Positions 1 through 64,000 are shown, counted from the stretch's first letter. The stretch is DNA of 64,000 nucleotides from Prosthecobacter debontii (GCA_945905735.1 CAMDQC010000006.1:1-64000), one strand, 5' to 3'. Notes: generated from the sequence alone by a model not told the origin. Made by a program: numbers and translations.

Positions 1-1
1 A

Positions 2-94
2 CCGCTGAACTGGAAGTCCGCCGCCAACCAATTCGCCATCCAATTCGGCCCGCGCTTCTGCCAGGCTGCCTCGCCCACAACGCAGGCTCCCTAG
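2..94 (+). CDS. Possible 3' end of a gene cut by the window edge
   Basis: Frame 2 is open from the first base to a TAG at 92-94 and would encode about 30 C-terminal residues. Frame 1 is also open, to a stop near 138, so the frame is not certain. No motif is recognisable in either. Confidence 0.15.
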   Translation, partial: PLNWKSAANQFAIQFGPRFCQAASPTTQAP

Positions 95-146
95 CAAATC
101 CATCAACACATCAACCGCCCTTAAACACAAACTTTTAGACAGGTCC

Positions 147-440
147 CTATTGCCAAATATCGGGGCGCTATTTTTCAATCAGCACATCCTATTTTTAGAC
201 CTGAACGAGATATTTTGAGACATGCGAGCGCTATCCCCAGTAAAAGCACTACTGTCCAAAGACCCGGATATCCTATTTCCAAATCAGCGACAGATATTCC
301 GAGACCCGGAGGAGATATTTTAAGACATGCGAGCCCTATTTCTAGTAAAAGCACTACTGTTTGGAGACCCGGATATACTATTCTTTGACAATAGAACCTT
401 ATTTTAAGACCAGCGAATGCTATTTTTTGATGAGCGAACG
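147..440. repeat. 21-bp tandem repeat array, 14 units
   Basis: Fourteen consecutive 21-bp units can be lined up without gaps. Each starts with CTAT, ATAT or CTGT and carries a degenerate AGAC-type core. A 105-bp higher-order period (five units) is clear: the sequence at 207-311 recurs almost intact at 312-416. The array is AT-richer than its surroundings. Only one of the six frames, on the minus strand, stays open through most of it. It has no spacers and is not a CRISPR. Confidence 0.85.
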
Positions 441-450
441 CAAAGTCCAT
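175..450 (-). CDS. Putative heptapeptide-repeat protein encoded by the 21-bp array
   Basis: A 91-residue reading frame whose 21-bp units give twelve 7-residue repeats of the form L-[KE]-I-x-x-[AP]-[GC] (for example LKISPPG, LEIGYPG). It begins just outside the array and stops inside it, while the DNA repeat continues to 147, so the stop may be a later mutation. No signal peptide, domain or good ribosome-binding site is visible. It may be a real repeat protein or a chance open frame in a 21-bp repeat; I cannot tell which. Confidence 0.35.
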   Translation of the reverse strand: MDFAFAHQKIAFAGLKIRFYCQRIVYPGLQTVVLLLEIGLACLKISPPGLGISVADLEIGYPGLWTVVLLLGIALACLKISRSGLKIGCAD

Positions 451-533
451 AAGCGAGGCTTCAATCCTTTATTGAGTAAACACCACATAATGTAACACAT
501 ACACAAAAAACAAACGATAGAACTCCCATCGCC

Positions 534-1298
534 ATGCCCAACGAACCAGAAAACAACTCCTCAGCCTCCAGCTCCAGCTCCAGCTCCGCCCCCGAGAACA
601 AGCCCCGGAAACCCCGTGGCCCGTTTGACCAAGGGAAAGTCGATAAAATCGACGAGACCCGCGACATCATCACCGCCTACCACAAGCCCGAGCACAAACA
701 AGCGCTCATCGACCGGGACGTGACCGAGGCCGACGTCGCCGCCCTCGCCGCCCTATGCGACCGCGCCGAAGACGCCATCACCGGAGGCCACGCCGCCACC
801 GTCGCCAAAGAGCAATTCACCGCCGACGAAGCCGCCGCCCGCGCCAGCGTGAACGCAGGCGTGGACGTGGCCCAGCGCGGCGCACTCCGCACCTTCCGCG
901 CGAGCGAGCGCGCCCGGCTCGGCGATTACTTCATCGGCGAAGACGTCGATAGCAACCTCGTCCGCCTCAAAACCGTCGCCAAAAGCATCCTCGACCGCAT
1001 CACCCCCGGCCCAAACAACGCCCCACCGCTCGACGTTCTCAAAGGCGTAAAAGCAGCCGACATTACAAAGCTAACCACCGCCTACGCCACGCTCACCGCC
1101 AAAGACAACGCGCAAGCCGACGCACAAAACCTCTCCAAAACCGAGCACCGCACCGCCGACGAACTCATCGCCGACATCACCGCCGCCCGCCTCGACATCC
1201 AACTCGCCGCCGACCAAGAATGGCCCTGGAAGACCCGCGAACACGACACCATCCGCGACCAATTCCACCTCCCCCGCACCCGCCCCATGAAGGAATAA
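534..1298 (+). CDS. Unknown protein with Ser-rich N-terminus
   Basis: A 254-residue protein with strongly GC-biased third codon positions, which supports real coding. Residues 8-18 are nearly all serine, followed by a Lys/Pro/Arg-rich segment. The rest is Ala/Asp/Thr-rich and predicted largely helical, with no transmembrane segment and no motif I recognise. Its 3' end overlaps, in another frame, the Ser-rich open frame at 1220-1477. A frameshift joining the two would give a protein with serine tracts at both ends. Confidence 0.6.
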   Translation: MPNEPENNSSASSSSSSSAPENKPRKPRGPFDQGKVDKIDETRDIITAYHKPEHKQALIDRDVTEADVAALAALCDRAEDAITGGHAATVAKEQFTADEAAARASVNAGVDVAQRGALRTFRASERARLGDYFIGEDVDSNLVRLKTVAKSILDRITPGPNNAPPLDVLKGVKAADITKLTTAYATLTAKDNAQADAQNLSKTEHRTADELIADITAARLDIQLAADQEWPWKTREHDTIRDQFHLPRTRPMKE

Positions 1299-1477
1299 TC
1301 GCGCACAACCGCGCCGAGCACCATCCCCACGAGGAAGAGCCCGGCCCGATTATTCCCAGCAGCAGTTCCAGCGCGGAAAGCAGTTCATCAAGCAGCAGCG
1401 AAAGCCTCACCAGCGACTCGTCGAGTAGTTTCGGTGAAAGTAGTAGCAGCGAAAGCAGCAGCTCTTCGAGTGATTGA
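1220..1477 (+). CDS. Ser/Glu-rich open frame overlapping the preceding gene
   Basis: An 85-residue frame with a His/Pro-rich start and a C-terminal half made almost only of Ser with some Glu and Asp. Serine is encoded by mixed AGC, AGT, TCC, TCA and TCG codons, which suggests selection on the peptide rather than a DNA microsatellite. It overlaps the previous gene by 79 bases in a different frame. The part up to 1298 may be fortuitous and the true product may arise by frameshift, or the frames may be separated by a mutation or sequencing error. Confidence 0.4.
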   Translation: MALEDPRTRHHPRPIPPPPHPPHEGIIAHNRAEHHPHEEEPGPIIPSSSSSAESSSSSSSESLTSDSSSSFGESSSSESSSSSSD

Positions 1478-1517
1478 GGGGTTGCGATTTCCCTAAAACA
1501 CGAAAACCTTCGGTAAC

Positions 1518-1823
1518 ATGTGGAATGCAAAAACACGACTAAGGCACCCTGCGGCAATACTGGCCGCGCTATATTTGTTCTTCTCGTTAGTTCCGTTCAT
1601 GTTCTCTGTTTACTGGCTGTACATTTGGTATCCGATGAATATGCCGCTTAGCAGAGTTGAATTGATTGAGCGTGCCTTCTCCGAAGTTCCGGGCGCTGGT
1701 TTCCTCTATTATATTTCTGTCTCTTCGCTTAATGCCGTTGTTTTGTTTTTAACAAGTTACGCATTGATGGCCTTGGTAGGGCGAATTCGGAAACCGGGGG
1801 CAGGAGACAAAAAAGAAACATGA
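1518..1823 (+). CDS. Small membrane protein, two predicted helices
   Basis: A 101-residue protein with hydrophobic segments at about residues 11-37 and 62-88, a short polar loop between them and a basic C-terminal tail (RIRKPGAGDKK). This points to a small inner-membrane protein. Family not recognised. Its stop overlaps the start of the next gene (ATGA), so the two are probably translated together. The DNA is less GC-rich than at 534-1298. Confidence 0.55.
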   Translation: MWNAKTRLRHPAAILAALYLFFSLVPFMFSVYWLYIWYPMNMPLSRVELIERAFSEVPGAGFLYYISVSSLNAVVLFLTSYALMALVGRIRKPGAGDKKET

Positions 1824-2680
1824 CACGCAATGAAGCCGAAAAGTTTTCCATTTTTTCGGCTGACACCGTTTTCCCCGCTTGCGAACGTCCGCGCGCTATC
1901 GAAAATGGAATCATGAAAAAAGCCTCCGAATACAAACTTCCGGTGCCAAAAAATCTCGCCCGGAAACTCGCGGACAAAGGACATCCTCTCGCCGCGCTCG
2001 CAGCGATGTCGGAGGCGGAGTGCCGGTCGGACCTGAAGAAAACGTGGTCGGCAATCACTCATCCATCGAACAAGAGCCTAGCGAAATACATCCTCGGCCT
2101 TCCGAAAGTAGTGCTCTCCGAAGCTGGTGAGAGGGAATACTGGCTCACCTTTTCAGCTTCGGATGAAGAGAAGGTGTCAATCATCGCCGCAAAGCCCGGC
2201 GATCCATTGCCCTCGCTCGATTTTCCACTCGACACAATTCCCGGCCTCAAAGAGTTCCTGACGTATTTTAGCGGCGTTACAGACTGGTATCTCCCGCCGG
2301 GAAGTCACTTCTGCCCGCCATCGGATTTGCGCATCATGTGGAGTGCGGACGAGGATAGTGCGTGGGGGCTTGTGAAGGAGTGGGACGGCTCGCTTGTTTT
2401 CTACGCTGGCGGAACGTGTGACGTGATCGTCGTGCGAAAGGATGGCCGGGTAGGAAAATGGCACCACGAATATGCTTTCCCAGATGAAGAATACCGTGAC
2501 CGACAGATTGCTTTCATGAAAAAACTTGGGATTAAATTCTCCGTTTCGCAGTCCAAACTCCACCAGTGCCCAGTACTGGATCTGAAGTGCGACTTTGGGA
2601 AGTTGGTATCCCGCTACCCCGCCTACTGCCGTTTGGGGGCGGACTCGGATAAAAAGGGAAAGACGCCCTTTTATTATTGA
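1820..2680 (+). CDS. Unknown protein, possibly SMI1/KNR4 (SUKH)-like
   Basis: A 286-residue soluble protein. The ATGA overlap with the upstream gene favours the start at 1820; an in-frame ATG at 1913 (MKKASEYKLP) is an alternative. The middle has a WxGSLVFYAGG-like stretch followed by an aspartate-rich turn and WHHEYAF. This loosely resembles SUKH-fold proteins, which often act as immunity proteins to polymorphic toxins. No toxin is adjacent, and the family call is weak. Confidence 0.5.
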   Translation: MTRNEAEKFSIFSADTVFPACERPRAIENGIMKKASEYKLPVPKNLARKLADKGHPLAALAAMSEAECRSDLKKTWSAITHPSNKSLAKYILGLPKVVLSEAGEREYWLTFSASDEEKVSIIAAKPGDPLPSLDFPLDTIPGLKEFLTYFSGVTDWYLPPGSHFCPPSDLRIMWSADEDSAWGLVKEWDGSLVFYAGGTCDVIVVRKDGRVGKWHHEYAFPDEEYRDRQIAFMKKLGIKFSVSQSKLHQCPVLDLKCDFGKLVSRYPAYCRLGADSDKKGKTPFYY

Positions 2681-2795
2681 GCGGGGAAACGGAATCAGGC
2701 GAGAAAGTAAAAAATACCCCTGAAATGACAGTGTTCAACCCGAACTTCCACCGCAACCGATGAACCCACCGCGAACCAATTTTGACGGGAATCAA

Positions 2796-3003
2796 GGGCC
2801 GAAGGCCCGGCAATGTAATAGCCCAGGGTCAGCGAGGAACGAGCGCAGCCCTGGGTACCCGTCCACAAACGGATATCAGCCCTGCAAGGGCGAAATCCTT
2901 CGCGTGAACACCATTTCAATCGCGCCCTTGCAGGGCTCATCTTCTTTTCCCGGCGTGACCCAGGGCTTCACCCTGGGCTATTACATTCAGGGCCTTCGGC
3001 CCA
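2796..3003. repeat. Palindromic REP/BIME-like element upstream of the transposase
   Basis: The element starts with GGGCCGAAGGCCCGGCAATG and ends with its near inverse (ATTACATTCAGGGCCTTCGG). Inside are nested inverted repeats: an AGCCCAGGG/CCCTGGGT hairpin, a central AGCCCTGCAAGGGCG hairpin and a closing ACCCAGGGCTTC hairpin. It is the shorter relative of the two elements at 3514-3779 and 3793-4057. It lies directly before the Y1 transposase, the arrangement expected of REP sequences mobilised by a RAYT protein. Confidence 0.85.
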
Positions 3004-3039
3004 ACACACCGACAAACCAAACCGAACCAACAACGCACT

Positions 3040-3492
3040 ATGAGCCAATCCCTGTTCATCGTCCCAGTTCACGTCGTCTTCAGCACCAAAGGCCGCCGCC
3101 CTTTGCTCCGCGATGAAGAACGGGGCGAACTTCACGCATACATCACCGGCATCTTGCACAACCACAATTGTCCGCTGATCGAGATCAACTCTGTGGATGA
3201 CCACATCCACATGCTGTTTGCCCAATCGAAAAACCACATCCCGAGCAAAATCATCGAGCAGGTGAAAACGGGTTCGTCGAAATGGATCAAAACGAAAGGA
3301 GCCTGGTACAGCGACTTCGCATGGCAGGGCGGATACGGCGAATTCGGCGTCTGCAACACCCACACCGAAGCCGTCCGCCAATACATCCGCAACCAACCCG
3401 AGCATCACAAAAAAGAGGATTTCAAAACCGAGTTCCGCCGCATCTGCGAGAAGAATGGTGTGGAGGTTGATGAGCGGTACGCGTGGGATTGA
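3040..3492 (+). CDS. REP-associated tyrosine transposase (RAYT, Y1/IS200-like)
   Basis: A 150-residue single-domain protein of the Y1 (HUH) transposase family. The HUH motif is seen as DDHIHML (His55 and His57). The catalytic tyrosine is Tyr115 in VRQYIRNQPEHHKK, close to where family members carry it. The length is normal for the family and the gene looks intact. These enzymes cut and join single-stranded DNA at REP hairpins. The palindromic elements on both sides are the likely substrates. Whether the protein still moves DNA cannot be judged from sequence. Confidence 0.9.
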   Translation: MSQSLFIVPVHVVFSTKGRRPLLRDEERGELHAYITGILHNHNCPLIEINSVDDHIHMLFAQSKNHIPSKIIEQVKTGSSKWIKTKGAWYSDFAWQGGYGEFGVCNTHTEAVRQYIRNQPEHHKKEDFKTEFRRICEKNGVEVDERYAWD

Positions 3493-3513
3493 ACGACCAT
3501 GAACGCAAATCGC

Positions 3514-3779
3514 CCAGCGCCGAAGGCGCGCAATGTAAAAGCCCAGGCAGAGCGAGCTTGCCGCGTGAGGGCTGTAAGGCCCTTTTGCGCGGGAACGAGC
3601 GCAGGCCTGGGTTTGCGGCCACACACGAACCATGAGCCCTGTAAGGGCGGCATCCTTCGCGTGACTCACGGTTTGATGCCGCCCCTTCAGGGCTCATCGC
3701 ATTTCTTCGACGTGACCCAGGGATGCGCTCCTTCGTCGCTGCCCCTGGGCTTTTACATTACCGGGCCTTCGGCCCTCCA
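3514..3779. repeat. Palindromic REP/BIME-like element, copy A
   Basis: About 266 bp beginning CCAGCGCCGAAGGCGCGC and ending with CCGGGCCTTCGGCCCTCC. It repeats, with few differences, 279 bp downstream as copy B. Compared with the element at 2796-3003 it has an extra internal hairpin (GGGCTGTAAGGCCC) in its left half. The outer hairpins and the AGCCCTGTAAGGGCGG central hairpin are shared by all three elements. Confidence 0.85.
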
Positions 3780-3792
3780 CTTCGCCGCGATT

Positions 3793-4057
3793 CCAGCGCC
3801 GAAGGTGCGCAATGTAATAGCCCAGGCAAAGCGAGCTTGCCGCGTGAGGGCTGTAAGGCCCTTTTGCGCGGGAACGAGCGCAGGCCTGGGTTTGCGGCCA
3901 CACACGAACCATGAGCCCTGTAGGGGCGGCATCGTTCGCGTGGCTCGCGGTTTTATTCCGCCCCTACATGGCTCATCCCATTTTTCCGACATGACCCAGG
4001 GATGCGCTCCTTCGTCGCTGCCCCTGGGCTTTTACATTGCCGGGCCTTCGGCCCTCA
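3793..4057. repeat. Palindromic REP/BIME-like element, copy B
   Basis: A second tandem copy of the 3514-3779 element at a period of 279 bp. Compensatory-looking changes keep the central hairpin paired (TGTAGGGGCGG against CCGCCCCTACA). That suggests the folded structure, not the primary sequence, is what is kept. It ends immediately before the start of the broken glycosyltransferase gene. Confidence 0.85.
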
Positions 4058-4061
4058 CGGT

Positions 4062-4690
4062 ATGCGGCTGACGGTTCTCGTAGGCTGCTATGGCGGGTGG
4101 CCGGAGTATTCGATCCGGGCGGTGGAGAGTTTGTTGAGTCATTGTATTGCGCGGGAGCGGCTGGATGTTTTTGTGGGGTGCAATGAGTGTAGTGCGGAGA
4201 TTTTGACGGTGTTTCGGGAGTATCTGGATGGGGGGCGGATTGAGGGGCTGGTGGAGTGTCGGCGGAATATCAATAAGGACCCGATGATGCGGGTGCTGCT
4301 GGAGCTTTGCGAAACGGAGTATGTGGTGTGGTTGGATGATGATTCGCATGTGTTGCCGGGGTGGGATGTGAAGTTGATGCGGGGCGTCCGTGGTATGTGG
4401 GGGCGGAGCGGGAGCGGGAGCCGGTGTGGTTTGCGACGGGCGGTCTTTTCGTGGCGCGGGTGGCGTGGTTGCGGGAGCATGATTTCCCGGACCGGGCGAT
4501 GGTGAAGAAGCAGGATGATATTTTGCTGGGAAAAGTCAGCGAGTTGCTGAGTCCGTTGCCGATGCGATGCGTAGGGACGGAGATTTGCGACTACACTTCC
4601 TGTAGAAAAAGAGTGCTGCTTGAGGCTATCGGAGAGGATGGCTTGCACGGTAATGACGGGGTTGTGGCTTACGGCTTGCGGGTTCGGTAA
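4062..4690 (+). pseudogene. Frameshifted, probably internally deleted glycosyltransferase
   Basis: The first frame runs from the ATG at 4062 (MRLTVLVGCYGG) through a glycosyltransferase-2/A-like nucleotide-binding start and a DDDS acidic motif (VVWLDDDSHVLPGWD). The recognisable continuation (RPWYVGAERE, FATGGLFVA, KQDDILLGK) then lies in another frame from about 4380 to 4690. No single frame covers both parts. The join also appears to lack a stretch normally found between the DxD region and the acceptor half, so a deletion as well as a frameshift is likely. A REP element abuts the 5' end. Confidence 0.65.
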
Positions 4691-4745
4691 TCCCTTTTTC
4701 GTTCACTTACGAAAAACCATGATTGCGGGTCACCGAAAAGGGGGC

Positions 4746-4763
4746 TTGTGAAAATTTTCACAA
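4746..4763. promoter_or_regulatory. 18-bp perfect palindrome upstream of the respiratory operon
   Basis: TTGTGAAAATTTTCACAA is a perfect 18-bp palindrome about 90 bp before actA. It has the size and symmetry of an operator for a dimeric regulator and sits where one would be expected for the operon that follows. No convincing -35/-10 pair could be fixed beside it, and the regulator is unknown. Confidence 0.4.
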
Positions 4764-4851
4764 AGTCCTTGCATCGTTTCGGCGTTTTTCCCAAAGTGCT
4801 GTCCGTTTCGACGAAAAGTGAACCGCTTTTTCCACCTTATTTACTAACCAA

Positions 4852-5586
4852 ATGCCGCAGATTTTCCAACGCGGGGCGAACCTCGTGCCGCTTAAAATCG
4901 CCCTGATCATCGGGGCGTTTGCCACATGCGCCATGGGTGCGGTGTGGATGTATTTCACCCCGAAATACACGAAGGTCGGTTATCAGCCCGCTCAGCCGAT
5001 TCCATTTTCTCACAAGGTCCATTCGGGGCAGCTCGGGATCGATTGCCGGTATTGCCACAGCTTTGCGGAGACGGCGGCGCATTCCAATTTGCCATCGTCG
5101 CAGGTGTGTATGAGCTGCCACTCGCAGGTGCAGAAGGATAATCCGAAGTTGGAGCCGCTTCGGCAGGCGTGGGCTTCGGGTAAGGGTGTGGAGTGGGTGC
5201 AGATTCACAAGACGCCGGACTACGCGTATTTTAATCACTCGGTGCATATCAATCGCGGCGTGTCGTGCGTGACGTGTCACGGGCGGGTGGACCAGATGGA
5301 TGTGGTGTATCAGGCGAAGTCGTTGACGATGGAGTTTTGCGTTGATTGCCATCGGAAGCCGGAGATGGAATTGCGCCCGCTGGATAAGGTGACGGACCTC
5401 GGCTGGAAGGCCCCGACGGACTCGACGGAGCTGGCGGCGCTGCTGGGCAAGAAGCCGGAAGATTTGAAACTAAAAGCGGGGGCAAAGTTGTCGCCGACAA
5501 ATGCCCAGGAAATCATGGGCAATCACTTCAAGGTGCAACGCGGGGTGCATCCGCCGGACAGCAACTGTGCTGGCTGCCACCGCTAA
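4852..5586 (+). CDS. actA: Alternative complex III, ActA pentaheme cytochrome c
   Basis: A 244-residue membrane-anchored cytochrome with one N-terminal transmembrane helix (about 14-36) and five CxxCH heme-binding motifs at Cys65, Cys86, Cys139, Cys163 and Cys239. This matches the multiheme subunit ActA of alternative complex III, a quinol:electron-acceptor oxidoreductase that replaces the bc1 complex. The heme domain would face the periplasm. It is the first gene of a tightly spaced operon and ends 12 bp before actB. Confidence 0.93.
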   Translation: MPQIFQRGANLVPLKIALIIGAFATCAMGAVWMYFTPKYTKVGYQPAQPIPFSHKVHSGQLGIDCRYCHSFAETAAHSNLPSSQVCMSCHSQVQKDNPKLEPLRQAWASGKGVEWVQIHKTPDYAYFNHSVHINRGVSCVTCHGRVDQMDVVYQAKSLTMEFCVDCHRKPEMELRPLDKVTDLGWKAPTDSTELAALLGKKPEDLKLKAGAKLSPTNAQEIMGNHFKVQRGVHPPDSNCAGCHR

Positions 5587-5598
5587 CCGATACGGACC

Positions 5599-8500
5599 AT
5601 GAGCAAACGAGTTTTCGAACATCCGCAGGAAGAGGCCAATGGGCCGCAGTATTGGCGCAGCTTTGGGCAACTGGCCAAGACGCCGGAATTTAAGGAGTGG
5701 CAAGACCGCGAGTTTTCGCCGGGCGCGCATGAGTTGAATTCCGAGGTGGGGCGTCGGGGCTTCATGAAGTATATGGCGGCGAGTGCTGCGCTGGCGGGTC
5801 TCTCGCTGAGCGCGTGCCGTCGCGAGGAGAAGACGCTGGTTCCTTTTGCGCAGAGCTCCGAGTGGAGTGTGCCTGGAAAGCCGGTGTTTTATGCGACGTC
5901 GCGTCCGCATCGTCGCGGGGCGATTCCGTTGGTGGCTACGACGCATGATGGGCGGCCTACGAAGGTCGATGGAAACCCGGGACATGCCACGAATAAGGGT
6001 GCGACGGATACGCAGAGCCAGGCTTCGTTGCTGGACCTTTACGACCCGGATCGTTCGCGGATTTTCCAGCACCACGGCAAGGAGTCGAACGAGACAGAAT
6101 TTACGAAATGGTTGACCGACGTGGTCGCTAAGGCCGGAGACGGGGAGGGGATCGCTTTCTTGAGCGAGCATTTCACGTCGCCGACCTACGGGCGGTTGCA
6201 GAAATTGGTCGCGGCGAAACTGCCGAAGGCGATGTGGGTCACTTACGAGCCGCTGGGTGGTTCGGAGGCCTCAGCCGCGAACAACGCGGTGTTTGGCCAA
6301 GGGTTCCGGGCGGTGCCGCAGATTGATAAGGCGGACGTGATTTTGTCGCTGGACTGCGATTTCCTCGGGTTTGATGAAGGGCGTCTCGAAGGCATTCGTG
6401 CTTTCTCTGCGCGTCGCAAGCCGGAGCAGAAAATGAACCGGCTTTACGTCGTGGAGAATCGTTACACGACGACCGGCGGAATGGCGGATCATCGTCTGCG
6501 CTCGCAGGCTGGGAAGGTCGGGGCTGTGGCGGTTGCTTTCGCAAAAGCGATTGCGGCGGCTACGAACGACGCGGCTCTAAACGCAGTAGTGGGCAAGTTT
6601 GCGGTGGCGGCGTTGTCCGAGCAATCGGCGGCGTGGGTGGCAGAGGCCGCGAAGGATTTGGTCGCGCAAAAGGGCAAGGCTCTGGTGCTTGTCGGTTATC
6701 GTCAGCCAGCGGCAGTGCAGGCGCTCGGTCATGCGATCAATGCGGCGCTCGGCGCGCTTGGCGCGACAGTCATCGGACGCAAAACCCATGGCCACGGCGG
6801 CGGCGCGACGATCAAGGATTTGGCAGTGAAACTGGGTCTTGAGACGGCTGAGCAGAAGAAGGCTCGCGTGGATAAGCTCACGGCGGAAAACGTCATCAAC
6901 AAGACGAGCCATCCCGTTCCCGCGAATGGTCCGAGCGCGATCAAGACGCTCTTCATTCTCGGCGGCAATCCGGTTTACAATGCTCCGGCGGATTTGAACT
7001 TCGGCGCACTGCTGGCGGGCACGACGGTTGTGCGGTACGGTTTTTACGAAGACGAGACGACTTATTCGATCGATGCCGATGAGGCGGGCGAGGTGGTAAA
7101 GCGTCGCTTTGTGAAGTGGCACGTTCCTGCTGCTCATTACCTCGAAGCGTGGGGCGACGGGACAGCTTCGGACGGCAGCTACGTTTCGCAGCAGCCGATG
7201 ATTTTACCGCTCTTCGGAGGATGGTCGGAGATTCAACTCCTCAATTTCATCGCGACGGGAAAAAAGGCGGACGGTCTGGAACTCGTGCAGGAGACATTTA
7301 ATGGCGTTGCGCGGGGAATTGACGCGGTCTCGTGGGCGAAATTCCTTCACGATGGATTCTTGCCAAACCCCGCAGCGAGAGAGCCGCTGGCATTTAATGC
7401 CGACGGAGCCCAGAAGCTGGCCGAGGGATACAAGGTTTCGGAAGGGGAATATGAAGTCGTATTCGCACCGTGTGCGAAAGTGGACGACGGACGTTTTTCC
7501 AATAACGCGTGGATTCAGGAGCTTCCCGACCCGATCACCAAGATCACTTGGGATAACGCGGCGATCGTGAGCCCTGCGACCGCTGAGAAGCTCGGACTCG
7601 GCGCGAAGCAAGGGAATGGGCACTTTGATTTCGACAACGGCGCATTCCTGTCCATTGAGGCGAACGGTGTCGTGCTGGAGATCCCGGCGGTCATTATCCC
7701 CGGCACGGCAGATGGCAGTATCACGATTGCACTTGGCTACGGTCGCGGGAGCGAGGGGCGTGTCGGTGGTCGTCGGGGCAACTACATGTCCCACGGCGGC
7801 TGGCTTTCGAATAAGGGTGAAGTCGGCTTTAACGCTTACCCGCTGCGCACGACGGCGAATCATTACGTCGCCACCGCGACGGTGAAAAAGTCCGCACGCG
7901 CCTGCTACAAGCTGGCAGTCACGCAAGAACACGGCGCGCTCGAAGGACGCGGGCCGGACGTTCTCCGCGAGGCACTTTACAGCCCAGACAAGCCTTTTGA
8001 AGCCCGAGACAAGCACTGGCTGCACGAACACAAGGCGATGGACGCACACGCCGAGGAGTTTGACGAAAAGGGCTACCCAGTTTCGCGAAGCGCATACGCC
8101 CACCCGACGCTGAACGACAAAAATCATCAATGGGCGATGGCTGTGGACCTTTCGGTCTGCACTGGTTGCTCCGCTTGTATGATTGCTTGCCAAAGCGAGA
8201 ACAACATTCCCGTGGTCGGCAAAGAGCAGGTGATCGAAGGCCGCGAACTCCACTGGATTCGCATGGATCGCTACTTCGCGACGCCGATGAATGCTCGCAA
8301 AGACAAGCACGTTGTCCTCGGCGAAGCCCGCATGGTCATGCAGCCGATGCCTTGCCAGCACTGCGAAAACGCCCCGTGCGAAACGGTCTGCCCCGTGAAT
8401 GCCACCGTCCACAGCGACGACGGCCTCAACGTGATGGCCTACAACCGTTGCATCGGCACCCGATATTGCGCGAACAACTGCCCGTTTAAGGTGCGGCGCT

Positions 8501-8958
8501 TCAACTTCTTCGACTTCAATGAGCGCGAGAAGGATAAGTATTTCCGCCAAAATCTCGTGAACGAAAAGGGCATGGCCGACACGCTTCAGCTCTCGAAGAA
8601 CCCGAACGTCACCGTCCGTATGCGTGGCGTGATGGAAAAATGCACCTTCTGCGTTCAGCGCGTGCAGGAGGCAAAAATTGCGGCCAAAGTGAAAGCCAAA
8701 GACAGCGCCGATGTGCAAGTGCCGACGGACGCCTTTAAGGTTGCCTGCCAGCAGGTCTGTCCGACCGGAGCGATCACGTTTGGTAACATGGCCGACGCGA
8801 AGAGCGCCGTAAACCGCGACATCGCAAACACACGTGCTTACCGCGTATTCGACTACCTCGGCATCAAGCCGCGCGTGCATTATCTCGCCCGAATCATGAA
8901 CCCAAACAAGGACATGCCCAAATGGAGCCAGCCGCTTGAGGAAGGAGCACCAGCTTAA
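5599..8958 (+). CDS. actB: Alternative complex III, ActB (molybdopterin-like/Fe-S fusion)
   Basis: A 1119-residue protein with an N-terminal twin-arginine-type sequence (GRRGFMKYMAAS, Arg52-Arg53) followed by LSAC, a possible lipoprotein cleavage site at Cys73. The first ~800 residues resemble the molybdopterin-oxidoreductase fold, which in ActB is known to lack the molybdenum cofactor. The C-terminal part from about residue 854 carries ferredoxin-type cysteine groups (CTGCSACMIAC, CQHCENAPCETVC, CIGTRYCANNC, CTFC and CQQVCP), for four Fe-S clusters. It passes electrons within the Act complex. The stop touches the actC start. Confidence 0.93.
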   Translation: MSKRVFEHPQEEANGPQYWRSFGQLAKTPEFKEWQDREFSPGAHELNSEVGRRGFMKYMAASAALAGLSLSACRREEKTLVPFAQSSEWSVPGKPVFYATSRPHRRGAIPLVATTHDGRPTKVDGNPGHATNKGATDTQSQASLLDLYDPDRSRIFQHHGKESNETEFTKWLTDVVAKAGDGEGIAFLSEHFTSPTYGRLQKLVAAKLPKAMWVTYEPLGGSEASAANNAVFGQGFRAVPQIDKADVILSLDCDFLGFDEGRLEGIRAFSARRKPEQKMNRLYVVENRYTTTGGMADHRLRSQAGKVGAVAVAFAKAIAAATNDAALNAVVGKFAVAALSEQSAAWVAEAAKDLVAQKGKALVLVGYRQPAAVQALGHAINAALGALGATVIGRKTHGHGGGATIKDLAVKLGLETAEQKKARVDKLTAENVINKTSHPVPANGPSAIKTLFILGGNPVYNAPADLNFGALLAGTTVVRYGFYEDETTYSIDADEAGEVVKRRFVKWHVPAAHYLEAWGDGTASDGSYVSQQPMILPLFGGWSEIQLLNFIATGKKADGLELVQETFNGVARGIDAVSWAKFLHDGFLPNPAAREPLAFNADGAQKLAEGYKVSEGEYEVVFAPCAKVDDGRFSNNAWIQELPDPITKITWDNAAIVSPATAEKLGLGAKQGNGHFDFDNGAFLSIEANGVVLEIPAVIIPGTADGSITIALGYGRGSEGRVGGRRGNYMSHGGWLSNKGEVGFNAYPLRTTANHYVATATVKKSARACYKLAVTQEHGALEGRGPDVLREALYSPDKPFEARDKHWLHEHKAMDAHAEEFDEKGYPVSRSAYAHPTLNDKNHQWAMAVDLSVCTGCSACMIACQSENNIPVVGKEQVIEGRELHWIRMDRYFATPMNARKDKHVVLGEARMVMQPMPCQHCENAPCETVCPVNATVHSDDGLNVMAYNRCIGTRYCANNCPFKVRRFNFFDFNEREKDKYFRQNLVNEKGMADTLQLSKNPNVTVRMRGVMEKCTFCVQRVQEAKIAAKVKAKDSADVQVPTDAFKVACQQVCPTGAITFGNMADAKSAVNRDIANTRAYRVFDYLGIKPRVHYLARIMNPNKDMPKWSQPLEEGAPA

Positions 8959-10413
8959 ATGGCCTCCGCTGCACACAACACATCTGAGGACGGAATCGTC
9001 GTCCTGCATTGCCCGCCGGAACTCGCGAAGATCCCGCTGGTCAACGACAACAAATCACTCGCTTGGATCACAGAAAACGTGGCGTCCATCTGCGAAGAAA
9101 AGACCCGCCGTTACTGGTGGATCGCATTCTTCTTCTTCTCGCCGATCGCGCTCCTCGTCCCGACGTTGCTCGCCTACCAAGTCGGGAACGGCGTCGGCGT
9201 ATGGGGTGAAAACCAGCCGTTCGGTTGGGCGTGGGACATCACGAACTTCGTGTTCTGGATCGGTATCGGTCACGCCGGAACGCTCATCTCGGCGATTCTC
9301 TTCCTTACCCGGCAAAAGTGGCGCACTTCCATCAATCGTGCGGCCGAAGCGATGACGCTTTTTGCCGTGATGTGCGCCGGACTTTACCCCGGCTTCCACG
9401 TCGGGCGGTTCTGGAAGGCTTGGTTCCTGTTCCCGATTCCGAACTGGAACGCCATCTGGCAGAACTACCGTTCGCCGCTTCTGTGGGACGTGTTTGCCGT
9501 CTCGACCTATTTCACCGTCTCCGTGCTCTTCTGGTATGTCGGCCTGATTCCTGACCTTGCGACCCTGCGAGACCGGGCAAAAGGGACGATCAAGCGCGTC
9601 GCCTACGGCATCGCGGCACTCGGTTGGCGCGGCGGAAATCGCCATTGGCAGCACTACGAGATGGCTTACCTCATCCTCGCGGGACTTTCGACGCCGTTGG
9701 TGTTGTCGGTTCACTCGATTGTGTCGTTCGACTTCGCTACGTCGGTCATCCCCGGCTGGCACACGACCATTTTCCCGCCCTACTTCGTCGCAGGCGCTAT
9801 CTTCGGCGGCTTCGCGATGGTGCTCACGCTCCTTCTACCGGCGCGGCTGTTCTATCCGCAGCTCGATAAGATGATGACGCGGAACCATGTGGACAAGATG
9901 GCGAAAATCATCCTGCTCACTGGATCTATCGTCGGATACGCCTACCTCATGGAGCTGTTCGTGGCGCTCGTCTATGCGGGCAATTTCTACGAATACAACG
10001 CGTTCTACAACCGGGCGACTGGCTGGTATGCGTGGCATTACTACGCGATGATGACGTGCAACGTGATCATCCCGCAGTTCTTCTGGTTCAAGAGCATCAG
10101 GCACAACTACATTTGGGTTTTCATCATCTGCCAATTCGTCAATGCGGGCATGTGGTTCGAGCGGTTCGTCATCATCGGCACGACGCTGGCTCAAGACTTC
10201 CTGCCATCTTCTTGGGGGCATTACACGCCTTCGTGGGTGGAAGTGTTGACGTTCGTTGGCACGTTCGGGATGTTCATCACCCTCTTCCTGCTTTTCATGC
10301 GCTTCTTGCCGATGATTACCATCTTCGAGGTCAAGGCCGTCACCCCACAAGCCGACCCGCACCATCACCCAGAGGGCGAACACGCCCCCGAAACGCTGAA
10401 GGAGGCTCACTAA
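8959..10413 (+). CDS. actC: Alternative complex III, ActC (NrfD/PsrC-like membrane subunit)
   Basis: A 484-residue polytopic membrane protein with about ten hydrophobic segments, of the NrfD/PsrC family. In Act complexes ActC carries the quinol-oxidising site next to ActB. The ATG follows the actB stop directly (TAA then ATG), so translation is coupled. The C-terminal tail is His/Glu-rich ([12 protein letters not shown]). No truncation is seen. Confidence 0.93.
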
Positions 10414-10414
10414 C

Positions 10415-10978
10415 ATGGCTGAATTTAAACGTCTCTTCGCGCTCGGCGCTGAGTTCAACAGCGCGCGCGAAATCTACAACGCAGCGGAGAAAGTCCGCGA
10501 TGCAGGCTACACCGTCTGGGATTGCCATACGCCGTTCCCTGTTCACGGGATGGACGGTGCGATGGGCATGAAAAAATCATGGCTCTCCGCATTCGTTTTC
10601 GTCTGCGGACTCACGGGATTCCTTACCGGACTCGGGCTCGTCACCATCACCAGCTTTGGCCTTTACCCCACGATCGTAAACGGCAAGCCGAACGACTGGG
10701 AGCACGGACTCAAGGCGCTCCAGTTTTTCTTCCCCGTCATCTATGAGATGACCATTTTGCTCAGCGCATTCGGAGCGGTATTCGGTATGATTTTCCGCAA
10801 CGGCCTTCCGCGGCTGAACCATCCGCTCTTTAACTGGAGCCGATTCGCCAAAGTTACGGACGACAAGTTCTTCATCATCATCGAGAGCCGCGACCCACAG
10901 TTCTCGGAGACTAAAACCCAAGCGTTGCTCGAATCAATCGGCGGCGCACACATCACCCCTGTTTACGATCAGGAGTAA
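10415..10978 (+). CDS. actD: Alternative complex III, ActD (DUF3341)
   Basis: A 187-residue protein with two central transmembrane helices (about 53-75 and 95-122) and soluble ends, as in ActD. It starts one base after the actC stop. The N-terminal half has the usual AEFNSAREIYNAAEKVRDAG stretch. ActD has no cofactor and is thought to be structural. Confidence 0.9.
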   Translation: MAEFKRLFALGAEFNSAREIYNAAEKVRDAGYTVWDCHTPFPVHGMDGAMGMKKSWLSAFVFVCGLTGFLTGLGLVTITSFGLYPTIVNGKPNDWEHGLKALQFFFPVIYEMTILLSAFGAVFGMIFRNGLPRLNHPLFNWSRFAKVTDDKFFIIIESRDPQFSETKTQALLESIGGAHITPVYDQE

Positions 10979-10981
10979 GCC

Positions 10982-11644
10982 ATGCTAAAAATCGGATTTG
11001 GAGCATTCATCATTTTAGTCGTGACCGTTTTGGGCATCGCGGGTTTCCGCGACCAGAAGGGCGAAAAGACCCACATCGAGTGGTTCAACGACATGGCCCA
11101 CCAGCCCCGCGTCAACGCGCAGGTTCGCAGTAATTTCTTTGCGGACGGGCGGGCTGAGCGGGCACACATCCCCGGCACGGTGCCTATTGGCTACATTTTG
11201 CCCGGTGCTTACTACCAGACGGAGGGCAACAACCTCGTCAGCGGAATCGGCGGCTTTACCAATCAGCCCGACTATTTCAACACAGGTCGCATCGGCGAGA
11301 TGTATGGCGACGGCATCCCCGAGAACGTCGCAGCACGCGGAGCGGACCTGATCAACCGCGGGCAGCAACGCTACGAAATCAACTGCGCTCACTGCCACGG
11401 CCTCGCCGGACGCGGCACAGGTCCCGTGAAAGCGTTCGGTTTAATGACCATCGCCGACATCACGAGCGAGCCCATCCGCAAGCAGCCGGACGGACAAATC
11501 TTTAACACCATCACCCACGGCAAAAATACCATGGGAGCCCACGGACCGATCATCACGGTGGAAGACCGCTGGGCAATCGTCTCCTACGTCCGTGCGCTGC
11601 AAAAAGTCGCTGAGGGGAAACTGAACTTCGTCGAAAAGAAATGA
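10982..11644 (+). CDS. actE: Alternative complex III, ActE monoheme cytochrome c
   Basis: A 220-residue cytochrome with an N-terminal hydrophobic anchor (residues 4-22) and one heme site, CAHCHG, at Cys135-His139. MGAHGPI near residue 180 probably supplies the methionine ligand. It is expected in the periplasm, taking electrons from ActA/ActB towards the terminal oxidase. The gene ends inside the actF start (ATGA overlap at 11641-11644). Confidence 0.92.
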   Translation: MLKIGFGAFIILVVTVLGIAGFRDQKGEKTHIEWFNDMAHQPRVNAQVRSNFFADGRAERAHIPGTVPIGYILPGAYYQTEGNNLVSGIGGFTNQPDYFNTGRIGEMYGDGIPENVAARGADLINRGQQRYEINCAHCHGLAGRGTGPVKAFGLMTIADITSEPIRKQPDGQIFNTITHGKNTMGAHGPIITVEDRWAIVSYVRALQKVAEGKLNFVEKK

Positions 11645-12846
11645 GCCACCACATCGCCATACCGAACTCCGAGAAGTTCGATTCCAAAAAGGCAGCCACG
11701 CTGAAAACCATCTTTCAAGGGATGGCCGCAGCGGGCGTCGTCGGCACCATCGTTATCGCCTTCATCAGCGCGAAACTCTTCGCCTTTAGCTGGCTGTTTG
11801 CGTTCTTCTTCGCCTTCACCATCTGCATTGGGTGTTTCTTCTGGAACTGCCTCCATCACGCCACCGACTCCGAGTGGTCCGTGGTCATCCGGCGGCAGTA
11901 TGAAAACGTGGCAGCTCTTCTGAAGTGGGTCGCTCTCTTCTTTATCCCGATTGCCATCATATTGCTCGTCAACCCCCAACTCCTCTACTCGTGGATTCAG
12001 CCCGTCGTGGAGGATTCTCTGATGAAAGGGACCAAAGGCTGGTATCTGAACATCTCCTACTTCTGGGTCCGCGCGATCGGCATCTTCGGACTACTCTTTC
12101 TCCTCTCCCGCGCCCTTCGCAACCGAAGCATGACGCAGGACACGGACGGCGCGGCGAAGCACACATTCAAAATGCGCGCTGCATCCATCGCGGGCATCCC
12201 CGTCATGGCGCTCGCCGTCACGTTTGGCGGTATTGATTGGCTCAAATCGCTGAACCACCACTGGTATTCCACCATGTGGGGCGTGTATCTTTTCGCTGGC
12301 GCGGCGGGTAGTTCGATGGCCGTCACCATTCTCGTTTGCAAATGGCTGAAAAGCCTTGGCTACCTCAAGCCCGTCACCGAGGAGCACTTCCACACGATGG
12401 GCAAGTTCATCTTCGCCTTCACTGTGTTCTGGGGCTACATCGGCTTCAGCCAATACATGCTGATCACCTACGCGAACATTGATGAAGAAACGATCTACTT
12501 CCGCCTGCGGAACACGGGTTCGTGGAACTACTTCAGCCACTTCCTCGTGTTTGGCCGGTTTTTCTTCATGTTTGTCCCGCTCCTCTTCCAAGGACTCAAA
12601 AAGAATCGTGGCATCATCTTCTGCGCCGCATGGATTATCTTCATGCAGTGTTTGGACCTCTTTATCATCATCATTCCCGAGTATGCACCGGGTGGGTTCT
12701 CCTTTAGCGGATTCATCGCCTGCGCCATTACTCTCGTAGCTGTCGTCGGCGTCCTCGGCCTCGGCTTCCTGCGAAACGTCGGCGAAGGATACACCTTCCC
12801 GACGAAAGACCCGCGCCTTGCGGAATCACTGAAACTCACCAACTAA
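11641..12846 (+). CDS. actF: Alternative complex III, ActF membrane subunit
   Basis: A 401-residue membrane protein with about ten hydrophobic segments, homologous in arrangement to ActC and in the expected sixth position of the cluster. Its ATG overlaps the actE stop. ActF is the second NrfD-like subunit and is implicated in proton translocation. Confidence 0.92.
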   Translation: MSHHIAIPNSEKFDSKKAATLKTIFQGMAAAGVVGTIVIAFISAKLFAFSWLFAFFFAFTICIGCFFWNCLHHATDSEWSVVIRRQYENVAALLKWVALFFIPIAIILLVNPQLLYSWIQPVVEDSLMKGTKGWYLNISYFWVRAIGIFGLLFLLSRALRNRSMTQDTDGAAKHTFKMRAASIAGIPVMALAVTFGGIDWLKSLNHHWYSTMWGVYLFAGAAGSSMAVTILVCKWLKSLGYLKPVTEEHFHTMGKFIFAFTVFWGYIGFSQYMLITYANIDEETIYFRLRNTGSWNYFSHFLVFGRFFFMFVPLLFQGLKKNRGIIFCAAWIIFMQCLDLFIIIIPEYAPGGFSFSGFIACAITLVAVVGVLGLGFLRNVGEGYTFPTKDPRLAESLKLTN

Positions 12847-12847
12847 C

Positions 12848-13501
12848 ATGCGCCACAACGTAACAACACCCGGAGGATTTTTCGTAGGACTCGGCGGAAT
12901 CGCTGCGTTCTGCGCCGTGGCTGCCGCCGTTTATTGCTGGGTGGACAAACCAACCGCCAGCAACGAACTAGAGCCGCAAAAGACGGCGCTCGGTTTGCTC
13001 GCCAAGAGCAACGAGACAGATAAGCAGAAAGGTATCGACTCCCTGCTTGCCGCCGCCGCGAAGAATTACAACGGCGGAAAGAAGCCCAACCTCGACAACC
13101 TCGACGACCTCCGTGGAGTCGTCCGTTACCGCGAAGCGCGCAAATCCGACACAGAGGCCGTAGCTCTTCTGGAAGCAAAATCCACCGTAGAAGGCAAAAA
13201 CGTGCTCCAAGCGGCTGTGGCAGCGGTCGCTACAGAGATAGCCGCCAAGAAACCCGCTGCCAGCGCCGTAAAGGTGGATTTAATCACACCAGCGGCAGAC
13301 GCGCCGGTTTCCATGCCGAACTTACAGGGCGGTGGGTCCAAAACGATCACCTTTCCAACACCGGTAGTCCCCGTTCCTGTAGCTCCGGCGGCATCCGCGC
13401 CCGCGCAGACGGATGCCGCCCCATCACCGAGTCGGCCCCCGCTATTGAACGAACCGGCCACAACTTCCAACCATTCACACGCGGTTTCGCAAATCGTCTG
13501 A
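12848..13501 (+). CDS. Membrane-anchored Ala/Pro-rich unknown protein in the Act operon
   Basis: A 217-residue protein with one N-terminal transmembrane segment (residues 10-31), a helical Lys/Glu/Asp/Asn-containing middle and a low-complexity Ala/Pro/Val tail from about residue 150. There is no cysteine motif for heme or metal. It starts one base after actF and ends six bases before the CcoN-like gene, so it is clearly co-expressed with the respiratory chain. It could be an assembly or linker subunit; no family recognised. Confidence 0.6.
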   Translation: MRHNVTTPGGFFVGLGGIAAFCAVAAAVYCWVDKPTASNELEPQKTALGLLAKSNETDKQKGIDSLLAAAAKNYNGGKKPNLDNLDDLRGVVRYREARKSDTEAVALLEAKSTVEGKNVLQAAVAAVATEIAAKKPAASAVKVDLITPAADAPVSMPNLQGGGSKTITFPTPVVPVPVAPAASAPAQTDAAPSPSRPPLLNEPATTSNHSHAVSQIV

Positions 13502-13507
13502 TCTGAA

Positions 13508-15133
13508 ATGACTGATTCTCAAACCATCTTGCTCGCGACATTGCCTTCGGCTCCTGCAAAGGCTGCGCTTCCGCCGTCATCCATCGCCCCTGCGAAAGTC
13601 GCCGCTCCGGCCAAACCTGCCGAACCACAGCACAGCAACGAGGCCATCGAACGCTCGATCATCGACCAATCGGCTCGCGGTCCCGTCCTTACCTTCTTCA
13701 GCACGGCGATCTTCTGGCTGCTCGTCTCCACCGTTCTCGGGTATATCGCCTCGAAACGGTTGCACGACCCTACTTTCATCCTCGGCCCCGAATGGCTCTA
13801 CAAAGCCCTCGGGATTGATGGACTGCTCCGCTCGATTTTCGATACGAATTTCACCTATGGCCGCGTCTGGCCCGCCTACAACATGGCGCTCATCTACGGA
13901 TGGTGCTCGCTGGCGGGAATGGGCGTCGCCACTTGGCTCATCGGGCGTCTCTGCCGCGTTGCGATTCAGGCTCCCGCAGTGCTTCAGCTTGGCGCTTGGT
14001 TTTGGAATGCGGGCGTCGCGGTTGGCGTCATCATGATTCTCGGTGGACATAATACTGGGCTCGAATACTTCGAGATGGTCCGGGGCGCCCGGGTGCTGAT
14101 GTTCATCGGCTACCTCTGCATCGGCATCTGGGGACTCATCCTTTTCCGGTATAAAAGGACCGTCGCCCCGTATATCTCGGTGTCGTATCTGGTCGCTGGC
14201 TTCTTCCTGTTCCCGTGGTTCTTCGGAGCTGCGGACCTGCTCTCCAGCGCGCCGACGCCCGGCGTGATGAAAAACGTCGTGAACGCTTGGTATCAAGGCG
14301 GGCTCTTCAATCTTTGGTTCGGCTGCCTTGGTCTGGCATCCGCTTACTATTTCATCCCGAAAGTCATCAACAAACCCATCTACAGCTACAACCTCGCGAA
14401 AATCGGGTTTTGGGGCTGGGTATTTCTCGGCGGGCTCACGGCGATGACCAAACTAAGCGGTGGCCCGGTGCCCGCGTATCTCGTCACCATCAGCATCGCA
14501 GCCAGCATCCTTTCCATCATCCCTATCGCGTGCCTCACGGTGAATATCGGGCGGACGATGATCGGGCATACGGATAAAATGGCGTCATCGCCGACCTTGC
14601 GGTTCACGTATGTCGGAACGGTGTTCTTCGCGATTGCCGCCGGGCTCGGTGTGCTCGGCGCACTGCGCGGAGTGGACAGCTTCACGCACTTTACGACTTG
14701 GGATTACGGGGTAAAGCACACGCTCCTCATGGGCTTCTTCAGCATGGTGATGTTCGGGGCGATTTACTACATCACCCCTCGGCTCGTCGGCTGCGAATGG
14801 CTCTCCCGCACGTTCATTAAGATGCACTTCCTCGGCACAGCTTACGGCGGCGCGACTATTATTGCGCTGTTCCTATTTGGCGGACTTGCTGCCGGATTCA
14901 CTCTGCATGATTCGGCAGTAGATGCGTCCGCTTTGAACCCAGGCCGGGAGTTCACCTTCGCAAACGTCCCGCAAAACGGCGGCTGGCAGCACGTCATCCG
15001 CACGTATATCGGCTATGTCTTCTTTGGCGTGGCGCAGATTATCTTCGCGATTCACTTCATCTTTATGCGCCTGCGCATCGGCCAACCGGCTGGTGAGCCG
15101 ACGCTCATGTCCAACCCAGGGGAGGCACACTAA
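13508..15133 (+). CDS. CcoN-like heme-copper oxidase fold protein lacking metal ligands
   Basis: A 541-residue polytopic membrane protein that aligns by eye with cbb3 oxidase subunit CcoN over helices 2-10 (for example PIYSYNLAKIGFW against PVYSYRLSIVHFW). At the ligand positions it has Tyr124 in WPAYN (low-spin heme His), Gly264 in WYQGG (CuB His), Thr314-Lys315 (CuB His pair) and Val402 (high-spin heme His). Only His404 in GVKHT survives. It should therefore bind no heme-copper centre and cannot be a working oxidase. Intact length and codon use argue against a pseudogene. The ~55-residue N-terminal extension is Ala/Pro-rich. Confidence 0.8.
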   Translation: MTDSQTILLATLPSAPAKAALPPSSIAPAKVAAPAKPAEPQHSNEAIERSIIDQSARGPVLTFFSTAIFWLLVSTVLGYIASKRLHDPTFILGPEWLYKALGIDGLLRSIFDTNFTYGRVWPAYNMALIYGWCSLAGMGVATWLIGRLCRVAIQAPAVLQLGAWFWNAGVAVGVIMILGGHNTGLEYFEMVRGARVLMFIGYLCIGIWGLILFRYKRTVAPYISVSYLVAGFFLFPWFFGAADLLSSAPTPGVMKNVVNAWYQGGLFNLWFGCLGLASAYYFIPKVINKPIYSYNLAKIGFWGWVFLGGLTAMTKLSGGPVPAYLVTISIAASILSIIPIACLTVNIGRTMIGHTDKMASSPTLRFTYVGTVFFAIAAGLGVLGALRGVDSFTHFTTWDYGVKHTLLMGFFSMVMFGAIYYITPRLVGCEWLSRTFIKMHFLGTAYGGATIIALFLFGGLAAGFTLHDSAVDASALNPGREFTFANVPQNGGWQHVIRTYIGYVFFGVAQIIFAIHFIFMRLRIGQPAGEPTLMSNPGEAH

Positions 15134-15835
15134 ATGGATAAACCGAGCACACTTTTCACCGGCATCTTCGGCGCGTTCCTCGTCTCGACTAGCGTGATGG
15201 TCCTGCTGCCCAACAGCCAACTCAGCGGGCTCCAGCCGCAAATCGTCTGGGAAGAAGGGCAGAACTCACCGAGCGACATGTATCCCGTGAAGATCGAGCA
15301 CAGCCTCGGGCATCGTCACGGCGAACGCATCTACGTGGAAAACGGCTGTTATTACTGCCACACGCAGGAAATCCGCGACCCGCAGTTTGGCCCCGACATC
15401 GAACGCGGCTGGGGCGCTCGCCGCACGGTAGCGCGCGATTTTATCTATAACGATACTCCGCTGCTCGGCGCGACCCGCATGGGCCCGGACCTCGGGAACT
15501 ACGGCTGGCGCGACTCCGAAGGGAAACGTCTTTGGAGGAACGAACAACCGAACGACCCGGCGCGGCCCGCCGTTCGCGATGCAGCGTTCATTTACAAACA
15601 CCTCTTCAATCCACGGGTGCGCACCGCAGAGTCGAACTGCCCATCGAACCCCGGCCTTTTCGAGAAGCACGACATCGGAGCCGGTGTCTCGCCCGACGCC
15701 GTCGCCGTGGAAGGCAAAAAACAATGGTTGCCCACCACAGATGCCCGCAACCTCGCAGCGTATCTCCTTTCGCTAGACCGCAGCCACGAGCTGAAAGAAG
15801 CACCGGTCGCCAAATCTAAGGAGGCAAAGAAATGA
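15134..15835 (+). CDS. CcoO-like monoheme cytochrome c
   Basis: A 233-residue protein with one N-terminal transmembrane helix and a single heme site, GCYYCHTQ (Cys72-His76). The surrounding pattern (ERIYVENGCYYCHTQEIRDP, later MGPDLGNYGWR with a likely Met ligand) matches CcoO of cbb3 oxidases. It begins at the base after the CcoN-like stop. Since its partner subunit lacks hemes, it probably works as an electron carrier between Act and the downstream aa3-type oxidase. That role is inferred. Confidence 0.85.
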   Translation: MDKPSTLFTGIFGAFLVSTSVMVLLPNSQLSGLQPQIVWEEGQNSPSDMYPVKIEHSLGHRHGERIYVENGCYYCHTQEIRDPQFGPDIERGWGARRTVARDFIYNDTPLLGATRMGPDLGNYGWRDSEGKRLWRNEQPNDPARPAVRDAAFIYKHLFNPRVRTAESNCPSNPGLFEKHDIGAGVSPDAVAVEGKKQWLPTTDARNLAAYLLSLDRSHELKEAPVAKSKEAKK

Positions 15836-17055
15836 GCCAGCCGAACGAAGAACGCATTGATTACCGCGAAACAGCGGACATTACCGAAGTCCACGCCGCC
15901 ATCGCTCGCGAACACGCGGAACCGCAGGCTGGCACGATGCCCATCCCGATGTGGCTCGGCGTCCTCACCGCAGCGACGCTCTGCTGGGCAGGCGTGTATG
16001 TGGGGATGTTTGCCGGTGGGTTCAACGCATCGATTTATAACGAATACGAGAGTTCGCCAGAGGCGTTCTTTCCGATTCCGGGTGGGGGAATTAAACCGCC
16101 AGGTGAAACGGAGCTACCGCTCGTCCAGCTCGGCGAGAAAGTTTATAACAAGAACTGCGCAGTCTGCCATCAGCCGACTGGCGTAGGGCAACCCGGCGCA
16201 GTCCCGCCGCTCGCAGGCTCGGAATGGGTGGACGGCAGCGAGGCCAGCGAGAAGCGCTTGCTCGGTATCATGCTCCGTGGCTTGAACGGCCCGATCGTGG
16301 TCAAAGGCAGCACTTACAACAGCCCCGCGATGCAGGGCTTTGGAGCGCAAATGAAGCCGCGTGAAGTCGCAGGCGTGCTCACCTACATCCGCCAAGCATG
16401 GGGCAACAAAGCAGGCGAAGTCACCGAAGCGCAAGTCGTCGCCGCGAAGAAAGCATTTGCCGATAAAGTTGGGCCTTACACGGAGGCGGAGATCAAAGCG
16501 ATCCCCGTAGCCGACCAGCTCGACGCCGGAGCGCCTGCTGCTGCTCCTGCTGCAAAGCCCGCAGCCGCACCCTCCGCAGACGCAAAGCCGACTACGCCGA
16601 CTGCCGCTGCGCCGCCCCCCGCGCCAGCCGCAGAAACCTACGACCTCGCCGCCTCCGTCGCGAACGGCAAGAGCGTTTATATGCAGTCGTGCATGGCTTG
16701 CCATCAACTCACCGGCGCTGGCGTTCCCGGCGCATTCCCGCCGCTCTTCGGGACGGAATACGTTTCGGGAGATACACGCCGCCTCACAGCCATCGTGCTC
16801 AAAGGAATCGTCGGCCCTCTCAAAGTCGGCAACACGATTTACGCCACCGGGATGCCGAACCCTTCGCTGACCTTCCCCGTCCTCGCCAACGACAAGAACG
16901 TCGCCGACGTTTTGAACTACGTCCGCAGCAACTGGGGCAACAAACCCGAACCCATCGTCACGCCGGACTTCGTCACGAAAGTCCGTAAAGAATTTGAAGC
17001 CAAGGCCGACCAATGGACCGAGGCAGACCTTCTCAACTTCCCCGCAGCCAAATAG
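15832..17055 (+). CDS. CcoP-like membrane-anchored diheme cytochrome c
   Basis: A 407-residue protein with a transmembrane helix at about 36-64 and two class-I cytochrome c domains. The heme sites are CAVCHQPTG and CMACHQLTG. The domains are joined by a long Ala/Pro-rich linker (about residues 237-270). The start overlaps the previous stop (ATGA). The second domain is very similar to the separate cytochrome encoded at 17066, which points to a duplication. Confidence 0.87.
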   Translation: MSQPNEERIDYRETADITEVHAAIAREHAEPQAGTMPIPMWLGVLTAATLCWAGVYVGMFAGGFNASIYNEYESSPEAFFPIPGGGIKPPGETELPLVQLGEKVYNKNCAVCHQPTGVGQPGAVPPLAGSEWVDGSEASEKRLLGIMLRGLNGPIVVKGSTYNSPAMQGFGAQMKPREVAGVLTYIRQAWGNKAGEVTEAQVVAAKKAFADKVGPYTEAEIKAIPVADQLDAGAPAAAPAAKPAAAPSADAKPTTPTAAAPPPAPAAETYDLAASVANGKSVYMQSCMACHQLTGAGVPGAFPPLFGTEYVSGDTRRLTAIVLKGIVGPLKVGNTIYATGMPNPSLTFPVLANDKNVADVLNYVRSNWGNKPEPIVTPDFVTKVRKEFEAKADQWTEADLLNFPAAK

Positions 17056-17065
17056 CATCGCCATC

Positions 17066-17554
17066 ATGAAAAACATCATCTTCGCCCTCGCTCTCACCGT
17101 TTCGACCGCCGCCTTCGCGCAAGAGGACATCAAAGTCTCCGCTGACCGTGGAAAGATGGTCTATTTACAGACCTGCATGGCCTGCCATCAGCTCACCGGC
17201 CAAGGCATCCCCGGCGCATTTCCTCCGCTCTCGAAAACGGATTACGTCACCGGTGACGCCCGCCGCTTCGTCGCAATCGTGCTCAAAGGAATCTCTGGAG
17301 TGATGACCGTTGACGGCAAGGTTTACGCCACCGGGATGCCGCAGCCCGAGCTGACCTTCCCCATTTTGAAGGACGACAAGAATATCGCCGACGTGACCAA
17401 CTACGTCCGCACCAACTTCGGCAACGAAATCAAAGAGGCCGTCACGCCGGAGTTCGTCGCAGAAGTCCGTAAAGAATTCGCCGGTCGCACGACTCAGTGG
17501 ACCGAGGCAGAACTTCTAGCATTTCCGGCCAAAGGCGCCGCTCCCGCAAAGTAA
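17066..17554 (+). CDS. Secreted monoheme cytochrome c
   Basis: A 162-residue protein starting at the ATG at 17066, where a clear signal peptide begins (MKNIIFALALTVSTAAFA, cleavage before QED). One heme site, CMACHQLTG, and a Met-ligand region (ATGMPQPELTFPIL) follow. The mature part closely matches the second domain of the upstream diheme protein. It is likely a soluble periplasmic carrier to the oxidase whose genes follow. Confidence 0.88.
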   Translation: MKNIIFALALTVSTAAFAQEDIKVSADRGKMVYLQTCMACHQLTGQGIPGAFPPLSKTDYVTGDARRFVAIVLKGISGVMTVDGKVYATGMPQPELTFPILKDDKNIADVTNYVRTNFGNEIKEAVTPEFVAEVRKEFAGRTTQWTEAELLAFPAKGAAPAK

Positions 17555-17566
17555 CTCTATAAAACT

Positions 17567-19486
17567 ATGGCTCACGATCACGCGCATGACGCCCACGGGC
17601 ATCACGACGACCACGGTCACGACGACCACCACGAGCTAGGCTTTTGGCGCAAATGGGTCTTCTCGACCGACCACAAGGTCATCGGAATGCAGTACACCGT
17701 CACAGGACTCGCGTTCCTGTTCTTCGGCTTCTGCTTGATGATGCTCATGCGCTGGACCATCGCCCAAGGCGGTGCCACGCCGCTTCCGGGCACGCTCGGG
17801 AGCTTGATGCACACGATTTTCGGCGACAACGTGTTCGTCGAAGTGGTGAAGGACGGAGTAAAAGGCTACACGCTCTCCTCGCAAGGCTACAACGTCTTCG
17901 GAGCGATGCACGGCACCATCATGGTGTTCTTCGGCATCGTGCCAATCGCGATGGCGGGCTTCGGCAACTTCGTCATGCCGCTCCAAATCGGCGCGGTGGA
18001 CATGGCCTTCCCTCGCCTGAACATGGCGAGCTTCTGGAGCTTCTTCATCAGTTGTATTTTCATGGTGGCGAGCTTCTTCGTCCCCGGCAGCGCCGCGAAG
18101 TCGGGCTGGACCAATTACCCGCCGCTCGCAGGCATTGCCGACCTTCCCGGCAGTGTCGATGCTTACGGCGATCTGCTCGGCGTTTGGACCAATGGCGGCA
18201 CGCTCTGGCTGCTCGGCATGGTGTTTAACATCACCGGCTCTTTGCTCGGCTCGATTAACTTCATTACCACCATCGTACAGCTCCGCGCACCGGGCATGAC
18301 TTGGGGGCGGCTCCCGTTCTTCTGCTGGGCGCAGTTCATCACCGCCTACCTGCTCCTGCTGGCCTTCCCGCCGCTAGAATCCGCAGCCGTGATGAACCTG
18401 TTCGACCGCGTGTTCGGCTCCTCGTTCTTCCAGCCTACCGGCCTCGTCGTCACCCAAGGAGGGACCGCCGCTGGGCTCGTCCCGCAATACTCTGGCGGCG
18501 GCTCGCCGATTCTGTGGCAGCATCTCTTTTGGTTCCTCGCACATCCGGAGGTCTATGTGCTCATTTTGCCGGGTATCGGCATGATTACCGAGATCATCGC
18601 CTGCAACACCCGCAAACCCATCTGGGGCTACAAGGCCATGGTCGGTGCGCTGTTCGTGCTGGCGTTCCTGTCGTTTATCGTGTGGGCGCACCACATGTAT
18701 ATGACGGGCATGGGGCCGAAAGTGTCCGCCTTCTTCCAGACGACGACGATCATGATTTCCGTGCCGTCGGTCATCTTGCTCACGGCGCTGCTCTTATCGC
18801 TATGGGGAGGATCGATCCGATTTAATACCCCGATGCTCTTTGCCACCGCGTTCCTGCCGATGTTCGGAATCGGCGGACTCACCGGAATCCCGCTCGCCTT
18901 CAACGCGATCGACCTTTTCATGCACGATACGTATTACGTCATCGCGCATTTCCACTACGTCGTCGCGCCGGGCACCATCTTCGCAATCTTCGCAGGGTGC
19001 TATCATTGGTATCCTAAAGCGACGGGCCGCTTCATGAGCGAGTTCTTGGGGAAAGTTCACTTCTGGGGATCGCTCGTCTCGATCAACGTCCTCTTCTTCC
19101 CGATGTTCCTGCAAGGCATGGCTGGCGTGCATCGCCGCTGGTGGGATGGCGGGCTCACCTACGCCAACACCGTCCCCCAGCAGTATCTCGACATGAACCA
19201 CACGGTTTCTTACGGCGCATGGGCGCTGGGGCTCTTCCAGCTCGTGTTCATCTTCAATTTCTTCTACAGTATCTTCCGCGGAAAGAAGATCCCGAACGAC
19301 AACCCTTGGAACGCCACCACCGTCGAGTGGGACACGCCAACTCCACCTCCACACGGCAACTTCATCAAGCCAATCGTCGTCTATCGCGCCGCCTACGAAT
19401 ACAGCGTTCCCGGAGCCGAAAAAGACTTCACACCGCAAACCGAGCCGCCGGCGGGCACCCCGCCACCGCCGCCGCCAGCACACTAA
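17567..19486 (+). CDS. ctaD: Cytochrome c oxidase subunit I (aa3-type)
   Basis: A 639-residue heme-copper oxidase subunit I with all metal ligands: His115 (low-spin heme), His326 and Tyr330 in HPEVY, His375-His376 (CuB), and His461/His463 in AHFHYV. Glu328 in HPEVY marks the D-channel type (A1). The residue aligning with the K-channel lysine is Leu404 (ISVPSVILLT where Paracoccus has AVPTGIKIFS). The N-terminus (residues 3-22) is extremely His/Asp-rich and may bind metal. It reduces oxygen and pumps protons in the cytoplasmic membrane. Confidence 0.95.
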   Translation: MAHDHAHDAHGHHDDHGHDDHHELGFWRKWVFSTDHKVIGMQYTVTGLAFLFFGFCLMMLMRWTIAQGGATPLPGTLGSLMHTIFGDNVFVEVVKDGVKGYTLSSQGYNVFGAMHGTIMVFFGIVPIAMAGFGNFVMPLQIGAVDMAFPRLNMASFWSFFISCIFMVASFFVPGSAAKSGWTNYPPLAGIADLPGSVDAYGDLLGVWTNGGTLWLLGMVFNITGSLLGSINFITTIVQLRAPGMTWGRLPFFCWAQFITAYLLLLAFPPLESAAVMNLFDRVFGSSFFQPTGLVVTQGGTAAGLVPQYSGGGSPILWQHLFWFLAHPEVYVLILPGIGMITEIIACNTRKPIWGYKAMVGALFVLAFLSFIVWAHHMYMTGMGPKVSAFFQTTTIMISVPSVILLTALLLSLWGGSIRFNTPMLFATAFLPMFGIGGLTGIPLAFNAIDLFMHDTYYVIAHFHYVVAPGTIFAIFAGCYHWYPKATGRFMSEFLGKVHFWGSLVSINVLFFPMFLQGMAGVHRRWWDGGLTYANTVPQQYLDMNHTVSYGAWALGLFQLVFIFNFFYSIFRGKKIPNDNPWNATTVEWDTPTPPPHGNFIKPIVVYRAAYEYSVPGAEKDFTPQTEPPAGTPPPPPPAH

Positions 19487-19493
19487 AGAAAAC

Positions 19494-20621
19494 ATGGAAA
19501 TCCCATACACAGTCCGGCCCCGTCCCGATACGGGCCTCGCGAATCCAAAGCTCGGCATCTGGCTCTTCCTAGCCTCCGAAGTCATGCTCTTCGGCGGTCT
19601 CTTCGCCGGTTACATCTTCATGCGCCTCGGCTCTGACCCGTGGATGTGGCCAAAAGGATGGCTCAACGTCCCAGTCGGCACCTTCAACACCTTCGTGCTC
19701 ATCGCATCGTCCGTGACCGTCATCCTCGCGTGGGAGTCGCTCAAGATGCGGAACCTGAAGATGTACAAGATTTGGCTCTTCATCACCTTCATGTGCGGAT
19801 TGCTCTTCTTGGGCATCAAGCTGTCCTTTGAATGGCCTGCGAAGTTCGGACATTTCGGCGCTTACATTCAAAAAGAAGTAGCCCACAAATACGAACCTGC
19901 CTTAGGAAACGAAGATCGGGTTGAGGATGGAAAAGTATTTGACGGGCATTTGAAGAGGAAAGGGTACCCACGTCTCTTCATCGGCGGGCATTTGACCGAG
20001 AAAAAAGACGACCCTTATGCGCTCGACGCATCTAGCGTTCCGTTTGTGCCAGAGGCAAATCTCGATGCAGTTCTCGCTCTCGGGAAGGACGAAAAAGACC
20101 CTGCCAAGAAAGCAAAACTCCTCCACACCCGTGAGGTCACGCTGAAGGGAATCGTAGTCCGTCCTGCGGACATTGCGGAACTCAACAAGGAGCCGCTCGA
20201 CCCAGCGAAGAAGAAGGAAATCCTTCAACGGATGAATACCATCCACTTCCATAAGCTCGACGAGGCGAATGGCAGGCCGTATGACCCCGCTAACGACCGA
20301 CCAAAGTTTGAGTTGCGACCTCAATTCGTGGACTCGCACCTCGTCCTCGACAAACGCGACCTCATCGCTGGCCACGGCCCGCTCGTCCCCAAGCTCAACA
20401 CGTATCTGGCCACCTACTTCATGATCACCGGCCTCCACGGTGCCCACGTCCTGGCCGGCTGTATCTGCTTCATCTACTTCTGGCTCCCCATCAAAGGCGG
20501 CGCGAAGCTCTTCCACACCAACCCCGAGCAACTCTGCAACCGAATCGAAGTCTCCGGCCTCTTCTGGCACTTGGTGGACCTTATCTGGATCTTCGTATTC
20601 CCAATCTTCTATCTCTTGTAG
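19494..20621 (+). CDS. ctaE: Cytochrome c oxidase subunit III with large insertion
   Basis: A 375-residue protein with subunit III helices at about 23-46, 63-84, 94-114, 302-331 and 356-375 (LATYFMITGLHGAHVLAG is typical). Bacterial homologues of this form are near 200 residues. The extra ~170 residues lie between the third and fourth of these helices as a hydrophilic Lys/Asp/Pro-rich domain. The gene lies seven bases after ctaD. The insertion is in frame with normal codon use and so appears to be a real domain. Confidence 0.9.
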   Translation: MEIPYTVRPRPDTGLANPKLGIWLFLASEVMLFGGLFAGYIFMRLGSDPWMWPKGWLNVPVGTFNTFVLIASSVTVILAWESLKMRNLKMYKIWLFITFMCGLLFLGIKLSFEWPAKFGHFGAYIQKEVAHKYEPALGNEDRVEDGKVFDGHLKRKGYPRLFIGGHLTEKKDDPYALDASSVPFVPEANLDAVLALGKDEKDPAKKAKLLHTREVTLKGIVVRPADIAELNKEPLDPAKKKEILQRMNTIHFHKLDEANGRPYDPANDRPKFELRPQFVDSHLVLDKRDLIAGHGPLVPKLNTYLATYFMITGLHGAHVLAGCICFIYFWLPIKGGAKLFHTNPEQLCNRIEVSGLFWHLVDLIWIFVFPIFYLL

Positions 20622-20627
20622 CGCACT

Positions 20628-21041
20628 ATGTCCGACCACTCTGCAACTGTTGACCACAAAGCTGACGACCACGGCCACGCCGCCGCACACGGGAGCATGT
20701 TTGACCATGTGAAGGTCTATCTCATCATCGGCGCGCTCCTGTTCATCTTCACCGCCATCACCGTCGCCCTCTCCTATATTGATTTCGATAAAATCGGTCT
20801 CTTCATCTGGGCGTTCGACAAAATCGGCGTCCATGGATTTGCCATCAACATCGTCATCGGAATGATCGTCGCCACCTTCAAAGTCTGCCTCGTTGGCGCG
20901 TGGTTCATGCACTTAAAACAAGAGACGAAAGAAATCTGGCGTCCGCTGCTCTTCACCTTCTTCTTCGTCACCGCGCTCTTCCTCCTCTTCGTATTTGCCT
21001 ACTCGGATCCCATCCCCGGCAGCGTCCACTGGCACCACTAA
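20628..21041 (+). CDS. ctaF: Cytochrome c oxidase subunit IV (prokaryotic)
   Basis: A 137-residue protein with three transmembrane helices and the WFMHLKQE loop typical of the small prokaryotic subunit IV. Like ctaD, it has a His/Asp-rich N-terminus (DHSATVDHKADDHGH). It lies six bases after ctaE in the oxidase operon. Confidence 0.88.
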   Translation: MSDHSATVDHKADDHGHAAAHGSMFDHVKVYLIIGALLFIFTAITVALSYIDFDKIGLFIWAFDKIGVHGFAINIVIGMIVATFKVCLVGAWFMHLKQETKEIWRPLLFTFFFVTALFLLFVFAYSDPIPGSVHWHH

Positions 21042-21050
21042 CCGCACACC

Positions 21051-21233
21051 ATGTCGCTCCGATACTTTCACATCTTCTTCATCCTTCTCAGCGCCACCCT
21101 TTGCGCCGGAGTTGCTTGGTGGAACGTGGAAAACAGCGGCACGAGCGAAATGACCTACGGCTTCGCTGCCATCGCCGCCCTCCTCCCCATCTACGGCATC
21201 CGTTTTATGAAAAGGAGCAAGTCACTCGTCTAA
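21051..21233 (+). CDS. Small membrane protein in the oxidase operon
   Basis: A 60-residue peptide with two hydrophobic stretches (about 3-24 and 35-52) and a basic end (MKRSKSLV). It is placed between subunit IV and subunit II, and its stop overlaps the next start (TAATG). It may be an extra small oxidase subunit; no family recognised. Confidence 0.6.
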   Translation: MSLRYFHIFFILLSATLCAGVAWWNVENSGTSEMTYGFAAIAALLPIYGIRFMKRSKSLV

Positions 21234-21454
21234 TGCGCACACTCCTCGCACTCACCACCTTCGCCGCCCTCCAAACTCGCGCCACCGCCTGCGCCGTCTG
21301 CATGGGCAGCGATGATGCCACCCTGCGCAATGCCTCCAACTCCACCCTCTGGGTTCTCCTCGCCCTCGTCGGCTTCATCTTCCTCGCCACCGCAGCCACC
21401 GCAATTTTCCTATGGCGCAAAGCCCTAGCCGCACCAACCACTTCCAACGCCTGA
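21233..21454 (+). CDS. Small membrane protein with CxxC motif
   Basis: A 73-residue protein starting at the ATG at 21233, overlapping the previous stop. It has a signal-like start, then CAVCMGSDDATLRNASN and one transmembrane helix at about 38-60. The paired cysteines just outside the membrane could bind copper or act in redox handling of the CuA subunit encoded next. That function is inferred from position only. Confidence 0.6.
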   Translation: MRTLLALTTFAALQTRATACAVCMGSDDATLRNASNSTLWVLLALVGFIFLATAATAIFLWRKALAAPTTSNA

Positions 21455-21455
21455 T

Positions 21456-22310
21456 ATGACGCTCGCCGCATTTACCGACCTGTTCGATCTCAACAAGCTC
21501 ATGGGCATCGTGCCCAACCACTCCGAGCATGGCAAAGAGATCGACCACATGCTCAACTTCTGCCACTGGTTCATGTTCCTCCTCTTCATCGGCTGGATCA
21601 CCTACTTCCTCTACGCCGTCTGGCGCTTCCGCGCCTCCAAGAACCCCAAAGCCAGCTACCACGGTGTCACCAACCACGTCTCCACCCACCTCGAAGCCAG
21701 CGTCGTCATCATCGAAGCCGTCATCCTCCTCGGCTTCGCCATCCCACTCTGGGGCAAGCGCGTCAACGACGCCCCCACCGAAGACAAAAACCCCCTCCGA
21801 ATTCGCGCCATCGGCTACCAATTCGGCTGGTTCTTCCACTACTCCGGCCCCGACCAGAAGTTCGGCGCACAAAACCCACGCTTCGTCGGCGACGGCAACA
21901 ACCTCGGCATCGACCCCAACGACCCCAACTCCGCCGACGACATGATCGCCACGAGCAACATGCACCTTGAGAACCAACGTGCCACCGTCATCCGCGTCAG
22001 CAGCCGCGACGTCATCCACGGCTTCTGCCTCCCCCAAATGCGCATCCAGCAAGACGCCACGCCGGGTCTCGAAGCGCCCATGTGGTTCCGCCCCATCACC
22101 ACCGGCGCATGGGACATCATCTGCTCCCAGCTCTGCGGAGCCGGCCACTTCGGGATGCGCGCCGACTACACCTCCGAGGAAAAGAAAGACTTCGACGCCT
22201 GGTTCAAAGACCAACAGGAAGCCACGCAAAAAATCTTCGCCGCCCAACGCGAACTCCTCAAAAAGCGAGCCGCCGAACAAGCCGCTGCCAACCTTGGGAA
22301 GCACCACTAG
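21456..22310 (+). CDS. ctaC: Cytochrome c oxidase subunit II (CuA)
   Basis: A 284-residue protein with two N-terminal transmembrane helices and a cupredoxin domain holding the CuA site: His in DVIHGFCLP, then CSQLCGAGHFGM with both cysteines, His and Met. There is no attached cytochrome c domain, so the separate cytochromes upstream must deliver electrons. It is the last gene of the operon, whereas subunit II commonly comes first. The C-terminus is a helical Lys/Glu/Ala/Gln tail. Confidence 0.95.
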   Translation: MTLAAFTDLFDLNKLMGIVPNHSEHGKEIDHMLNFCHWFMFLLFIGWITYFLYAVWRFRASKNPKASYHGVTNHVSTHLEASVVIIEAVILLGFAIPLWGKRVNDAPTEDKNPLRIRAIGYQFGWFFHYSGPDQKFGAQNPRFVGDGNNLGIDPNDPNSADDMIATSNMHLENQRATVIRVSSRDVIHGFCLPQMRIQQDATPGLEAPMWFRPITTGAWDIICSQLCGAGHFGMRADYTSEEKKDFDAWFKDQQEATQKIFAAQRELLKKRAAEQAAANLGKHH

Positions 22311-22394
22311 GCCTGAGCGAAGGCGACATTTTCAACCCGTGTCGGTTGACGGGGTGACAGGGGAAATGTCCACGACTGAGGAGGCTATGCGTCC

Positions 22395-23105
22395 TCATGG
22401 ACTCGGCCATTTTGCACGGACGGTGCGCTCCCATTCGTCGGCCATCAATTGGTGGCCCGAGTAGGTCGGATGGACGCCATCCCAGATCCAGTGTTCCGCG
22501 GGCGCGACTTTGCATGCCGCATCGAACACCGGCTGAAAGCGCACGAGCGCCGCGCCGTATTTGGCAGCGAGCCGCGCGACCACATCCTGCCGAGCCTGGA
22601 CGCCGGCACGCCACGTTTCATAGTTCTCCTTCCGCTTTCCGACCGGCAGCGTGAACGGCTCGCCTAGGACGAGTCGCAGTTTGGGGTTGGCAGTCATAGC
22701 CTCGGCGAGCAAGGCATCATAGACTTGCTCATATTGATCCAGCGGCACGTCGTGCGAATGATCGTTGATGCCGACGAGGATGCTGAGCACGTCGGGTTTT
22801 AGCTCGATCGTGTCTTTGGCCCAGCGCTTCTGGAGCGCGAGCACCGTATTGCCCGACACTCCGCGATTCATGAAGTCGAGGTTCAGCGCCGCAAATGCCG
22901 CCCCGTATTTCGCGGCGATGATGAAGGCATACCCGTGACCAAGGATGTGATTCGGATCGGCATTGCGCCCGCGATTGCCATCGGTGATCGAGTCGCCTTG
23001 GAAGAGAATGCGCGCGCCCGGTGCGAACACTGCGACGGGCTCCGCCGATTGGAGCGAGCGGAAGAATGCGGCGAAAAGGAGAATGGAAAAGAGGATCGTT
23101 TTCAT
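22395..23105 (-). CDS. Secreted SGNH/GDSL-type hydrolase
   Basis: A 236-residue protein with a signal peptide (first ~20 residues) and the four SGNH blocks: FQGDSITDG (nucleophile Ser), NRGVSGN, VGINDHS and WDGVHPTYSGH (Asp and His). Such enzymes remove ester groups from polysaccharides or lipids; the substrate is unknown. It lies six bases downstream of the GT25-like gene on the same strand, so the two probably form an operon. Confidence 0.85.
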   Translation of the reverse strand: MKTILFSILLFAAFFRSLQSAEPVAVFAPGARILFQGDSITDGNRGRNADPNHILGHGYAFIIAAKYGAAFAALNLDFMNRGVSGNTVLALQKRWAKDTIELKPDVLSILVGINDHSHDVPLDQYEQVYDALLAEAMTANPKLRLVLGEPFTLPVGKRKENYETWRAGVQARQDVVARLAAKYGAALVRFQPVFDAACKVAPAEHWIWDGVHPTYSGHQLMADEWERTVRAKWPSP

Positions 23106-23111
23106 GGTGCT

Positions 23112-24338
23112 TTATTGGGCCGCTACTTGGACCGTGGTCGCGGGCGAGATGCCAGCGGCATTTACCGCGGTCACTTGGTAATAGTAGTCGCTGCCGCTGT
23201 TGAGACCTTTCACCTTGGCATTCTTATCGGTGTTCCCTTTGTCGAAGTAAGTCGTTTCCAAGAGCGCGGGCAAAAACTCCGTCGGCCAGGAAAACGATCG
23301 GTTTGGTGTGGATGATCGGTAGATGACATAGCCCGTGGCTCCGGGCACGGGCGACCAATTCAGCACAATGCCCGTGCCTTCCCGGAATTTCTTCCATCCG
23401 CCTGTGAGCGCCGACGCCACGCCCGCCTTCCACACACCCGCCACCCGCTCCCGCGAAATCCCCACATGCGACCACCCCGGCAACAGCTCCCGATCCGACG
23501 CCTCCCGCGCGATCATCGACAGCCACTTCGCCAGCTTTTCGTCCGACTCCACACACGCATCCAGCCCGATGTCCTCGCACGTCCCCGGCTTCAAGTTGTT
23601 CCCACAATGAACGCCCGCCGGCGCGAAACCCGCACTCCCCGGCACCTCCACAAACGGCAGTCGCCCCGCCCACGACCGCGGATGCCACCACAGCGTCGCA
23701 TTCACCCGGCCCGTGATGCTGCTCTTCCCCCCACGCTGCCCCGCCAGCCAGCGCCGAGCGCAATACGCCGGCCACAACTCACGTTCATGCGCCCGCCCCA
23801 TCTGATGATCAATATGCCAGCCCCCGCGCGCCGTCGCAAAATCCACCGCATTCGTCACGTGATACTGAAACCGCGCCAGCGCCCGCCGATGCACCGCATA
23901 AGCATGCGTCCGGTTCACATTCCCCGCCCGCATCACCGCCGCCCGGCCCGACAGCGCCACCGGCTCCCGCAAATGCTCCCCGCCGAGATAAAGCTGCCCC
24001 CAATCCTCCGGCAACTCCGCCATCACCCGCCCCAGCCGCTCGCACGCATCCGCGCGAAAAGTGGCATCATCCTCGATCACAAAATACGACTCCACTCCAT
24101 CCATCGCCGCATCCTGCGCCATCCGTACATGCGAGCAAAAACACCCCCAAGCCCCTTCCCCCGCCCGAAACCAAATCGGCGCCGGACAAACACTCCCCGC
24201 CACCGCCCGCACCCAAGTCACCCGCGCCAAATCCACAATCCCCACCTCCCGCAAATGCCCCTCCAAAACCGCCCGCCGCTCCTCCGCGCCGGGCAGCGTG
24301 AGGATGAAAACTTTCTCGAAGGTGTCGGTGAGTGTCAT
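23112..24338 (-). CDS. GT25-like glycosyltransferase fused to a fibronectin type III domain
   Basis: A 408-residue protein. The N-terminal ~220 residues resemble glycosyltransferase family 25 (FILTLPGAEERRAVLEGHL, then VIEDDATFRADA, the acidic nucleotide-sugar site). From about residue 322 to the end is a fibronectin III-like domain (IVLNWSPVPGATGYVIYRSS ... YYYQVTAVNAAG). There is no signal peptide, which is odd for a protein with an FnIII domain. The hydrolase gene follows closely. Confidence 0.7.
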   Translation of the reverse strand: MTLTDTFEKVFILTLPGAEERRAVLEGHLREVGIVDLARVTWVRAVAGSVCPAPIWFRAGEGAWGCFCSHVRMAQDAAMDGVESYFVIEDDATFRADACERLGRVMAELPEDWGQLYLGGEHLREPVALSGRAAVMRAGNVNRTHAYAVHRRALARFQYHVTNAVDFATARGGWHIDHQMGRAHERELWPAYCARRWLAGQRGGKSSITGRVNATLWWHPRSWAGRLPFVEVPGSAGFAPAGVHCGNNLKPGTCEDIGLDACVESDEKLAKWLSMIAREASDRELLPGWSHVGISRERVAGVWKAGVASALTGGWKKFREGTGIVLNWSPVPGATGYVIYRSSTPNRSFSWPTEFLPALLETTYFDKGNTDKNAKVKGLNSGSDYYYQVTAVNAAGISPATTVQVAAQ

Positions 24339-24432
24339 AGGCGGCGTTCAAGTCCCAACATCCGCCATTCACTCGCGCGGTGGCAATAAAGGAAGATGTC
24401 GAACACCGTGTCCTTCATCCCTTGCAGCAACA

Positions 24433-25473
24433 TCACCCCCTGCGAGGGATGCGGATACTCTCGTTGCTTCCGCGAACGAGGATTTCTTCCGGCGACCACG
24501 AAAGCTGAATTGACTCAGGCCCAGTGTCCTCGTGCGTTGCCATTTCCGTCAACGGTGGGCGGATATACCGTTCCAGAAACACAGCCATCGTCTTGCCTGC
24601 TTTGGAATCCATGTGTGCCCAAGCGTCGGCCCCTACGTAATGCCTGCCTCCGTTGGCGGCGAACTTGGCGATCAATTCCTTGAGGCGCGGCGAAGGTGTG
24701 GGATCGAGCACTACGAGAACCGGCGTCAGACCCGCCGCTCGACACTCTACCGGGAAGGACAGCTCTTCGCCAAAGCGCCCCTGTCCGCTGGCGGCAATCG
24801 TGACGCGCAGTTTGAATTCGTAAGCCAGTTGGTTCTCTCCGTCGTAGCAATCAATCTGTCGGCCGTCGCTCGTCAGTTGGCCGTTGTCGTTGAGCCTCTT
24901 CACCGGCGAATTTTTATGTCCAACCGCTTCGCCACCGAGACAGCTCGCGATGACGGGTTCAAAAAGGTAACCTGTTTCCTGTGCTGCTCGTCCGTCCACA
25001 TCGTAAATCCATTTTCGCCAGACGAGCCAGGCTGCAAGCAGTTCGTGATGCACACCGCCAAACTCCAAAAGGCTTCGCGGCCCGATCTGATTCATCGTCG
25101 GACGCGGCTGAGTGGACAGGATGCGCTGATACTTGCGGCGACGCTTGTGAAGCGCGGCAAGGTTCGCGAAGTAGAGGCCGAAATCTGGCTCGTGCGCAAC
25201 GCACGCCGCCAAGCTCTCCACCAGCGCCGTTGCCGATGGGCACTCGGCTTGTGCGATTTGAAACCACGCCAGAGGCAGACGGTAGTAATCCGAACTTGGT
25301 GCAGGAGCAGAAAGGGGCGGCAGTTGCGAGACCGACGCTTCGATTGAGAGGTCGCAGCAGCACTGCGTGAGTAGGCAAAATAACTCGTTCTCCGAGAGTG
25401 TAACGCGGTCGTCGCCACTGCCGAGAAGACGTGCGGCACTGAATAACTTTTTGATTTCGATGGGTATTGGCAT
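24433..25473 (-). CDS. Type II restriction endonuclease, possibly ApaLI-like
   Basis: A 346-residue protein directly after the C5 methyltransferase gene (two bases apart). A PD-(D/E)XK nuclease core is visible: Asp208 in GRQIDCYDG and Glu219-x-Lys221 in AYEFKLRV. The motif SGQGRFGEELSFP and the WRKWIYDVDGR stretch recall ApaLI-type enzymes from memory. The recognition site cannot be proven from the sequence. It is expected to cut DNA not protected by the neighbouring methylase. Confidence 0.72.
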   Translation of the reverse strand: MPIPIEIKKLFSAARLLGSGDDRVTLSENELFCLLTQCCCDLSIEASVSQLPPLSAPAPSSDYYRLPLAWFQIAQAECPSATALVESLAACVAHEPDFGLYFANLAALHKRRRKYQRILSTQPRPTMNQIGPRSLLEFGGVHHELLAAWLVWRKWIYDVDGRAAQETGYLFEPVIASCLGGEAVGHKNSPVKRLNDNGQLTSDGRQIDCYDGENQLAYEFKLRVTIAASGQGRFGEELSFPVECRAAGLTPVLVVLDPTPSPRLKELIAKFAANGGRHYVGADAWAHMDSKAGKTMAVFLERYIRPPLTEMATHEDTGPESIQLSWSPEEILVRGSNESIRIPRRG

Positions 25474-25475
25474 GG

Positions 25476-26825
25476 TCAGGCTTTTGGTTTTTCAAACAAC
25501 ACGAGTTGTTCTTCCTTCGATTCCACTAACTCGGTGAGCACGACTTCGGTTCGGGCCAGTGCCGGACTCATGCCTTCGGAGCGAGTCAGGCAAAAACGGA
25601 GCGTCGGATGGGCTGAACTGTTGTAGCGCACGTCAAAGCCGTATTCCTTCGCGATATGTTCCGCCACTGTGCGAGCAAGCATCGGGGGAATAGCATTGCC
25701 AATTTGCTGGATACGACTGCCCGCGCTCCCGGCGAAGACAAACGAGTCGGGAAACGTCTGCAATCGGGCGCACTCCCGCAAGGTGAGCAATCGGTCTTCG
25801 GTCGGATGCACAAACTCCCTCGTCGCCGCGCTCGTGATGGTCAGGCTGGGTTCATCCGCAAAGAAACGCTTCAGGCCGGATGGAGCGCCCCCGCGTCGCT
25901 CGACGGGAGTGCCATCCATCACGCGACGAAACGCCCGGCGGCGAAACGACTCGTGCTGCAAATGCTCCGGCAAGTCCTTCATCGTCTGTCCCGGCTTCAG
26001 CCCCCGCACCCGTTCCAATTGGATTTCCGAGAGTGCTGGCGAAAAGTGGTCCGTCACCGTCTTTGCGTCTCCCCTGAGATAAGTCTGCAATTCGTTTTTC
26101 GGTGGACCGATGTGCGCGAGCGCCTTCCCCGCATCCGTGGTTGCCGGTGGCAAATCGCTCGTCGCCGTCGAGAAGGTGATTTCACCCTTACGGAAAATGC
26201 TCCCCGAAAACAGAGTGACAGCCTCGGGAAATACAAAGTCATGCCCGGTTCGATTCCCCACGATGAGCACCCGCTTGCGCCGCTGAGGCACGCCATAGCC
26301 CTGCGCATAAACCTTCTCCAAATTGACCGAGTAGCCCGCGCCGAGAAACGCCTCCACCGCGTCGCGAACATGCAGCCCGCCATCGTTTGTCAGCAACCCC
26401 TCGACATTCTCCATCACGAACCATTTGGGTCGGATGCCTTCGAGCAGCCGCACGTAATGGCGAACCAGCGAATTGCGAGGGTCCTCGCCCGACTTCATCC
26501 CGGCACTGCTAAACCCCTGACACGGCGGCCCACCCAGCAAAATGTCGAGTTCTCCAGAGCGGAGACCGACTTTATCCAGCAACATCTCCGGCCCGAGGTC
26601 GCGAACATCCGCCACCTCACAAGGCGTTTCGGGAAAGTTCCGCCGATAAGACTCCATCGCATCGCGGTCGATGTCCGTTGCAAACCGGACGTCGAAACCC
26701 GCTTGCTGGAACCCAAGCGAGCAACCACCCGCGCCAGCGAAGAGACTGATGGCAGTCGGTTTTTGGACAAGCCGTTTGGAACGCTGCGCTGCGACACCTT
26801 CGATGATGGGTTCATTGAAGCTCAT
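25476..26825 (-). CDS. DNA (cytosine-5) methyltransferase
   Basis: A 449-residue C5 methylase. I chose the ATG at 26825 because it follows the upstream stop by one base; a longer start at 26891 would overlap that gene. Motifs seen: FAGAGG (29-34, AdoMet binding), GGPPCQGFSSAG with catalytic Cys102, ENVEG (from 139), QRRKRVLIVG and GNAIPP near the C-terminus. It should protect host DNA against the endonuclease encoded next. It has lower GC than the respiratory operon, in keeping with transfer. Confidence 0.93.
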   Translation of the reverse strand: MSFNEPIIEGVAAQRSKRLVQKPTAISLFAGAGGCSLGFQQAGFDVRFATDIDRDAMESYRRNFPETPCEVADVRDLGPEMLLDKVGLRSGELDILLGGPPCQGFSSAGMKSGEDPRNSLVRHYVRLLEGIRPKWFVMENVEGLLTNDGGLHVRDAVEAFLGAGYSVNLEKVYAQGYGVPQRRKRVLIVGNRTGHDFVFPEAVTLFSGSIFRKGEITFSTATSDLPPATTDAGKALAHIGPPKNELQTYLRGDAKTVTDHFSPALSEIQLERVRGLKPGQTMKDLPEHLQHESFRRRAFRRVMDGTPVERRGGAPSGLKRFFADEPSLTITSAATREFVHPTEDRLLTLRECARLQTFPDSFVFAGSAGSRIQQIGNAIPPMLARTVAEHIAKEYGFDVRYNSSAHPTLRFCLTRSEGMSPALARTEVVLTELVESKEEQLVLFEKPKA

Positions 26826-26826
26826 T

Positions 26827-27555
26827 TCACCGTTGCTCCCGGACTCGGTCAATGTTCGCGTTAATTGCCAGCAAGCGCTGCGGGAGGCCATACTCGCGAC
26901 CGATTTCCTTAGCGTCTACCATCTGGATCGGCTTTCCTTGGTTGCATAGTCCAAACTCCCGCATGACTTCAGCGATACTTGCCCGTTTGGCCGAGAGCAG
27001 CTTTTGAAGCTCCGCCTGGCTCCAGATGCTGTCCGGATTCGGGCGAGCTTTGCGGAATGCCTCGGTGTCATCGTGCCACACGCACGACGATCCATCGGCG
27101 TCGAGGAACGGTAGCTGGGAGCCGAAAGGATGCTCAGAGTAGAACATCTCGAATACGGCAAAGAGGCCCCGCCAATGGGTTTGGCGCTCCAACTGGTCTG
27201 AGAAGTGAGAAAGCCCCGATGCGGTTTGCTCATAGTCCCACGGATACCTTGGGGACATGAACCTCGGCCATTTGGCTTCGAACACAGCAACTTTGCTCTC
27301 CGTCCCACATGAGAGGATAATCGCGGCATCTGCGCCCATTTCGCGCTCCTCAGTATGCTGAAGAAGGAACGAGGATGCGGACAGCCCGGTTTGGCTGTTG
27401 CTGTTGATGATTCGACGTAATGCTCCCGTGAAATTCGACGTGTAGTCGTTCTCGTCCTTGATGAAGCCGAGCGACAAATCACTTCGGGCTTCCTTGTCCG
27501 CAATGGAGGCGAAGTTAATCAACTCGGCTAGTTGGTCTGGTGGAAGAAAGCTCAT
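26827..27555 (-). CDS. Unknown protein with PD-(D/E)XK nuclease-like motif
   Basis: A 242-residue soluble protein. EEREMGADAAIIL ... VAVFEAKWPRF gives Glu70/71, Asp76 and Glu93-x-Lys95, the layout of a PD-(D/E)XK nuclease active site. It lies between the TIR-like gene (4-base ATGA overlap) and the methylase (one-base gap), so all are co-translated. It could be a second, accessory or nicking nuclease of the same system, or a DNA-end binding relative. Family not recognised. Confidence 0.6.
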   Translation of the reverse strand: MSFLPPDQLAELINFASIADKEARSDLSLGFIKDENDYTSNFTGALRRIINSNSQTGLSASSFLLQHTEEREMGADAAIILSCGTESKVAVFEAKWPRFMSPRYPWDYEQTASGLSHFSDQLERQTHWRGLFAVFEMFYSEHPFGSQLPFLDADGSSCVWHDDTEAFRKARPNPDSIWSQAELQKLLSAKRASIAEVMREFGLCNQGKPIQMVDAKEIGREYGLPQRLLAINANIDRVREQR

Positions 27556-28661
27556 TTGGAAAGGTGGGTTTTCGGCTTTTCGTTCAATCGCGCTTCATAC
27601 TCCCAATACGCTTTCACTTCGGCTTCACCAGTGTGTCGCGGATCAATCTCAAGATAGTTCTCCCGGACATACGAAAGCAGCGCCTCCAATTTGGCTCGAA
27701 GTGGCTGGGCTTGCTGGCACGTGTACGTAAACCAAGCGCTCTGCTCGGGTGAAACGGCGACATCGCCTGGCATTTTGAAATATCCGCCTTTGTCGTTGGG
27801 AAGGGGATCCATTTGGTAGGAATATTTAAAGCAACTGTCCCATGCGGCGAAAAATTCTTGAACCAATTTACTCAGATCCTCGTCAGCAATGTGAAACACG
27901 GACTCATTTAAGACCGCTAACAATTCGATTCGCATCGCTTCGCCTTCGTATAGCACGCGCCCCTCTGCAACGGCTCGAATGAATCGATCCATCATTTTCA
28001 GGTTTACCCATCGGAACACGTTTTGGAGCTGAATCACGTCGCGCTCCCGCCTTATTTGCTCGGCACTTTTGGCTTCCAGCTCGTGTGGTCGCTTCGGGTT
28101 ATCCTTCACAATGAGCGTCGTTGCTTCTACCAGCAATTCGCGAAGAGCTCCGGTTTCATTACTGATAGCGGATTGGCATGCGACGGTTGGCTTTCCTTGA
28201 TCGTCGAACTCGCCATTGCACCGATAAAGTGAACAGCGATGACCGTGAACATCAAACGGAAGGTCGGCAGGCACAGCGCCGTAGGCTTGGTTGAATACTT
28301 GTATGATTCGATTCGGTCCAAGAACCCGAATCGCGTAGCCAAGTTCAATTGCGACGTTGGGATTGCAATACTTGCGCACTTCGCCGGCGTCGTTTTTGAC
28401 CTCGGCAACTTTTGTGAGATCGCAGACAAGCGCGTCGGCCTCGCGGATCTTCTGAAAGATTGAATCTTTAATGTCGGGGCTTCCGGGCACGTCACGCGTT
28501 GCCTCATCAACCACAACATGAAGGTTCATCGCATGGTCCGAATTCATGGCGATAGCGGCCTGACTCAATGCCTTACGAATGAGTTTCAGATTGACCAAAT
28601 GTGGAAGTTCAGACTGCCAAGAATAGAAAATTTTAAATGTTTTTTCGTTAGGTGCGGGCAT
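27552..28661 (-). CDS. TIR-like domain protein, first gene of the defence operon
   Basis: A 369-residue protein. Residues 8-150 match a TIR-like/nucleotide-binding fold seen in bacterial immunity proteins: KIFYSWQSELP (strand 1), VDEATRDVPGSPDI, ADALVCDLT and NPNVAIELGYA with Glu106 as likely catalytic residue. Such domains often cleave NAD or bind nucleotides. The C-terminal half (about 190-369) is helical with no known motif and may sense the trigger. The gene overlaps the next by four bases. Confidence 0.7.
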   Translation of the reverse strand: MPAPNEKTFKIFYSWQSELPHLVNLKLIRKALSQAAIAMNSDHAMNLHVVVDEATRDVPGSPDIKDSIFQKIREADALVCDLTKVAEVKNDAGEVRKYCNPNVAIELGYAIRVLGPNRIIQVFNQAYGAVPADLPFDVHGHRCSLYRCNGEFDDQGKPTVACQSAISNETGALRELLVEATTLIVKDNPKRPHELEAKSAEQIRRERDVIQLQNVFRWVNLKMMDRFIRAVAEGRVLYEGEAMRIELLAVLNESVFHIADEDLSKLVQEFFAAWDSCFKYSYQMDPLPNDKGGYFKMPGDVAVSPEQSAWFTYTCQQAQPLRAKLEALLSYVRENYLEIDPRHTGEAEVKAYWEYEARLNEKPKTHLSK

Positions 28662-28711
28662 GACGGTTAGACTGATTCGACGTTGGAATTCGTCCCGCTC
28701 GGCAACTTCGG

Positions 28712-28873
28712 CTACAGCGTGTCGAGCAGGATGGAGAGGGTGGGGGCAGTGAAATCGGTGAGCGGATTGGCGCTGCTGGTGTGCCGGATGAAAACGTATT
28801 CGTTCCTACCCTCGCGGAACGCGGAACTCGGGGCGGAGGGCGGCAGGTCGGCGGTGGTGTTTGACGGCTTCAT
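28712..28873 (-). CDS. Possible small ORF or gene remnant
   Basis: A 53-residue frame (MKPSNTTADLPPSAPSSAFR ... LLDTL) between the TIR-like gene and the ArsR remnant. The frame stays open only a few codons above the ATG. It may be the tail of a degraded gene. No domain is visible. Confidence 0.2.
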   Translation of the reverse strand: MKPSNTTADLPPSAPSSAFREGRNEYVFIRHTSSANPLTDFTAPTLSILLDTL

Positions 28874-28975
28874 TGAAGTATCGGTCGGATTCGTGGAGGA
28901 GGATTGGACGACGGCGCTCTACTGGCAAGCACAGAAGCGGGCGAAGTCACGCCCGTGGTAATTGTTGGTCCGTGG

Positions 28976-29192
28976 TTACGTCGTCGGCAAGCGGTCGAGG
29001 CGGAGGAGGCAGACGCCGAAGTCGATGGCGGACTGGCCGGGGACTTGGTATTGGGGGGGCGATGCCGTAGAGTTTGGGGCGGTCGTTGGTGACGATTCCG
29101 GCGCGGCGCAGGACGGTGATGTGTTTGCTGATGTTGGTGGCAGGAATGTTTAGCCGCTGGGCCAGCTCGGCGACTTGCCTTTGTTGCCCCCC
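28976..29192 (-). pseudogene. ArsR-like HTH regulator remnant
   Basis: Translated on the minus strand this gives VAELAQRLNIPATNISKHIT and VLRRAGIV, a clear winged-helix recognition unit of ArsR type. The N-terminus is missing: the upstream gene's stop abuts it. After LYGIAP the frame shifts in a run of seven C (29053-29059 on the plus strand) and continues as QYQVPGQSAIDFGVCLLRLD to a TAA at 28976. Truncation plus frameshift make a remnant the best call. Confidence 0.65.
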
Positions 29193-29732
29193 CTAGAATC
29201 CCGGCAACACAGGCTTCACCCCCGGAGGCTTCGGCATCTTCCCCAGTTTCTTCTCCAAATCCTCCGCATCCCGCGACTCCAGCTTGAGCACCAGCCCCAG
29301 GGCCGTCTCAGCCTTCGCTCTATCCGAGCGCTCCCACTTGTTCAGCTTAAACGCGCCTTTGATCCCTTGCTCCAGCCCCTTAAATTGCGGTGGTGTCTTC
29401 GACTTCTCTTCCTTCCATGAGAACTTCCCTTTCTCCGCCTCCAGAATCTTCGCCACCTCCGCATCCGTAATCTGCACTGGCACCCCATCCACCGGTAAAT
29501 GCGCGTACTCGATCCGGTGGCAAATCCCATCTACATATGACGCCCGCACCCGCCAGCCCTGATACTCGTAGGCCTTCTCCAGCCCTCCCGCGATCAGTGG
29601 CTTATCATTCGGCCCCGTCAAATCCTCCCTCGGCTGCCCGTAACGAAGCTGTGCCTGCCCCACCGTCTCCCCGAGGCGAGCGTGAGCGGTGATGGTGACG
29701 AGGAGTGCGGCGGAAATGGCGAGTATCTTCAT
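29193..29732 (-). CDS. Secreted protein of unknown function
   Basis: A 179-residue protein with a signal peptide (MKILAISAALLVTITAHA). The mature part has a GETVGQAQLRYGQPREDL start and YEYQGWRVRASYVDG, a pattern I recall from small secreted Verrucomicrobiota proteins of unknown role. The Lys/Glu-rich C-terminus ends KPPGVKPVLPGF. It has no enzymatic motif and lies next to the ArsR remnant. Confidence 0.65.
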   Translation of the reverse strand: MKILAISAALLVTITAHARLGETVGQAQLRYGQPREDLTGPNDKPLIAGGLEKAYEYQGWRVRASYVDGICHRIEYAHLPVDGVPVQITDAEVAKILEAEKGKFSWKEEKSKTPPQFKGLEQGIKGAFKLNKWERSDRAKAETALGLVLKLESRDAEDLEKKLGKMPKPPGVKPVLPGF

Positions 29733-29868
29733 AGATTCCCGGAAGAGACGCGGTGCGGCGGCGGAAGGTTACGCGAATCAATAAATGTAGAAACGAGTGA
29801 TTGGATGACCACGTTATCACTTTCCCTCGCGTGGAAAGGGCATTACCGTCGCAACCCTTTTTCCATTT

Positions 29869-32652
29869 ATGGCCATTACTTTTGCAACCCGTTTTAACGC
29901 TGACGTGCTGGATGATGCGTATGCCCGTTGGCAGCGCGACCCGCTTTCGGTCGAGTCTTCTTTTGCTGCTTTTTTTGAGGGCTTCGAGCTCGGCGCGATC
30001 CAGCCGGCGCAGAAAAATGGGAACTCTGCGGGGCCGGGAACTTGTGGGGACGGTGGGTTGCAAACGCGGGTGGATGCGCTGGTTTATAGTTACCGGACGT
30101 TGGGGCATTTAAACGCGCTGACGAATCCGCTACAGGAGACGGCGACGGAGCATCCGCTGCTGGCTTTGCGGGAGTTGGGGTTTGAGGAGAAAGACCTCGA
30201 TTTGGTGGTGTCGTCGAAGTTTTTCCTCGGCGGGCAGGCGATGAAATTGCGGGAGATGATTGCGAAATTGCGGGCGATTTATTCCAGCGAGATCGGGTTT
30301 GAATACATGCACATTCAGAACCCTCGCGTGCGGAATTGGTTGCGGGAGAAGATCGAGGCGCGCGGGGCGTGGACGCTGGATGTGCCGACGCAATTGCGGA
30401 TGCTGCGGCACCTCGTGAAGGTGGAGGCTTTCGAGCAGTTTTTGCACACCCGTTTTCTCGGGGTGAAGCGATTCAGCATTGAGGGCGGGGAGACGCTGTT
30501 TTCGGCGCTGGATGGCGTGCTGGAAAATTGCCCGCGCTTTGGGGTGGAGGAGATTTGTATGGGGATGGCGCACCGGGGGCGGTTGGCGGTGATTGTGGAA
30601 TTTTTGAAGAAGCCGTATGCGCTGATGTTTAAGGAGTTCGATCCGAACTATATCCCGGACTCGGTGTTCGGGGATGGGGATGTGAAGTATCATCTGGGGT
30701 ATCTGAATGAGCGGGTGATCAAGCCCAGCGGGGCGAAGGTGGAAGTGCGGCTGTCGGCAAACCCGAGCCATTTGGAGGCGGTGAATCCCGTCGTCATGGG
30801 TATGGCGCGGGCTCGACAGCGCATCCGTGGAGATGCGGAGGAGCGGACGAAAGTGGTGCCGATTTTGATCCACGGGGATGCGGCGTTTGCGGGGCAAGGG
30901 ATCGTGACGGAGGTGCTGAATATGTCGCAACTCCCCGGCTACAAAGTGGGCGGGACGATCCATATCGTGACGAATAATCAGATCGGCTTCACGACGTTGC
31001 CCGCCGATGCGCGGAGCACGGAGTATTGCACGGATGTGGCGAAGATGATCGAGGCCCCGATTTTCCATGTGAATGGGGACGACCCAGCGGCGGTGCGGTT
31101 CTGTGCGGAGTTGGCGTTTGAGTTTCGCCAGCAGTTTAAGCGCGATGTGGTGATGGACATCGTCTGCTATCGCCGCCACGGGCACAACGAGACGGACGAG
31201 CCCGCCTTTACCCAGCCCGATATGTATCGCGAGATCGCCGCACAGCCGACGACGGCGACGGTTTATCGCGACCGTCTAATCGCCGCTGGCGTGATCACAG
31301 TCGAGGCCGCAGCAGCCATGCGGCAAGAGATCGCGGATCGCCATGAAGCTGCGCTGGCAGAAGCAAAAAAGGCAGCGGAAGCAAAGAAGACGGGCAAGGC
31401 GAAAGCGGATGGAAAACTCGCAGGCAGCACTGCCGCGCCGCAGCCGCCCTACACGCACGATGCGGTGAAGACTGCGGTGGGTAAGGAACGTCTGGCGGCG
31501 ATCGTGAAGGGGCTTACGACGACGCCGGAGGGCTTCAATGTTTTGCCAAAGCTGAAGCGCGGCGTGTTGGAGAAACGCGCAGCAGTTTTCGCGAAAGGCG
31601 AGGGCTTCGACTGGGCGTTCGCGGAGACGCTGGCGTGGGGGACGCTGCTGCTGGAGGGCACGCCGGTGCGCCTCAGTGGGCAGGATGTGCGGCGCGGGAC
31701 GTTCAGCCAGCGCCACGCCGTCGTGTATGATGAAAAGACGCGCGATGCCTACGTGCCTCTGCAAAATCTCGCGCCCGACCAAGCGCGGCTCTGCATTTAC
31801 AACTCGCTGCTCAGCGAAGCGGCGGTGCTCGGCTTCGACTACGGGTACTCGCTGAACTACCCGGAGATGCTGTGCCAGTGGGAGGCGCAGTTCGGCGATT
31901 TCGTGAACGGCGCGCAGGTCATTATTGACCAGTTCATCGCCAGCGCGGAGAGCAAGTGGCAGCGCCCGAGCGGCATCGTCCTGCTGCTCCCGCACGGCTA
32001 CGAGGGCCAAGGCCCAGAGCACAGCAGCGCGCGACTGGAGCGGTTCCTCCAGCTCTGCGCGGAGGACAATATCCAAGTGGCGAACCTCACTTCGCCCGCG
32101 CAGTATTTCCACATCCTGCGCAGGCAGATGAAGCGGAAGTTTAGCAAGCCGCTCATCATCATGACGCCGAAGTCCATGCTCCGCCTAGAGGCCGCTGGAT
32201 CAAAGCTGGCGGACTTTACCGACGACACGTTCCACGAGATTCTCGACGATACGACGGTGGAAAAGAAGGCCGCAGCCGAGCGGGTAAAACGCGTCATTTT
32301 CTCCACGGGGAAGGTGTACTACGACTTGATCAATTTCCGCGCCGAACAGTCCATCGGCGACACGGCTATCGTCCGCATCGAGCAGCTCTATCCGCTGAAC
32401 GATAAGGTGCTCGCGAAGATTTGCGCGCGCTACCCGAACGCGGTGAAATGGGTGTGGTGCCAGGAAGAGCCGCAGAACATGGGCGCGTGGAATTTCATCC
32501 ACCCGCGCCTGCGCGCGGTGCTCGACGGCATCGGCAATAAACACCGCGTGCTCTACGCTGGCCGCGACGAGGCTGCGAGCACGGCGGTGGGCTCGAAGGG
32601 CGTGAGCGACATCGAGCAAAAGCAGCTCATTACGGCGGCATATAGCTTGTAG
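29869..32652 (+). CDS. sucA: 2-oxoglutarate dehydrogenase E1 component
   Basis: A 927-residue thiamine-diphosphate enzyme of the TCA cycle. The family N-terminus (WQRDPLSVESSFAAFFEG), GMAHRGRLAVI, HGDAAFAGQGIVTEVLN, NNQIGFTT (cofactor binding) and RRHGHNETDEPAFTQP are all present. The length is normal. It decarboxylates 2-oxoglutarate and hands the succinyl group to E2. The E2 gene is not adjacent; a sulfotransferase gene follows five bases later. Confidence 0.96.
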   Translation: MAITFATRFNADVLDDAYARWQRDPLSVESSFAAFFEGFELGAIQPAQKNGNSAGPGTCGDGGLQTRVDALVYSYRTLGHLNALTNPLQETATEHPLLALRELGFEEKDLDLVVSSKFFLGGQAMKLREMIAKLRAIYSSEIGFEYMHIQNPRVRNWLREKIEARGAWTLDVPTQLRMLRHLVKVEAFEQFLHTRFLGVKRFSIEGGETLFSALDGVLENCPRFGVEEICMGMAHRGRLAVIVEFLKKPYALMFKEFDPNYIPDSVFGDGDVKYHLGYLNERVIKPSGAKVEVRLSANPSHLEAVNPVVMGMARARQRIRGDAEERTKVVPILIHGDAAFAGQGIVTEVLNMSQLPGYKVGGTIHIVTNNQIGFTTLPADARSTEYCTDVAKMIEAPIFHVNGDDPAAVRFCAELAFEFRQQFKRDVVMDIVCYRRHGHNETDEPAFTQPDMYREIAAQPTTATVYRDRLIAAGVITVEAAAAMRQEIADRHEAALAEAKKAAEAKKTGKAKADGKLAGSTAAPQPPYTHDAVKTAVGKERLAAIVKGLTTTPEGFNVLPKLKRGVLEKRAAVFAKGEGFDWAFAETLAWGTLLLEGTPVRLSGQDVRRGTFSQRHAVVYDEKTRDAYVPLQNLAPDQARLCIYNSLLSEAAVLGFDYGYSLNYPEMLCQWEAQFGDFVNGAQVIIDQFIASAESKWQRPSGIVLLLPHGYEGQGPEHSSARLERFLQLCAEDNIQVANLTSPAQYFHILRRQMKRKFSKPLIIMTPKSMLRLEAAGSKLADFTDDTFHEILDDTTVEKKAAAERVKRVIFSTGKVYYDLINFRAEQSIGDTAIVRIEQLYPLNDKVLAKICARYPNAVKWVWCQEEPQNMGAWNFIHPRLRAVLDGIGNKHRVLYAGRDEAASTAVGSKGVSDIEQKQLITAAYSL

Positions 32653-32657
32653 ATCGT

Positions 32658-33542
32658 ATGAACTTTTCTTCGCTCGGCGCGCGCGCCCTGTCCCTGCTTC
32701 GGGGGACGCCCTCACAGCCGCCCACAAAGGCGTTTGCGATCCAAGTCCGGGACGCGGAGAGCGTGGAGCTATCGTTCCCGGTTTCGACGGGCGGAAGGGA
32801 GACGTCCTATTTCCTCATGGGCCTCGCGAAGTCCGGCACGGTGCTGATGAACGGGATGGGGAAAGCGCTGGCCGAGCAAGCTGGAGTGCCCTTTGTGGAC
32901 TTTCCCGGAACACTTTTCGGCAAGGGGATTCCGATCCTCGATGTCACGGATACGGGCGGCTTGTTTCGCGAAGCAGGGGTTTGTTTTGGTGGGTTTCGCG
33001 GTGCGTGGATCGGCAGCAAGTTCGTGGAGATTCCCGCCGCCGCGATGGTGGTCGTCCTAGTCCGCGACCCGAGGGACATTTTGGTGTCGCTGTATTTCTC
33101 GGTGCAGAAGAGCCACTGGGTCCCAGCGTCGGGAAAAGTCCGCGACAACGCTTTGCAGCGGCGGGAAGACGCGGCGAATACGGACATTGATCTGTGGGTC
33201 ATCGAGAAAGCGCCCGGCCTCGCGTCGGGCATGGAGCGGCTCAACACATGGTGCCAACTGGCCCGGCCTGAGCAGGTCAAGTTCTTCAAATATGAGGATG
33301 TGATCTTTGAAAAAGAGCGGTGGCTGCGGGGGATGAGCGAGTGGTTCGGGTGGGATGTCCCGCTGCACCACATCCAGCAGATCGCAGCAAAGCATGATGT
33401 GCGACCGGAGAATGAAGACGCCTCCCGGCATATTCGGAAAGTAGCCCCCGGCGACCACATCGAGAAACTCCAGCCCGCGACCATCGCTCGGCTGAACGAA
33501 ATTCTCGGGCCTGCGAGCGCGAAGTTTGGCTACACGTTGTAA
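32658..33542 (+). CDS. Sulfotransferase-domain protein
   Basis: A 294-residue protein with PAPS-dependent sulfotransferase signatures: YFLMGLAKSGTVLM (5'-phosphosulfate loop), VVVLVRDPRDILVSLYFS (3'-phosphate binding) and the C-terminal RKVAPGDHIEKL. It has no signal peptide or membrane segment. The acceptor is unknown, perhaps a glycan. It sits five bases after sucA, although no metabolic link is obvious. Confidence 0.8.
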   Translation: MNFSSLGARALSLLRGTPSQPPTKAFAIQVRDAESVELSFPVSTGGRETSYFLMGLAKSGTVLMNGMGKALAEQAGVPFVDFPGTLFGKGIPILDVTDTGGLFREAGVCFGGFRGAWIGSKFVEIPAAAMVVVLVRDPRDILVSLYFSVQKSHWVPASGKVRDNALQRREDAANTDIDLWVIEKAPGLASGMERLNTWCQLARPEQVKFFKYEDVIFEKERWLRGMSEWFGWDVPLHHIQQIAAKHDVRPENEDASRHIRKVAPGDHIEKLQPATIARLNEILGPASAKFGYTL

Positions 33543-33600
33543 GCCCGCTAAGATATGCGCAGACGCTCGGTTTCACCGTCTGCACATCGCACATCAATCT

Positions 33601-34626
33601 ATGAACCGCATCCTTACCTTCGCTCTTGCCTGCTTCGCGGGCGTCTCATTCGCCGCTGAAAAGAAACGCGTCGTCGTCTGCACCGTCACGACTGGTTTCC
33701 GGCACTCATCCATTCCCTTCGCGGAGAAAACCATCGAGAAACTCGGCGCAGAGAGCGGCCTCTACGAAGTCGTCGGCTGGGCTCGCCAGCCCGGTGCCGA
33801 GGCGCCGAAAAAGCCCGAGAAACCCAAGGCCCTCAAGCCGCTCGATCCCGCCGCCGACGATAAGATGAAGGCGCTCTACGAAGTCGCGAAACAAAAGGCA
33901 GCGGAGGCTAACGCAAAGTACGAAGCCGAACTCGCGAAATGGGGCCCCGAGCAGGACGCCGCTGTGAAAGCAGCGCAGACCAAGCGCGAGGACCAGATGA
34001 AGGCCAGCATGGCCATCCTCGCTCCCGACCAACTCAAAGCCAACAAAGTGGACCTCGTCATTTTCGCCAACACCACCGGCGACCTCCCGCTGCCGGACCG
34101 CGATGGCTTTATCAAGTGGATCGCCGACGGCGGGAACTTCGCAGCCATGCACAGCGGCGGCGACACGTTCCACGGCTTCAAGGGCTATTTGGAAATGCTC
34201 CAGTGCGAATTCAAAACACACGGCCCGCAAGTCTCCGCAGATCTTATCGCGGGTGATAAGGCGCACCCGGCGAACGGCGGCATCGGCGAAAAGTGGGACC
34301 TCGCGATGGAGGAGATGTATGAGTTCAAAGACGGTAGCCACGACCGCGCAAAAATCCGGGCGCTCTGGTACCTACGCCATCACCCGGTGAAGAAAGATGA
34401 ACTCGGCTACAACCCCGTGAGCTGGTGCCGCAACGAAGGCAAAGGCCGCGTATTTTACACCAGCCTTGGCCACCGCGAAGACCTCTGGAGCGACGATCCC
34501 GCGATGCCTGGACGCAAGAATTCCGTGGAAGTGAGCAAGCAATACCAAGCGCACATCCTCGGCGGCATCAAGTGGGCGCTCGGCTTAGTCCCCGGCGACG
34601 CAACGCCAAATCCCGACGTTAAGTAG
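33601..34626 (+). CDS. Secreted ThuA-like domain protein
   Basis: A 341-residue protein from the ATG at 33601, where a signal peptide begins (MNRILTFALACFAGVSFA). It has a ThuA (glutamine amidotransferase-like) fold: VVCTVTTGFRHSSIP, NTTGDLPLPDRDGFIKW, GGNFAAMHSGGDTFHGF and RVFYTSLGHREDLWSDD. A charged coiled-coil-like insertion occupies about residues 67-132. ThuA-domain proteins of Planctomycetota and Verrucomicrobiota are thought to act in sugar metabolism; the substrate is unknown. Confidence 0.82.
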   Translation: MNRILTFALACFAGVSFAAEKKRVVVCTVTTGFRHSSIPFAEKTIEKLGAESGLYEVVGWARQPGAEAPKKPEKPKALKPLDPAADDKMKALYEVAKQKAAEANAKYEAELAKWGPEQDAAVKAAQTKREDQMKASMAILAPDQLKANKVDLVIFANTTGDLPLPDRDGFIKWIADGGNFAAMHSGGDTFHGFKGYLEMLQCEFKTHGPQVSADLIAGDKAHPANGGIGEKWDLAMEEMYEFKDGSHDRAKIRALWYLRHHPVKKDELGYNPVSWCRNEGKGRVFYTSLGHREDLWSDDPAMPGRKNSVEVSKQYQAHILGGIKWALGLVPGDATPNPDVK

Positions 34627-34742
34627 AAGTCGCATCACGACACAGGCCCAAGATAGGCCGCTCGGACTTCAAAAGCCCGACGACTGCTGGATGCGATTAC
34701 GCAACATCGTGCGCTGCTGCACAAAAAAGCACCGCTGCCGAA

Positions 34743-34904
34743 GTGAGCACTCAGCTCGACGTGGAGATCAAGCGGCTGGAAGCACTGCGCTCCATCGACG
34801 ACCACGTCTGCCCCGAAGAGATCGAGCGTTTGCGCACGCTAACCACCATCGCCACCACGCGCCTACGGATGGACGCGCTGCGGCTCATCCTTCGCACTCC
34901 GTAA
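34743..34904 (+). CDS. Possible small helical protein, GTG start
   Basis: A 53-residue frame starting GTG AGC ACT and ending at the TAA at 34902-34904, just before a strong terminator. The peptide is helical and amphipathic (EIKRLEALRSIDDHV, EEIERLRTL). There is no ATG in the frame. Position between a gene and a terminator and a sensible composition favour a real gene, weakly. Confidence 0.35.
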   Translation: MSTQLDVEIKRLEALRSIDDHVCPEEIERLRTLTTIATTRLRMDALRLILRTP

Positions 34905-34925
34905 CACCTATAGTATAGACAGCAA

Positions 34926-34955
34926 AAATGCCCGGAGCCGAAGCTCCGGGCATTT
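34926..34955. terminator. Bidirectional intrinsic terminator
   Basis: A perfect 13-bp stem (AAATGCCCGGAGC) with a CGAA loop, with A/T pairs at its base. It lies between two convergent genes, the ThuA-side genes and the EF-hand gene, and can serve both. Confidence 0.8.
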
Positions 34956-34982
34956 GCGTGATTAGCTCTCTGTCCGCGTGGT

Positions 34983-36311
34983 TTAGCGTTTCGTTCCGCC
35001 GACAGTCGTGGTCGTCGTCGGTGGGACTGGCGGCGGTGGTGGGACGAGGGTTCCCGCTTCAATAGCGGCGTGTACGGCGTGTTGTTCGGCGGGTTCGAGG
35101 ATGTTGTTATTGTTCACGTCGAACGGCTTGAGCCATGTCGGCAATGCGGGCGGTGGTGGCGGGGTGCCGCCTCCTGTGGTTCCACCCGGTGGGACGAGTG
35201 TGCCAGCGGCGATGGCGGCCTGCACGGCTGCGGCTTCGGAGGCATCGAGGACGTTGTTGTGATTGAGGTCAAACGGCGCGAGCCACGTTGGGAGCGGTGG
35301 CGGTGGCGGTGGGGTGGCTCCGTGCGGTGGGACGACGACTCCGCTGGCGATGTCGGCGCGCAGGGCGGCGCATTCGATTGGGTCGAGGATGCCGTTGTTA
35401 TCCACGTCATACGGCCTTACCCATTCGGGCAGCGCGGGCGGGACGACGACGGTCGGCGGGACTACGGTGCCGGCAGCGATGGCGGCTTGGAGTGAGAGGT
35501 GCTCGGCGGGTTCGAGGATGTTGTTGTGATTGAGGTCGAAAGGCCGCATCCACATTGGCAGCGCTGCTGGCGGTGGTGTGGGGAGGACGAGCGTGCCCGC
35601 AGCGATGGCGGCTTTGACGGCGGCGATTTCGGTCGCGTTGAGGTGCCCGTCGTTGTTCACGTCAAAGGGCTTGAGCAGCGCTGGCAGATGGCCGACTCGG
35701 CCAGCGGGCGTGAGTTTGCCGCTTTCGATGTCGGCTTTTACTGCGGCTAGTTCGGCGGCGTTGAGTTTGCCGTCGCCGTCCAAATCGTAAGGCTTCAACT
35801 GGTCGGGCAGCGTGGCGTGAAAGCCGAGCGGCGGGACGAGCTTGCCTTCTTTGATGGCTCTGCGGGCGGCGGTGCGCTCGGCGAGGCTGAGGCGACCATC
35901 GCTATTGAGGTCGAATTTTTTCAGCGCGTCGGGCAGTTTGCCGTCAAAGTTTGGCAGCTCAACTTCCCCGGCGTGGAGCGCGGCGCGGAGTGCGCGGACT
36001 TCATCGGGGCCGAGTTTGCCGTTGCCGTCTGCGTCGAATTTCTTGAGGTCTTCGGGCAATGGGAAGACGGGCGCTGGCGGCGGCGGGAATTTCCCGGCTT
36101 CGACATCGGCCTGCCAAGCGGCGCGTTCGGTGTCGTCGAGCGTGCCGTCCTTATCGGCGTCGTAATGACCACGGACTGCGGCGAAGTAGTTACACACTTT
36201 GGCAACTTGGCCATCGGTGGGCACTGTGGATGTCGTGCGTTTCGCGGCGTGAGCTTGCGTGGCGAGGCCGGCTGCGGCGATTGCTGCAATGAGGATTGAT
36301 GTCCGTTTTAT
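34983..36311 (-). CDS. Secreted protein with nine EF-hand-like repeats
   Basis: A 442-residue calcium-binding-type protein. Nine loops of the DxDxDG/DxNxNx kind occur about every 45-50 residues (DADKDGTLDDTE, DLDGDGKLNAAE, DVNNNNILEPAE). Each is followed by a repeated AAIAAGTLVPP-like helix and a proline linker; later repeats have longer Pro tracts. The signal peptide reads KRTSILIAAIAAAGLATQAHA, and the codon before it is ATA at 36309-36311, with no ATG nearby. The frame extends to an ATG at 36527, but that would overlap the divergent protease gene. Confidence 0.75.
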   Translation of the reverse strand: MKRTSILIAAIAAAGLATQAHAAKRTTSTVPTDGQVAKVCNYFAAVRGHYDADKDGTLDDTERAAWQADVEAGKFPPPPAPVFPLPEDLKKFDADGNGKLGPDEVRALRAALHAGEVELPNFDGKLPDALKKFDLNSDGRLSLAERTAARRAIKEGKLVPPLGFHATLPDQLKPYDLDGDGKLNAAELAAVKADIESGKLTPAGRVGHLPALLKPFDVNNDGHLNATEIAAVKAAIAAGTLVLPTPPPAALPMWMRPFDLNHNNILEPAEHLSLQAAIAAGTVVPPTVVVPPALPEWVRPYDVDNNGILDPIECAALRADIASGVVVPPHGATPPPPPPLPTWLAPFDLNHNNVLDASEAAAVQAAIAAGTLVPPGGTTGGGTPPPPPALPTWLKPFDVNNNNILEPAEQHAVHAAIEAGTLVPPPPPVPPTTTTTVGGTKR

Positions 36312-36453
36312 GGGTGTGGTGTTGTGTTTTGAGAAGTGAAGGAGGGCGGCAGAGTAGGGGAGCGATGCGGACTGTAAAGTGACATTTACTAAATATATCT
36401 GCCCCTTGCGTTTCGCGAAAAGAGCGCCCAAGTTCCGCCCCTCTTTTACCAGA

Positions 36454-39400
36454 ATGCTCCGCTCCATCGCCATCATCGCTTTCTTCGCGACTACCCGTTT
36501 CGCGTCCGCCGAAACCTTTACCATCAAGGACGGAGGTTCCGTTCGTTCGTTCGAGGTGGCGACGGATGAGCTGGGCAGCGTCGGGCGCGATGGGCGCGGC
36601 TCGTTGGTAAAAGCGACGCCTCAGCAGCACGCGGATGCTCGCCGAAGTGGCCGCGACCTCGTGCTCTATGAAAAGGGTCGCCCGCACAATGAGTTCACGC
36701 GCCGCTGGCTCACGGCCCGCGTCCTCGTGAAGCTCGCGCCGGGCGCAGATGCCGCCGTTTTGGCGAAAGAGATCAGTGCGGTGCGAGTCGAACAGCCTGA
36801 CTTTGCGCCCGGCTACGCGATTTTCGATGCGCCCGCTGGCGCACTCACGCTCGTGGATTTGCTGCGCAAAAAAGCGGGCGTCGAGAGTGCCGAACCGTTG
36901 CTCGCTCGGCAGGGGAAGAAGCGCTTCATCCCCACCGACCCGCTTTTTTCCGACAACGTCGCAAACGTTGGCTACCAGTGGCACCTGCGCAACGTCGGCA
37001 CGCGCGGCGGCGCTACGGGCATCGACCTGAATATCACCACCGCTTGGGACACCGTGCGCGGCGCGGGCGTGAAAATCGGCATCGTGGATGACGGCCTCGA
37101 CCTCCTCCACCCCGACCTCGCCGCCAACGTGGATGCCACCGCCAGCCGCGACTTTAACGATGGCGACGCCGACCCTTCGCCAAGCACCGCCGCCGACATC
37201 CACGGCACCTCCGTCGCTGGCCTCGCCGCTGCCCGCGCAAGTAACGCCAGCGGCGGCTCCGGCGTCGCCCCGGAGTCCACGCTCGCCGGGCTCCGCCTCC
37301 TCGGCGGGCCGCAGACGGATGCGGGCGACGCCGCCGCATTTGCATGGCGCAACGACATCATCGCCATCAAGAGCAACTCGTGGGGCCCCGACGACGACGG
37401 CGCGACCCTCAGCGGCCCTGGGACGCTGGCCAGCGCAGCGTTGCAGAGCGCCGTAGCCACCGGGCGCGGGGGAAAAGGAACCGTCTTTTGCTGGGCCGGC
37501 GGCAACGGCGGCACGAGCGATAATTCCAATTTCGACGGCTACGCAAACAGCCCTTACGTCCTCACCTTTGGCGCGATCACCGACGCCGGGACGCAAGCGC
37601 CCTACAGCGAAAGCGGCGCAAACCTCACCGCCACCGTCCCCTCCGATGGCGGCGCGCAATTGATCACCACCACCGACGTGCGCGCACTCGCCGGATACAA
37701 CAACGGGCACACCGCAGGCAATTTCCCCGACGGCGATTTCACTAACGACTTCGGCGGCACCTCCGCCGCCGCGCCGCTGGCATCCGGCGTCGCCGCGCTC
37801 GTCCTGCAAACCAACCCCGCCCTCGGCTGGCGCGACGTGCAAGAAATCCTCATCCGCTCCGCTCGAAAAAACGCGCCCACTGACTCCGACTGGGCCAACA
37901 ACGGCGCAGGCATCCATTTCAACCACAAGTTCGGCGCGGGCCTGCTCGACGCCACTGCCGCCGTCACCCTCGCGACCGGCTGGGTGAATCTCGGCCCACT
38001 CACCACCCTTCGCAAACTCGACGTCATCCCCGCCAACATCCCCGACGCCCCATCCAGCGGCCTCTCGCGCACATTCACCTTCTCCGCGAGCGACGGGCTG
38101 CGCGTGGAAAAAGCAGCCCTCACCGTCAGCCTCACGCACGTCGCGCGCGGCACGCTCGAAGTGGACCTCACTTCCCCCAGCGGCCTAGTCAGCCGCCTCG
38201 CCACCGCCCGCGCACTCGATACCGGCGCGAACCTCGACTGGACATTCTCCACCGTCCGCCACTGGGGCGAGAGCGCCATCGGCACATGGACTGTCACCGT
38301 CCGCGACACCCTCATCGGCGACGTCGGCGTGCTCAATCGCCTCACCCTAGAGCTTCACGGCAGCGCCCCCACCGGCACCAGCGCGCCCATTATAAATAGC
38401 GGCACCACCGCCAGCGGGAACGCCGGTTCTGCATTCGGCTTTCGCATCACCGCGAGCAACGCGCCCACCAGCTTCGCCGCCACCGGGCTCCCTGCGGGAC
38501 TCAGCATCAATGCCCTCACCGGGCTCATCAGCGGCACCGGCACCACCCCCGGCAACTACGCCGTCGGCGTCAGCGCCACGAACGCTTTTGGCACCGCCAA
38601 CAGCACCCTCACCATCACCCTCGGCAGCAATCTCGTCGCCGCCCTCGCCGACGCCATAGATCAGCCCGCCCTCACATGGGAGCTAGACCTCGCCAACGCA
38701 TGGGCCCGCGTCACGGGCACCGCGCCCGCCGTCACCCACGACGGCACCGACGCCGCCCGCACTCCCACCATCACCGACAACGGCAGCTCCTCATTTTCCA
38801 CCATCATCGTCGGCCCGCAGGTCATCCGCTTTTTCTGGAAAGTATCGTCCGAAGCCAACTACGACATCCTCCACTTCGCGCTCGACGACGTGGACCAAGC
38901 CACCCTCAGCGGCAACGTAGATTGGCAGCAGCGCGGCTTCCTCATCCCCGCAGGCGCGCATTCACTCCGCTGGACCTACGATAAAGACGTGAGCGGCAGC
39001 GCAGGCAGCGACGCTGCGTGGGTGGACCAAATCACCCTCACCCCCTTCGCCACCTCGCTCCCCGTCTTCACCATCGAGCCCACACCCATCACCGTCGCAG
39101 TCGGCGGCACCGCAGCATTCATCAGCAAAGCCGACGGCCCCGGCACCATCACCTACCAATGGCAGCGCAACGCCACCAACATCGCCGGAGCCACCAGCCG
39201 CACCTACACCTTCACCGCCGCCACGCCAGGCACCTACACCTGCCTCGCCACAAACTCCCTCGGCACCACCACCAGCCTCCCCGCCCTCCTCACCGTCGTC
39301 GCATCCGACACGAACATCGCCACCGCCGTAGATAACACCCTCATCTGGGCCAAGACCGGGAGCGTCCCCCAATTCCTCCGCACCACCGTCCTCTCCAACA

Positions 39401-40089
39401 CCCGCGATAACGTGGACAGCGCCCTCGCCACCGGCCTCGCCGCTGGCACAGACACGACCATCTCCACCACCGTCATCGGCCCCGGCACCCTTACCTTCTG
39501 GTGGCGCACAGACGGCACCGCCGATAGCGACGTGCTGGGCTTCAACCTCGACGGCACGGAGATAGACTTCATCACCGCCACCGGCACATTTTTACAAAAC
39601 ACCCAGCCCATCCCCGCAGGCATCCACACCATCTCTTGGACCTTCTACGCAGGCACCTTTGCCGGCCGCGGCATCGTGGACCAAGTCGCCTTCGCCCTCA
39701 CTCCCTACGGCGCATGGCAGGCAGGAAAATTCACCACCGCCCAGCGCATAGACAGCCTCATCACCGGCCCCTCCGCAGACCCCGACGCCGACGGCATCCC
39801 GAACCTCACCGAGCAATACTTCGGCACCCTCCCCACCGCCCCCACCATCGCCCAGACCACCATCGCCTACGAAGCCCCGAGCTACACCTTCACCTACAAA
39901 AAGGACACCACCGCTACCACGATCACGCGCACCATCGAGCACACCACCGACCTCTTTAATTGGACCCCCGTCACCGCCACCGAGACCATCCTCAGCACCG
40001 TCGGCACCGTGCAGACCATCAAAGCCACCCTCCCCACCGTCACCGGAGGTCAACACACCTACCGGCTCAGGCTCGAACTGAGCGAGTAA
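36454..40089 (+). CDS. Secreted subtilisin-like (S8) protease with P domain and Ig-like domains
   Basis: A 1211-residue protein from the ATG at 36454 with a signal peptide (MLRSIAIIAFFATTRFASA). A propeptide precedes an S8/kexin-type catalytic domain: IVDDGLD (Asp), DIHGTSVAG (His), CWAGGNGG (Asn) and FGGTSAAAPLASG (Ser). A P/homo-B domain follows (LEVDLTSPSG ... GTWTVTVRD), then a putative-Ig repeat (GLPAGLSINALTGLISG), beta-rich segments and an Ig-like domain (YQWQRNATNIAGA ... GTYTCLATNS). It is probably an extracellular or surface protease. It is divergent from the EF-hand gene. Confidence 0.9.
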   Translation: MLRSIAIIAFFATTRFASAETFTIKDGGSVRSFEVATDELGSVGRDGRGSLVKATPQQHADARRSGRDLVLYEKGRPHNEFTRRWLTARVLVKLAPGADAAVLAKEISAVRVEQPDFAPGYAIFDAPAGALTLVDLLRKKAGVESAEPLLARQGKKRFIPTDPLFSDNVANVGYQWHLRNVGTRGGATGIDLNITTAWDTVRGAGVKIGIVDDGLDLLHPDLAANVDATASRDFNDGDADPSPSTAADIHGTSVAGLAAARASNASGGSGVAPESTLAGLRLLGGPQTDAGDAAAFAWRNDIIAIKSNSWGPDDDGATLSGPGTLASAALQSAVATGRGGKGTVFCWAGGNGGTSDNSNFDGYANSPYVLTFGAITDAGTQAPYSESGANLTATVPSDGGAQLITTTDVRALAGYNNGHTAGNFPDGDFTNDFGGTSAAAPLASGVAALVLQTNPALGWRDVQEILIRSARKNAPTDSDWANNGAGIHFNHKFGAGLLDATAAVTLATGWVNLGPLTTLRKLDVIPANIPDAPSSGLSRTFTFSASDGLRVEKAALTVSLTHVARGTLEVDLTSPSGLVSRLATARALDTGANLDWTFSTVRHWGESAIGTWTVTVRDTLIGDVGVLNRLTLELHGSAPTGTSAPIINSGTTASGNAGSAFGFRITASNAPTSFAATGLPAGLSINALTGLISGTGTTPGNYAVGVSATNAFGTANSTLTITLGSNLVAALADAIDQPALTWELDLANAWARVTGTAPAVTHDGTDAARTPTITDNGSSSFSTIIVGPQVIRFFWKVSSEANYDILHFALDDVDQATLSGNVDWQQRGFLIPAGAHSLRWTYDKDVSGSAGSDAAWVDQITLTPFATSLPVFTIEPTPITVAVGGTAAFISKADGPGTITYQWQRNATNIAGATSRTYTFTAATPGTYTCLATNSLGTTTSLPALLTVVASDTNIATAVDNTLIWAKTGSVPQFLRTTVLSNTRDNVDSALATGLAAGTDTTISTTVIGPGTLTFWWRTDGTADSDVLGFNLDGTEIDFITATGTFLQNTQPIPAGIHTISWTFYAGTFAGRGIVDQVAFALTPYGAWQAGKFTTAQRIDSLITGPSADPDADGIPNLTEQYFGTLPTAPTIAQTTIAYEAPSYTFTYKKDTTATTITRTIEHTTDLFNWTPVTATETILSTVGTVQTIKATLPTVTGGQHTYRLRLELSE

Positions 40090-40156
40090 ACCTCCGAAAG
40101 GAGACAAACCATTACTACACGGGGCCGCACCGTCGAACTCACCCGCCGCATGTGGA

Positions 40157-40906
40157 TTACAGCGCCCGCTCCAGCACCGCTGCGAGTTGCGCTGCTGCCG
40201 CTTTGCCCGTCTCCAGCACTTCCGCGTGGCCGAGCGTGCCGGGGTGGAGCCCGGCGGCCCAATTCGTGAGACACGAGAAACCCGCGACTTCCATCCCCAG
40301 CGCACGGGCTTGGATGGCCTCCAGAACGGTGCTCATGCCCACTGCATCCGCGCCCAGCGTGCGAAGCATTCGCACCTCGGCGGGCGTCTCGTATTGCGGG
40401 CCGAGCAGCCCGGCATACACGCCTTCGTGCAGCGTCGTGCCCAGCTCGGCGGCCACTTTAGAAAAGCGCGCGCGCAGGGTTTTTGAGTACACTTCACTCA
40501 TGTCGAAAAAGTTCGCGCCACCGAGGAGCGGCGTCGTGTGCGTGAGGTTCAGATGGTCGTTCAGCATCATCCACGAGCCGGGAGAAAACGCAGGGTTGCA
40601 CGTCCCTGCCGCGTTCGTGAGGACAAGCCGCTGCACGCCGAGGGACTGCATCCAGCGGACGCCTGCTGTCACTTCCGCTGCCGATTTGCCTTCATAGAGA
40701 TGCACGCGCCCTTGGGCCGCGACGACGGTGGTGGTGCCGATTTTGCCGAAGACAAACCGCCCCGCATGACCGGGCACGGAAGACTGCGGGAGACCTGCAA
40801 TTTCTGAATAGGGGACCGACGCGAAGATCTCCATGCGCTCGACAAAACTGCCGAGCCCAGAGCCAAGAACGAGCCCCCATTCAGGGCGAAGCGATTGCCA
40901 AGACAT
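40157..40906 (-). CDS. punA: Purine nucleoside phosphorylase
   Basis: A 249-residue protein of the trimeric purine nucleoside phosphorylase family: VLGSGLGSF, GRVHLYEGKSA, LTNAAGTCNP, GLLGPQYETPAE and ADAVGMSTV. It cleaves purine nucleosides with phosphate in salvage. It is a little shorter than many homologues (~270) but all core motifs are present. It is the last gene of the reverse peptidase-ComF-PNP group. Confidence 0.93.
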   Translation of the reverse strand: MSWQSLRPEWGLVLGSGLGSFVERMEIFASVPYSEIAGLPQSSVPGHAGRFVFGKIGTTTVVAAQGRVHLYEGKSAAEVTAGVRWMQSLGVQRLVLTNAAGTCNPAFSPGSWMMLNDHLNLTHTTPLLGGANFFDMSEVYSKTLRARFSKVAAELGTTLHEGVYAGLLGPQYETPAEVRMLRTLGADAVGMSTVLEAIQARALGMEVAGFSCLTNWAAGLHPGTLGHAEVLETGKAAAAQLAAVLERAL

Positions 40907-40957
40907 GCCCTGTTTATAGGGAGTCGCGTGGAGAGTTGTCCACGGAAGAGGTGGAAT

Positions 40958-41686
40958 TTACGCCCTCGCGATAGTGATGACTCGCACGGAGGCGGCTCCG
41001 GCTTTTCGCAGGACGCGGCTGCATTCTTCGACGGTGCTGCCGGTGGTGAAGACGTCGTCCACGAGCACGAGGTGCTTCCCTTTTACTTGGGCAGGACGGC
41101 GGACTTTGAACGCGCCGCGTAGGTTTTCCATGCGCTCGCTGCGGTCGAGGCGAGTTTGCGTGGGGGTTTTGCGAATGCGCTTGAGGGCGTTCCAGACAGG
41201 GCGCTGGGCGCGTGGGGCGATGAGGCGGGCGAGGACTTCGGCTTGGTTAAACTCGCGCTCTCGCTGCCGCACATGGTGGAGCGGGACGGGCACGAGCGCG
41301 TCGAAGGGCTGCGCCGTCATGCGTGGGTCGTCGAGCGTCTCAGCGAGCCACGCGGCGAGGGTGTGGCGGAGGTGCGTTTGGCCGAAGTATTTGAAGCCGT
41401 GGACGAAGTCGCGCACGGGGCCGCTGCTCACATAGCAGGCGATGGCGCAGTCGAAGTGCAGGTCGCGCTCGCCGCAGTTTGCACAGGTGAATTGCTCGGT
41501 GATCGCGCCGGGAAATGGCGATGAGCATTTTTCGCAACGCGGCGCCTGGATGGGCTCTACGTCTTGCTCGCAAGTCTCGCAGAGGTGGCAACCGTCGGGC
41601 GTCGCATCGCGGCAAACGGCGCAATGCGCGGGGAAGCACAGCGACACGAAACTGCCGCCCAGCCAGCTTGCAAACCGGGCGATCAC
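40958..41686 (-). CDS. comF: ComF-family phosphoribosyltransferase-like protein
   Basis: A 242-residue protein with an N-terminal zinc-finger-like double-zinc-ribbon region (CAVC, CHLCETC, CEKC, CANCG). The C-terminal PRTase domain has the PRPP loop LVLVDDVFTTGSTVEEC. ComF proteins take part in DNA uptake in competent species; in others the role is unknown. The start overlaps the M20 peptidase stop (ATGA). Confidence 0.87.
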   Translation of the reverse strand: MIARFASWLGGSFVSLCFPAHCAVCRDATPDGCHLCETCEQDVEPIQAPRCEKCSSPFPGAITEQFTCANCGERDLHFDCAIACYVSSGPVRDFVHGFKYFGQTHLRHTLAAWLAETLDDPRMTAQPFDALVPVPLHHVRQREREFNQAEVLARLIAPRAQRPVWNALKRIRKTPTQTRLDRSERMENLRGAFKVRRPAQVKGKHLVLVDDVFTTGSTVEECSRVLRKAGAASVRVITIARA

Positions 41687-43017
41687 ATCCCGAGTTCGGC
41701 GAGCAGTGCGCGGTTGAGTCGGATGCAGGACTCGAAGTTTTCCACGGGGAAGTTTTCATCCGGCGCGTGGGCGCGGCACTCGGGCATCGCGAGGCCGAGC
41801 AGGAGCGTCTCGACGCCGAGGATGCGCTTAAACGTGTTCACGATTGGGATGCTCCCGCCCTCGCGGATGAGCGCGAGTTCCTTGCCCGGAAATGCAGTCG
41901 CCAACGCTCGTTGCGCGGCTTTTCCGAAGGCGGAATGCGGGTCCGTCGCGTAGGGTTCGCCGCAATGTCCGTCGGTGATTTCCAGCCGGATGCCGGGCGG
42001 CGTGTGCTTCTCCAAATGGGCGCGCACTTTCGCCACCACGTCGGCGGGGCGCTGACTGGGGACGAGCCGGAAAGTCAGCTTGGCAAAGGCTTCGCGGGGA
42101 ATGACGGTCTTGCTGCCCGTGCCTTGGAAGCCGCCCCAAATGCCGTTCACCTCCGCCGTGGGCCGCGCGCCGATGCGCTCGACGTTGCTGTAGCCCGCTT
42201 CGCCGAAAAGCTCCGGCACGCCCGTGACGGCCTGTATCTCTGTATCGCCAAAAGGGAGCCGCTGCCACGCCTCGCGTTCCCACGGCTGGAGCGGCGCGAC
42301 GTCATCGTAAAAACCAGCTACCGCCACGCGGCCATCCGCGCCGTGGAGCGAGGCGACGATGCGGGCGATGGCGGTGGCGGGATTCATCACCGCGCCGCCG
42401 TAGATGCCGCTGTGGAGGTCCACCGCTGGGCCGCTCACCCGCAGCTCCATCGCCGCGATCCCGCGCAAGCCGTAGGTAAATGTCGGCGTGTTGCGCGCGA
42501 CCATCCCGGTGTCGCTGATGGCGATGATGTCGCACGCCAGCGCCGCGCGGTTTTCCTTCAAAAACGACTCCAGATTTTTGCTCCCGACCTCCTCCTCGCC
42601 CTCGATCAGAAAGATAAGGTTTACCGGCACATCACCCTTCTCGTGAATCGTCTCACCGACGCCGAGAACGTGCCCGAGGATTTGCCCCTTATTGTCCGTC
42701 GAGCCCCGCGCATAGATGATTCCATCGCGGATGACGGGCTCGAACGGCGGGCTCGTCCACTCGTTCACCGGGTCCACCGGCTGCACATCGTAGTGGCCGT
42801 AAATCATCACCGTCTTGCGCCCCGGCTGGTGCGTATTGCGCGCGGTGACGATGGGATGCCCCGCCGTCGGGTGAATGTGGGCCGTTAGCCCAATGGCGGT
42901 CAGTTTCCCCGCCAGCCACGAGGCGCAAGCGGCGACATCGTCTTTGTGGCGAGGCTCGGTGGAGACACTGGGGAAGCGGATGAAAGCGAAAAGATCGTCG
43001 AGATGAGACTGCTGCAT
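41683..43017 (-). CDS. M20-family dipeptidase/peptidase
   Basis: A 444-residue zinc peptidase. I chose the ATG at 43017 (MQQSHLDDLFAFIRFPSVST), which begins the conserved domain; the frame opens 23 codons earlier. Metal-site regions are visible: YGHYDVQPVDP, ARGSTDNKGQ and EGEEEVGS. It is a cytosolic enzyme that likely degrades peptides, and the first gene of the operon with comF and punA. Confidence 0.9.
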   Translation of the reverse strand: MQQSHLDDLFAFIRFPSVSTEPRHKDDVAACASWLAGKLTAIGLTAHIHPTAGHPIVTARNTHQPGRKTVMIYGHYDVQPVDPVNEWTSPPFEPVIRDGIIYARGSTDNKGQILGHVLGVGETIHEKGDVPVNLIFLIEGEEEVGSKNLESFLKENRAALACDIIAISDTGMVARNTPTFTYGLRGIAAMELRVSGPAVDLHSGIYGGAVMNPATAIARIVASLHGADGRVAVAGFYDDVAPLQPWEREAWQRLPFGDTEIQAVTGVPELFGEAGYSNVERIGARPTAEVNGIWGGFQGTGSKTVIPREAFAKLTFRLVPSQRPADVVAKVRAHLEKHTPPGIRLEITDGHCGEPYATDPHSAFGKAAQRALATAFPGKELALIREGGSIPIVNTFKRILGVETLLLGLAMPECRAHAPDENFPVENFESCIRLNRALLAELGM

Positions 43018-43140
43018 CCCCGCGTGTATCCCGGCGAGCGGCGGCGCGTCAAAGCGAACTAGCCGCAATCTCCCGACGGCCCGCACGAAACCCGAAATCC
43101 CTATGCGAAAAGAAATCTGTCAGAAAAAGTAAAAAACCTA

Positions 43141-43169
43141 TTGACGACATATAGATTACCGTGTATCCA
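43141..43169 (+). promoter_or_regulatory. Predicted sigma-70-type promoter
   Basis: TTGACG at 43141-43146, a 17-bp spacer and TATCCA at 43164-43169 (preceded by TG). The predicted start point lies about 13-20 bases before the ATG at 43190. Confidence 0.5.
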
Positions 43170-43189
43170 TCGCTGCACTTTCAAATTCA

Positions 43190-43384
43190 ATGAACTCGCT
43201 ACGCAACATCATTTCAACGCAAACCGCTCCGATAGCATCCGCTGTCGGGATGGTCCGTATGAATGGGTGCGGCTATGCGGCGACGAGTTTTGTTCGGGCA
43301 GACTGGCATCCAGTCGTGAAGGGGTCCGGCAAATTTGAACTCAACCCGATGCTCATTACGGAGGCGAACAGGGCGGCATTATAG
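43190..43384 (+). CDS. Possible 64-residue protein or small RNA gene
   Basis: A 64-residue open frame (MNSLRNIISTQTAPIASAVG ...) with no recognisable domain. It is bracketed by a promoter-like sequence at 43141-43169 and a strong terminator at 43414-43449, so a transcript of about 270 nt is likely. Whether the product is the peptide or the RNA is open. Confidence 0.35.
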   Translation: MNSLRNIISTQTAPIASAVGMVRMNGCGYAATSFVRADWHPVVKGSGKFELNPMLITEANRAAL

Positions 43385-43413
43385 CCGCAACTTTCAGGAA
43401 ACCGATTTTCCAG

Positions 43414-43449
43414 AAAACCCTGTTCGCTAAAAGGCGGACAGGGTTTTTT
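43414..43449 (+). terminator. Intrinsic terminator
   Basis: A 14-bp stem (AAAACCCTGTTCGC with GCGGACAGGGTTTT, one G-T pair), a six-base loop and a run of six T. It ends the small unit that starts at the 43141 promoter. Confidence 0.85.
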
Positions 43450-43934
43450 GTTTCCCCGAAAGACCTTCCAAAACCGAAACCATCACCCGCAGAACCGAAA
43501 CATCCCGCCAGACCGAAATTTTATCAATCAACCAAACGAAAGGAATCCATCCATCGAGTAACGAACGAAACGCATTAATCCAAAAAAGAAGTGACCCCGC
43601 CGTCAGCGGCAACTGACGACGGGGCCTGAGTCGGCCACCAGGTCCGGCATATCCCAGCAAGGAACAGCTTATGGAACGGCAACCGCAACCACGGTGCCAT
43701 ACCCATACGTAGTGTCAAGCGAAGTCATGGCTATCATATATCGATAGCGATAACTACGCCCGCGCACCGCCCTGCCCGGCTCTCACGCTTCCGATGAATC
43801 TATCGATCATCATTTTTACATCCTGAGGGCTTTTGGCGCGTCACCGCGCCGACGGGAGGTGTGCCCGAAACACCGAAACATCCGCCGAGAAATCCTGCGG
43901 GTGCGAGTCCCCGGCCCGAGTGGGTCGGCGAACT
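43450..43934. other. Intergenic region before the tRNA array
   Basis: No convincing gene. It holds several ACCGAAA(C) boxes at 43470-43522 with a related ACCGAAACATC at 43872, a hairpin at 43595-43624 (arms CCCCGCCGTCAG/CTGACGACGGGG), and a stretch around 43857-43910 that mimics parts of a tRNA (GGTGT-GCCCGAA-ACACC, then GGTGCGAGTCC) without folding into a full one. Confidence 0.5.
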
Positions 43935-43963
43935 GGCAGCGGTGTTCGTTCTTTTTATATAAT
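43934..43963 (+). promoter_or_regulatory. Predicted promoter of the tRNA array
   Basis: A perfect TATAAT at 43958-43963, unusual in this GC-rich region, with a weak -35 (TGGCAG at 43934-43939) 18 bases upstream. It is about 180 bp before the first tRNA and just before the first long hairpin. Confidence 0.5.
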
Positions 43964-44054
43964 GAACCGCAAAGGACGTGAGGGGCGCGGAGGTGAGGTC
44001 GGCAAGACAAGTGAGGTTGGTTGCTCCGAGCTCTTCACGCCCTTTGCGGTTCAT
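43962..44054. repeat. Long hairpin upstream of the tRNA array
   Basis: 20-nt arms at 43962-43981 and 44035-44054 (ATGAACCGCAAAGGACGTGA and its inverse) differ at one base. The enclosed 53 nt show no gene. Confidence 0.75.
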
Positions 44055-44069
44055 CAATTTCCTTATCAG

Positions 44070-44134
44070 CCACGCAGGACGCGAGTGGGTTCCGGGAGTT
44101 TTCAGCAGTGCCCGGTCATTCGCGGCCTGCGTGG
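44070..44134. repeat. Rod-like hairpin before tRNA-Trp
   Basis: Stacked stems CCACGCAGG/CCTGCGTGG, CGCGAGTG/CATTCGCG and CCGGG/CCCGG with a 14-nt loop. It ends GGCCA like the tRNA ends nearby but has no anticodon arm. Confidence 0.7.
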
Positions 44135-44146
44135 CCAGATTTACAT

Positions 44147-44220
44147 ACGGCGTGCGCCAGCTTGCGCAGTCAGGTCTCCAAAACCAGATCCGCCCGGAGC
44201 ATCACCGGGACGCCGTGCCA
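44147..44220 (+). tRNA. tRNA-Trp (CCA), non-canonical
   Basis: A 74-nt cloverleaf with CCA encoded. Acceptor ACGGCGT/ACGCCGT, anticodon loop CTCCAAA. The D loop is only CAGCTT (no GG) and the T loop is AGCATCA instead of TTCRANY. One A-A mismatch in the anticodon stem. Confidence 0.8.
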
Positions 44221-44260
44221 GTTTTCTTTTCCGACGAGTGTCGGAGTTTTGTGAGGGGAA

Positions 44261-44308
44261 CGCAGAGGGAGGGTGCGTGGTTGTTGGAATCGCACGCCTC
44301 CCTCTGCG
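44261..44308. repeat. Hairpin between tRNA-Trp and tRNA-Met
   Basis: 17-bp stem with one bulge (CGCAGAGGGAGG then GTGCG, with its inverse) and a 13-nt loop. Confidence 0.75.
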
Positions 44309-44323
44309 GAACCTCATTCATTT

Positions 44324-44399
44324 TGCAGGGTCGCCAAGAGGAAAGGCAACGGCCTCATAAGCCGTCCACGCGCGGGTTCGATCCCCGCCCCTGCGACCA
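44324..44399 (+). tRNA. tRNA-Met/CAT
   Basis: 76 nt, CCA encoded, anticodon loop CTCATAA (CAT). This is the only array member with a near-standard T loop (TTCGATC) and a GG-containing D loop (AAGAGGAAA). The anticodon stem lacks the three G-C pairs of an initiator, so elongator Met or Ile(CAT) is possible. Confidence 0.9.
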
Positions 44400-44406
44400 A
44401 TTTTCA

Positions 44407-44465
44407 TTTGGCCCGCGAAAAGCGCGAAATTCTTTCGTGCTTTTTCGCGTATTTCGCGGGCCAAA
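44407..44465. repeat. Hairpin between tRNA-Met and tRNA-Tyr
   Basis: 23-nt arms at 44407-44429 and 44443-44465 (TTTGGCCCGCGAAA...) with two mismatches and a 13-nt loop. Confidence 0.8.
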
Positions 44466-44468
44466 ATT

Positions 44469-44553
44469 GCGGCGGTAGATCGCTAAAGACGCGAACCGAG
44501 CTGTAACCTCGGCGCACCTCGCCGGTCGGGAGCATTACCCGGACGCCGCACCA
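44469..44553 (+). tRNA. tRNA-Tyr (GTA), non-canonical
   Basis: 85 nt with encoded CCA. Anticodon loop CTGTAAC on stem CCGAG/CTCGG; the 13-nt variable region fits class II tRNA-Tyr. D arm TCGC-TAAAGAC-GCGA lacks GG; the T loop is AGCATTA. Confidence 0.82.
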
Positions 44554-44567
44554 TTTAATTTCATCAT

Positions 44568-44660
44568 CGAATCCACAGCCGACACGAGGGGCTCGGAGGA
44601 GCGGCCTGAATACGGAGTGAACGTGGGGGCTTCGGGCTCTTCTTGTCGTCTGTGGGTTCG
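44568..44660. repeat. Long imperfect hairpin between tRNA-Tyr and tRNA-Pro
   Basis: Arms of about 28 nt (CGAATCCACAGCCGACACGA... and its inverse ending CTGTGGGTTCG) with scattered mismatches, enclosing about 36 nt. Confidence 0.7.
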
Positions 44661-44668
44661 ATGGAAAA

Positions 44669-44744
44669 CGCGTGCGAGGGAGACAGCGAACCCACCTGAT
44701 TTGGGATCAGGGGATACCCGGGGCAGCACCGGGGCGCGCGACCA
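44669..44744 (+). tRNA. tRNA-Pro (TGG), non-canonical
   Basis: 76 nt, CCA encoded. Anticodon loop TTTGGGA on a perfect CCTGA/TCAGG stem; acceptor CGCGTGC/GCGCGCG. D loop AGACAGCGAA without GG; T loop GGCAGCA. Confidence 0.85.
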
Positions 44745-44753
44745 ATTTCAAAA

Positions 44754-44828
44754 GCGTCTGTGGCCGAACATCCAGGCATCGATCTTCCAAATCGAATCAC
44801 GCGGGGGAGGCACCCGCCGGACGCTCCA
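44754..44828 (+). tRNA. tRNA-Gly (TCC), non-canonical
   Basis: 75 nt, CCA encoded. Anticodon loop CTTCCAA on TCGAT/ATCGA; acceptor GCGTCTG/CGGACGC. D loop GAACATCCA; T loop GGAGGCA on a perfect GCGGG/CCCGC stem. Confidence 0.85.
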
Positions 44829-44832
44829 TTTT

Positions 44833-44907
44833 ACCAGTGTGGGATAACAGTAGTCCGCGGCCCTGTTAAGGCTTGAAGTCTTGGTGCGATGCCAAGCGCT
44901 GGTGCCA
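44833..44907 (+). tRNA. tRNA-Asn (GTT), non-canonical
   Basis: 75 nt, CCA encoded. Anticodon loop CTGTTAA; acceptor ACCAGTG/CGCTGGT. D loop TAACAGTAG without GG; T arm CTTGG-TGCGATG-CCAAG. Confidence 0.85.
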
Positions 44908-44912
44908 CTTTC

Positions 44913-44986
44913 CCTTGAGTAGCTCAAAAGCAGAGCACGCGGCCGATAACCGCGAGACCGTGGAGCGTTACCACGCCCAAGGACCA
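44913..44986 (+). tRNA. tRNA-Ile (GAT) with C33, non-canonical
   Basis: 74 nt, CCA encoded. Anticodon loop CCGATAA on CGCGG/CCGCG: position 33, almost always T, is C. Acceptor CCTTGAG/CCCAAGG has one A-C mismatch. D loop AAAAGCA; T loop AGCGTTA. Confidence 0.8.
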
Positions 44987-44990
44987 CTTT

Positions 44991-45066
44991 CGCTGGATGG
45001 CAGAGTCAGTCAATGCACCCGTCTGAAAAGCGGGCGATCTCGGTGCGATCCCGGGTCCAGCGGCCA
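44991..45066 (+). tRNA. tRNA-Phe (GAA), non-canonical
   Basis: 76 nt, CCA encoded. Perfect acceptor CGCTGGA/TCCAGCG; anticodon loop CTGAAAA. D loop GAGTCAGTCAA without adjacent GG; T loop TGCGATC. Confidence 0.87.
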
Positions 45067-45071
45067 GATGA

Positions 45072-45121
45072 GGTCGGAGAAAGTAGGGGGCGCGGCACAC
45101 CGGCCGCGCGCCCCTCCGACC
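45072..45121. repeat. Hairpin between tRNA-Phe and tRNA-His
   Basis: Nested stems GGTCGGAG/CTCCGACC and a GC-rich inner stem (GGGGCGCGG with CCGCGCGCCCC), separated by AAAGTA. Confidence 0.75.
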
Positions 45122-45136
45122 GGGCAATTTTCAAAT

Positions 45137-45213
45137 GGAGGCCATAATGTAAGAGTGAGCATACGGAACTGTGAATTCCGTTGTGTCGGGTGCGAATCCC
45201 ACTGGCCTCCCCA
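45137..45213 (+). tRNA. tRNA-His (GTG), non-canonical
   Basis: 77 nt including the extra G-1, which faces discriminator C73, the identity feature of tRNA-His. Acceptor GAGGCCA/TGGCCTC; anticodon loop CTGTGAA on CGGAA/TTCCG. D loop TAAGAGTGAG; T loop TGCGAAT on an imperfect stem. Confidence 0.85.
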
Positions 45214-45225
45214 TTTTCCGAAAAC

Positions 45226-45302
45226 GTGAGCCATGCCAAAGTCGTGGAGGCGGCGGGCTGCAACCCCGCTCTTACCCGGTGCGACTCCGGGGGCTCACTC
45301 CA
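45226..45302 (+). tRNA. tRNA-Cys (GCA), non-canonical
   Basis: 77 nt, CCA encoded. Perfect acceptor GTGAGCC/GGCTCAC; anticodon loop CTGCAAC on GCGGG/CCCGC; T arm CCCGG-TGCGACT-CCGGG. The D loop AAAGTCGTGGA keeps a GG. Confidence 0.88.
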
Positions 45303-45336
45303 CTTTTTAATGAAACAAGTTGCCGCTCGACCCGCG

Positions 45337-45370
45337 CGGGCAAACAGTCTTCAAATCACCAGTTGTCCCG
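45337..45370. repeat. Hairpin between tRNA-Cys and tRNA-Arg
   Basis: CGGGCAA pairs with TTGTCCCG (one bulge) around a 19-nt loop that contains CTTCAAA. It is not a full cloverleaf. Confidence 0.5.
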
Positions 45371-45381
45371 ATTTTCAAAAT

Positions 45382-45458
45382 GCTCGCGTAGCTCAATTGT
45401 ATAGAGTTCTGCGCTTCGAACGCAGCGGTTGCAGGTTAGAGTCCTGCCGCGAGCACCA
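45382..45458 (+). tRNA. tRNA-Arg (TCG)
   Basis: 77 nt, CCA encoded. Perfect acceptor GCTCGCG/CGCGAGC, four-pair D stem (GCTC/GAGT), anticodon loop CTTCGAA on CTGCG/CGCAG. The T loop TTAGAGT keeps TT but has A at position 56. Confidence 0.9.
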
Positions 45459-45462
45459 TTTC

Positions 45463-45537
45463 CCCGACGTAGCCCAATGCAGAGGCATCCGCCTCAGAAG
45501 CGGAAAAGTGTGGGTGCGATTCCTACCGTCGGGACCA
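45463..45537 (+). tRNA. tRNA-Leu (CAG) with short variable loop
   Basis: 75 nt, CCA encoded. Perfect acceptor CCCGACG/CGTCGGG; anticodon loop CTCAGAA on TCCGC/GCGGA. The variable loop is only AAAGT, although bacterial tRNA-Leu is normally class II with a long arm. D loop CAATGCAGA; T loop TGCGATT. Confidence 0.83.
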
Positions 45538-45547
45538 ATTCAAGAAC

Positions 45548-45638
45548 GGAACGTGAACCGGACCAGCGAGCCGGGAGTCTTTGCTAAAGACATCGTGCGC
45601 CCAAAGCGCAAGGGGAGCATGCCCTCCGCGTTCCGCCA
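45548..45638 (+). tRNA. tRNA-Ser (GCT), class II, non-canonical
   Basis: 91 nt, CCA encoded. Anticodon loop TTGCTAA; a real long variable arm (TGCGC-CCAAA-GCGCA). Acceptor GGAACGT/GCGTTCC. D arm CCGG-ACCAGCGAG-CCGG; T loop AGCATGC. Confidence 0.83.
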
Positions 45639-45648
45639 TTTTTCAAGT

Positions 45649-45725
45649 GTCTGCGAATGCAAAGCGGTCGAGCGCCACGCCTTTCAAGCGTGTCCTAGCC
45701 GGTGCGAGTCCGGCCGCAGATGCCA
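45649..45725 (+). tRNA. tRNA-Glu (TTC), non-canonical
   Basis: 77 nt, CCA encoded. Acceptor GTCTGCG/CGCAGAT; anticodon loop CTTTCAA on CACGC/GCGTG; T arm GCCGG-TGCGAGT-CCGGC. The D loop AAAGCGGTCGA has GG. Confidence 0.87.
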
Positions 45726-45730
45726 CAAAT

Positions 45731-45806
45731 AGCCGCGTAGCCCAACAGAAGAGGCACGGCGTTGAGAACGCCGCCAGTGAAGGTGCAACTCCTTTCGCGA
45801 CTGCCA
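45731..45806 (+). tRNA. tRNA-Leu (GAG) with short variable loop
   Basis: 76 nt, CCA encoded. Anticodon loop TTGAGAA on CGGCG/CGCCG; acceptor AGCCGCG/CGCGACT with one mismatch. The variable loop is CCAGT (class I). D loop CAACAGAAGA; T loop TGCAACT. Confidence 0.82.
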
Positions 45807-45837
45807 ATTTCCCGCCGCGCTCGTGCTTTGCAGCCGG

Positions 45838-46563
45838 CTAGTTTTTCCGCGAATATGAGTGCCCAGATTTTTTTAAGGTGCCTGCGATAGCGTCTAGGGT
45901 CCATGACTCCTTCGGGTTTCCGCTCCATTGCAAGATGAGTTCGGTGGGCGAACTCAGACTCCATTTCCCTTTGGAGCCTGAACTGGATTTTGCCGATCCG
46001 TCTGCATTCAGCGTGAATGCGTGTGAGCCGGGATCGTTCGCCCATTCCGTGCCCGCGATTTTCTTTGCTAAGCTCGGGACATCAACTGGGAGCGCCTCGA
46101 TGACGCGTTTCTTTTCGGCAGCAATCTCAGCTTGCAATGACGAATTCGCTGTCGAACGAGATTGCAGGGATGCAAGGGCTTGCAGGTAACTGGCGACGAT
46201 CAGTTTATTCTGCTGGGCGGTTTCTGCGTCCACTTTCGTGAACTCGCCGAGATACGCCTTTCGAGCAGGAAGCACGGTCTTCGGAAGTGTAGGTGCCGCT
46301 GTAGGCAGTAAGCGTTTCGCGTTGATGCTGTCTCTCTCCGCACTTATCGCGGATAACGCGTTCACGTCGCCTGCCGTCGTTGCCATTTTCTCCGCCGCAT
46401 CAAGCGCCGTCGCGTAAGTTCGCGCGATCCGCGAAATCGACGCATCCCGCCTTGATGCAACTACCTCCGAGTCTGCTTTGAATTTCGCAGAAAGTGGCGC
46501 GAGTTCCTGCGCGTGAATTGTTAAGGTGAGTGCGAGTGCGGCTAGAAATGCGTGGGTGATCAT
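45838..46563 (-). CDS. Secreted helical protein of unknown function
   Basis: A 241-residue protein from the ATG at 46563, where a signal peptide begins (MITHAFLAALALTLTIHAQ). The mature part is a long helical region (residues ~20-160), then a small domain with FTLNADGSAKSSSGSKGKW. The C-terminal part resembles a lipocalin-like or calycin strand set seen after such helical regions in Verrucomicrobiota; not certain. The helical part is similar in style to the protein encoded at 60723. Confidence 0.6.
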   Translation of the reverse strand: MITHAFLAALALTLTIHAQELAPLSAKFKADSEVVASRRDASISRIARTYATALDAAEKMATTAGDVNALSAISAERDSINAKRLLPTAAPTLPKTVLPARKAYLGEFTKVDAETAQQNKLIVASYLQALASLQSRSTANSSLQAEIAAEKKRVIEALPVDVPSLAKKIAGTEWANDPGSHAFTLNADGSAKSSSGSKGKWSLSSPTELILQWSGNPKESWTLDAIAGTLKKSGHSYSRKN

Positions 46564-46597
46564 GGAGTGGGTTTTAGCGAATGGTGTTGGGTGATAC

Positions 46598-46644
46598 AAA
46601 ACCAAAAGCGGGGCCGCGTGTCCATCACGCGGCCCCGGTTGGTT
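46598..46644 (-). terminator. Intrinsic terminator
   Basis: A perfect 11-bp stem GGGGCCGCGTG/CACGCGGCCCC with a 5-nt loop and flanking AACC/GGTT pairing. Read on the minus strand it is followed by T-rich sequence (CTTTTGGTTTT). It sits just after the small frame at 46664-46774. Confidence 0.7.
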
Positions 46645-46663
46645 TAATCAGTGCGCGGTTTTC

Positions 46664-46774
46664 TTAACTCGCGCCGACTGCGATTTCCTCCGTCGTCGTC
46701 CACACATTCGGGGGTGCGCCGTCCCAGAAGCAGAGACGGGAGCGGCGGCTACGGGTGCCGGATTGGCCCCGCAT
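46664..46774 (-). CDS. Possible 36-residue protein
   Basis: A short frame (MRGQSGTRSRRSRLCFWDGA, ending ATTEEIAVGAS-like: TTTEEIAVGAS) that stops 20 bases before a strong terminator on the same strand. The Arg-rich start and WDGAPPNVW core match nothing I know. Position before a terminator is the main support. Confidence 0.35.
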   Translation of the reverse strand: MRGQSGTRSRRSRLCFWDGAPPNVWTTTEEIAVGAS

Positions 46775-46852
46775 AACGACGCCCCCTTTTTGAAAATACG
46801 AAGCGCCCTCTACGCCCCGCGTCGTGACGGCTGGAGCCGATGATTACTTTTT

Positions 46853-47299
46853 ATGAAAACACACACACTAGATCAATTCGCGCCGGATGTGCGCGGGCGG
46901 GGCCGGACGGCTTTTGCGAACGATCACATCCACTCGGACCTCGCCGAACTCGGGGCTGCGTTTGCGGGCGGGGAACTGCACGCGGTGGCGTTCGAGCTAT
47001 CGCCAGAGGCGGGGCTGGTGACGCTGGCGGAGGTGTATGCGTATCGCATCTTCCGGGCGAAGCGGGTGGGAGCCGATGGGCGGCTGGTGCGGCTGGTGCG
47101 GCTGGTTTTGCGCTTTGCGCGGGATGGCTTTGTCATCGTGCATGAGCGCGGCGACGGCTGCATCTATGCGGGCAGCGAGGAGAAGGCGCGCGCGCTTTTT
47201 GCCGAGCTGGAGGCGGTGCTGGGGGAAGCTCCTGAAACGGCTATTGAACGAGCCGACGATTTCCGACAGTATCCCGACCATGCAGACTGCAACTCTTGA
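46853..47299 (+). CDS. Unknown protein upstream of an antitoxin-like gene
   Basis: A 148-residue soluble protein (MKTHTLDQFAPDVRGRGRTA). It has no membrane segment and no recognised motif. Its last 20 bases overlap the start of the Phd-like gene, so they are probably co-translated. It could be linked to the toxin-antitoxin-like neighbour, but it does not look like a known toxin. Confidence 0.5.
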   Translation: MKTHTLDQFAPDVRGRGRTAFANDHIHSDLAELGAAFAGGELHAVAFELSPEAGLVTLAEVYAYRIFRAKRVGADGRLVRLVRLVLRFARDGFVIVHERGDGCIYAGSEEKARALFAELEAVLGEAPETAIERADDFRQYPDHADCNS

Positions 47300-47540
47300 T
47301 GAACTCCATGCTGACCCGTATCGGCTCGACCGCTCGATTGATGCGGGCGAGCCGATTGAGGTTTTCCGCGATGGGCACCGCGTGGGGCGCTTTGTGCCGG
47401 AGGCTCCGAGGAAAGCTGAGATGCCGCTGAAATGGCCGGATTTCCGGGCGCGACTGAAAGCGCGTTGGGGCGACCGAGTGCTTACGCAGCAAGAGATTGA
47501 CGAGATGCGCGACTTTGAGGACGGAGAACTCGTAACGTGA
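47280..47540 (+). CDS. Phd/YefM-like antitoxin
   Basis: An 86-residue protein. The N-terminus (ATLDELHADPYRLDRSID, then EPIEVFRDGHRVGRFVP) has the layout of prevent-host-death/YefM antitoxins, which bind DNA by the N-terminal domain and a toxin by the C-terminus. No classic toxin gene follows. A damaged second copy of its 5' part lies at 49128-49272. Confidence 0.6.
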   Translation: MQTATLDELHADPYRLDRSIDAGEPIEVFRDGHRVGRFVPEAPRKAEMPLKWPDFRARLKARWGDRVLTQQEIDEMRDFEDGELVT

Positions 47541-47721
47541 GTGTGCCCCGGCGAGGGCGAGATTCTCGTGGAAACTAGTTGTCAAAAACCACACGAAACT
47601 ACATATTTAAGCGTCGGTTCTACTCGATTCCCGAACCTTGCTCTTATGCAGGGGTCTGGTGACTTCTGGGCTGAGGTGCTTTGCATTTCAGTTCGGGATT
47701 CGGGTAGAGCCGACATTTTTT

Positions 47722-48816
47722 ATGCCACATAATTCGTTCGCCGCGACGGACCTTCGTTACAAAGGTTTTATACGTTCCCATGAATGGTCTGTTTGTGTTG
47801 GTGCGGGAATTTCGGCTGGGATTATGCCGACTTGGTTTGATTTCACTCGGGCTGTCTTTAATCGAGCGACATCGCAAATTTTATCCGACGCCTCGTTTCG
47901 GAATCTGGCAACCAGCATGGGGTGGGGATTAGACGCTTGGCTACAGGCGGGGTTAAATTCGATGGTCGTCCAAGGTCATACTCGGGACGATTTTTTCGCG
48001 TTTATTGAGGATGAACTGTATCGGGATATACTCGAAAAAGCTGACAATTCCTCACTTAAAGCAATTTTGCTCATTGGGCTGTCGAACCCGAAGCGAAACA
48101 AGCCTGCTGATTCTCTAAAGTTGCTCGAATTTTTCAGAAAGGAGTTTTCAGATTCCACTCTGTTAGCATTGGCCAAGTGGCTTCGGAGAGCAAAACGATG
48201 CGGAAATCCGCTTCAGGCCGTTTTGACGTTCAATGCTGATGGATTACTTGATCTCATAATAACCCTGCTGGCTCTGGAAGAACAAATCCATACCAACGCT
48301 GGCAGAGGGTATCCAATAGACGAATTTAGAAGGGTTTTGAGAGCTTCAGATGATTGTCGGCACTCCACGCCGATTTTCCATTTGCACGGGTGTGTTGTGC
48401 CAAGGTGTGGAAATTCTCAGCGGGGGCGCGAGTCTCGGGAGGGATTGGTTTTTCCAGAAAGCGGGTACAGTCGGATTTCCTCAACGGTGCATACTTGGCA
48501 GCAGACCGTATTTCTGAGCCATGCTCAGTCGCAACGGCTTGTTTTCATCGGACTTTCAATGTCCGACCTAAATCTCCGGCGATGGTTGGCATGGTGTACG
48601 GCAAACGCCGTTCAAGAGCACCAGCATCGTTCACAAGAATTCCGAGGAGAATTCATTTTGGGCGAAAACCTATGGCTGACGATTCGCCCGAAAGAAAAGG
48701 AGCATGAAATCGCGCTCGAATCCTCACTTTTACATTTGGGCGTAAGGATTGCATGGCTGGAATCTTGGGCTGAATTGCCGACCGCACTCGATAACCTTTT
48801 GGGAGTTGGGGCTTAA
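47722..48816 (+). CDS. SIR2-like domain protein, probable defence NADase
   Basis: A 364-residue protein. I start it at the ATG at 47722, just before the conserved region; the frame opens at 47638. SIR2 signatures: VCVGAGISAG (27-31), VLTFNADGLLD (Asn171, Asp173), FHLHG (His222) and LVFIGLSMSDLNLRRW. Stand-alone SIR2 proteins act in anti-phage defence by cleaving NAD; this role is inferred. Its GC is clearly lower than its neighbours, a sign of transfer, and it lies between two copies of a duplicated sequence. Confidence 0.82.
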   Translation: MPHNSFAATDLRYKGFIRSHEWSVCVGAGISAGIMPTWFDFTRAVFNRATSQILSDASFRNLATSMGWGLDAWLQAGLNSMVVQGHTRDDFFAFIEDELYRDILEKADNSSLKAILLIGLSNPKRNKPADSLKLLEFFRKEFSDSTLLALAKWLRRAKRCGNPLQAVLTFNADGLLDLIITLLALEEQIHTNAGRGYPIDEFRRVLRASDDCRHSTPIFHLHGCVVPRCGNSQRGRESREGLVFPESGYSRISSTVHTWQQTVFLSHAQSQRLVFIGLSMSDLNLRRWLAWCTANAVQEHQHRSQEFRGEFILGENLWLTIRPKEKEHEIALESSLLHLGVRIAWLESWAELPTALDNLLGVGA

Positions 48817-48819
48817 TTA

Positions 48820-49077
48820 CTAGAGAATCCGGCGAGCGCGGGCCTGTAGGACGGCGATGAATTTGTTGGCTTGCGCGTAGCCGTGGTATTCTGCGGTTTC
48901 GTCGTCGGTGAGTTCGCCTTCGTTCGCTTTTTCGGCGAGAAGTTCGATGCGCTGTTGCAGTTCGTCATCGCCGTGGAAGTCCACAATTTGCGCCGCCTGT
49001 TCGCGACTGAGAATCCGCAGAACGGAGTCGGTAGCGCGGTCGAATGCAGCGGCGTCAATGATTGAGGACATGGGCAT
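48820..49077 (-). CDS. Small unknown protein
   Basis: An 85-residue acidic, helical protein (SREQAAQIVDFHGDDELQQR, then LTDDETAEYHGYAQANKFIA). I recall such proteins in Planctomycetota and Verrucomicrobiota next to HNH nucleases; one lies about 900 bp away here. It is convergent with the SIR2 gene, three bases apart. Confidence 0.6.
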   Translation of the reverse strand: MPMSSIIDAAAFDRATDSVLRILSREQAAQIVDFHGDDELQQRIELLAEKANEGELTDDETAEYHGYAQANKFIAVLQARARRIL

Positions 49078-49123
49078 TACGTAAGGTGTGCCCGTCGTTT
49101 TGTCGAGCGAAGGGTGCTCTCCT

Positions 49124-49272
49124 CGAAACGTCTATTGAACGAGCCGCCGACTTCCGACATTATCCCGACCATGCAGACTGCAACTCTCGATGAACTCCAT
49201 GCTGACCCGTATCGGCTCGACGGCTCGATTGATGAGATGCGTGACTTTGAGAATGGGAGATTCTCCAAGTGA
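49124..49272 (+). pseudogene. Duplicated, internally deleted copy of the antitoxin gene
   Basis: The sequence from about 49124 to 49231 repeats 47234-47340 with few changes, including the antitoxin start (MQTATLDELHADPYRLDGSID). It then jumps to the end of the gene (DEMRDFENG), losing about 160 bp. The remaining frame is 33 codons and ends GTGA, overlapping the next gene's start. Confidence 0.75.
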
Positions 49273-49742
49273 AGGCGCTGGCGGCGCGGTATCGGAGACT
49301 CGTCTGGCTTTTATTGCCGGTGGTTGTCGGGGCTGCGTTTTACTTCGGGTGGATGCAGCCGCGTCCCATCGCCGAAAAGAAGCGCGAGCGTGTGGCCTCG
49401 CTGCATGAAGTCGGCGCTTTGCCGAAAGGCTACGACGGCTGGCTTGCGCACGTGGAGGCGGAGTTGCTGGCGGTTGGCGAAGAGCCTCCGCCGGACCCGA
49501 TGTTTCCGCAGGACGATATTCTTCGGTGCCCGCCGATCGTCGATATCAGCGCGCAGGGCGGTGTTTTTCTTAACGCAACAGCGATGAAGTCGGAAGAACT
49601 CGTCGTCATCCTAAAGAGGGCATTCGAGGGCCAGACCGAACTTTCTCCGATCCTGTTTCGAGTTCCATTCGATGCTCCGTTGTCGTCGGTCGAGCCTGTC
49701 GCTCGGGCGATTGTTGACGCAGGGTTGGGGGGATCATCTTAG
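49269..49742 (+). CDS. ExbD/TolR-like membrane protein
   Basis: A 157-residue protein with a GTG start overlapping the antitoxin remnant's stop. One transmembrane helix (about 9-27) is followed by a periplasmic part. Its end, VDISAQGGVFLNATAMKSEE ... ILFRVPFDAPLSSVEPVARA, follows the beta-alpha pattern of ExbD/TolR domains. No exbB/tolQ gene is next to it and the usual short cytoplasmic start is different, so the function is uncertain. Confidence 0.5.
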   Translation: MKALAARYRRLVWLLLPVVVGAAFYFGWMQPRPIAEKKRERVASLHEVGALPKGYDGWLAHVEAELLAVGEEPPPDPMFPQDDILRCPPIVDISAQGGVFLNATAMKSEELVVILKRAFEGQTELSPILFRVPFDAPLSSVEPVARAIVDAGLGGSS

Positions 49743-49963
49743 CCCGATCTTCGAGGGCGGAGAGGCTCTCGGAGATTTATCTCGGGTCTATTCTCTCAGG
49801 CTTGGGGGCCGTTTTGTGCGAGTCTGCGCCCCTGAGCCTCATCCCGAGTCGCCTAAAGTTCCTCGGCGCTAACCCGTGCGCTTTTTTCTCCCCAAAACAA
49901 ACGAACGAACACCGCTCTGCACTCGTGGTGTGCCCGTCGCTCGACGCTCATCTATTTTTTACC

Positions 49964-50545
49964 ATGCAAGATTTTCTTCAACTCCCCGTCGTCCTCGTGC
50001 TCAACCGCGCGTGGCAGGCGATCCATGTGAAGACGCCTGCGGAGGCGTTTTGTATGATGGCGAGCGGGGCGGCTTCGGGGCTGGATATTGGGGCGGATGG
50101 GGCGATGACTCCGGTGCTGTGGGCGGATTGGCTGGCTCTGACGGTGCGCGAGCAGGACCGGGCGGTGCGGACGGTGCGCGGGGAGTTGCGGGTGCCGACG
50201 GTTGTGGTGGCTGCGAATTATGCGCGCGTGCCGATGCGGCGGCGGGCGTTTTCCGGGCGGGCGCTGTGGGAGCGGGATGGCGGCGTGTGCCAATATACGG
50301 GGCAGCGGCTGAAGGTGGGCGAGGGGAACATTGACCACGTCGTGCCGCGCTCGCGGGGCGGGCGGACGGATTGGGAGAACTGTGTGCTGGCGCACCGCGA
50401 GGTGAATAGCCGGAAGGCGAACAAGACGCCTGCGGAGGCTGGGCTGACGTTGCTGCGCAAGCCTGCGGTGCCGAAGACGCTGCCTGCGACGGTGCTCATT
50501 CGGAATACGCACGGGGTGCGAGACTGGGAGCATTTCTTGGTGTGA
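49964..50545 (+). CDS. HNH endonuclease domain protein
   Basis: A 193-residue protein from the ATG at 49964 (MQDFLQLPVVLVLNRAWQAI). The HNH core is clear: CQYTGQRL, NIDHVVPRSRGG, WENCVLAHREVNSRKANKTP. It is a possible DNA nuclease of the single-domain type common in Planctomycetota and Verrucomicrobiota. Whether it acts in defence or housekeeping is unknown. No mobile element is adjacent. Confidence 0.82.
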   Translation: MQDFLQLPVVLVLNRAWQAIHVKTPAEAFCMMASGAASGLDIGADGAMTPVLWADWLALTVREQDRAVRTVRGELRVPTVVVAANYARVPMRRRAFSGRALWERDGGVCQYTGQRLKVGEGNIDHVVPRSRGGRTDWENCVLAHREVNSRKANKTPAEAGLTLLRKPAVPKTLPATVLIRNTHGVRDWEHFLV

Positions 50546-50610
50546 TGCTTTGGGCCCGCCGATTTTTAATTCTACGGGAATATGCGAAATCTGCGGAGAA
50601 GAACTTTTTT

Positions 50611-52014
50611 ATGAACACAAAACAACTGATCGAATTGGGTGTGCCGGAGACGGCGCTGGCGGAGGCGGGCGCGTTCATCGTGGCGCTGCGGGAGAGTGGC
50701 GGGGCGATGGCTCGGCTGCCGGAGGAGATGGCGGCGATTGTCGCGGAGCCGGAGCGTTTTCTGGGCGACCCGCTGCGGGCGACTTTGGCGCGGGCGCTTT
50801 ATGAGCCTGCGTTTAAAATGCGCGAGGTTCCTGCGCCGTGGCGTCAATGGGGCGAGGGGCTGGATGCGCCTGCGGTGGCGCAGCTCGCGAATGCTTGCAC
50901 GCTGCCGATCTCGGTGGCGGGTGCGCTGATGCCCGATGCGCATGTGGGCTACGGCTTGCCCATCGGCGGCGTGCTGGCGACGGAGGGCGCGGTGATTCCT
51001 TACGCCGTCGGGGTGGACATCGCTTGCCGGATGAAGCTGACCGTTTTTGAGCGGAAGGCGAGCACGCTGGCGGGGATGCGCGACCGGCTGGCAAACATCA
51101 TCGAAAGCGAGACGCGCTTCGGCATGGGCGCGGAGTTTCAGGCGCGGCGGGACCATGATGTGATGGACGACGACTGGAGCGTCTCGCCGATCACCAAGCA
51201 CCTCCGCGAGAAAGCTTGGAAGCAGCTCGGCACTTCGGGGACGGGGAATCATTTTGTGGAGTTCGGCGAGTTCACGGTGAACACGGCGGAGTCGCTTCGG
51301 TTTGCGGAAGACGGGCGCGAGATTCCTCCTGGCGCGTATCTCGCGCTGCTGTCGCACAGCGGTTCGCGCGGGACTGGCGCGCAGGTGTGCCAGCACTACA
51401 GCCGCATCGCGATGGACCGTCACGCGAAGTTGCCCGCGCAACTCAAGCATTTGGCGTGGCTCGATCTCACGAGCGAGCCGGGCGCGGAGTATTGGGCGGC
51501 GATGGAGCTGATGGGCCGCTACGCCGCTGCGAACCACGCGTGCATCCATCGTCACATCACGAAAAAGGTGGGCGCGGCGGTGCTGCTGGATATTGAAAAC
51601 CACCACAACTTCGCGTGGAAAGAGCAGCACTTTGGGCGTGAAGTGATCGTCCACCGCAAAGGCGCGACGCCCGCCGGAGCTGGCGTCATGGGCGTCATCC
51701 CCGGCTCGATGGCGACGCCCGGTTTCGTCGTGCGAGGACGCGGAAACGCGGAGTCGCTCAACAGCGCATCGCACGGCGCAGGCCGCGTGATGAGCCGGAC
51801 GAAAGCGATGCAGTCGTTCACCTGGAGCGGCGTGAGGAAACAGCTCGCCGCTGCTGGCGTGGAACTGCTGAGCGCGGGGCTGGATGAAAATCCCGGCGTC
51901 TATAAAGACATCCACACCGTCATGGCCGCACAGACGGACCTCGTGGATGTGATGGGCGCGTTCATGCCGAAGCTCGTGAAGATGGCTCCAGCGGGGGAGA
52001 AGGCGGAGGATTAG
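50611..52014 (+). CDS. rtcB: RtcB-type RNA ligase
   Basis: A 467-residue protein starting at the ATG at 50611. RtcB motifs: MPDAHVGYGLPIGGV, VGVDIACRM (metal Cys), GTSGTGNHFVEFG, LLSHSGSRGTG, ENHHNFAWKE and NSASHGAGRVMSR with the guanylated His. It joins RNA 2',3'-cyclic phosphate to 5'-OH ends. No archease gene is nearby. Confidence 0.94.
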   Translation: MNTKQLIELGVPETALAEAGAFIVALRESGGAMARLPEEMAAIVAEPERFLGDPLRATLARALYEPAFKMREVPAPWRQWGEGLDAPAVAQLANACTLPISVAGALMPDAHVGYGLPIGGVLATEGAVIPYAVGVDIACRMKLTVFERKASTLAGMRDRLANIIESETRFGMGAEFQARRDHDVMDDDWSVSPITKHLREKAWKQLGTSGTGNHFVEFGEFTVNTAESLRFAEDGREIPPGAYLALLSHSGSRGTGAQVCQHYSRIAMDRHAKLPAQLKHLAWLDLTSEPGAEYWAAMELMGRYAAANHACIHRHITKKVGAAVLLDIENHHNFAWKEQHFGREVIVHRKGATPAGAGVMGVIPGSMATPGFVVRGRGNAESLNSASHGAGRVMSRTKAMQSFTWSGVRKQLAAAGVELLSAGLDENPGVYKDIHTVMAAQTDLVDVMGAFMPKLVKMAPAGEKAED

Positions 52015-52065
52015 CGCCGCACTCACGCATTTACGCGGTTGAACACGCTGCGTATCACAGTGGGC

Positions 52066-53349
52066 ATGATACTCCGCCATTTGCTCGTCACCGCTGCGCT
52101 CGCTGCTGCCACTCATGCTGCGGATTGGCCGCGCCTTTTGGGGCCGGTGGATAATTGCACGACGCCGGAAACGGGCTTGCGCCGCGAGCTGCCGACTCAG
52201 CTGCCGGTGCTGTGGGAGATGGAGAAGGGCGAGGGCATGGGCGGTCCGGCGATTGTGGGCGGGCGAGTGATTGTGTTTCATCGGCAGGGTGAAAATGAGG
52301 TGGTCGAGAGCCGTGATGCAGCGACGGGCGCGCAGCAGTGGGTGCAGCGTTCTCCGGCTCCGTATCAGCCTCGCTACGGCGGCGGGCTGGGGCCACGGAC
52401 GAGCCCGGTCGTGGCGGAAGGGCGCGTGTTCACGTTTGGCGTCACGGGGAAATTGACGGCGCTGGAGATGGCGACGGGGAAGGTGATTTGGCAGCGGGAT
52501 TGTGCGCGGGAGTTCGAGATGCAGCCGGTGTTTTTCGGCATCGGCTCGACGCCGCTCGTCGTGGGGAAGCGGCTCATCGTGCAGCTCGGGGGGAAAGAAA
52601 ATGGGCTGCCGCTCCAGACTGCGGCGCTGGATGTGGCGACGGGGAAGAAGCTCTGGACGACGACGCACGAATGGGGTGCCAGCTATGCGTCGTCGGTGCC
52701 TGCGACGATCCACGGGAAGGAGTGCGTGCTGGTGTTTGCGGGCGGGCAGAGTCGTCCGCCGACGGGCGGTCTGCTCGTCATCGAGACGGCCACGGGCAAG
52801 GTGCTGGCCAGCGCGGCGCATCGTGCGGAAATGGCGGAGTCGGTGAACGCCTCATCGCCCGTGCTTGTGTCTGCGAATCCGGCACGGGTGTTTGTTTCCG
52901 AGGCATACACGGCGGGCGGGCTGTGCGTGGAAATCGCGCCCGATTTCTCCACGAAGACGGCGTGGGTGGACGAGAAACTCGGGCTTTACTGGATGACGCC
53001 GCTGGTGCGCGACGGCGCGGTTTTCGGCTCTGCCGGAATGAGCGAGCGGCTGGCGGAATTCACCGCGCACGACGTGGCGACGGGGAAGCAATTATGGCGC
53101 GATGACCTCGGCGGCGCGTTTGGCCGGGCGAGCTTGTTGGCGACGGGCGATGGGGTGCTGTGCCTCGGGGAATTTGGCGACCTCGCGTGGCTGGAGCTGA
53201 CGCGAAGCGGCGGGCGCGTGCTCTCTCGCACGAAGCTCTTTCACGCGCCGGAGACTTGGACGCTGCCTGCGCTGGCCGATGGTCGGATCTACGTCTCGCA
53301 GAACGAAGGGAAGCGGCGGCTCGTCTGCTACGACCTGCGCGCGAAATGA
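52066..53349 (+). CDS. Secreted PQQ-type beta-propeller protein
   Basis: A 427-residue protein from the ATG at 52066, where a signal peptide begins (MILRHLLVTAALAAATHA), then DWPRLLGP typical of these proteins. PQQ-like blades recur (GKLTALEMATGKVIWQRD, ALDVATGKKLWTTTHE, AHDVATGKQLWRDD). Such proteins often bind no PQQ and serve as scaffolds. It overlaps the next gene by four bases. Confidence 0.85.
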   Translation: MILRHLLVTAALAAATHAADWPRLLGPVDNCTTPETGLRRELPTQLPVLWEMEKGEGMGGPAIVGGRVIVFHRQGENEVVESRDAATGAQQWVQRSPAPYQPRYGGGLGPRTSPVVAEGRVFTFGVTGKLTALEMATGKVIWQRDCAREFEMQPVFFGIGSTPLVVGKRLIVQLGGKENGLPLQTAALDVATGKKLWTTTHEWGASYASSVPATIHGKECVLVFAGGQSRPPTGGLLVIETATGKVLASAAHRAEMAESVNASSPVLVSANPARVFVSEAYTAGGLCVEIAPDFSTKTAWVDEKLGLYWMTPLVRDGAVFGSAGMSERLAEFTAHDVATGKQLWRDDLGGAFGRASLLATGDGVLCLGEFGDLAWLELTRSGGRVLSRTKLFHAPETWTLPALADGRIYVSQNEGKRRLVCYDLRAK

Positions 53350-54641
53350 ACATCGTCCTGCTCACGCCCGGCACGGGCAGCTACCACTGCGGAGTTTGTA
53401 TGCGCGACAATGCGCTGGCGAAAGAACTCAACCGCCTCGGGCATCGTGCGGTGATGCTGCCGATGTATCTCCCGCTCACACTCGACGAGAGCGCGGCGAC
53501 GCCGGAGACGCCGATTTTCTTTGGCGGTGTGAGCACGTATCTGCGGGAGAAAGTGCCCTTTCTCCGCAAGATGCCGCGCTGGCTGGACCGGCTGCTCAGC
53601 GCGCGTCCACTGCTGCGACTGCTCGCGGGAAAAGCAGCACGCACGGGCGGGCCGGAAGTCGCCGGGATGACGCTCTCGATGTTGCGCGGCGAGCTGGGGA
53701 ATCAGGCTTCGGAAATCGAGGAGCTGATCGCGTGGCTGCGCATCGCCTTCGACGGTGCAAAGCCCGATGTCGTGTGGCTCTCCACTGCGCTGCAAGCCGG
53801 GCTGGCGCGGCGCATCCGGGCGGAACTGGGCGTGCCGGTGATCGGGTTCCTGCAAGGCGAAGACAGCTTCATTGACGGACTCGGCCCTTCCGCGAATGAG
53901 ACGTGGAAACTCCTCTCCGAGCGGATGCGCGATGCGACGGCGTGGGTCGCGCCGAGCCGCTATTTTACAGAGCTGATGGCGCGTCGCCTCGGCTGGGCGG
54001 CGGATGAGTTGAAGGTGATTCCCAACGGCGTAACGCTCCCGCCGCGCGACTCTCAGCTCTCAACTCTCAGCTCTCAACCAACGATCGGTTATCTCGCGCG
54101 CTTCGTACCGGGGAAAGGAATCGGGATGCTCGTCGAGGCGTTTATTTTACTCCACGCTGCGATGCCCGAAGTCCGCCTCCGCTGTGCGGGCTCGATGACG
54201 GATGGCGACGCGAAGTACGTGGAGACGCTGAAGGCGCGTCTGCGTGCGGCGGGCTGCGCGGATGCGGTGGAGTGGTTGCCCAATGTTTCCCTCGCGGAAA
54301 AGCAGGCGTTCCTTGCCAGCGTCACGGTTTTCTCCGTCCCAGCGACGTATAGCGAGGCGTTCGGGATGTATGTCATCGAGGCGCTCGCGGCGGGCACGCC
54401 CGTAGTCCTTCCGGCATCTTCCGCATTCCCGGAAATCGTGGAGGCAACGGGCGGCGGCGTGCTTTTCGAGACCGATGCGTTCGTGGAAAATCTCGCCGCT
54501 GCGTTGCAAGCGTTGCTGCGCGATCCCGCTCGCGCTCGGGCTCTCGGGGAAGCGGGCCGTGCAGCCGTCGCGCGCGATTTTTCCATGACTCGGCTGGCGG
54601 AGCGGCTCGTGGAGCTGTCGGCTGAACGACAGAATCCTTGA
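53346..54641 (+). CDS. Glycosyltransferase family 4-like
   Basis: A 431-residue GT-B enzyme from the ATGA overlap at 53346. N-terminal: LLTPGTGSYHCGVCMRDNAL; C-terminal Rossmann half: IGYLARFVPGKGIGMLVEAF, PATYSEAFGMYVIEALAAG and PVVLPASSAFPEIV with the E-x7-E donor-sugar site. It probably acts on cell-surface glycans. At residues 236-246 the DNA is a simple repeat (CTCTCAGCTCTCAA twice) encoding DSQLSTLSSQ, an apparent in-frame insertion. Confidence 0.85.
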   Translation: MNIVLLTPGTGSYHCGVCMRDNALAKELNRLGHRAVMLPMYLPLTLDESAATPETPIFFGGVSTYLREKVPFLRKMPRWLDRLLSARPLLRLLAGKAARTGGPEVAGMTLSMLRGELGNQASEIEELIAWLRIAFDGAKPDVVWLSTALQAGLARRIRAELGVPVIGFLQGEDSFIDGLGPSANETWKLLSERMRDATAWVAPSRYFTELMARRLGWAADELKVIPNGVTLPPRDSQLSTLSSQPTIGYLARFVPGKGIGMLVEAFILLHAAMPEVRLRCAGSMTDGDAKYVETLKARLRAAGCADAVEWLPNVSLAEKQAFLASVTVFSVPATYSEAFGMYVIEALAAGTPVVLPASSAFPEIVEATGGGVLFETDAFVENLAAALQALLRDPARARALGEAGRAAVARDFSMTRLAERLVELSAERQNP

Positions 54642-54702
54642 AACCATTTGCCACGGCGCGGGTTCATCTCTCAACCTGCGCTGGCCAGCCGCGCAGTTGC
54701 AC

Positions 54703-55320
54703 ATGAACGAAGAAGCCAGCACCGACCCAACATCTCCTGCAGAGGAAGACGCTGCGCGCGATCTTCGGCTGATGCTGCGCGTGAAGGAGGGCGATGTGGA
54801 TGCGTTTCGGGAGCTGGTGGAGACGCACCAAAGCCGCATCGTGAACACGGTGGCGCGGATGCTTGACGATGCGGCGGAGGCCGAAGACATCGCGCAGCAG
54901 GTGTTCTTGCGCATCTGGAAAAGCGCGCCGCGCTGGGAGCCTGCGGCGAAGTTCACGACGTGGGCGTTCACCATCATGAAGAACCTCGTCTTCAATGAAT
55001 CGCGCCGCCGGATCCGGCGTGGGACGCTGCCGCTGGAGACGAAGGACGACGGGGAGGACGTTCAGTTCCAGCACGCCGATGAGTCGGTGAAATCGCCGGA
55101 CCGAGCGATGCTGGATGCGGAGCATCAGGATGCCATTGAGCGGGCGATCCAAGAGTTACCGGCGTCGCAGCGGATGGCGCTGGTGCTGCGGCGCTACCAA
55201 GATGTGAGCTACGAGGAAATCGCAGTGATTTTGAAACTGAGCGTGCCAGCGGTGAAGAGCCTGCTCTTCCGTGCGCGGAGTGATCTGCGCGAGAAGCTGC
55301 GGGTGTATCTGGAGGGGTGA
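54703..55320 (+). CDS. ECF-type RNA polymerase sigma factor
   Basis: A 205-residue sigma factor. Region 2 spans about residues 27-95 (VDAFRELVETHQSRIVNTVA, DIAQQVFLRIWKSAPRW) and region 4 about 140-195 (LPASQRMALVLRRYQDVSYE, then a helix-turn-helix). No anti-sigma gene follows directly; a terminator does. Target genes are unknown. Confidence 0.93.
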   Translation: MNEEASTDPTSPAEEDAARDLRLMLRVKEGDVDAFRELVETHQSRIVNTVARMLDDAAEAEDIAQQVFLRIWKSAPRWEPAAKFTTWAFTIMKNLVFNESRRRIRRGTLPLETKDDGEDVQFQHADESVKSPDRAMLDAEHQDAIERAIQELPASQRMALVLRRYQDVSYEEIAVILKLSVPAVKSLLFRARSDLREKLRVYLEG

Positions 55321-55327
55321 GAAAACG

Positions 55328-55357
55328 AAAAGGCGCACCGTTTCCAGTGCGCCTTTT
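55328..55357. terminator. Bidirectional intrinsic terminator
   Basis: A perfect 11-bp stem AAAAGGCGCAC/GTGCGCCTTTT with an 8-nt loop between the convergent sigma factor and Cys-rich lipoprotein genes. Confidence 0.88.
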
Positions 55358-55381
55358 GTGAGTCAGCTTTGTCGGCCGAGA

Positions 55382-55555
55382 TTAATGCTTGTGCTTGCAG
55401 CCGCCTTCTTTGGTGCAGGTCTTGGTCTTGCAGCAGCCTTTCGCCGTTGCGCAGTCTTTTTTGCCGCCCATTGGGCAGGAGCCGCCGTCTTTGGTGCAGC
55501 AGGCTCCGAGGCTGAGTGTGAATGCGAGGGCGACGAGTGAGATGATGTGTTTCAT
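55382..55555 (-). CDS. Small Cys-rich lipoprotein
   Basis: A 57-residue peptide from the ATG at 55555. Signal peptide with lipobox (LSLGACC), then ten further cysteines after the lipobox pair, and Lys, His and Gly (GSCPMGGKKDC, KGCCKTKTC, GCKHKH). The composition suggests metal binding on the membrane surface. Not a recognised family. Confidence 0.65.
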   Translation of the reverse strand: MKHIISLVALAFTLSLGACCTKDGGSCPMGGKKDCATAKGCCKTKTCTKEGGCKHKH

Positions 55556-55685
55556 ATTGTTTTGTATGTGTTGTTTTTCCCCGCCTGGATGGCTGGGAAG
55601 CGCGAGTGTGTAGCGCAGTCGGCGGCGGGGCGCAAGCTCAGTGCTCCGGTGTGGCACGAACGAGGGCGTTCGTGCCACGAGACGC

Positions 55686-56567
55686 TCAGTGCTTCGGCGC
55701 TCGCACGGTGGTTTCCTCCACGTCGCGCTGACGCCGCGCGACGATGCGGTCTGCGATTTCGCCGACCATTTGATCCAGCAAGAGCCGGAGGTGGCTGCCT
55801 GCCCGGTAGTCGGCGGGGGCGATGTGGCGGACTCGGTCTGCGGTGCCGACGAGCTGGTAGCATTTGCGAAAGCTCGTCCGCGATTTATCTCCCGGATTAT
55901 ACACGGCGATGGCGTGCCCGCCGTATTGGCGTACGACGGTGAAGCACGGCACGTCGGTCGGTCCGTCGCCGACGTAAATCATGTGGTCGAACGGCACGGG
56001 GCGCATTTCCGGAGGCATGTGGTCGTTCACGTCTTGTGTGTAGTCGAGCAGCCCTTTGTTGATGCGGAAAAGGAACTGCGTCTTCTGCGTGTGGCTGATG
56101 ACGCGCTTGGGGAAAACGATGTGCCCGCTTTTATCCTCGGCAAACTCGCAGCCGAACACGGCCTTGATGTAAGGCGCGATGCGTGAGCCATCAATGAGCG
56201 CCTTCAGCCCGCTGCTGATGATGTAATGCTCCACTTTGATCCCCAGCATCTCGTGATCCGGACGCAGGAGGCCGGTGCGCATTTCGTCGAACATCTCCGG
56301 CAGGCCGGGGTAAAACTTCAGCCCTGCGCCTAGCTCGGCGAGCCGTGCGTTCGTGGGGCGGTCGAGGTCGAGGCAATCGAGCAGCGCCTTCAGGTAGGCC
56401 AGTTCGCTGTCGTAGCCATCCTCGCGGACGAGCGCCTGGCAGCGCGCCCAGAACTTCGGAGGATCAATCCCGAAGGCAGGAAAGAGCACCTCGTCCTGCA
56501 TGTAATTGGGCGAGAGCGTCTGGTCGTAATCATAGACGATGGCGATGGTGTTTTGTGGCACGGACAT
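55686..56567 (-). CDS. HAD-superfamily phosphatase-like protein
   Basis: A 293-residue protein from the ATG at 56567. HAD motifs: YDYDQTLSP (nucleophile Asp), IISSGLK (motif II) and YVGDGPTDVPCF (motif IV). The length and a helical cap between motifs I and II are usual. The substrate is unknown. The frame extends upstream into a palindromic repeat, which I exclude. Confidence 0.82.
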   Translation of the reverse strand: MSVPQNTIAIVYDYDQTLSPNYMQDEVLFPAFGIDPPKFWARCQALVREDGYDSELAYLKALLDCLDLDRPTNARLAELGAGLKFYPGLPEMFDEMRTGLLRPDHEMLGIKVEHYIISSGLKALIDGSRIAPYIKAVFGCEFAEDKSGHIVFPKRVISHTQKTQFLFRINKGLLDYTQDVNDHMPPEMRPVPFDHMIYVGDGPTDVPCFTVVRQYGGHAIAVYNPGDKSRTSFRKCYQLVGTADRVRHIAPADYRAGSHLRLLLDQMVGEIADRIVARRQRDVEETTVRAPKH

Positions 56568-56612
56568 GGGGGCAGGATGCCGAGCTTCGCGGTGCGTGGC
56601 AAAGGGGTTTTG

Positions 56613-56668
56613 AATGACGAATGACGAATGACGAAGTTCGCCGGGCTCGTCATTCGTCATTCGTCATT
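56613..56668. repeat. ATTCGTCATT-type inverted repeat
   Basis: A perfect 22-bp inverted repeat of three tandem ATGACGA units, with a 12-nt loop, between the phosphatase and glycoside hydrolase genes. It could end transcription of the hydrolase gene on the minus strand. Confidence 0.8.
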
Positions 56669-56675
56669 TCCCCCC

Positions 56676-59273
56676 TCACTGCCGCTCCACCTCATACCAC
56701 AGCGTCTTAAACTGCGGGCCGATGGTGAGCTTGCTGCCGGCGACGGGAATCTCCTCGCGGCGCTTTCCGCGTTCGTCGAGCGCCCACGCTTTGAATGCAC
56801 TGCCGCCGGGCAGCTCGATGGTTGCCGCCGGGCCTTCGACGAGCACGGGCGCGCGTCCCCAATCGCGCCCCACGGTCGTCTTCTCCGCGTTCTTCCAGCC
56901 CATGTCGGTATTCGCGATGTCGCCGGTGGCGGTGATGAGGATGTGTTTGGCGTCCGTGAAGTGAGGGAAAACTCTGTCTTGCTGCATGGTGAGAAGTTGG
57001 AAGCACGCCCAGCCTTTGCTCGGTGAAATCGTGAGAACTTCATCTCGGCTGTCGGTAGAAAACGCGATTCTTTGAATCCCATCGAAACTCCCGACCGCGA
57101 GTTTGGAGCCGGGCGAATCCACTGTCATTTGCTGCCTAGCTGATTCCCAAACGTATTCCATCTTGGCGCCGCCCAAACCAAGTCTTCCTCGAAATGTTCC
57201 CTGAAGGTCCCATAGCCCCGAATCCCGTTTGCTCAAACGCACATCGAATTTTTTCTGAAACGCCTCTTTGCTGCGGGCCATGTCGCCAAGCCCGAGCGAT
57301 GGGCCGTTACGCAAGGCTCGCTGCCAGATATCTACGTTATTTACGTAAAAGATTTCGTAACCGGGCAAATACAAGAAGTCCCCCCGCCGAAAACTCACAG
57401 CCGCCCCCTGCAGCGTCGCCATTTTCACCGGATGCCGCGCGATGTCGAAGAAGCTGTCGAAGTGCTCCTGCTGCCACTTGTCGCCGTGGCTGTAGGCGAA
57501 GAGGAACACGCCGTCCCAATCCTGCAACGCCGCAAACGCCGCCAGTAGCGGGGCCGTCTCGGCCCCGTAAGTGTTCGGCGCGGAGTGGTTGTATTCCGTG
57601 CAAATGAACGGCTTCCCCGCCACGCGCTGCGCGGCCAATCCCGGCAACGTGCCGCCGTCTTTTGCCCCGGCCATCGGCTCGTTTTTGATCGTCCAGCGGT
57701 CGAGATTCCAGTCGCCGCCCTCGAAGTTCGGGTGATGCCAGTATGCGTGCGAATCTATGACATCCATGCCCGCCTGCACATGCCCCGGACTCCACGCACC
57801 CTGCGTGCCGACGATGGGCACTTTCACCCCGAGTTCCTTCTTCAAAAAGTCGCGCATCCCGTTCCAATAGACGATCTCCGTGTCCCAGATGAACTCCTGC
57901 CAATCGCGCTGCACCGCCAGCGTGTAGCTGGAAAGCTCGGACTTGCGGATGTACCGCGCCACTTTCCCCTCCATGATGGGCGTGTCGCGGAGCACCTCCG
58001 CTTGCAGCGCGAATTGCTCGAATGCAAACGCGCCGACGGTCTGCCCCATGCCGCCGATGGTGAGCCGCGCTTTGTCATCCCCCGCGCTCGTGCGGAGGAA
58101 TGCACGCACGTCGCGCCATTCCGTGCCCACGCTGATTTGCGCGGAGGCCAGCACCTTCCACGGCTCATGCGCCTGCATGAGCGTGACGGTAAGTTTCATG
58201 TCCTTCGGTGCTCGCACGCGGAAGGTCGCGGCATGCGGCGCATCGGCGGCGACGACGAGCGGCCCGGTGGAAAATTGCGCGTGCCACGGCTCGCTGCCCG
58301 CTGTTTCCACGGTGAACGTGACCGCGCCATCCTTGGCCGTGCCGGTGGCTTTGGCGGTGCCGTGGTTTTCAAAGGACCATGCGCGGGGTAGGGTGGGCGT
58401 CCCGCCCGCCGGTTCGCGCGTCTCGCGTGAACCATCGTCCGTTGATTGACGTGGCGAAGCGGGATCAGCGTTCGATGCACCAAGCGGGACGCTCGGCGCG
58501 GCGGGCGAGACGCCCACCCTACCCGCGCCATATTTCTTCCCCAGCCACGCCGTCCACTGCGCTTCGAGGTCTTCGCGGTATGGCGCGGGGAGATCGTCCA
58601 GCTCCCCGGCGAACCATTGGAAGCCCAGCGCGTTCTCGTTGTTGATTTCGACGAGAGCGACGGCGGGCTCGGCGGCGTAGGCGTTGCCGGTGTATTTATT
58701 GACGTGCGTGAGGAGGTCGCGGGCGTAGTCACGTTGCAGCGCGATCATCGGCGCGTGGAAATTGTCCACGCCTTTGTCGAACTGCGGGTTGCCCTTTTTC
58801 TCCGCCTTTGGGCGGTCGGGGTAAGTGCGCGAGACGTGAAGATTCAGGTCGGCGTAGATGCCGTTCTTTTTCAGCTCGGCGATGAAGTAGTCGAGCCGGT
58901 CGAGCTGCACTGCATCGAGCGTGCGCCCGTCTTTTGCGAAGATGCCGCTCGGGGCGCTGAACATGTCCATGTGGTGAAAGCGGACGCAGTTGATGCCAAA
59001 TTTCGCCATGCGAGCGGCGACCTTTTCCGCGTCCTCGTGCTTTGGGAAGTTCGCCGAAAAGCACATGTTCACGCCGAAGATGCGCAGCCGCTTTTCCCCG
59101 GCAAAAAGGTGGCCATCCTTCACGCTCACGAAGCCGTCGCGCCCGGCGGGTTTGTCGTTCAGCCACGACACATTTGTGATCGAGGGCGTGGCGTCGTCCC
59201 ACGGGAGTTGAAAGGGGAACATGTCCGCAGCGGATGCGGTGATTGCGAGTGCGAGGAAGGCGAGCGGCTTCAT
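56676..59273 (-). CDS. Large secreted glycoside hydrolase-like protein
   Basis: An 865-residue protein from the ATG at 59273 with a signal peptide (MKPLAFLALAITASA). A clan GH-A-like barrel begins near residue 60 (RLRIFGVNMCFS, FGINCVRFHHMD). Glu213 in EINNENALGF is the likely acid/base and the Glu in ICTEYNHSAPNT the likely nucleophile. A carbohydrate-binding-like domain is inserted after residue ~298. Residues ~250-298 come from a palindromic DNA element (58381-58529). Substrate unknown. Confidence 0.78.
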   Translation of the reverse strand: MKPLAFLALAITASAADMFPFQLPWDDATPSITNVSWLNDKPAGRDGFVSVKDGHLFAGEKRLRIFGVNMCFSANFPKHEDAEKVAARMAKFGINCVRFHHMDMFSAPSGIFAKDGRTLDAVQLDRLDYFIAELKKNGIYADLNLHVSRTYPDRPKAEKKGNPQFDKGVDNFHAPMIALQRDYARDLLTHVNKYTGNAYAAEPAVALVEINNENALGFQWFAGELDDLPAPYREDLEAQWTAWLGKKYGAGRVGVSPAAPSVPLGASNADPASPRQSTDDGSRETREPAGGTPTLPRAWSFENHGTAKATGTAKDGAVTFTVETAGSEPWHAQFSTGPLVVAADAPHAATFRVRAPKDMKLTVTLMQAHEPWKVLASAQISVGTEWRDVRAFLRTSAGDDKARLTIGGMGQTVGAFAFEQFALQAEVLRDTPIMEGKVARYIRKSELSSYTLAVQRDWQEFIWDTEIVYWNGMRDFLKKELGVKVPIVGTQGAWSPGHVQAGMDVIDSHAYWHHPNFEGGDWNLDRWTIKNEPMAGAKDGGTLPGLAAQRVAGKPFICTEYNHSAPNTYGAETAPLLAAFAALQDWDGVFLFAYSHGDKWQQEHFDSFFDIARHPVKMATLQGAAVSFRRGDFLYLPGYEIFYVNNVDIWQRALRNGPSLGLGDMARSKEAFQKKFDVRLSKRDSGLWDLQGTFRGRLGLGGAKMEYVWESARQQMTVDSPGSKLAVGSFDGIQRIAFSTDSRDEVLTISPSKGWACFQLLTMQQDRVFPHFTDAKHILITATGDIANTDMGWKNAEKTTVGRDWGRAPVLVEGPAATIELPGGSAFKAWALDERGKRREEIPVAGSKLTIGPQFKTLWYEVERQ
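58381..58529. repeat. Palindromic element inserted in frame in a coding sequence
   Basis: The ends GGGTAGGGTGGGCGTC and GACGCCCACCCTACCC are perfect inverted repeats, and the interior has further inverted GCCCGCC/GGCGGGC pieces. The element lies within the glycoside hydrolase gene and adds about 48 codons without a stop. No transposase is encoded, so it resembles a MITE or REP-type sequence. Confidence 0.8.
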
Positions 59274-59366
59274 GTGAGTTGAGATTCGGAGCGTAGCGGA
59301 GAAAGCCGCAGGCAATTGAGGGCTGAGAGTTGAGAGTTTGTTGGCCGCTTCGCGGGTGATTTTTCG

Positions 59367-60221
59367 CTATAAGAACCGCGCGAGGATGGGGCGGAGGTTC
59401 TCGGCGGTCTGGGCGGGCCAGAGCGCGCGGTCGGTGACGAGGGCGCTGTCGAGCGCGCGGTGCTCGGGCCAGTTTGCCTCGGCGGGGATGCGCGGGACGA
59501 CTTGGGCGAGGATGGCTTTTGCGGCAGCGGCATTGGCCATGAGGTGCGCGATGACGGCGTCGGCGGTGACGGGCTCTTCCTCGACTTTCCAGCAGTCGTA
59601 GTCGGTGATCATGGCCATCGTGGCGACGGCGATTTCCGCTTCGCGGCAGAGCTTCACCTCGGCGAGATTCGTCATGCCGATCACGTCGAAGCCGAGCTTG
59701 CGATTCGTCTCGCTCTCGGCGCGCGTGCTGAACTGAGGGCCGTCCATATTTACGTAAGTCCCGCCCTTGTGCAGCGTGTAGCCCGCAGCGGTGCCCGCCT
59801 CGTAGAGCAAGTGATGGAGCGGCTCGCAGATGGGCTCGGCAAAGGAGGCGTGGGCGACGATGCCCGCGCCGAAGAAGGTGTGAATCTGCGATGTGCGGTC
59901 GAAAAATTGCGACGGAAGAACGATGTGGCGGGGCTCATACTGCTGCTGGAGCGAGCCGACGGCGGTCACGCAAATGATGAAGCGCACGCCGAGCGAACGC
60001 AGCGCCCAGATGTTCGCGCGGTGCGGCAATTCATGCGGCAAGATGCGGTGGCCGCGCGCATGGCGAGGGAGGAAGAAGATGCGCCGCCCGCCGAGTTCGC
60101 CGCTGAAGATGGTGTCGGACGGCGGGCCGAACGGCGTGTCCACGTTGTGCTCCGTGATGTTGGTGAGTCCGTCGATTTGATAAAGGCCGCTGCCCCCGAT
60201 GATTCCGATGTGTGCTGACAT
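59367..60221 (-). CDS. mtnP: S-methyl-5'-thioadenosine phosphorylase
   Basis: A 284-residue phosphorylase from the ATG at 60221 (MSAHIGIIGGSGLY). Motifs: FLPRHARGHRILPHELPHRA, CVTAVGSLQQ, YVNMDGPQFSTRAES and IGMTNLAEVKL. It cleaves 5'-methylthioadenosine with phosphate in methionine salvage. The frame continues upstream without a stop to 61265, but that part is antisense to other genes and not believable. Confidence 0.94.
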   Translation of the reverse strand: MSAHIGIIGGSGLYQIDGLTNITEHNVDTPFGPPSDTIFSGELGGRRIFFLPRHARGHRILPHELPHRANIWALRSLGVRFIICVTAVGSLQQQYEPRHIVLPSQFFDRTSQIHTFFGAGIVAHASFAEPICEPLHHLLYEAGTAAGYTLHKGGTYVNMDGPQFSTRAESETNRKLGFDVIGMTNLAEVKLCREAEIAVATMAMITDYDCWKVEEEPVTADAVIAHLMANAAAAKAILAQVVPRIPAEANWPEHRALDSALVTDRALWPAQTAENLRPILARFL

Positions 60222-60299
60222 GGGGCGGAGGAAAGCAGAGCGAGCGGCTATTTGGAAAGCGAACTTGGCGAACACGGCGCGTTGCCCGATAATCGCGCC

Positions 60300-60704
60300 A
60301 TGAAACAGCTCACTGTCCTCGCGCCCAACAAGCCCGGTCAACTCGCCGCCATCGCCGAAGCGCTCGCAGCGGGCGGGGTGAACATCGAGAGCTTCGACGT
60401 CGCCACGCACGGGGCCGACGGCGTAATCGTCCTCACCGTGGATCGCTACGGCGACGCGCTCCGGCTCTTGCTCGATGCGGGTTTCAAGGCCGTGACGCAA
60501 GACACGCTGCTCGTCCGCCTCGAAGACAAACCGGGCGCGCTGGCGAAGGTCGCAGTCCGCTTGAAAGACGCAGGCATCGACCTCCGCTCCATGCACATCG
60601 TCCGCCGCGACGCCGGTGTGAGCATCGCAAGTCTCGTAGCCGACAATAACGCCCGCGCCGCCGAAGTGCTGGGCGAGATTGTCATCGGCGCGCAAGTGCC
60701 GTAA
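60300..60704 (+). CDS. Tandem ACT-domain protein
   Basis: A 134-residue protein with two ACT domains: residues 1-68 (LTVLAPNKPGQLAAIAEALA) and 69-134 (LLVRLEDKPGALAKVAVRLK). ACT domains bind amino acids and regulate enzymes; alone they may act as sensors. It is divergent from mtnP. Confidence 0.85.
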   Translation: MKQLTVLAPNKPGQLAAIAEALAAGGVNIESFDVATHGADGVIVLTVDRYGDALRLLLDAGFKAVTQDTLLVRLEDKPGALAKVAVRLKDAGIDLRSMHIVRRDAGVSIASLVADNNARAAEVLGEIVIGAQVP

Positions 60705-60722
60705 CCTTTTAAACTGACTCCT

Positions 60723-61250
60723 ATGAAACTCAAAAAACACACACTTTGCGTTCTCTCGACCCTTCTCTTTTCCAGCGGCGTCTTTGCCGCCGAGTTGCAC
60801 CCGGCACTGAAACATACCGCAGAGCAATACGACAAGGGCATGAAGGCGGCTGACGCCTCGGTTGCCGCGCAGATACAGGTAGCCCGTGACGGGTATCTTG
60901 CGGTTCTCGGCGCGGCCCGAAAGCAGGAGGAAAGAGCCAAGCGCCCGACTGGAGTCACCGCCATTGACACGGAAATCGCGGCGGTGAAAGCAGGTCCGAT
61001 CGAGGGTAGAGCGCCGGAACAACTGCCGTCCGACGTCTTGATCTATCGCGACCGTTTCATTGCAGAAATGAAGCGGGCTCCGAGGTCGAATGATTCCGTG
61101 AGAAAGCACGCGACCGAGTCGTATCTCAAGTGGCTCTCCAGCATGGAGGCCTTCGCAAAGGGAAAGGACGAGGGGTTGTTGAATGCGGTCCTCGCTGAAA
61201 AGAAGCGCGTCCTTGACGCGGCGCAGAAGAATGAGCCGGGAGCGAAGTGA
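60723..61250 (+). CDS. Secreted helical protein of unknown function
   Basis: A 175-residue protein with a signal peptide (MKLKKHTLCVLSTLLFSSGV, then FAAE). The mature part is helical with ALKHTAEQYDKGMKAADASV and QEERAKRPTGVTAIDTEIAA. This resembles the helical part of the protein encoded at 45838-46563. It has no known domain. Its end overlaps the next gene's GTG start (GTGA). Confidence 0.6.
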   Translation: MKLKKHTLCVLSTLLFSSGVFAAELHPALKHTAEQYDKGMKAADASVAAQIQVARDGYLAVLGAARKQEERAKRPTGVTAIDTEIAAVKAGPIEGRAPEQLPSDVLIYRDRFIAEMKRAPRSNDSVRKHATESYLKWLSSMEAFAKGKDEGLLNAVLAEKKRVLDAAQKNEPGAK

Positions 61251-61564
61251 GAGAAATATCCGCATCGGGTTTCACGAAGGTTTTCCACATCGTAAAACTC
61301 ATCATCGGCACTGGAGCGCTCCCGATAGCGCTCTTTGCCTTCATCGTGCGGAAATCTATTTGGGATGCTCGCTTCGTTCCTCACACGCGAGCTTCGATGG
61401 TGCCCGAATCAGTGCACATCCAAGCGATGGTAAATGCAGCAGCCCTCGCCATTTTCTGTCTCTTCTTGATCATCCATTCGATTCTCAAACTGCGAAACAA
61501 AGTGAAGAAACCGACCGGGGGACAGAAAGAAGCCGGTGTGCAACCCAACGTGCCGGACCGATAG
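61247..61564 (+). CDS. Small membrane protein, two helices
   Basis: A 105-residue protein with a GTG start overlapping the previous stop. Hydrophobic segments at about 16-34 and 58-79, and a polar Lys/Gly/Gln-rich tail. Co-translated with the secreted helical protein, it may be its membrane partner. Not recognised. Confidence 0.5.
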   Translation: MREISASGFTKVFHIVKLIIGTGALPIALFAFIVRKSIWDARFVPHTRASMVPESVHIQAMVNAAALAIFCLFLIIHSILKLRNKVKKPTGGQKEAGVQPNVPDR

Positions 61565-61616
61565 TGGCTTCTAATAATCCCGCGCCCACGACCTCTCTGC
61601 TACCGTGACTTTTACC

Positions 61617-64000
61617 ATGCCGAAGACCCTTTCCATTTTCCCGCTGCTCGCGCTGCCTTTTGCGGCTGTTGCTGCCGAGATTGATTTTGCCCGCGATATT
61701 CGCCCGATTCTTTCGGAGGCGTGCTTTAATTGCCACGGGCCGGATGCGGGGACTCGCAAGGGGGAGTTGCGGCTGGATTTGAAGGAGTCGGCTTTTGGCA
61801 AGGCGGAGTCGGGGGAGGTGGCGGTGGTGCCGGGGGATTTGGCGAGGAGCGAGTTGGTGAAGCGCATTTTCACGGACGACAAGGACGATGTGATGCCGCC
61901 GCCGAAGGAGCTGAAACGGCTGAAACCGGAGCAGAAGGAACTGCTCAAACGCTGGGTGGCCGAGGGGGCGAAGTGGACGGGGCATTGGGCGTTTGAGCCG
62001 GTGAAGCCGGTGGCGGTTCCGCAGGTGGCGGGGGCGAAGAATGCGGTGGATGCGTTTGTGCAGACGCGGCTGGCGAAGGAGGCTCTGAAATTTGCGCCGG
62101 AGGAGGAGCCGGCGCGGTTGCTGCGGCGGGTGTCGCTGGATTTGACCGGGCTGCCGCCGTCGGTGGCGGAGGTGGATGCGCTGCTCGCTGCGCCGGACCG
62201 CGAGGCTGCATACTCGGCGGCGGTGGATAAGCTGCTGGCGTCGCCGCATTTTGGGGAGCGGCTGGCGATTCCGTGGCTGGACCTGGCGCGCTACGGCGAC
62301 ACGAGCGGGTATCATAATGATTCGCTGCGGGACATGTGGCTGTGGCGGGAGTGGGTGATCAAGGCGTTCAATGCGGGGATGCCGTTCGACCAGTTCACCA
62401 TCGAACAAATCGCGGGCGACATGCTGCCGAATGCGACGATCGACCAGCAGGTGGCGTCGGGCTTTCATCGCAATGTGATGACGAGCGACGAGGGCGGGCT
62501 GATCGAATCGGAGTACCTGAATCTTTACGTGGTGGACCGCGTGGCGACGACGGGCGTGACTTGGATGGGGCTGACGATTGCTTGCGCGCAGTGTCACGAC
62601 CACAAATACGACCCGACTTCGCAGAAGGATTTTTACCAAGTGTATGCGTTCTTCCACAACGTGCCGGAGAATGGGAAGGACGGCGTGCGCGACCGGAATC
62701 CGAAGCCTTTTCTGCAAGTGCCCAGTGCGGAGCAGACGGCGGAGCAGAAGCGGCTCGATGGTGAAATCGCCGCCGCCGACAAGGCCGCGCAGGAGATTGG
62801 GAAGTCGCTGGATGGCAAGCAGGCGGAGTGGGAGAAGGCGCGCGTGGCCAGCGGTGAGGCGGTGGAGCCCAAAGGCCCGGTGGTGAAAATCCCGCTGGAT
62901 GCCGATGGCAACGGCGCGAGCGACGACGGCAAGAAAGTGGAGGGCGCGGTGAAGGGCGCGGGCACGTTTGTCGATGGCACGGTGGGGAACAGTTTCCGCG
63001 TGGAGAAGAACGGGTGGATCGAATACGGCGACAAGTTCGGCTTTGAGAAGGATCAGCCGTTTTCGGTGTCGGCATGGCTGCGCTTGAAGCCCGGCGGCGG
63101 CTCGCCTTTTGGCAAGATGGAGCCGGCGGGAAATGTGCGCGGCTGGGATGTGGAGTTTCACGGCACGAAGCCGAGCTTTCACCTCATCAACAAATTTCCC
63201 GCAAATGCGATTCATGTGCAGGGGCAGCGCGATTTGCCGGTGGATGCGTTCCTTCATCTCACGGTGACTTACGACGGCTCGGGCAAAGGCGCGGGCGTGA
63301 AGATGTATGTGAACGGGCAACTGGAGAAGACGAAGGTGGTCGTGGATACGCTCACGGAGACGATCAAAACGCCGGAGCCGTTCAGCATCGGTCGGCGCGG
63401 CGCGGCGGGCCCGCTGTTCACGGGACGCGTGGATGATTTCCGCTTGTATGGCCGCACGCTCGCTGGCGGAGAAGTCGCATCGCTCGGCGCGGGCGCGACG
63501 ATGGCGATCGCGGCAATCCCTGCGGACAAGCGGACTGCGGAGCAGAAGGCGCAATTGCAAAAGCTGTTCCGCGAGACGCAGGCACCGGAATACGCCGACG
63601 CGCAGAAGAAGGTCGCCGATTTGAAAAAGGCGAAGGAGGCCGTGGAGAAGGCGATCCCGAATACGATGGTGATGTCGGAGATGGCGAAGCCGCGCGATAC
63701 GTTCATCAAAGTGCGCGGCGCATACGACCAGAACGGCGAGAAAGTCACCGCCGCCGCTCCTGCGTTCCTCCCGCAAATCCCTCCGCGCGCCGACGGCAAG
63801 CCCGCGGACCGGCTCGACTTTGCCCGCTGGCTCGTCGCCAAAGACCAGCCGCTCACCGCGCGAGTGACCGTGAACCGCTGGTGGGCGATGCTCTTCGGCA
63901 CCGGGCTCGTGAAGACGACAAACGATTTCGGCTCGCAAGGCGAATGGCCGAGCCACCCGGAGCTGCTCGACTGGCTCGCAGGGGATTTCATGACCGACTG
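61617..64000 (+). CDS. PSD1-type (DUF1549/DUF1553) cytochrome c-domain protein, 3' end outside window
   Basis: 794 residues are visible from the ATG at 61617 with a signal peptide (MPKTLSIFPLLALPFAAVAA). A cytochrome-like PSD1 domain has the site CFNCHGP, then DUF1549 (RLLRRVSLDLTGLPPSVAEV, ASPHFGERLAIPWLDLARYG, CAQCHDHKYDP). A LamG/concanavalin-like domain (about 440-600, WIEYGDKFGF ... VDDFRLYGRTL) is inserted before the start of DUF1553 (LDFARWLVAKDQPLTARVTV). These large proteins are typical of Planctomycetota and Verrucomicrobiota and are often paired with DUF1501 proteins. Confidence 0.93.
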   Translation, partial: MPKTLSIFPLLALPFAAVAAEIDFARDIRPILSEACFNCHGPDAGTRKGELRLDLKESAFGKAESGEVAVVPGDLARSELVKRIFTDDKDDVMPPPKELKRLKPEQKELLKRWVAEGAKWTGHWAFEPVKPVAVPQVAGAKNAVDAFVQTRLAKEALKFAPEEEPARLLRRVSLDLTGLPPSVAEVDALLAAPDREAAYSAAVDKLLASPHFGERLAIPWLDLARYGDTSGYHNDSLRDMWLWREWVIKAFNAGMPFDQFTIEQIAGDMLPNATIDQQVASGFHRNVMTSDEGGLIESEYLNLYVVDRVATTGVTWMGLTIACAQCHDHKYDPTSQKDFYQVYAFFHNVPENGKDGVRDRNPKPFLQVPSAEQTAEQKRLDGEIAAADKAAQEIGKSLDGKQAEWEKARVASGEAVEPKGPVVKIPLDADGNGASDDGKKVEGAVKGAGTFVDGTVGNSFRVEKNGWIEYGDKFGFEKDQPFSVSAWLRLKPGGGSPFGKMEPAGNVRGWDVEFHGTKPSFHLINKFPANAIHVQGQRDLPVDAFLHLTVTYDGSGKGAGVKMYVNGQLEKTKVVVDTLTETIKTPEPFSIGRRGAAGPLFTGRVDDFRLYGRTLAGGEVASLGAGATMAIAAIPADKRTAEQKAQLQKLFRETQAPEYADAQKKVADLKKAKEAVEKAIPNTMVMSEMAKPRDTFIKVRGAYDQNGEKVTAAAPAFLPQIPPRADGKPADRLDFARWLVAKDQPLTARVTVNRWWAMLFGTGLVKTTNDFGSQGEWPSHPELLDWLAGDFMTD

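Follow-up and report, generated by a model that had tools for sequence, protein, structure and literature searches.

In most tRNAs of the tandem array described here, the contact between the D loop and the T loop (that is, the tRNA elbow) is exchanged, not lost: G18·U55 is replaced by A18·G55, and the adjoining 19–56 contact is kept as a Watson–Crick pair (G–C or U–A). tRNA biology regards G18, U55 and the U54–A58 pair as near-invariant, and gene-finding programs depend on these features. The kind of array is already known, and the swapped elbow is without earlier report in the literature searched; the tRNA-elbow and T-loop reviews included in that search name neither A18 nor G55. Suppressor-tRNA selections with randomised D and T loops (Steinberg group) may have yielded similar pairs.

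Gene content of the array and its neighbourhood

The window (that is, the whole 64-kb stretch of DNA analysed) is part of contig C6 in a draft genome of 5.19 Mb, probably from a member of Verrucomicrobiota, and carries 15 tRNA genes with encoded CCA at 44147–45806, all on the plus strand and packed into 1.66 kb, a density that falls within the definition of a tRNA array unit. Both this extent and the isotypes listed in the first-pass annotation (Trp, Met, Tyr, Pro, Gly, Asn, Ile, Phe, His, Cys, Arg, two Leu, Ser and Glu) are correct: a relaxed cloverleaf scan that required CCA recovered 14 tRNAs on the plus strand, every one within the interval, and none elsewhere on that strand or on the other strand of the window at the same threshold. 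The 15th gene, tRNA-His(GTG), was matched by Rfam with 45 bits. ARAGORN and the Rfam model RF00005 each recovered 8 of the 15 genes, in overlapping sets. A further 40 tRNA genes, every one with a canonical T55C56 T loop, are found elsewhere in the host genome, which makes the array set redundant.

The sole canonical elbow of the array belongs to tRNA-Met(CAT) (44324–44399; GG with T loop TTCGATC). Reading by eye places A18 G19 opposite G55 C56 in tRNA-Pro(TGG) (44669–44744; GGCAGCA; relaxed scan), tRNA-Asn(GTT) (44833–44907; TGCGATG), tRNA-Ile(GAT) (44913–44986; AGCGTTA), tRNA-Phe(GAA) (44991–45066; TGCGATC), tRNA-His(GTG) (45137–45213; TGCGAAT; G−1 opposite C73, and an imperfect T stem with two mismatches) and tRNA-Leu(GAG) (45731–45806; TGCAACT; short variable arm). 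tRNA-Gly(TCC) (44754–44828; relaxed scan, register by eye) has A18 U19 with GGAGGCA, that is, A18·G55 and U19–A56, and tRNA-Arg(TCG) (45382–45458) has G18 U19 with TTAGAGT, that is, G18–U55 and U19–A56. tRNA-Glu(TTC) (45649–45725; TGCGAGT; relaxed scan) is an exception in retaining GG with G55. Registers read by eye are less certain for tRNA-Trp(CCA) (44147–44220; AGCATCA; D arm short and remodelled, its loop containing AGC; ARAGORN and relaxed scan), tRNA-Tyr(GTA) (44469–44553; AGCATTA; long variable arm; relaxed scan), tRNA-Cys(GCA) (45226–45302; TGCGACT; U73; probably C18 G19), tRNA-Leu(CAG) (45463–45537; TGCGATT; short variable arm) and tRNA-Ser(GCT) (45548–45638; AGCATGC; long variable arm; relaxed scan). 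The T-loop classes TGCGANN, AGCATNA and GGCAGCA are thus present as they had been quoted.

Six long hairpins precede or separate the tRNAs, two of them long imperfect hairpins 5′ of the array (43962–44135) and the others within 44221–44323, 44407–44465, 44554–44668 and 45067–45137. For the one hairpin examined, which is unique in the genome, membership of a dispersed repeat family is not supported.

About 4.2 kb downstream of the array is a gene pair on the plus strand, consisting of an HNH endonuclease of the tRNA-array type with a Cas9-like HNH domain (49964–50545) and, directly 3′ of it, an RtcB-type RNA ligase (50611–52014). A SIR2-like ORF and small ORFs occupy the space between the array and the HNH gene. 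The array is flanked by ordinary chromosomal genes, with an M20 peptidase on one side and PQQ/BamB-like and glycosyltransferase genes on the other. The annotated ORFs around the array include no recognised phage or conjugation gene, those near it include no recognised dedicated synthetase, and neither rtcA nor rtcR was identified at the locus.

Covariation at the elbow and integrity of the tRNAs

The elbow analysis covered 2,585 distinct tRNAs from arrays in IMG/VR and GTDB; the loci had been collected with a G55 T-arm pattern and with no selection for the pairing of nucleotide 18. Positions 18 and 19 are unambiguous where the 8–26 segment is 18 nt long; in this register, G18 accompanies T55 in 98 of 100 tRNAs and A18 accompanies G55 in 158 of 158, nucleotide 19 being G in both. 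Across independent genome loci, the 18–55 combinations were A–G (179), G–T (31) and others (6). After clustering at 75% (n = 424), 18–55 (0.747 bits) and 19–56 (0.269 bits) were the top two covarying pairs between the D and T loops, their covariation was equalled in none of 1,000 within-isotype shuffles, and the 19–56 variants in this clustered set were A–U (9) and U–A (9). Inside the T loop, covariation was found at 54–58 (0.931) and 54–60, with the combinations T-A-Y, A-T-A, G-G-A and C-A. Both elbow types occur in all 18 isotypes measurable with the register (Leu and Tyr were not measurable), and near-identical tRNAs can differ by a concerted switch, as in the Asp tRNAs of two Oscillochloris bins (GCGGAAG/GTCGGCA versus GCAGCAG/GGCAGCA).

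We read the elbow as exchanged because these counts contradict simple loss. The canonical G18–ψ55 contact is absent from most array members, whereas the canonical 19–56 Watson–Crick pair is present. The earlier claim of a joint loss on both sides of the elbow contact must accordingly be abandoned, given that 18–55 is replaced by a covarying A18·G55 and 19–56 stays Watson–Crick. The accompanying observation that most array tRNAs lack G18G19 is true of most of them, but G19, or its pairing with nucleotide 56, is kept, and the real change is a joint replacement of G18 by A18 and of U55 by G55.

Identity elements were examined in 1,661 G55C56 tRNAs, 86% of which have an encoded CCA. G3·U70 is found in 56 of 59 tRNA-Ala versus 13 of 1,602 others, and the discriminator bases are U73 in 69 of 71 Cys, G73 in 64 of 65 Asp, 71 of 72 Asn and 54 of 55 Trp, and A73 in 136 of 139 Leu and 45 of 45 Tyr tRNAs. 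On the basis of these intact elements, the array members look like chargeable translation tRNAs and not pseudogenes; stem pairing alone is no independent evidence, as the scanner demands paired stems. Between the window and its orthologues in G009, a genome of the same genus (92% identical), the stems differ by 6 double compensatory, 9 one-sided pair-preserving, 9 pair-breaking and 3 pair-restoring changes. Some members may be drifting: in the window, His deviates in its T stem and Glu in combining GG with G55, and the Ser gene of G009 has five broken pairs.

Recurrence and related systems

RtcB orthologues were found in 18 of 57 relatives, and aberrant tRNA arrays lie near RtcB in G009 and G002 (also of the same genus), G053 (26 tRNAs), G051 (19 tRNAs) and G049 (interrupted by a contig end). 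Across the order, the tandem T-arm pattern detected arrays in 12 of 213 genomes, and RtcB of this type is present in 9 of these 12 versus 19 of the 201 others (Fisher p = 6e-7). The array-type HNH, told apart by an identity of at least 45% from a near-universal chromosomal paralogue (35–41%), is located on the array contig in G000, G002, G009, G049, G051, G053, G083 and G084, and in G051 the gene begins approximately 50 bp past the last tRNA. Contig C283 of G009 carries the array together with HNH and RtcB, and the two neighbour genes of the window are on C25 and C182, so that the module appears to stay together while its surroundings change, a point limited by contig breaks. The first-pass suggestion of a specialised second tRNA set is therefore upheld, as a full canonical set is encoded elsewhere in the genome and the aberrant set recurs in related genomes with HNH and RtcB.

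At least 114 stretches of GTDB contigs match the tandem pattern. Among the matches listed, Verrucomicrobiota account for 54 of 80 titled rows, other taxa include Myxococcales and other Deltaproteobacteria, Chloroflexi, Patescibacteria, Acidobacteria, Actinomycetota and others as well as three Staphylococcus, and a few are without a recognisable tRNA; slices of at most 8 kb around the matches listed contain HNH in 38 cases and RtcB, close or distant, in 31. The share of G55 exceeds 80% in 48 of 70 Verrucomicrobia-rich genome loci with at least 8 tRNAs, a proportion that is no census because a G55 T-arm pattern was used to find the loci. In IMG/VR, 111 stretches contain G55 tRNAs, some on contigs of more than 200 kb; RtcB is present in only 3 of these 111 viral loci, and one locus carries a PhoH-like gene. 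Several candidate relatives were set aside: no tRNA array lies close to the RtcB gene of a Deinococcus deserti plasmid (product 48% identical), DNA-level matches to named phages and plasmids are mostly to single tRNAs, and two huge uncultured phage genomes have no G55 T loops.

A close parallel in gene content is the trn operon of Anabaena sp. PCC 7120, which comprises 26 tRNAs, is repressed by TrcR and is induced by translation-targeting antibiotics, and the TrcR regulon also holds rtcB (all3526) and an HNH nuclease gene (all8564) (PMC10272220). Both systems have a large redundant tRNA array, rtcB and HNH, but in Anabaena rtcB is chromosomal and joined by regulation, whereas at the Verrucomicrobia locus HNH and RtcB are physically beside the array. 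In a related Nostoc plasmid array, the G55 elbow is found in 2 of 24 tRNAs, as opposed to nearly all in the window. Mycobacterial tRNA array units resemble the array of the window in being large, dense and redundant with the chromosome, in covering nearly all amino acids and in their association with HNH, which is embedded in these units and is their commonest gene (PMC5966550, PMC12803027). However, the M. alvei plasmid tRNAs scanned have no G55 T loop, and the two papers cited make no mention of rtcB. RtcB ligase (in rtcBA/RtcR operons) is tied to damaged-tRNA stress (PMC7790460); the ligase is common to both settings, but its partners in the window are the HNH gene and the tRNA array. Caulobacter phage BL57 also has tandem tRNA genes with few proteins, yet its T loops are canonical and without G55, and the G55 class in IMG/VR occurs in a set of contigs different from phages of this type.

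A proposed reserve tRNA set and its alternatives

We consider it fairly probable that the array encodes a reserve of translation tRNAs, with an alternative elbow, that serves under translation stress or when tRNAs are damaged. The array, its redundancy, the covarying elbow, the identity elements and the linkage with HNH and RtcB are observed; on the proposed reading, the array would be transcribed as one unit and then cut into tRNAs, which host synthetases would be expected to charge given that identity elements are intact. The tRNAs would reach the normal L shape through A18·G55 in place of G18·ψ55, with the outer 19–56 pair retained. The 19–56 face is read by RNase P and by the ribosomal L1 stalk. 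This pair forms the flat outer face with which the ribosome and other readers of the elbow engage (PMC4810234). With no U55, and often no U54, ψ55 and often m5U54 are impossible; keeping 19–56 while swapping 18–55 would preserve the uses of the outer face and remove ψ55, and m5U54 as well in the A54 and G54 classes. Array tRNAs may as a result escape enzymes that read the elbow surface, including those that damage tRNA. RtcB would then be a repair ligase that reseals nuclease-cut tRNAs, the HNH protein is most likely a nuclease for mobility or rearrangement of the array, and the module might be activated upon failure of the normal tRNA pool (for example, under translation inhibitors, tRNA nucleases or phage). 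It is the preservation of the outer face despite the removal of ψ55 that leads us to favour a reserve for a damaged or blocked pool. Two points run against such a role: 19 genomes of the order have RtcB but no detected array, and the HNH protein could be just a homing nuclease.

An alternative that we regard as rather unlikely is that the array is anti-defence cargo of phage or mobile-element origin, in which the tRNAs would stand in for host tRNAs that anticodon nucleases cleave during infection or invasion, and the bacterial copy would be an island that was captured or that resists defence. The viral contigs with G55 tRNAs, including the locus with the PhoH-like gene, the HNH homologues in tRNA-bearing phages and plasmids, the change of genome site by the module and the description of M. 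avium arrays as putative antidefence systems (PMC12803027) are all in line with this idea, but the flanks of the array are chromosomal with no phage or conjugation genes recognised among the annotated ORFs around it, and the linkage with RtcB is bacterial. The mechanism overlaps that of a reserve set, the difference being mainly who benefits.

Staphylococcus has non-proteinogenic tRNA-Gly that feed peptidoglycan synthesis, and it is highly improbable that the altered elbow similarly serves to keep the array tRNAs off the ribosome: the two groups have in common G55 and the absence of G18, and the Staphylococcus T loop (TGCAAGT) was recovered by the same pattern search, but the Staphylococcus genes represent true elbow loss (TT or CT at 18–19 with G55, so that both D-loop contacts are gone) in the single isotype Gly, whereas the array tRNAs have A18, have not lost both G18 and G19, retain the 19–56 pair and span all 20 amino acids. 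We give very little credence to decaying pseudogenes with loops eroded under relaxed selection, for, although the set is dispensable given the host tRNAs and, of the 29 stem pairs that differ between the window and G009, 9 are disrupted (5 in a single Ser gene), the changes within G55 loops are paired and not random, and the stem changes include 6 double compensatory and 9 one-sided pair-preserving ones. Sequence decay in relatives, which the first-pass annotation had named as the mark of pseudogenes, is not supported; identity elements and most stem pairing are preserved, including in the comparison with G009, with no random breakage of either. Equally hard to credit is an orthogonal set with a role in recoding or mischarging, perhaps by way of class I Leu tRNAs (those with a short variable arm). 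Both window Leu tRNAs have short arms, unlike the host Leu genes, as do 66 Leu tRNAs among G55 genome loci (13 are long-armed) and members of the Nostoc, M. alvei and Myxococcus phage Mx1 sets; however, A73 is nearly constant in Leu, the other isotypes have their usual identity elements, and the annotated ORFs near the array include no recognised dedicated synthetase.

Beyond the reserve set itself, we lean slightly towards the view that there are two natural solutions for the elbow, in which a parallel repertoire for all amino acids (in Verrucomicrobiota and viral contigs) uses A18·G55, dispenses with the T-loop pseudouridine and escapes its readers, yet stays compatible with the ribosome, RNase P and synthetases. 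Hundreds of related tRNA clusters, both bacterial and viral, show the swapped elbow, and ARAGORN and Rfam each overlook about half of the array genes. As two structural modules (18–55 and 54–58–60) are switched across isotypes and hosts, these clusters constitute a natural experiment on the elbow and on the purpose of ψ55 and m5U54. Direct testing may be possible, given that the GTDB matches listed include genomes labelled as the named strains Geminisphaera colitermitum TAV2, Verrucomicrobium sp. BvORR034 and Opitutaceae bacterium EW11. The proposed role would also provide a testable reason for the linkage with RNA repair, that is, tRNAs made to survive the conditions that destroy ordinary tRNAs.

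T-loop and D-arm architecture of the array tRNAs

In the T loop, positions 54, 58 and 60 change together as a module across the array tRNAs pooled from IMG/VR and GTDB loci (L085-L195 and L196-L309). The combinations are T-A-Y, A-T-A, G-G-A and C-A, and this module is largely independent of the 18-55 switch (that is, exchange of the G18·U55 elbow contact for A18·G55).

The array tRNA-Trp has an unusual D arm, both in the window (44147-44220) and in the Trp genes of two further loci (L061 and L066). A GCNC/GNGC stem follows the acceptor stem immediately and closes a loop of 5-6 nt, CAGC(A)T; the arm covaries from genome to genome.

Short (class I) variable arms are frequent on the Leu tRNAs of HNH-linked arrays (the window and loci L075, L076, L066 and L061), whereas the host Leu tRNAs are class II. 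The class I form could reflect an old array lineage or changed LeuRS recognition.

Intergenic hairpins and a possible dispersed repeat

Six long, imperfect, stable hairpins precede or separate the array tRNA genes of the window, in segments 43962-44135, 44221-44323, 44407-44465, 44554-44668 and 45067-45137; the folded segments have energies of about -37 to -59 kcal/mol. The Met-Tyr spacer, which bears a hairpin in the window, is just 8 nt in a same-genus relative (G009). The single hairpin examined for copies (one of the six) occurs once in the whole genome.

Away from the array, at 3632-3976 and also 2867-2948, several inverted repeats resemble one another; their arms are ATGAGCCCTGTAAGGGCGG-like, and they look like a dispersed palindromic repeat.

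Neighbouring and related protein genes

The stretch that separates the array from the HNH-RtcB pair contains a SIR2-like ORF (47638-48816). Almost every genome of the order also carries, away from the arrays, another HNH paralogue with about 40% identity (for example, G000:C50:8627-9175).

In tRNA-bearing viral loci, an RNA-binding protein (PHROG 850) or a TROVE-domain protein is encoded close to the tRNAs (L137, 12191-13915; Myxococcus phage Mx1, L080, 1870-3519), and these proteins possibly serve Ro-like RNA handling.
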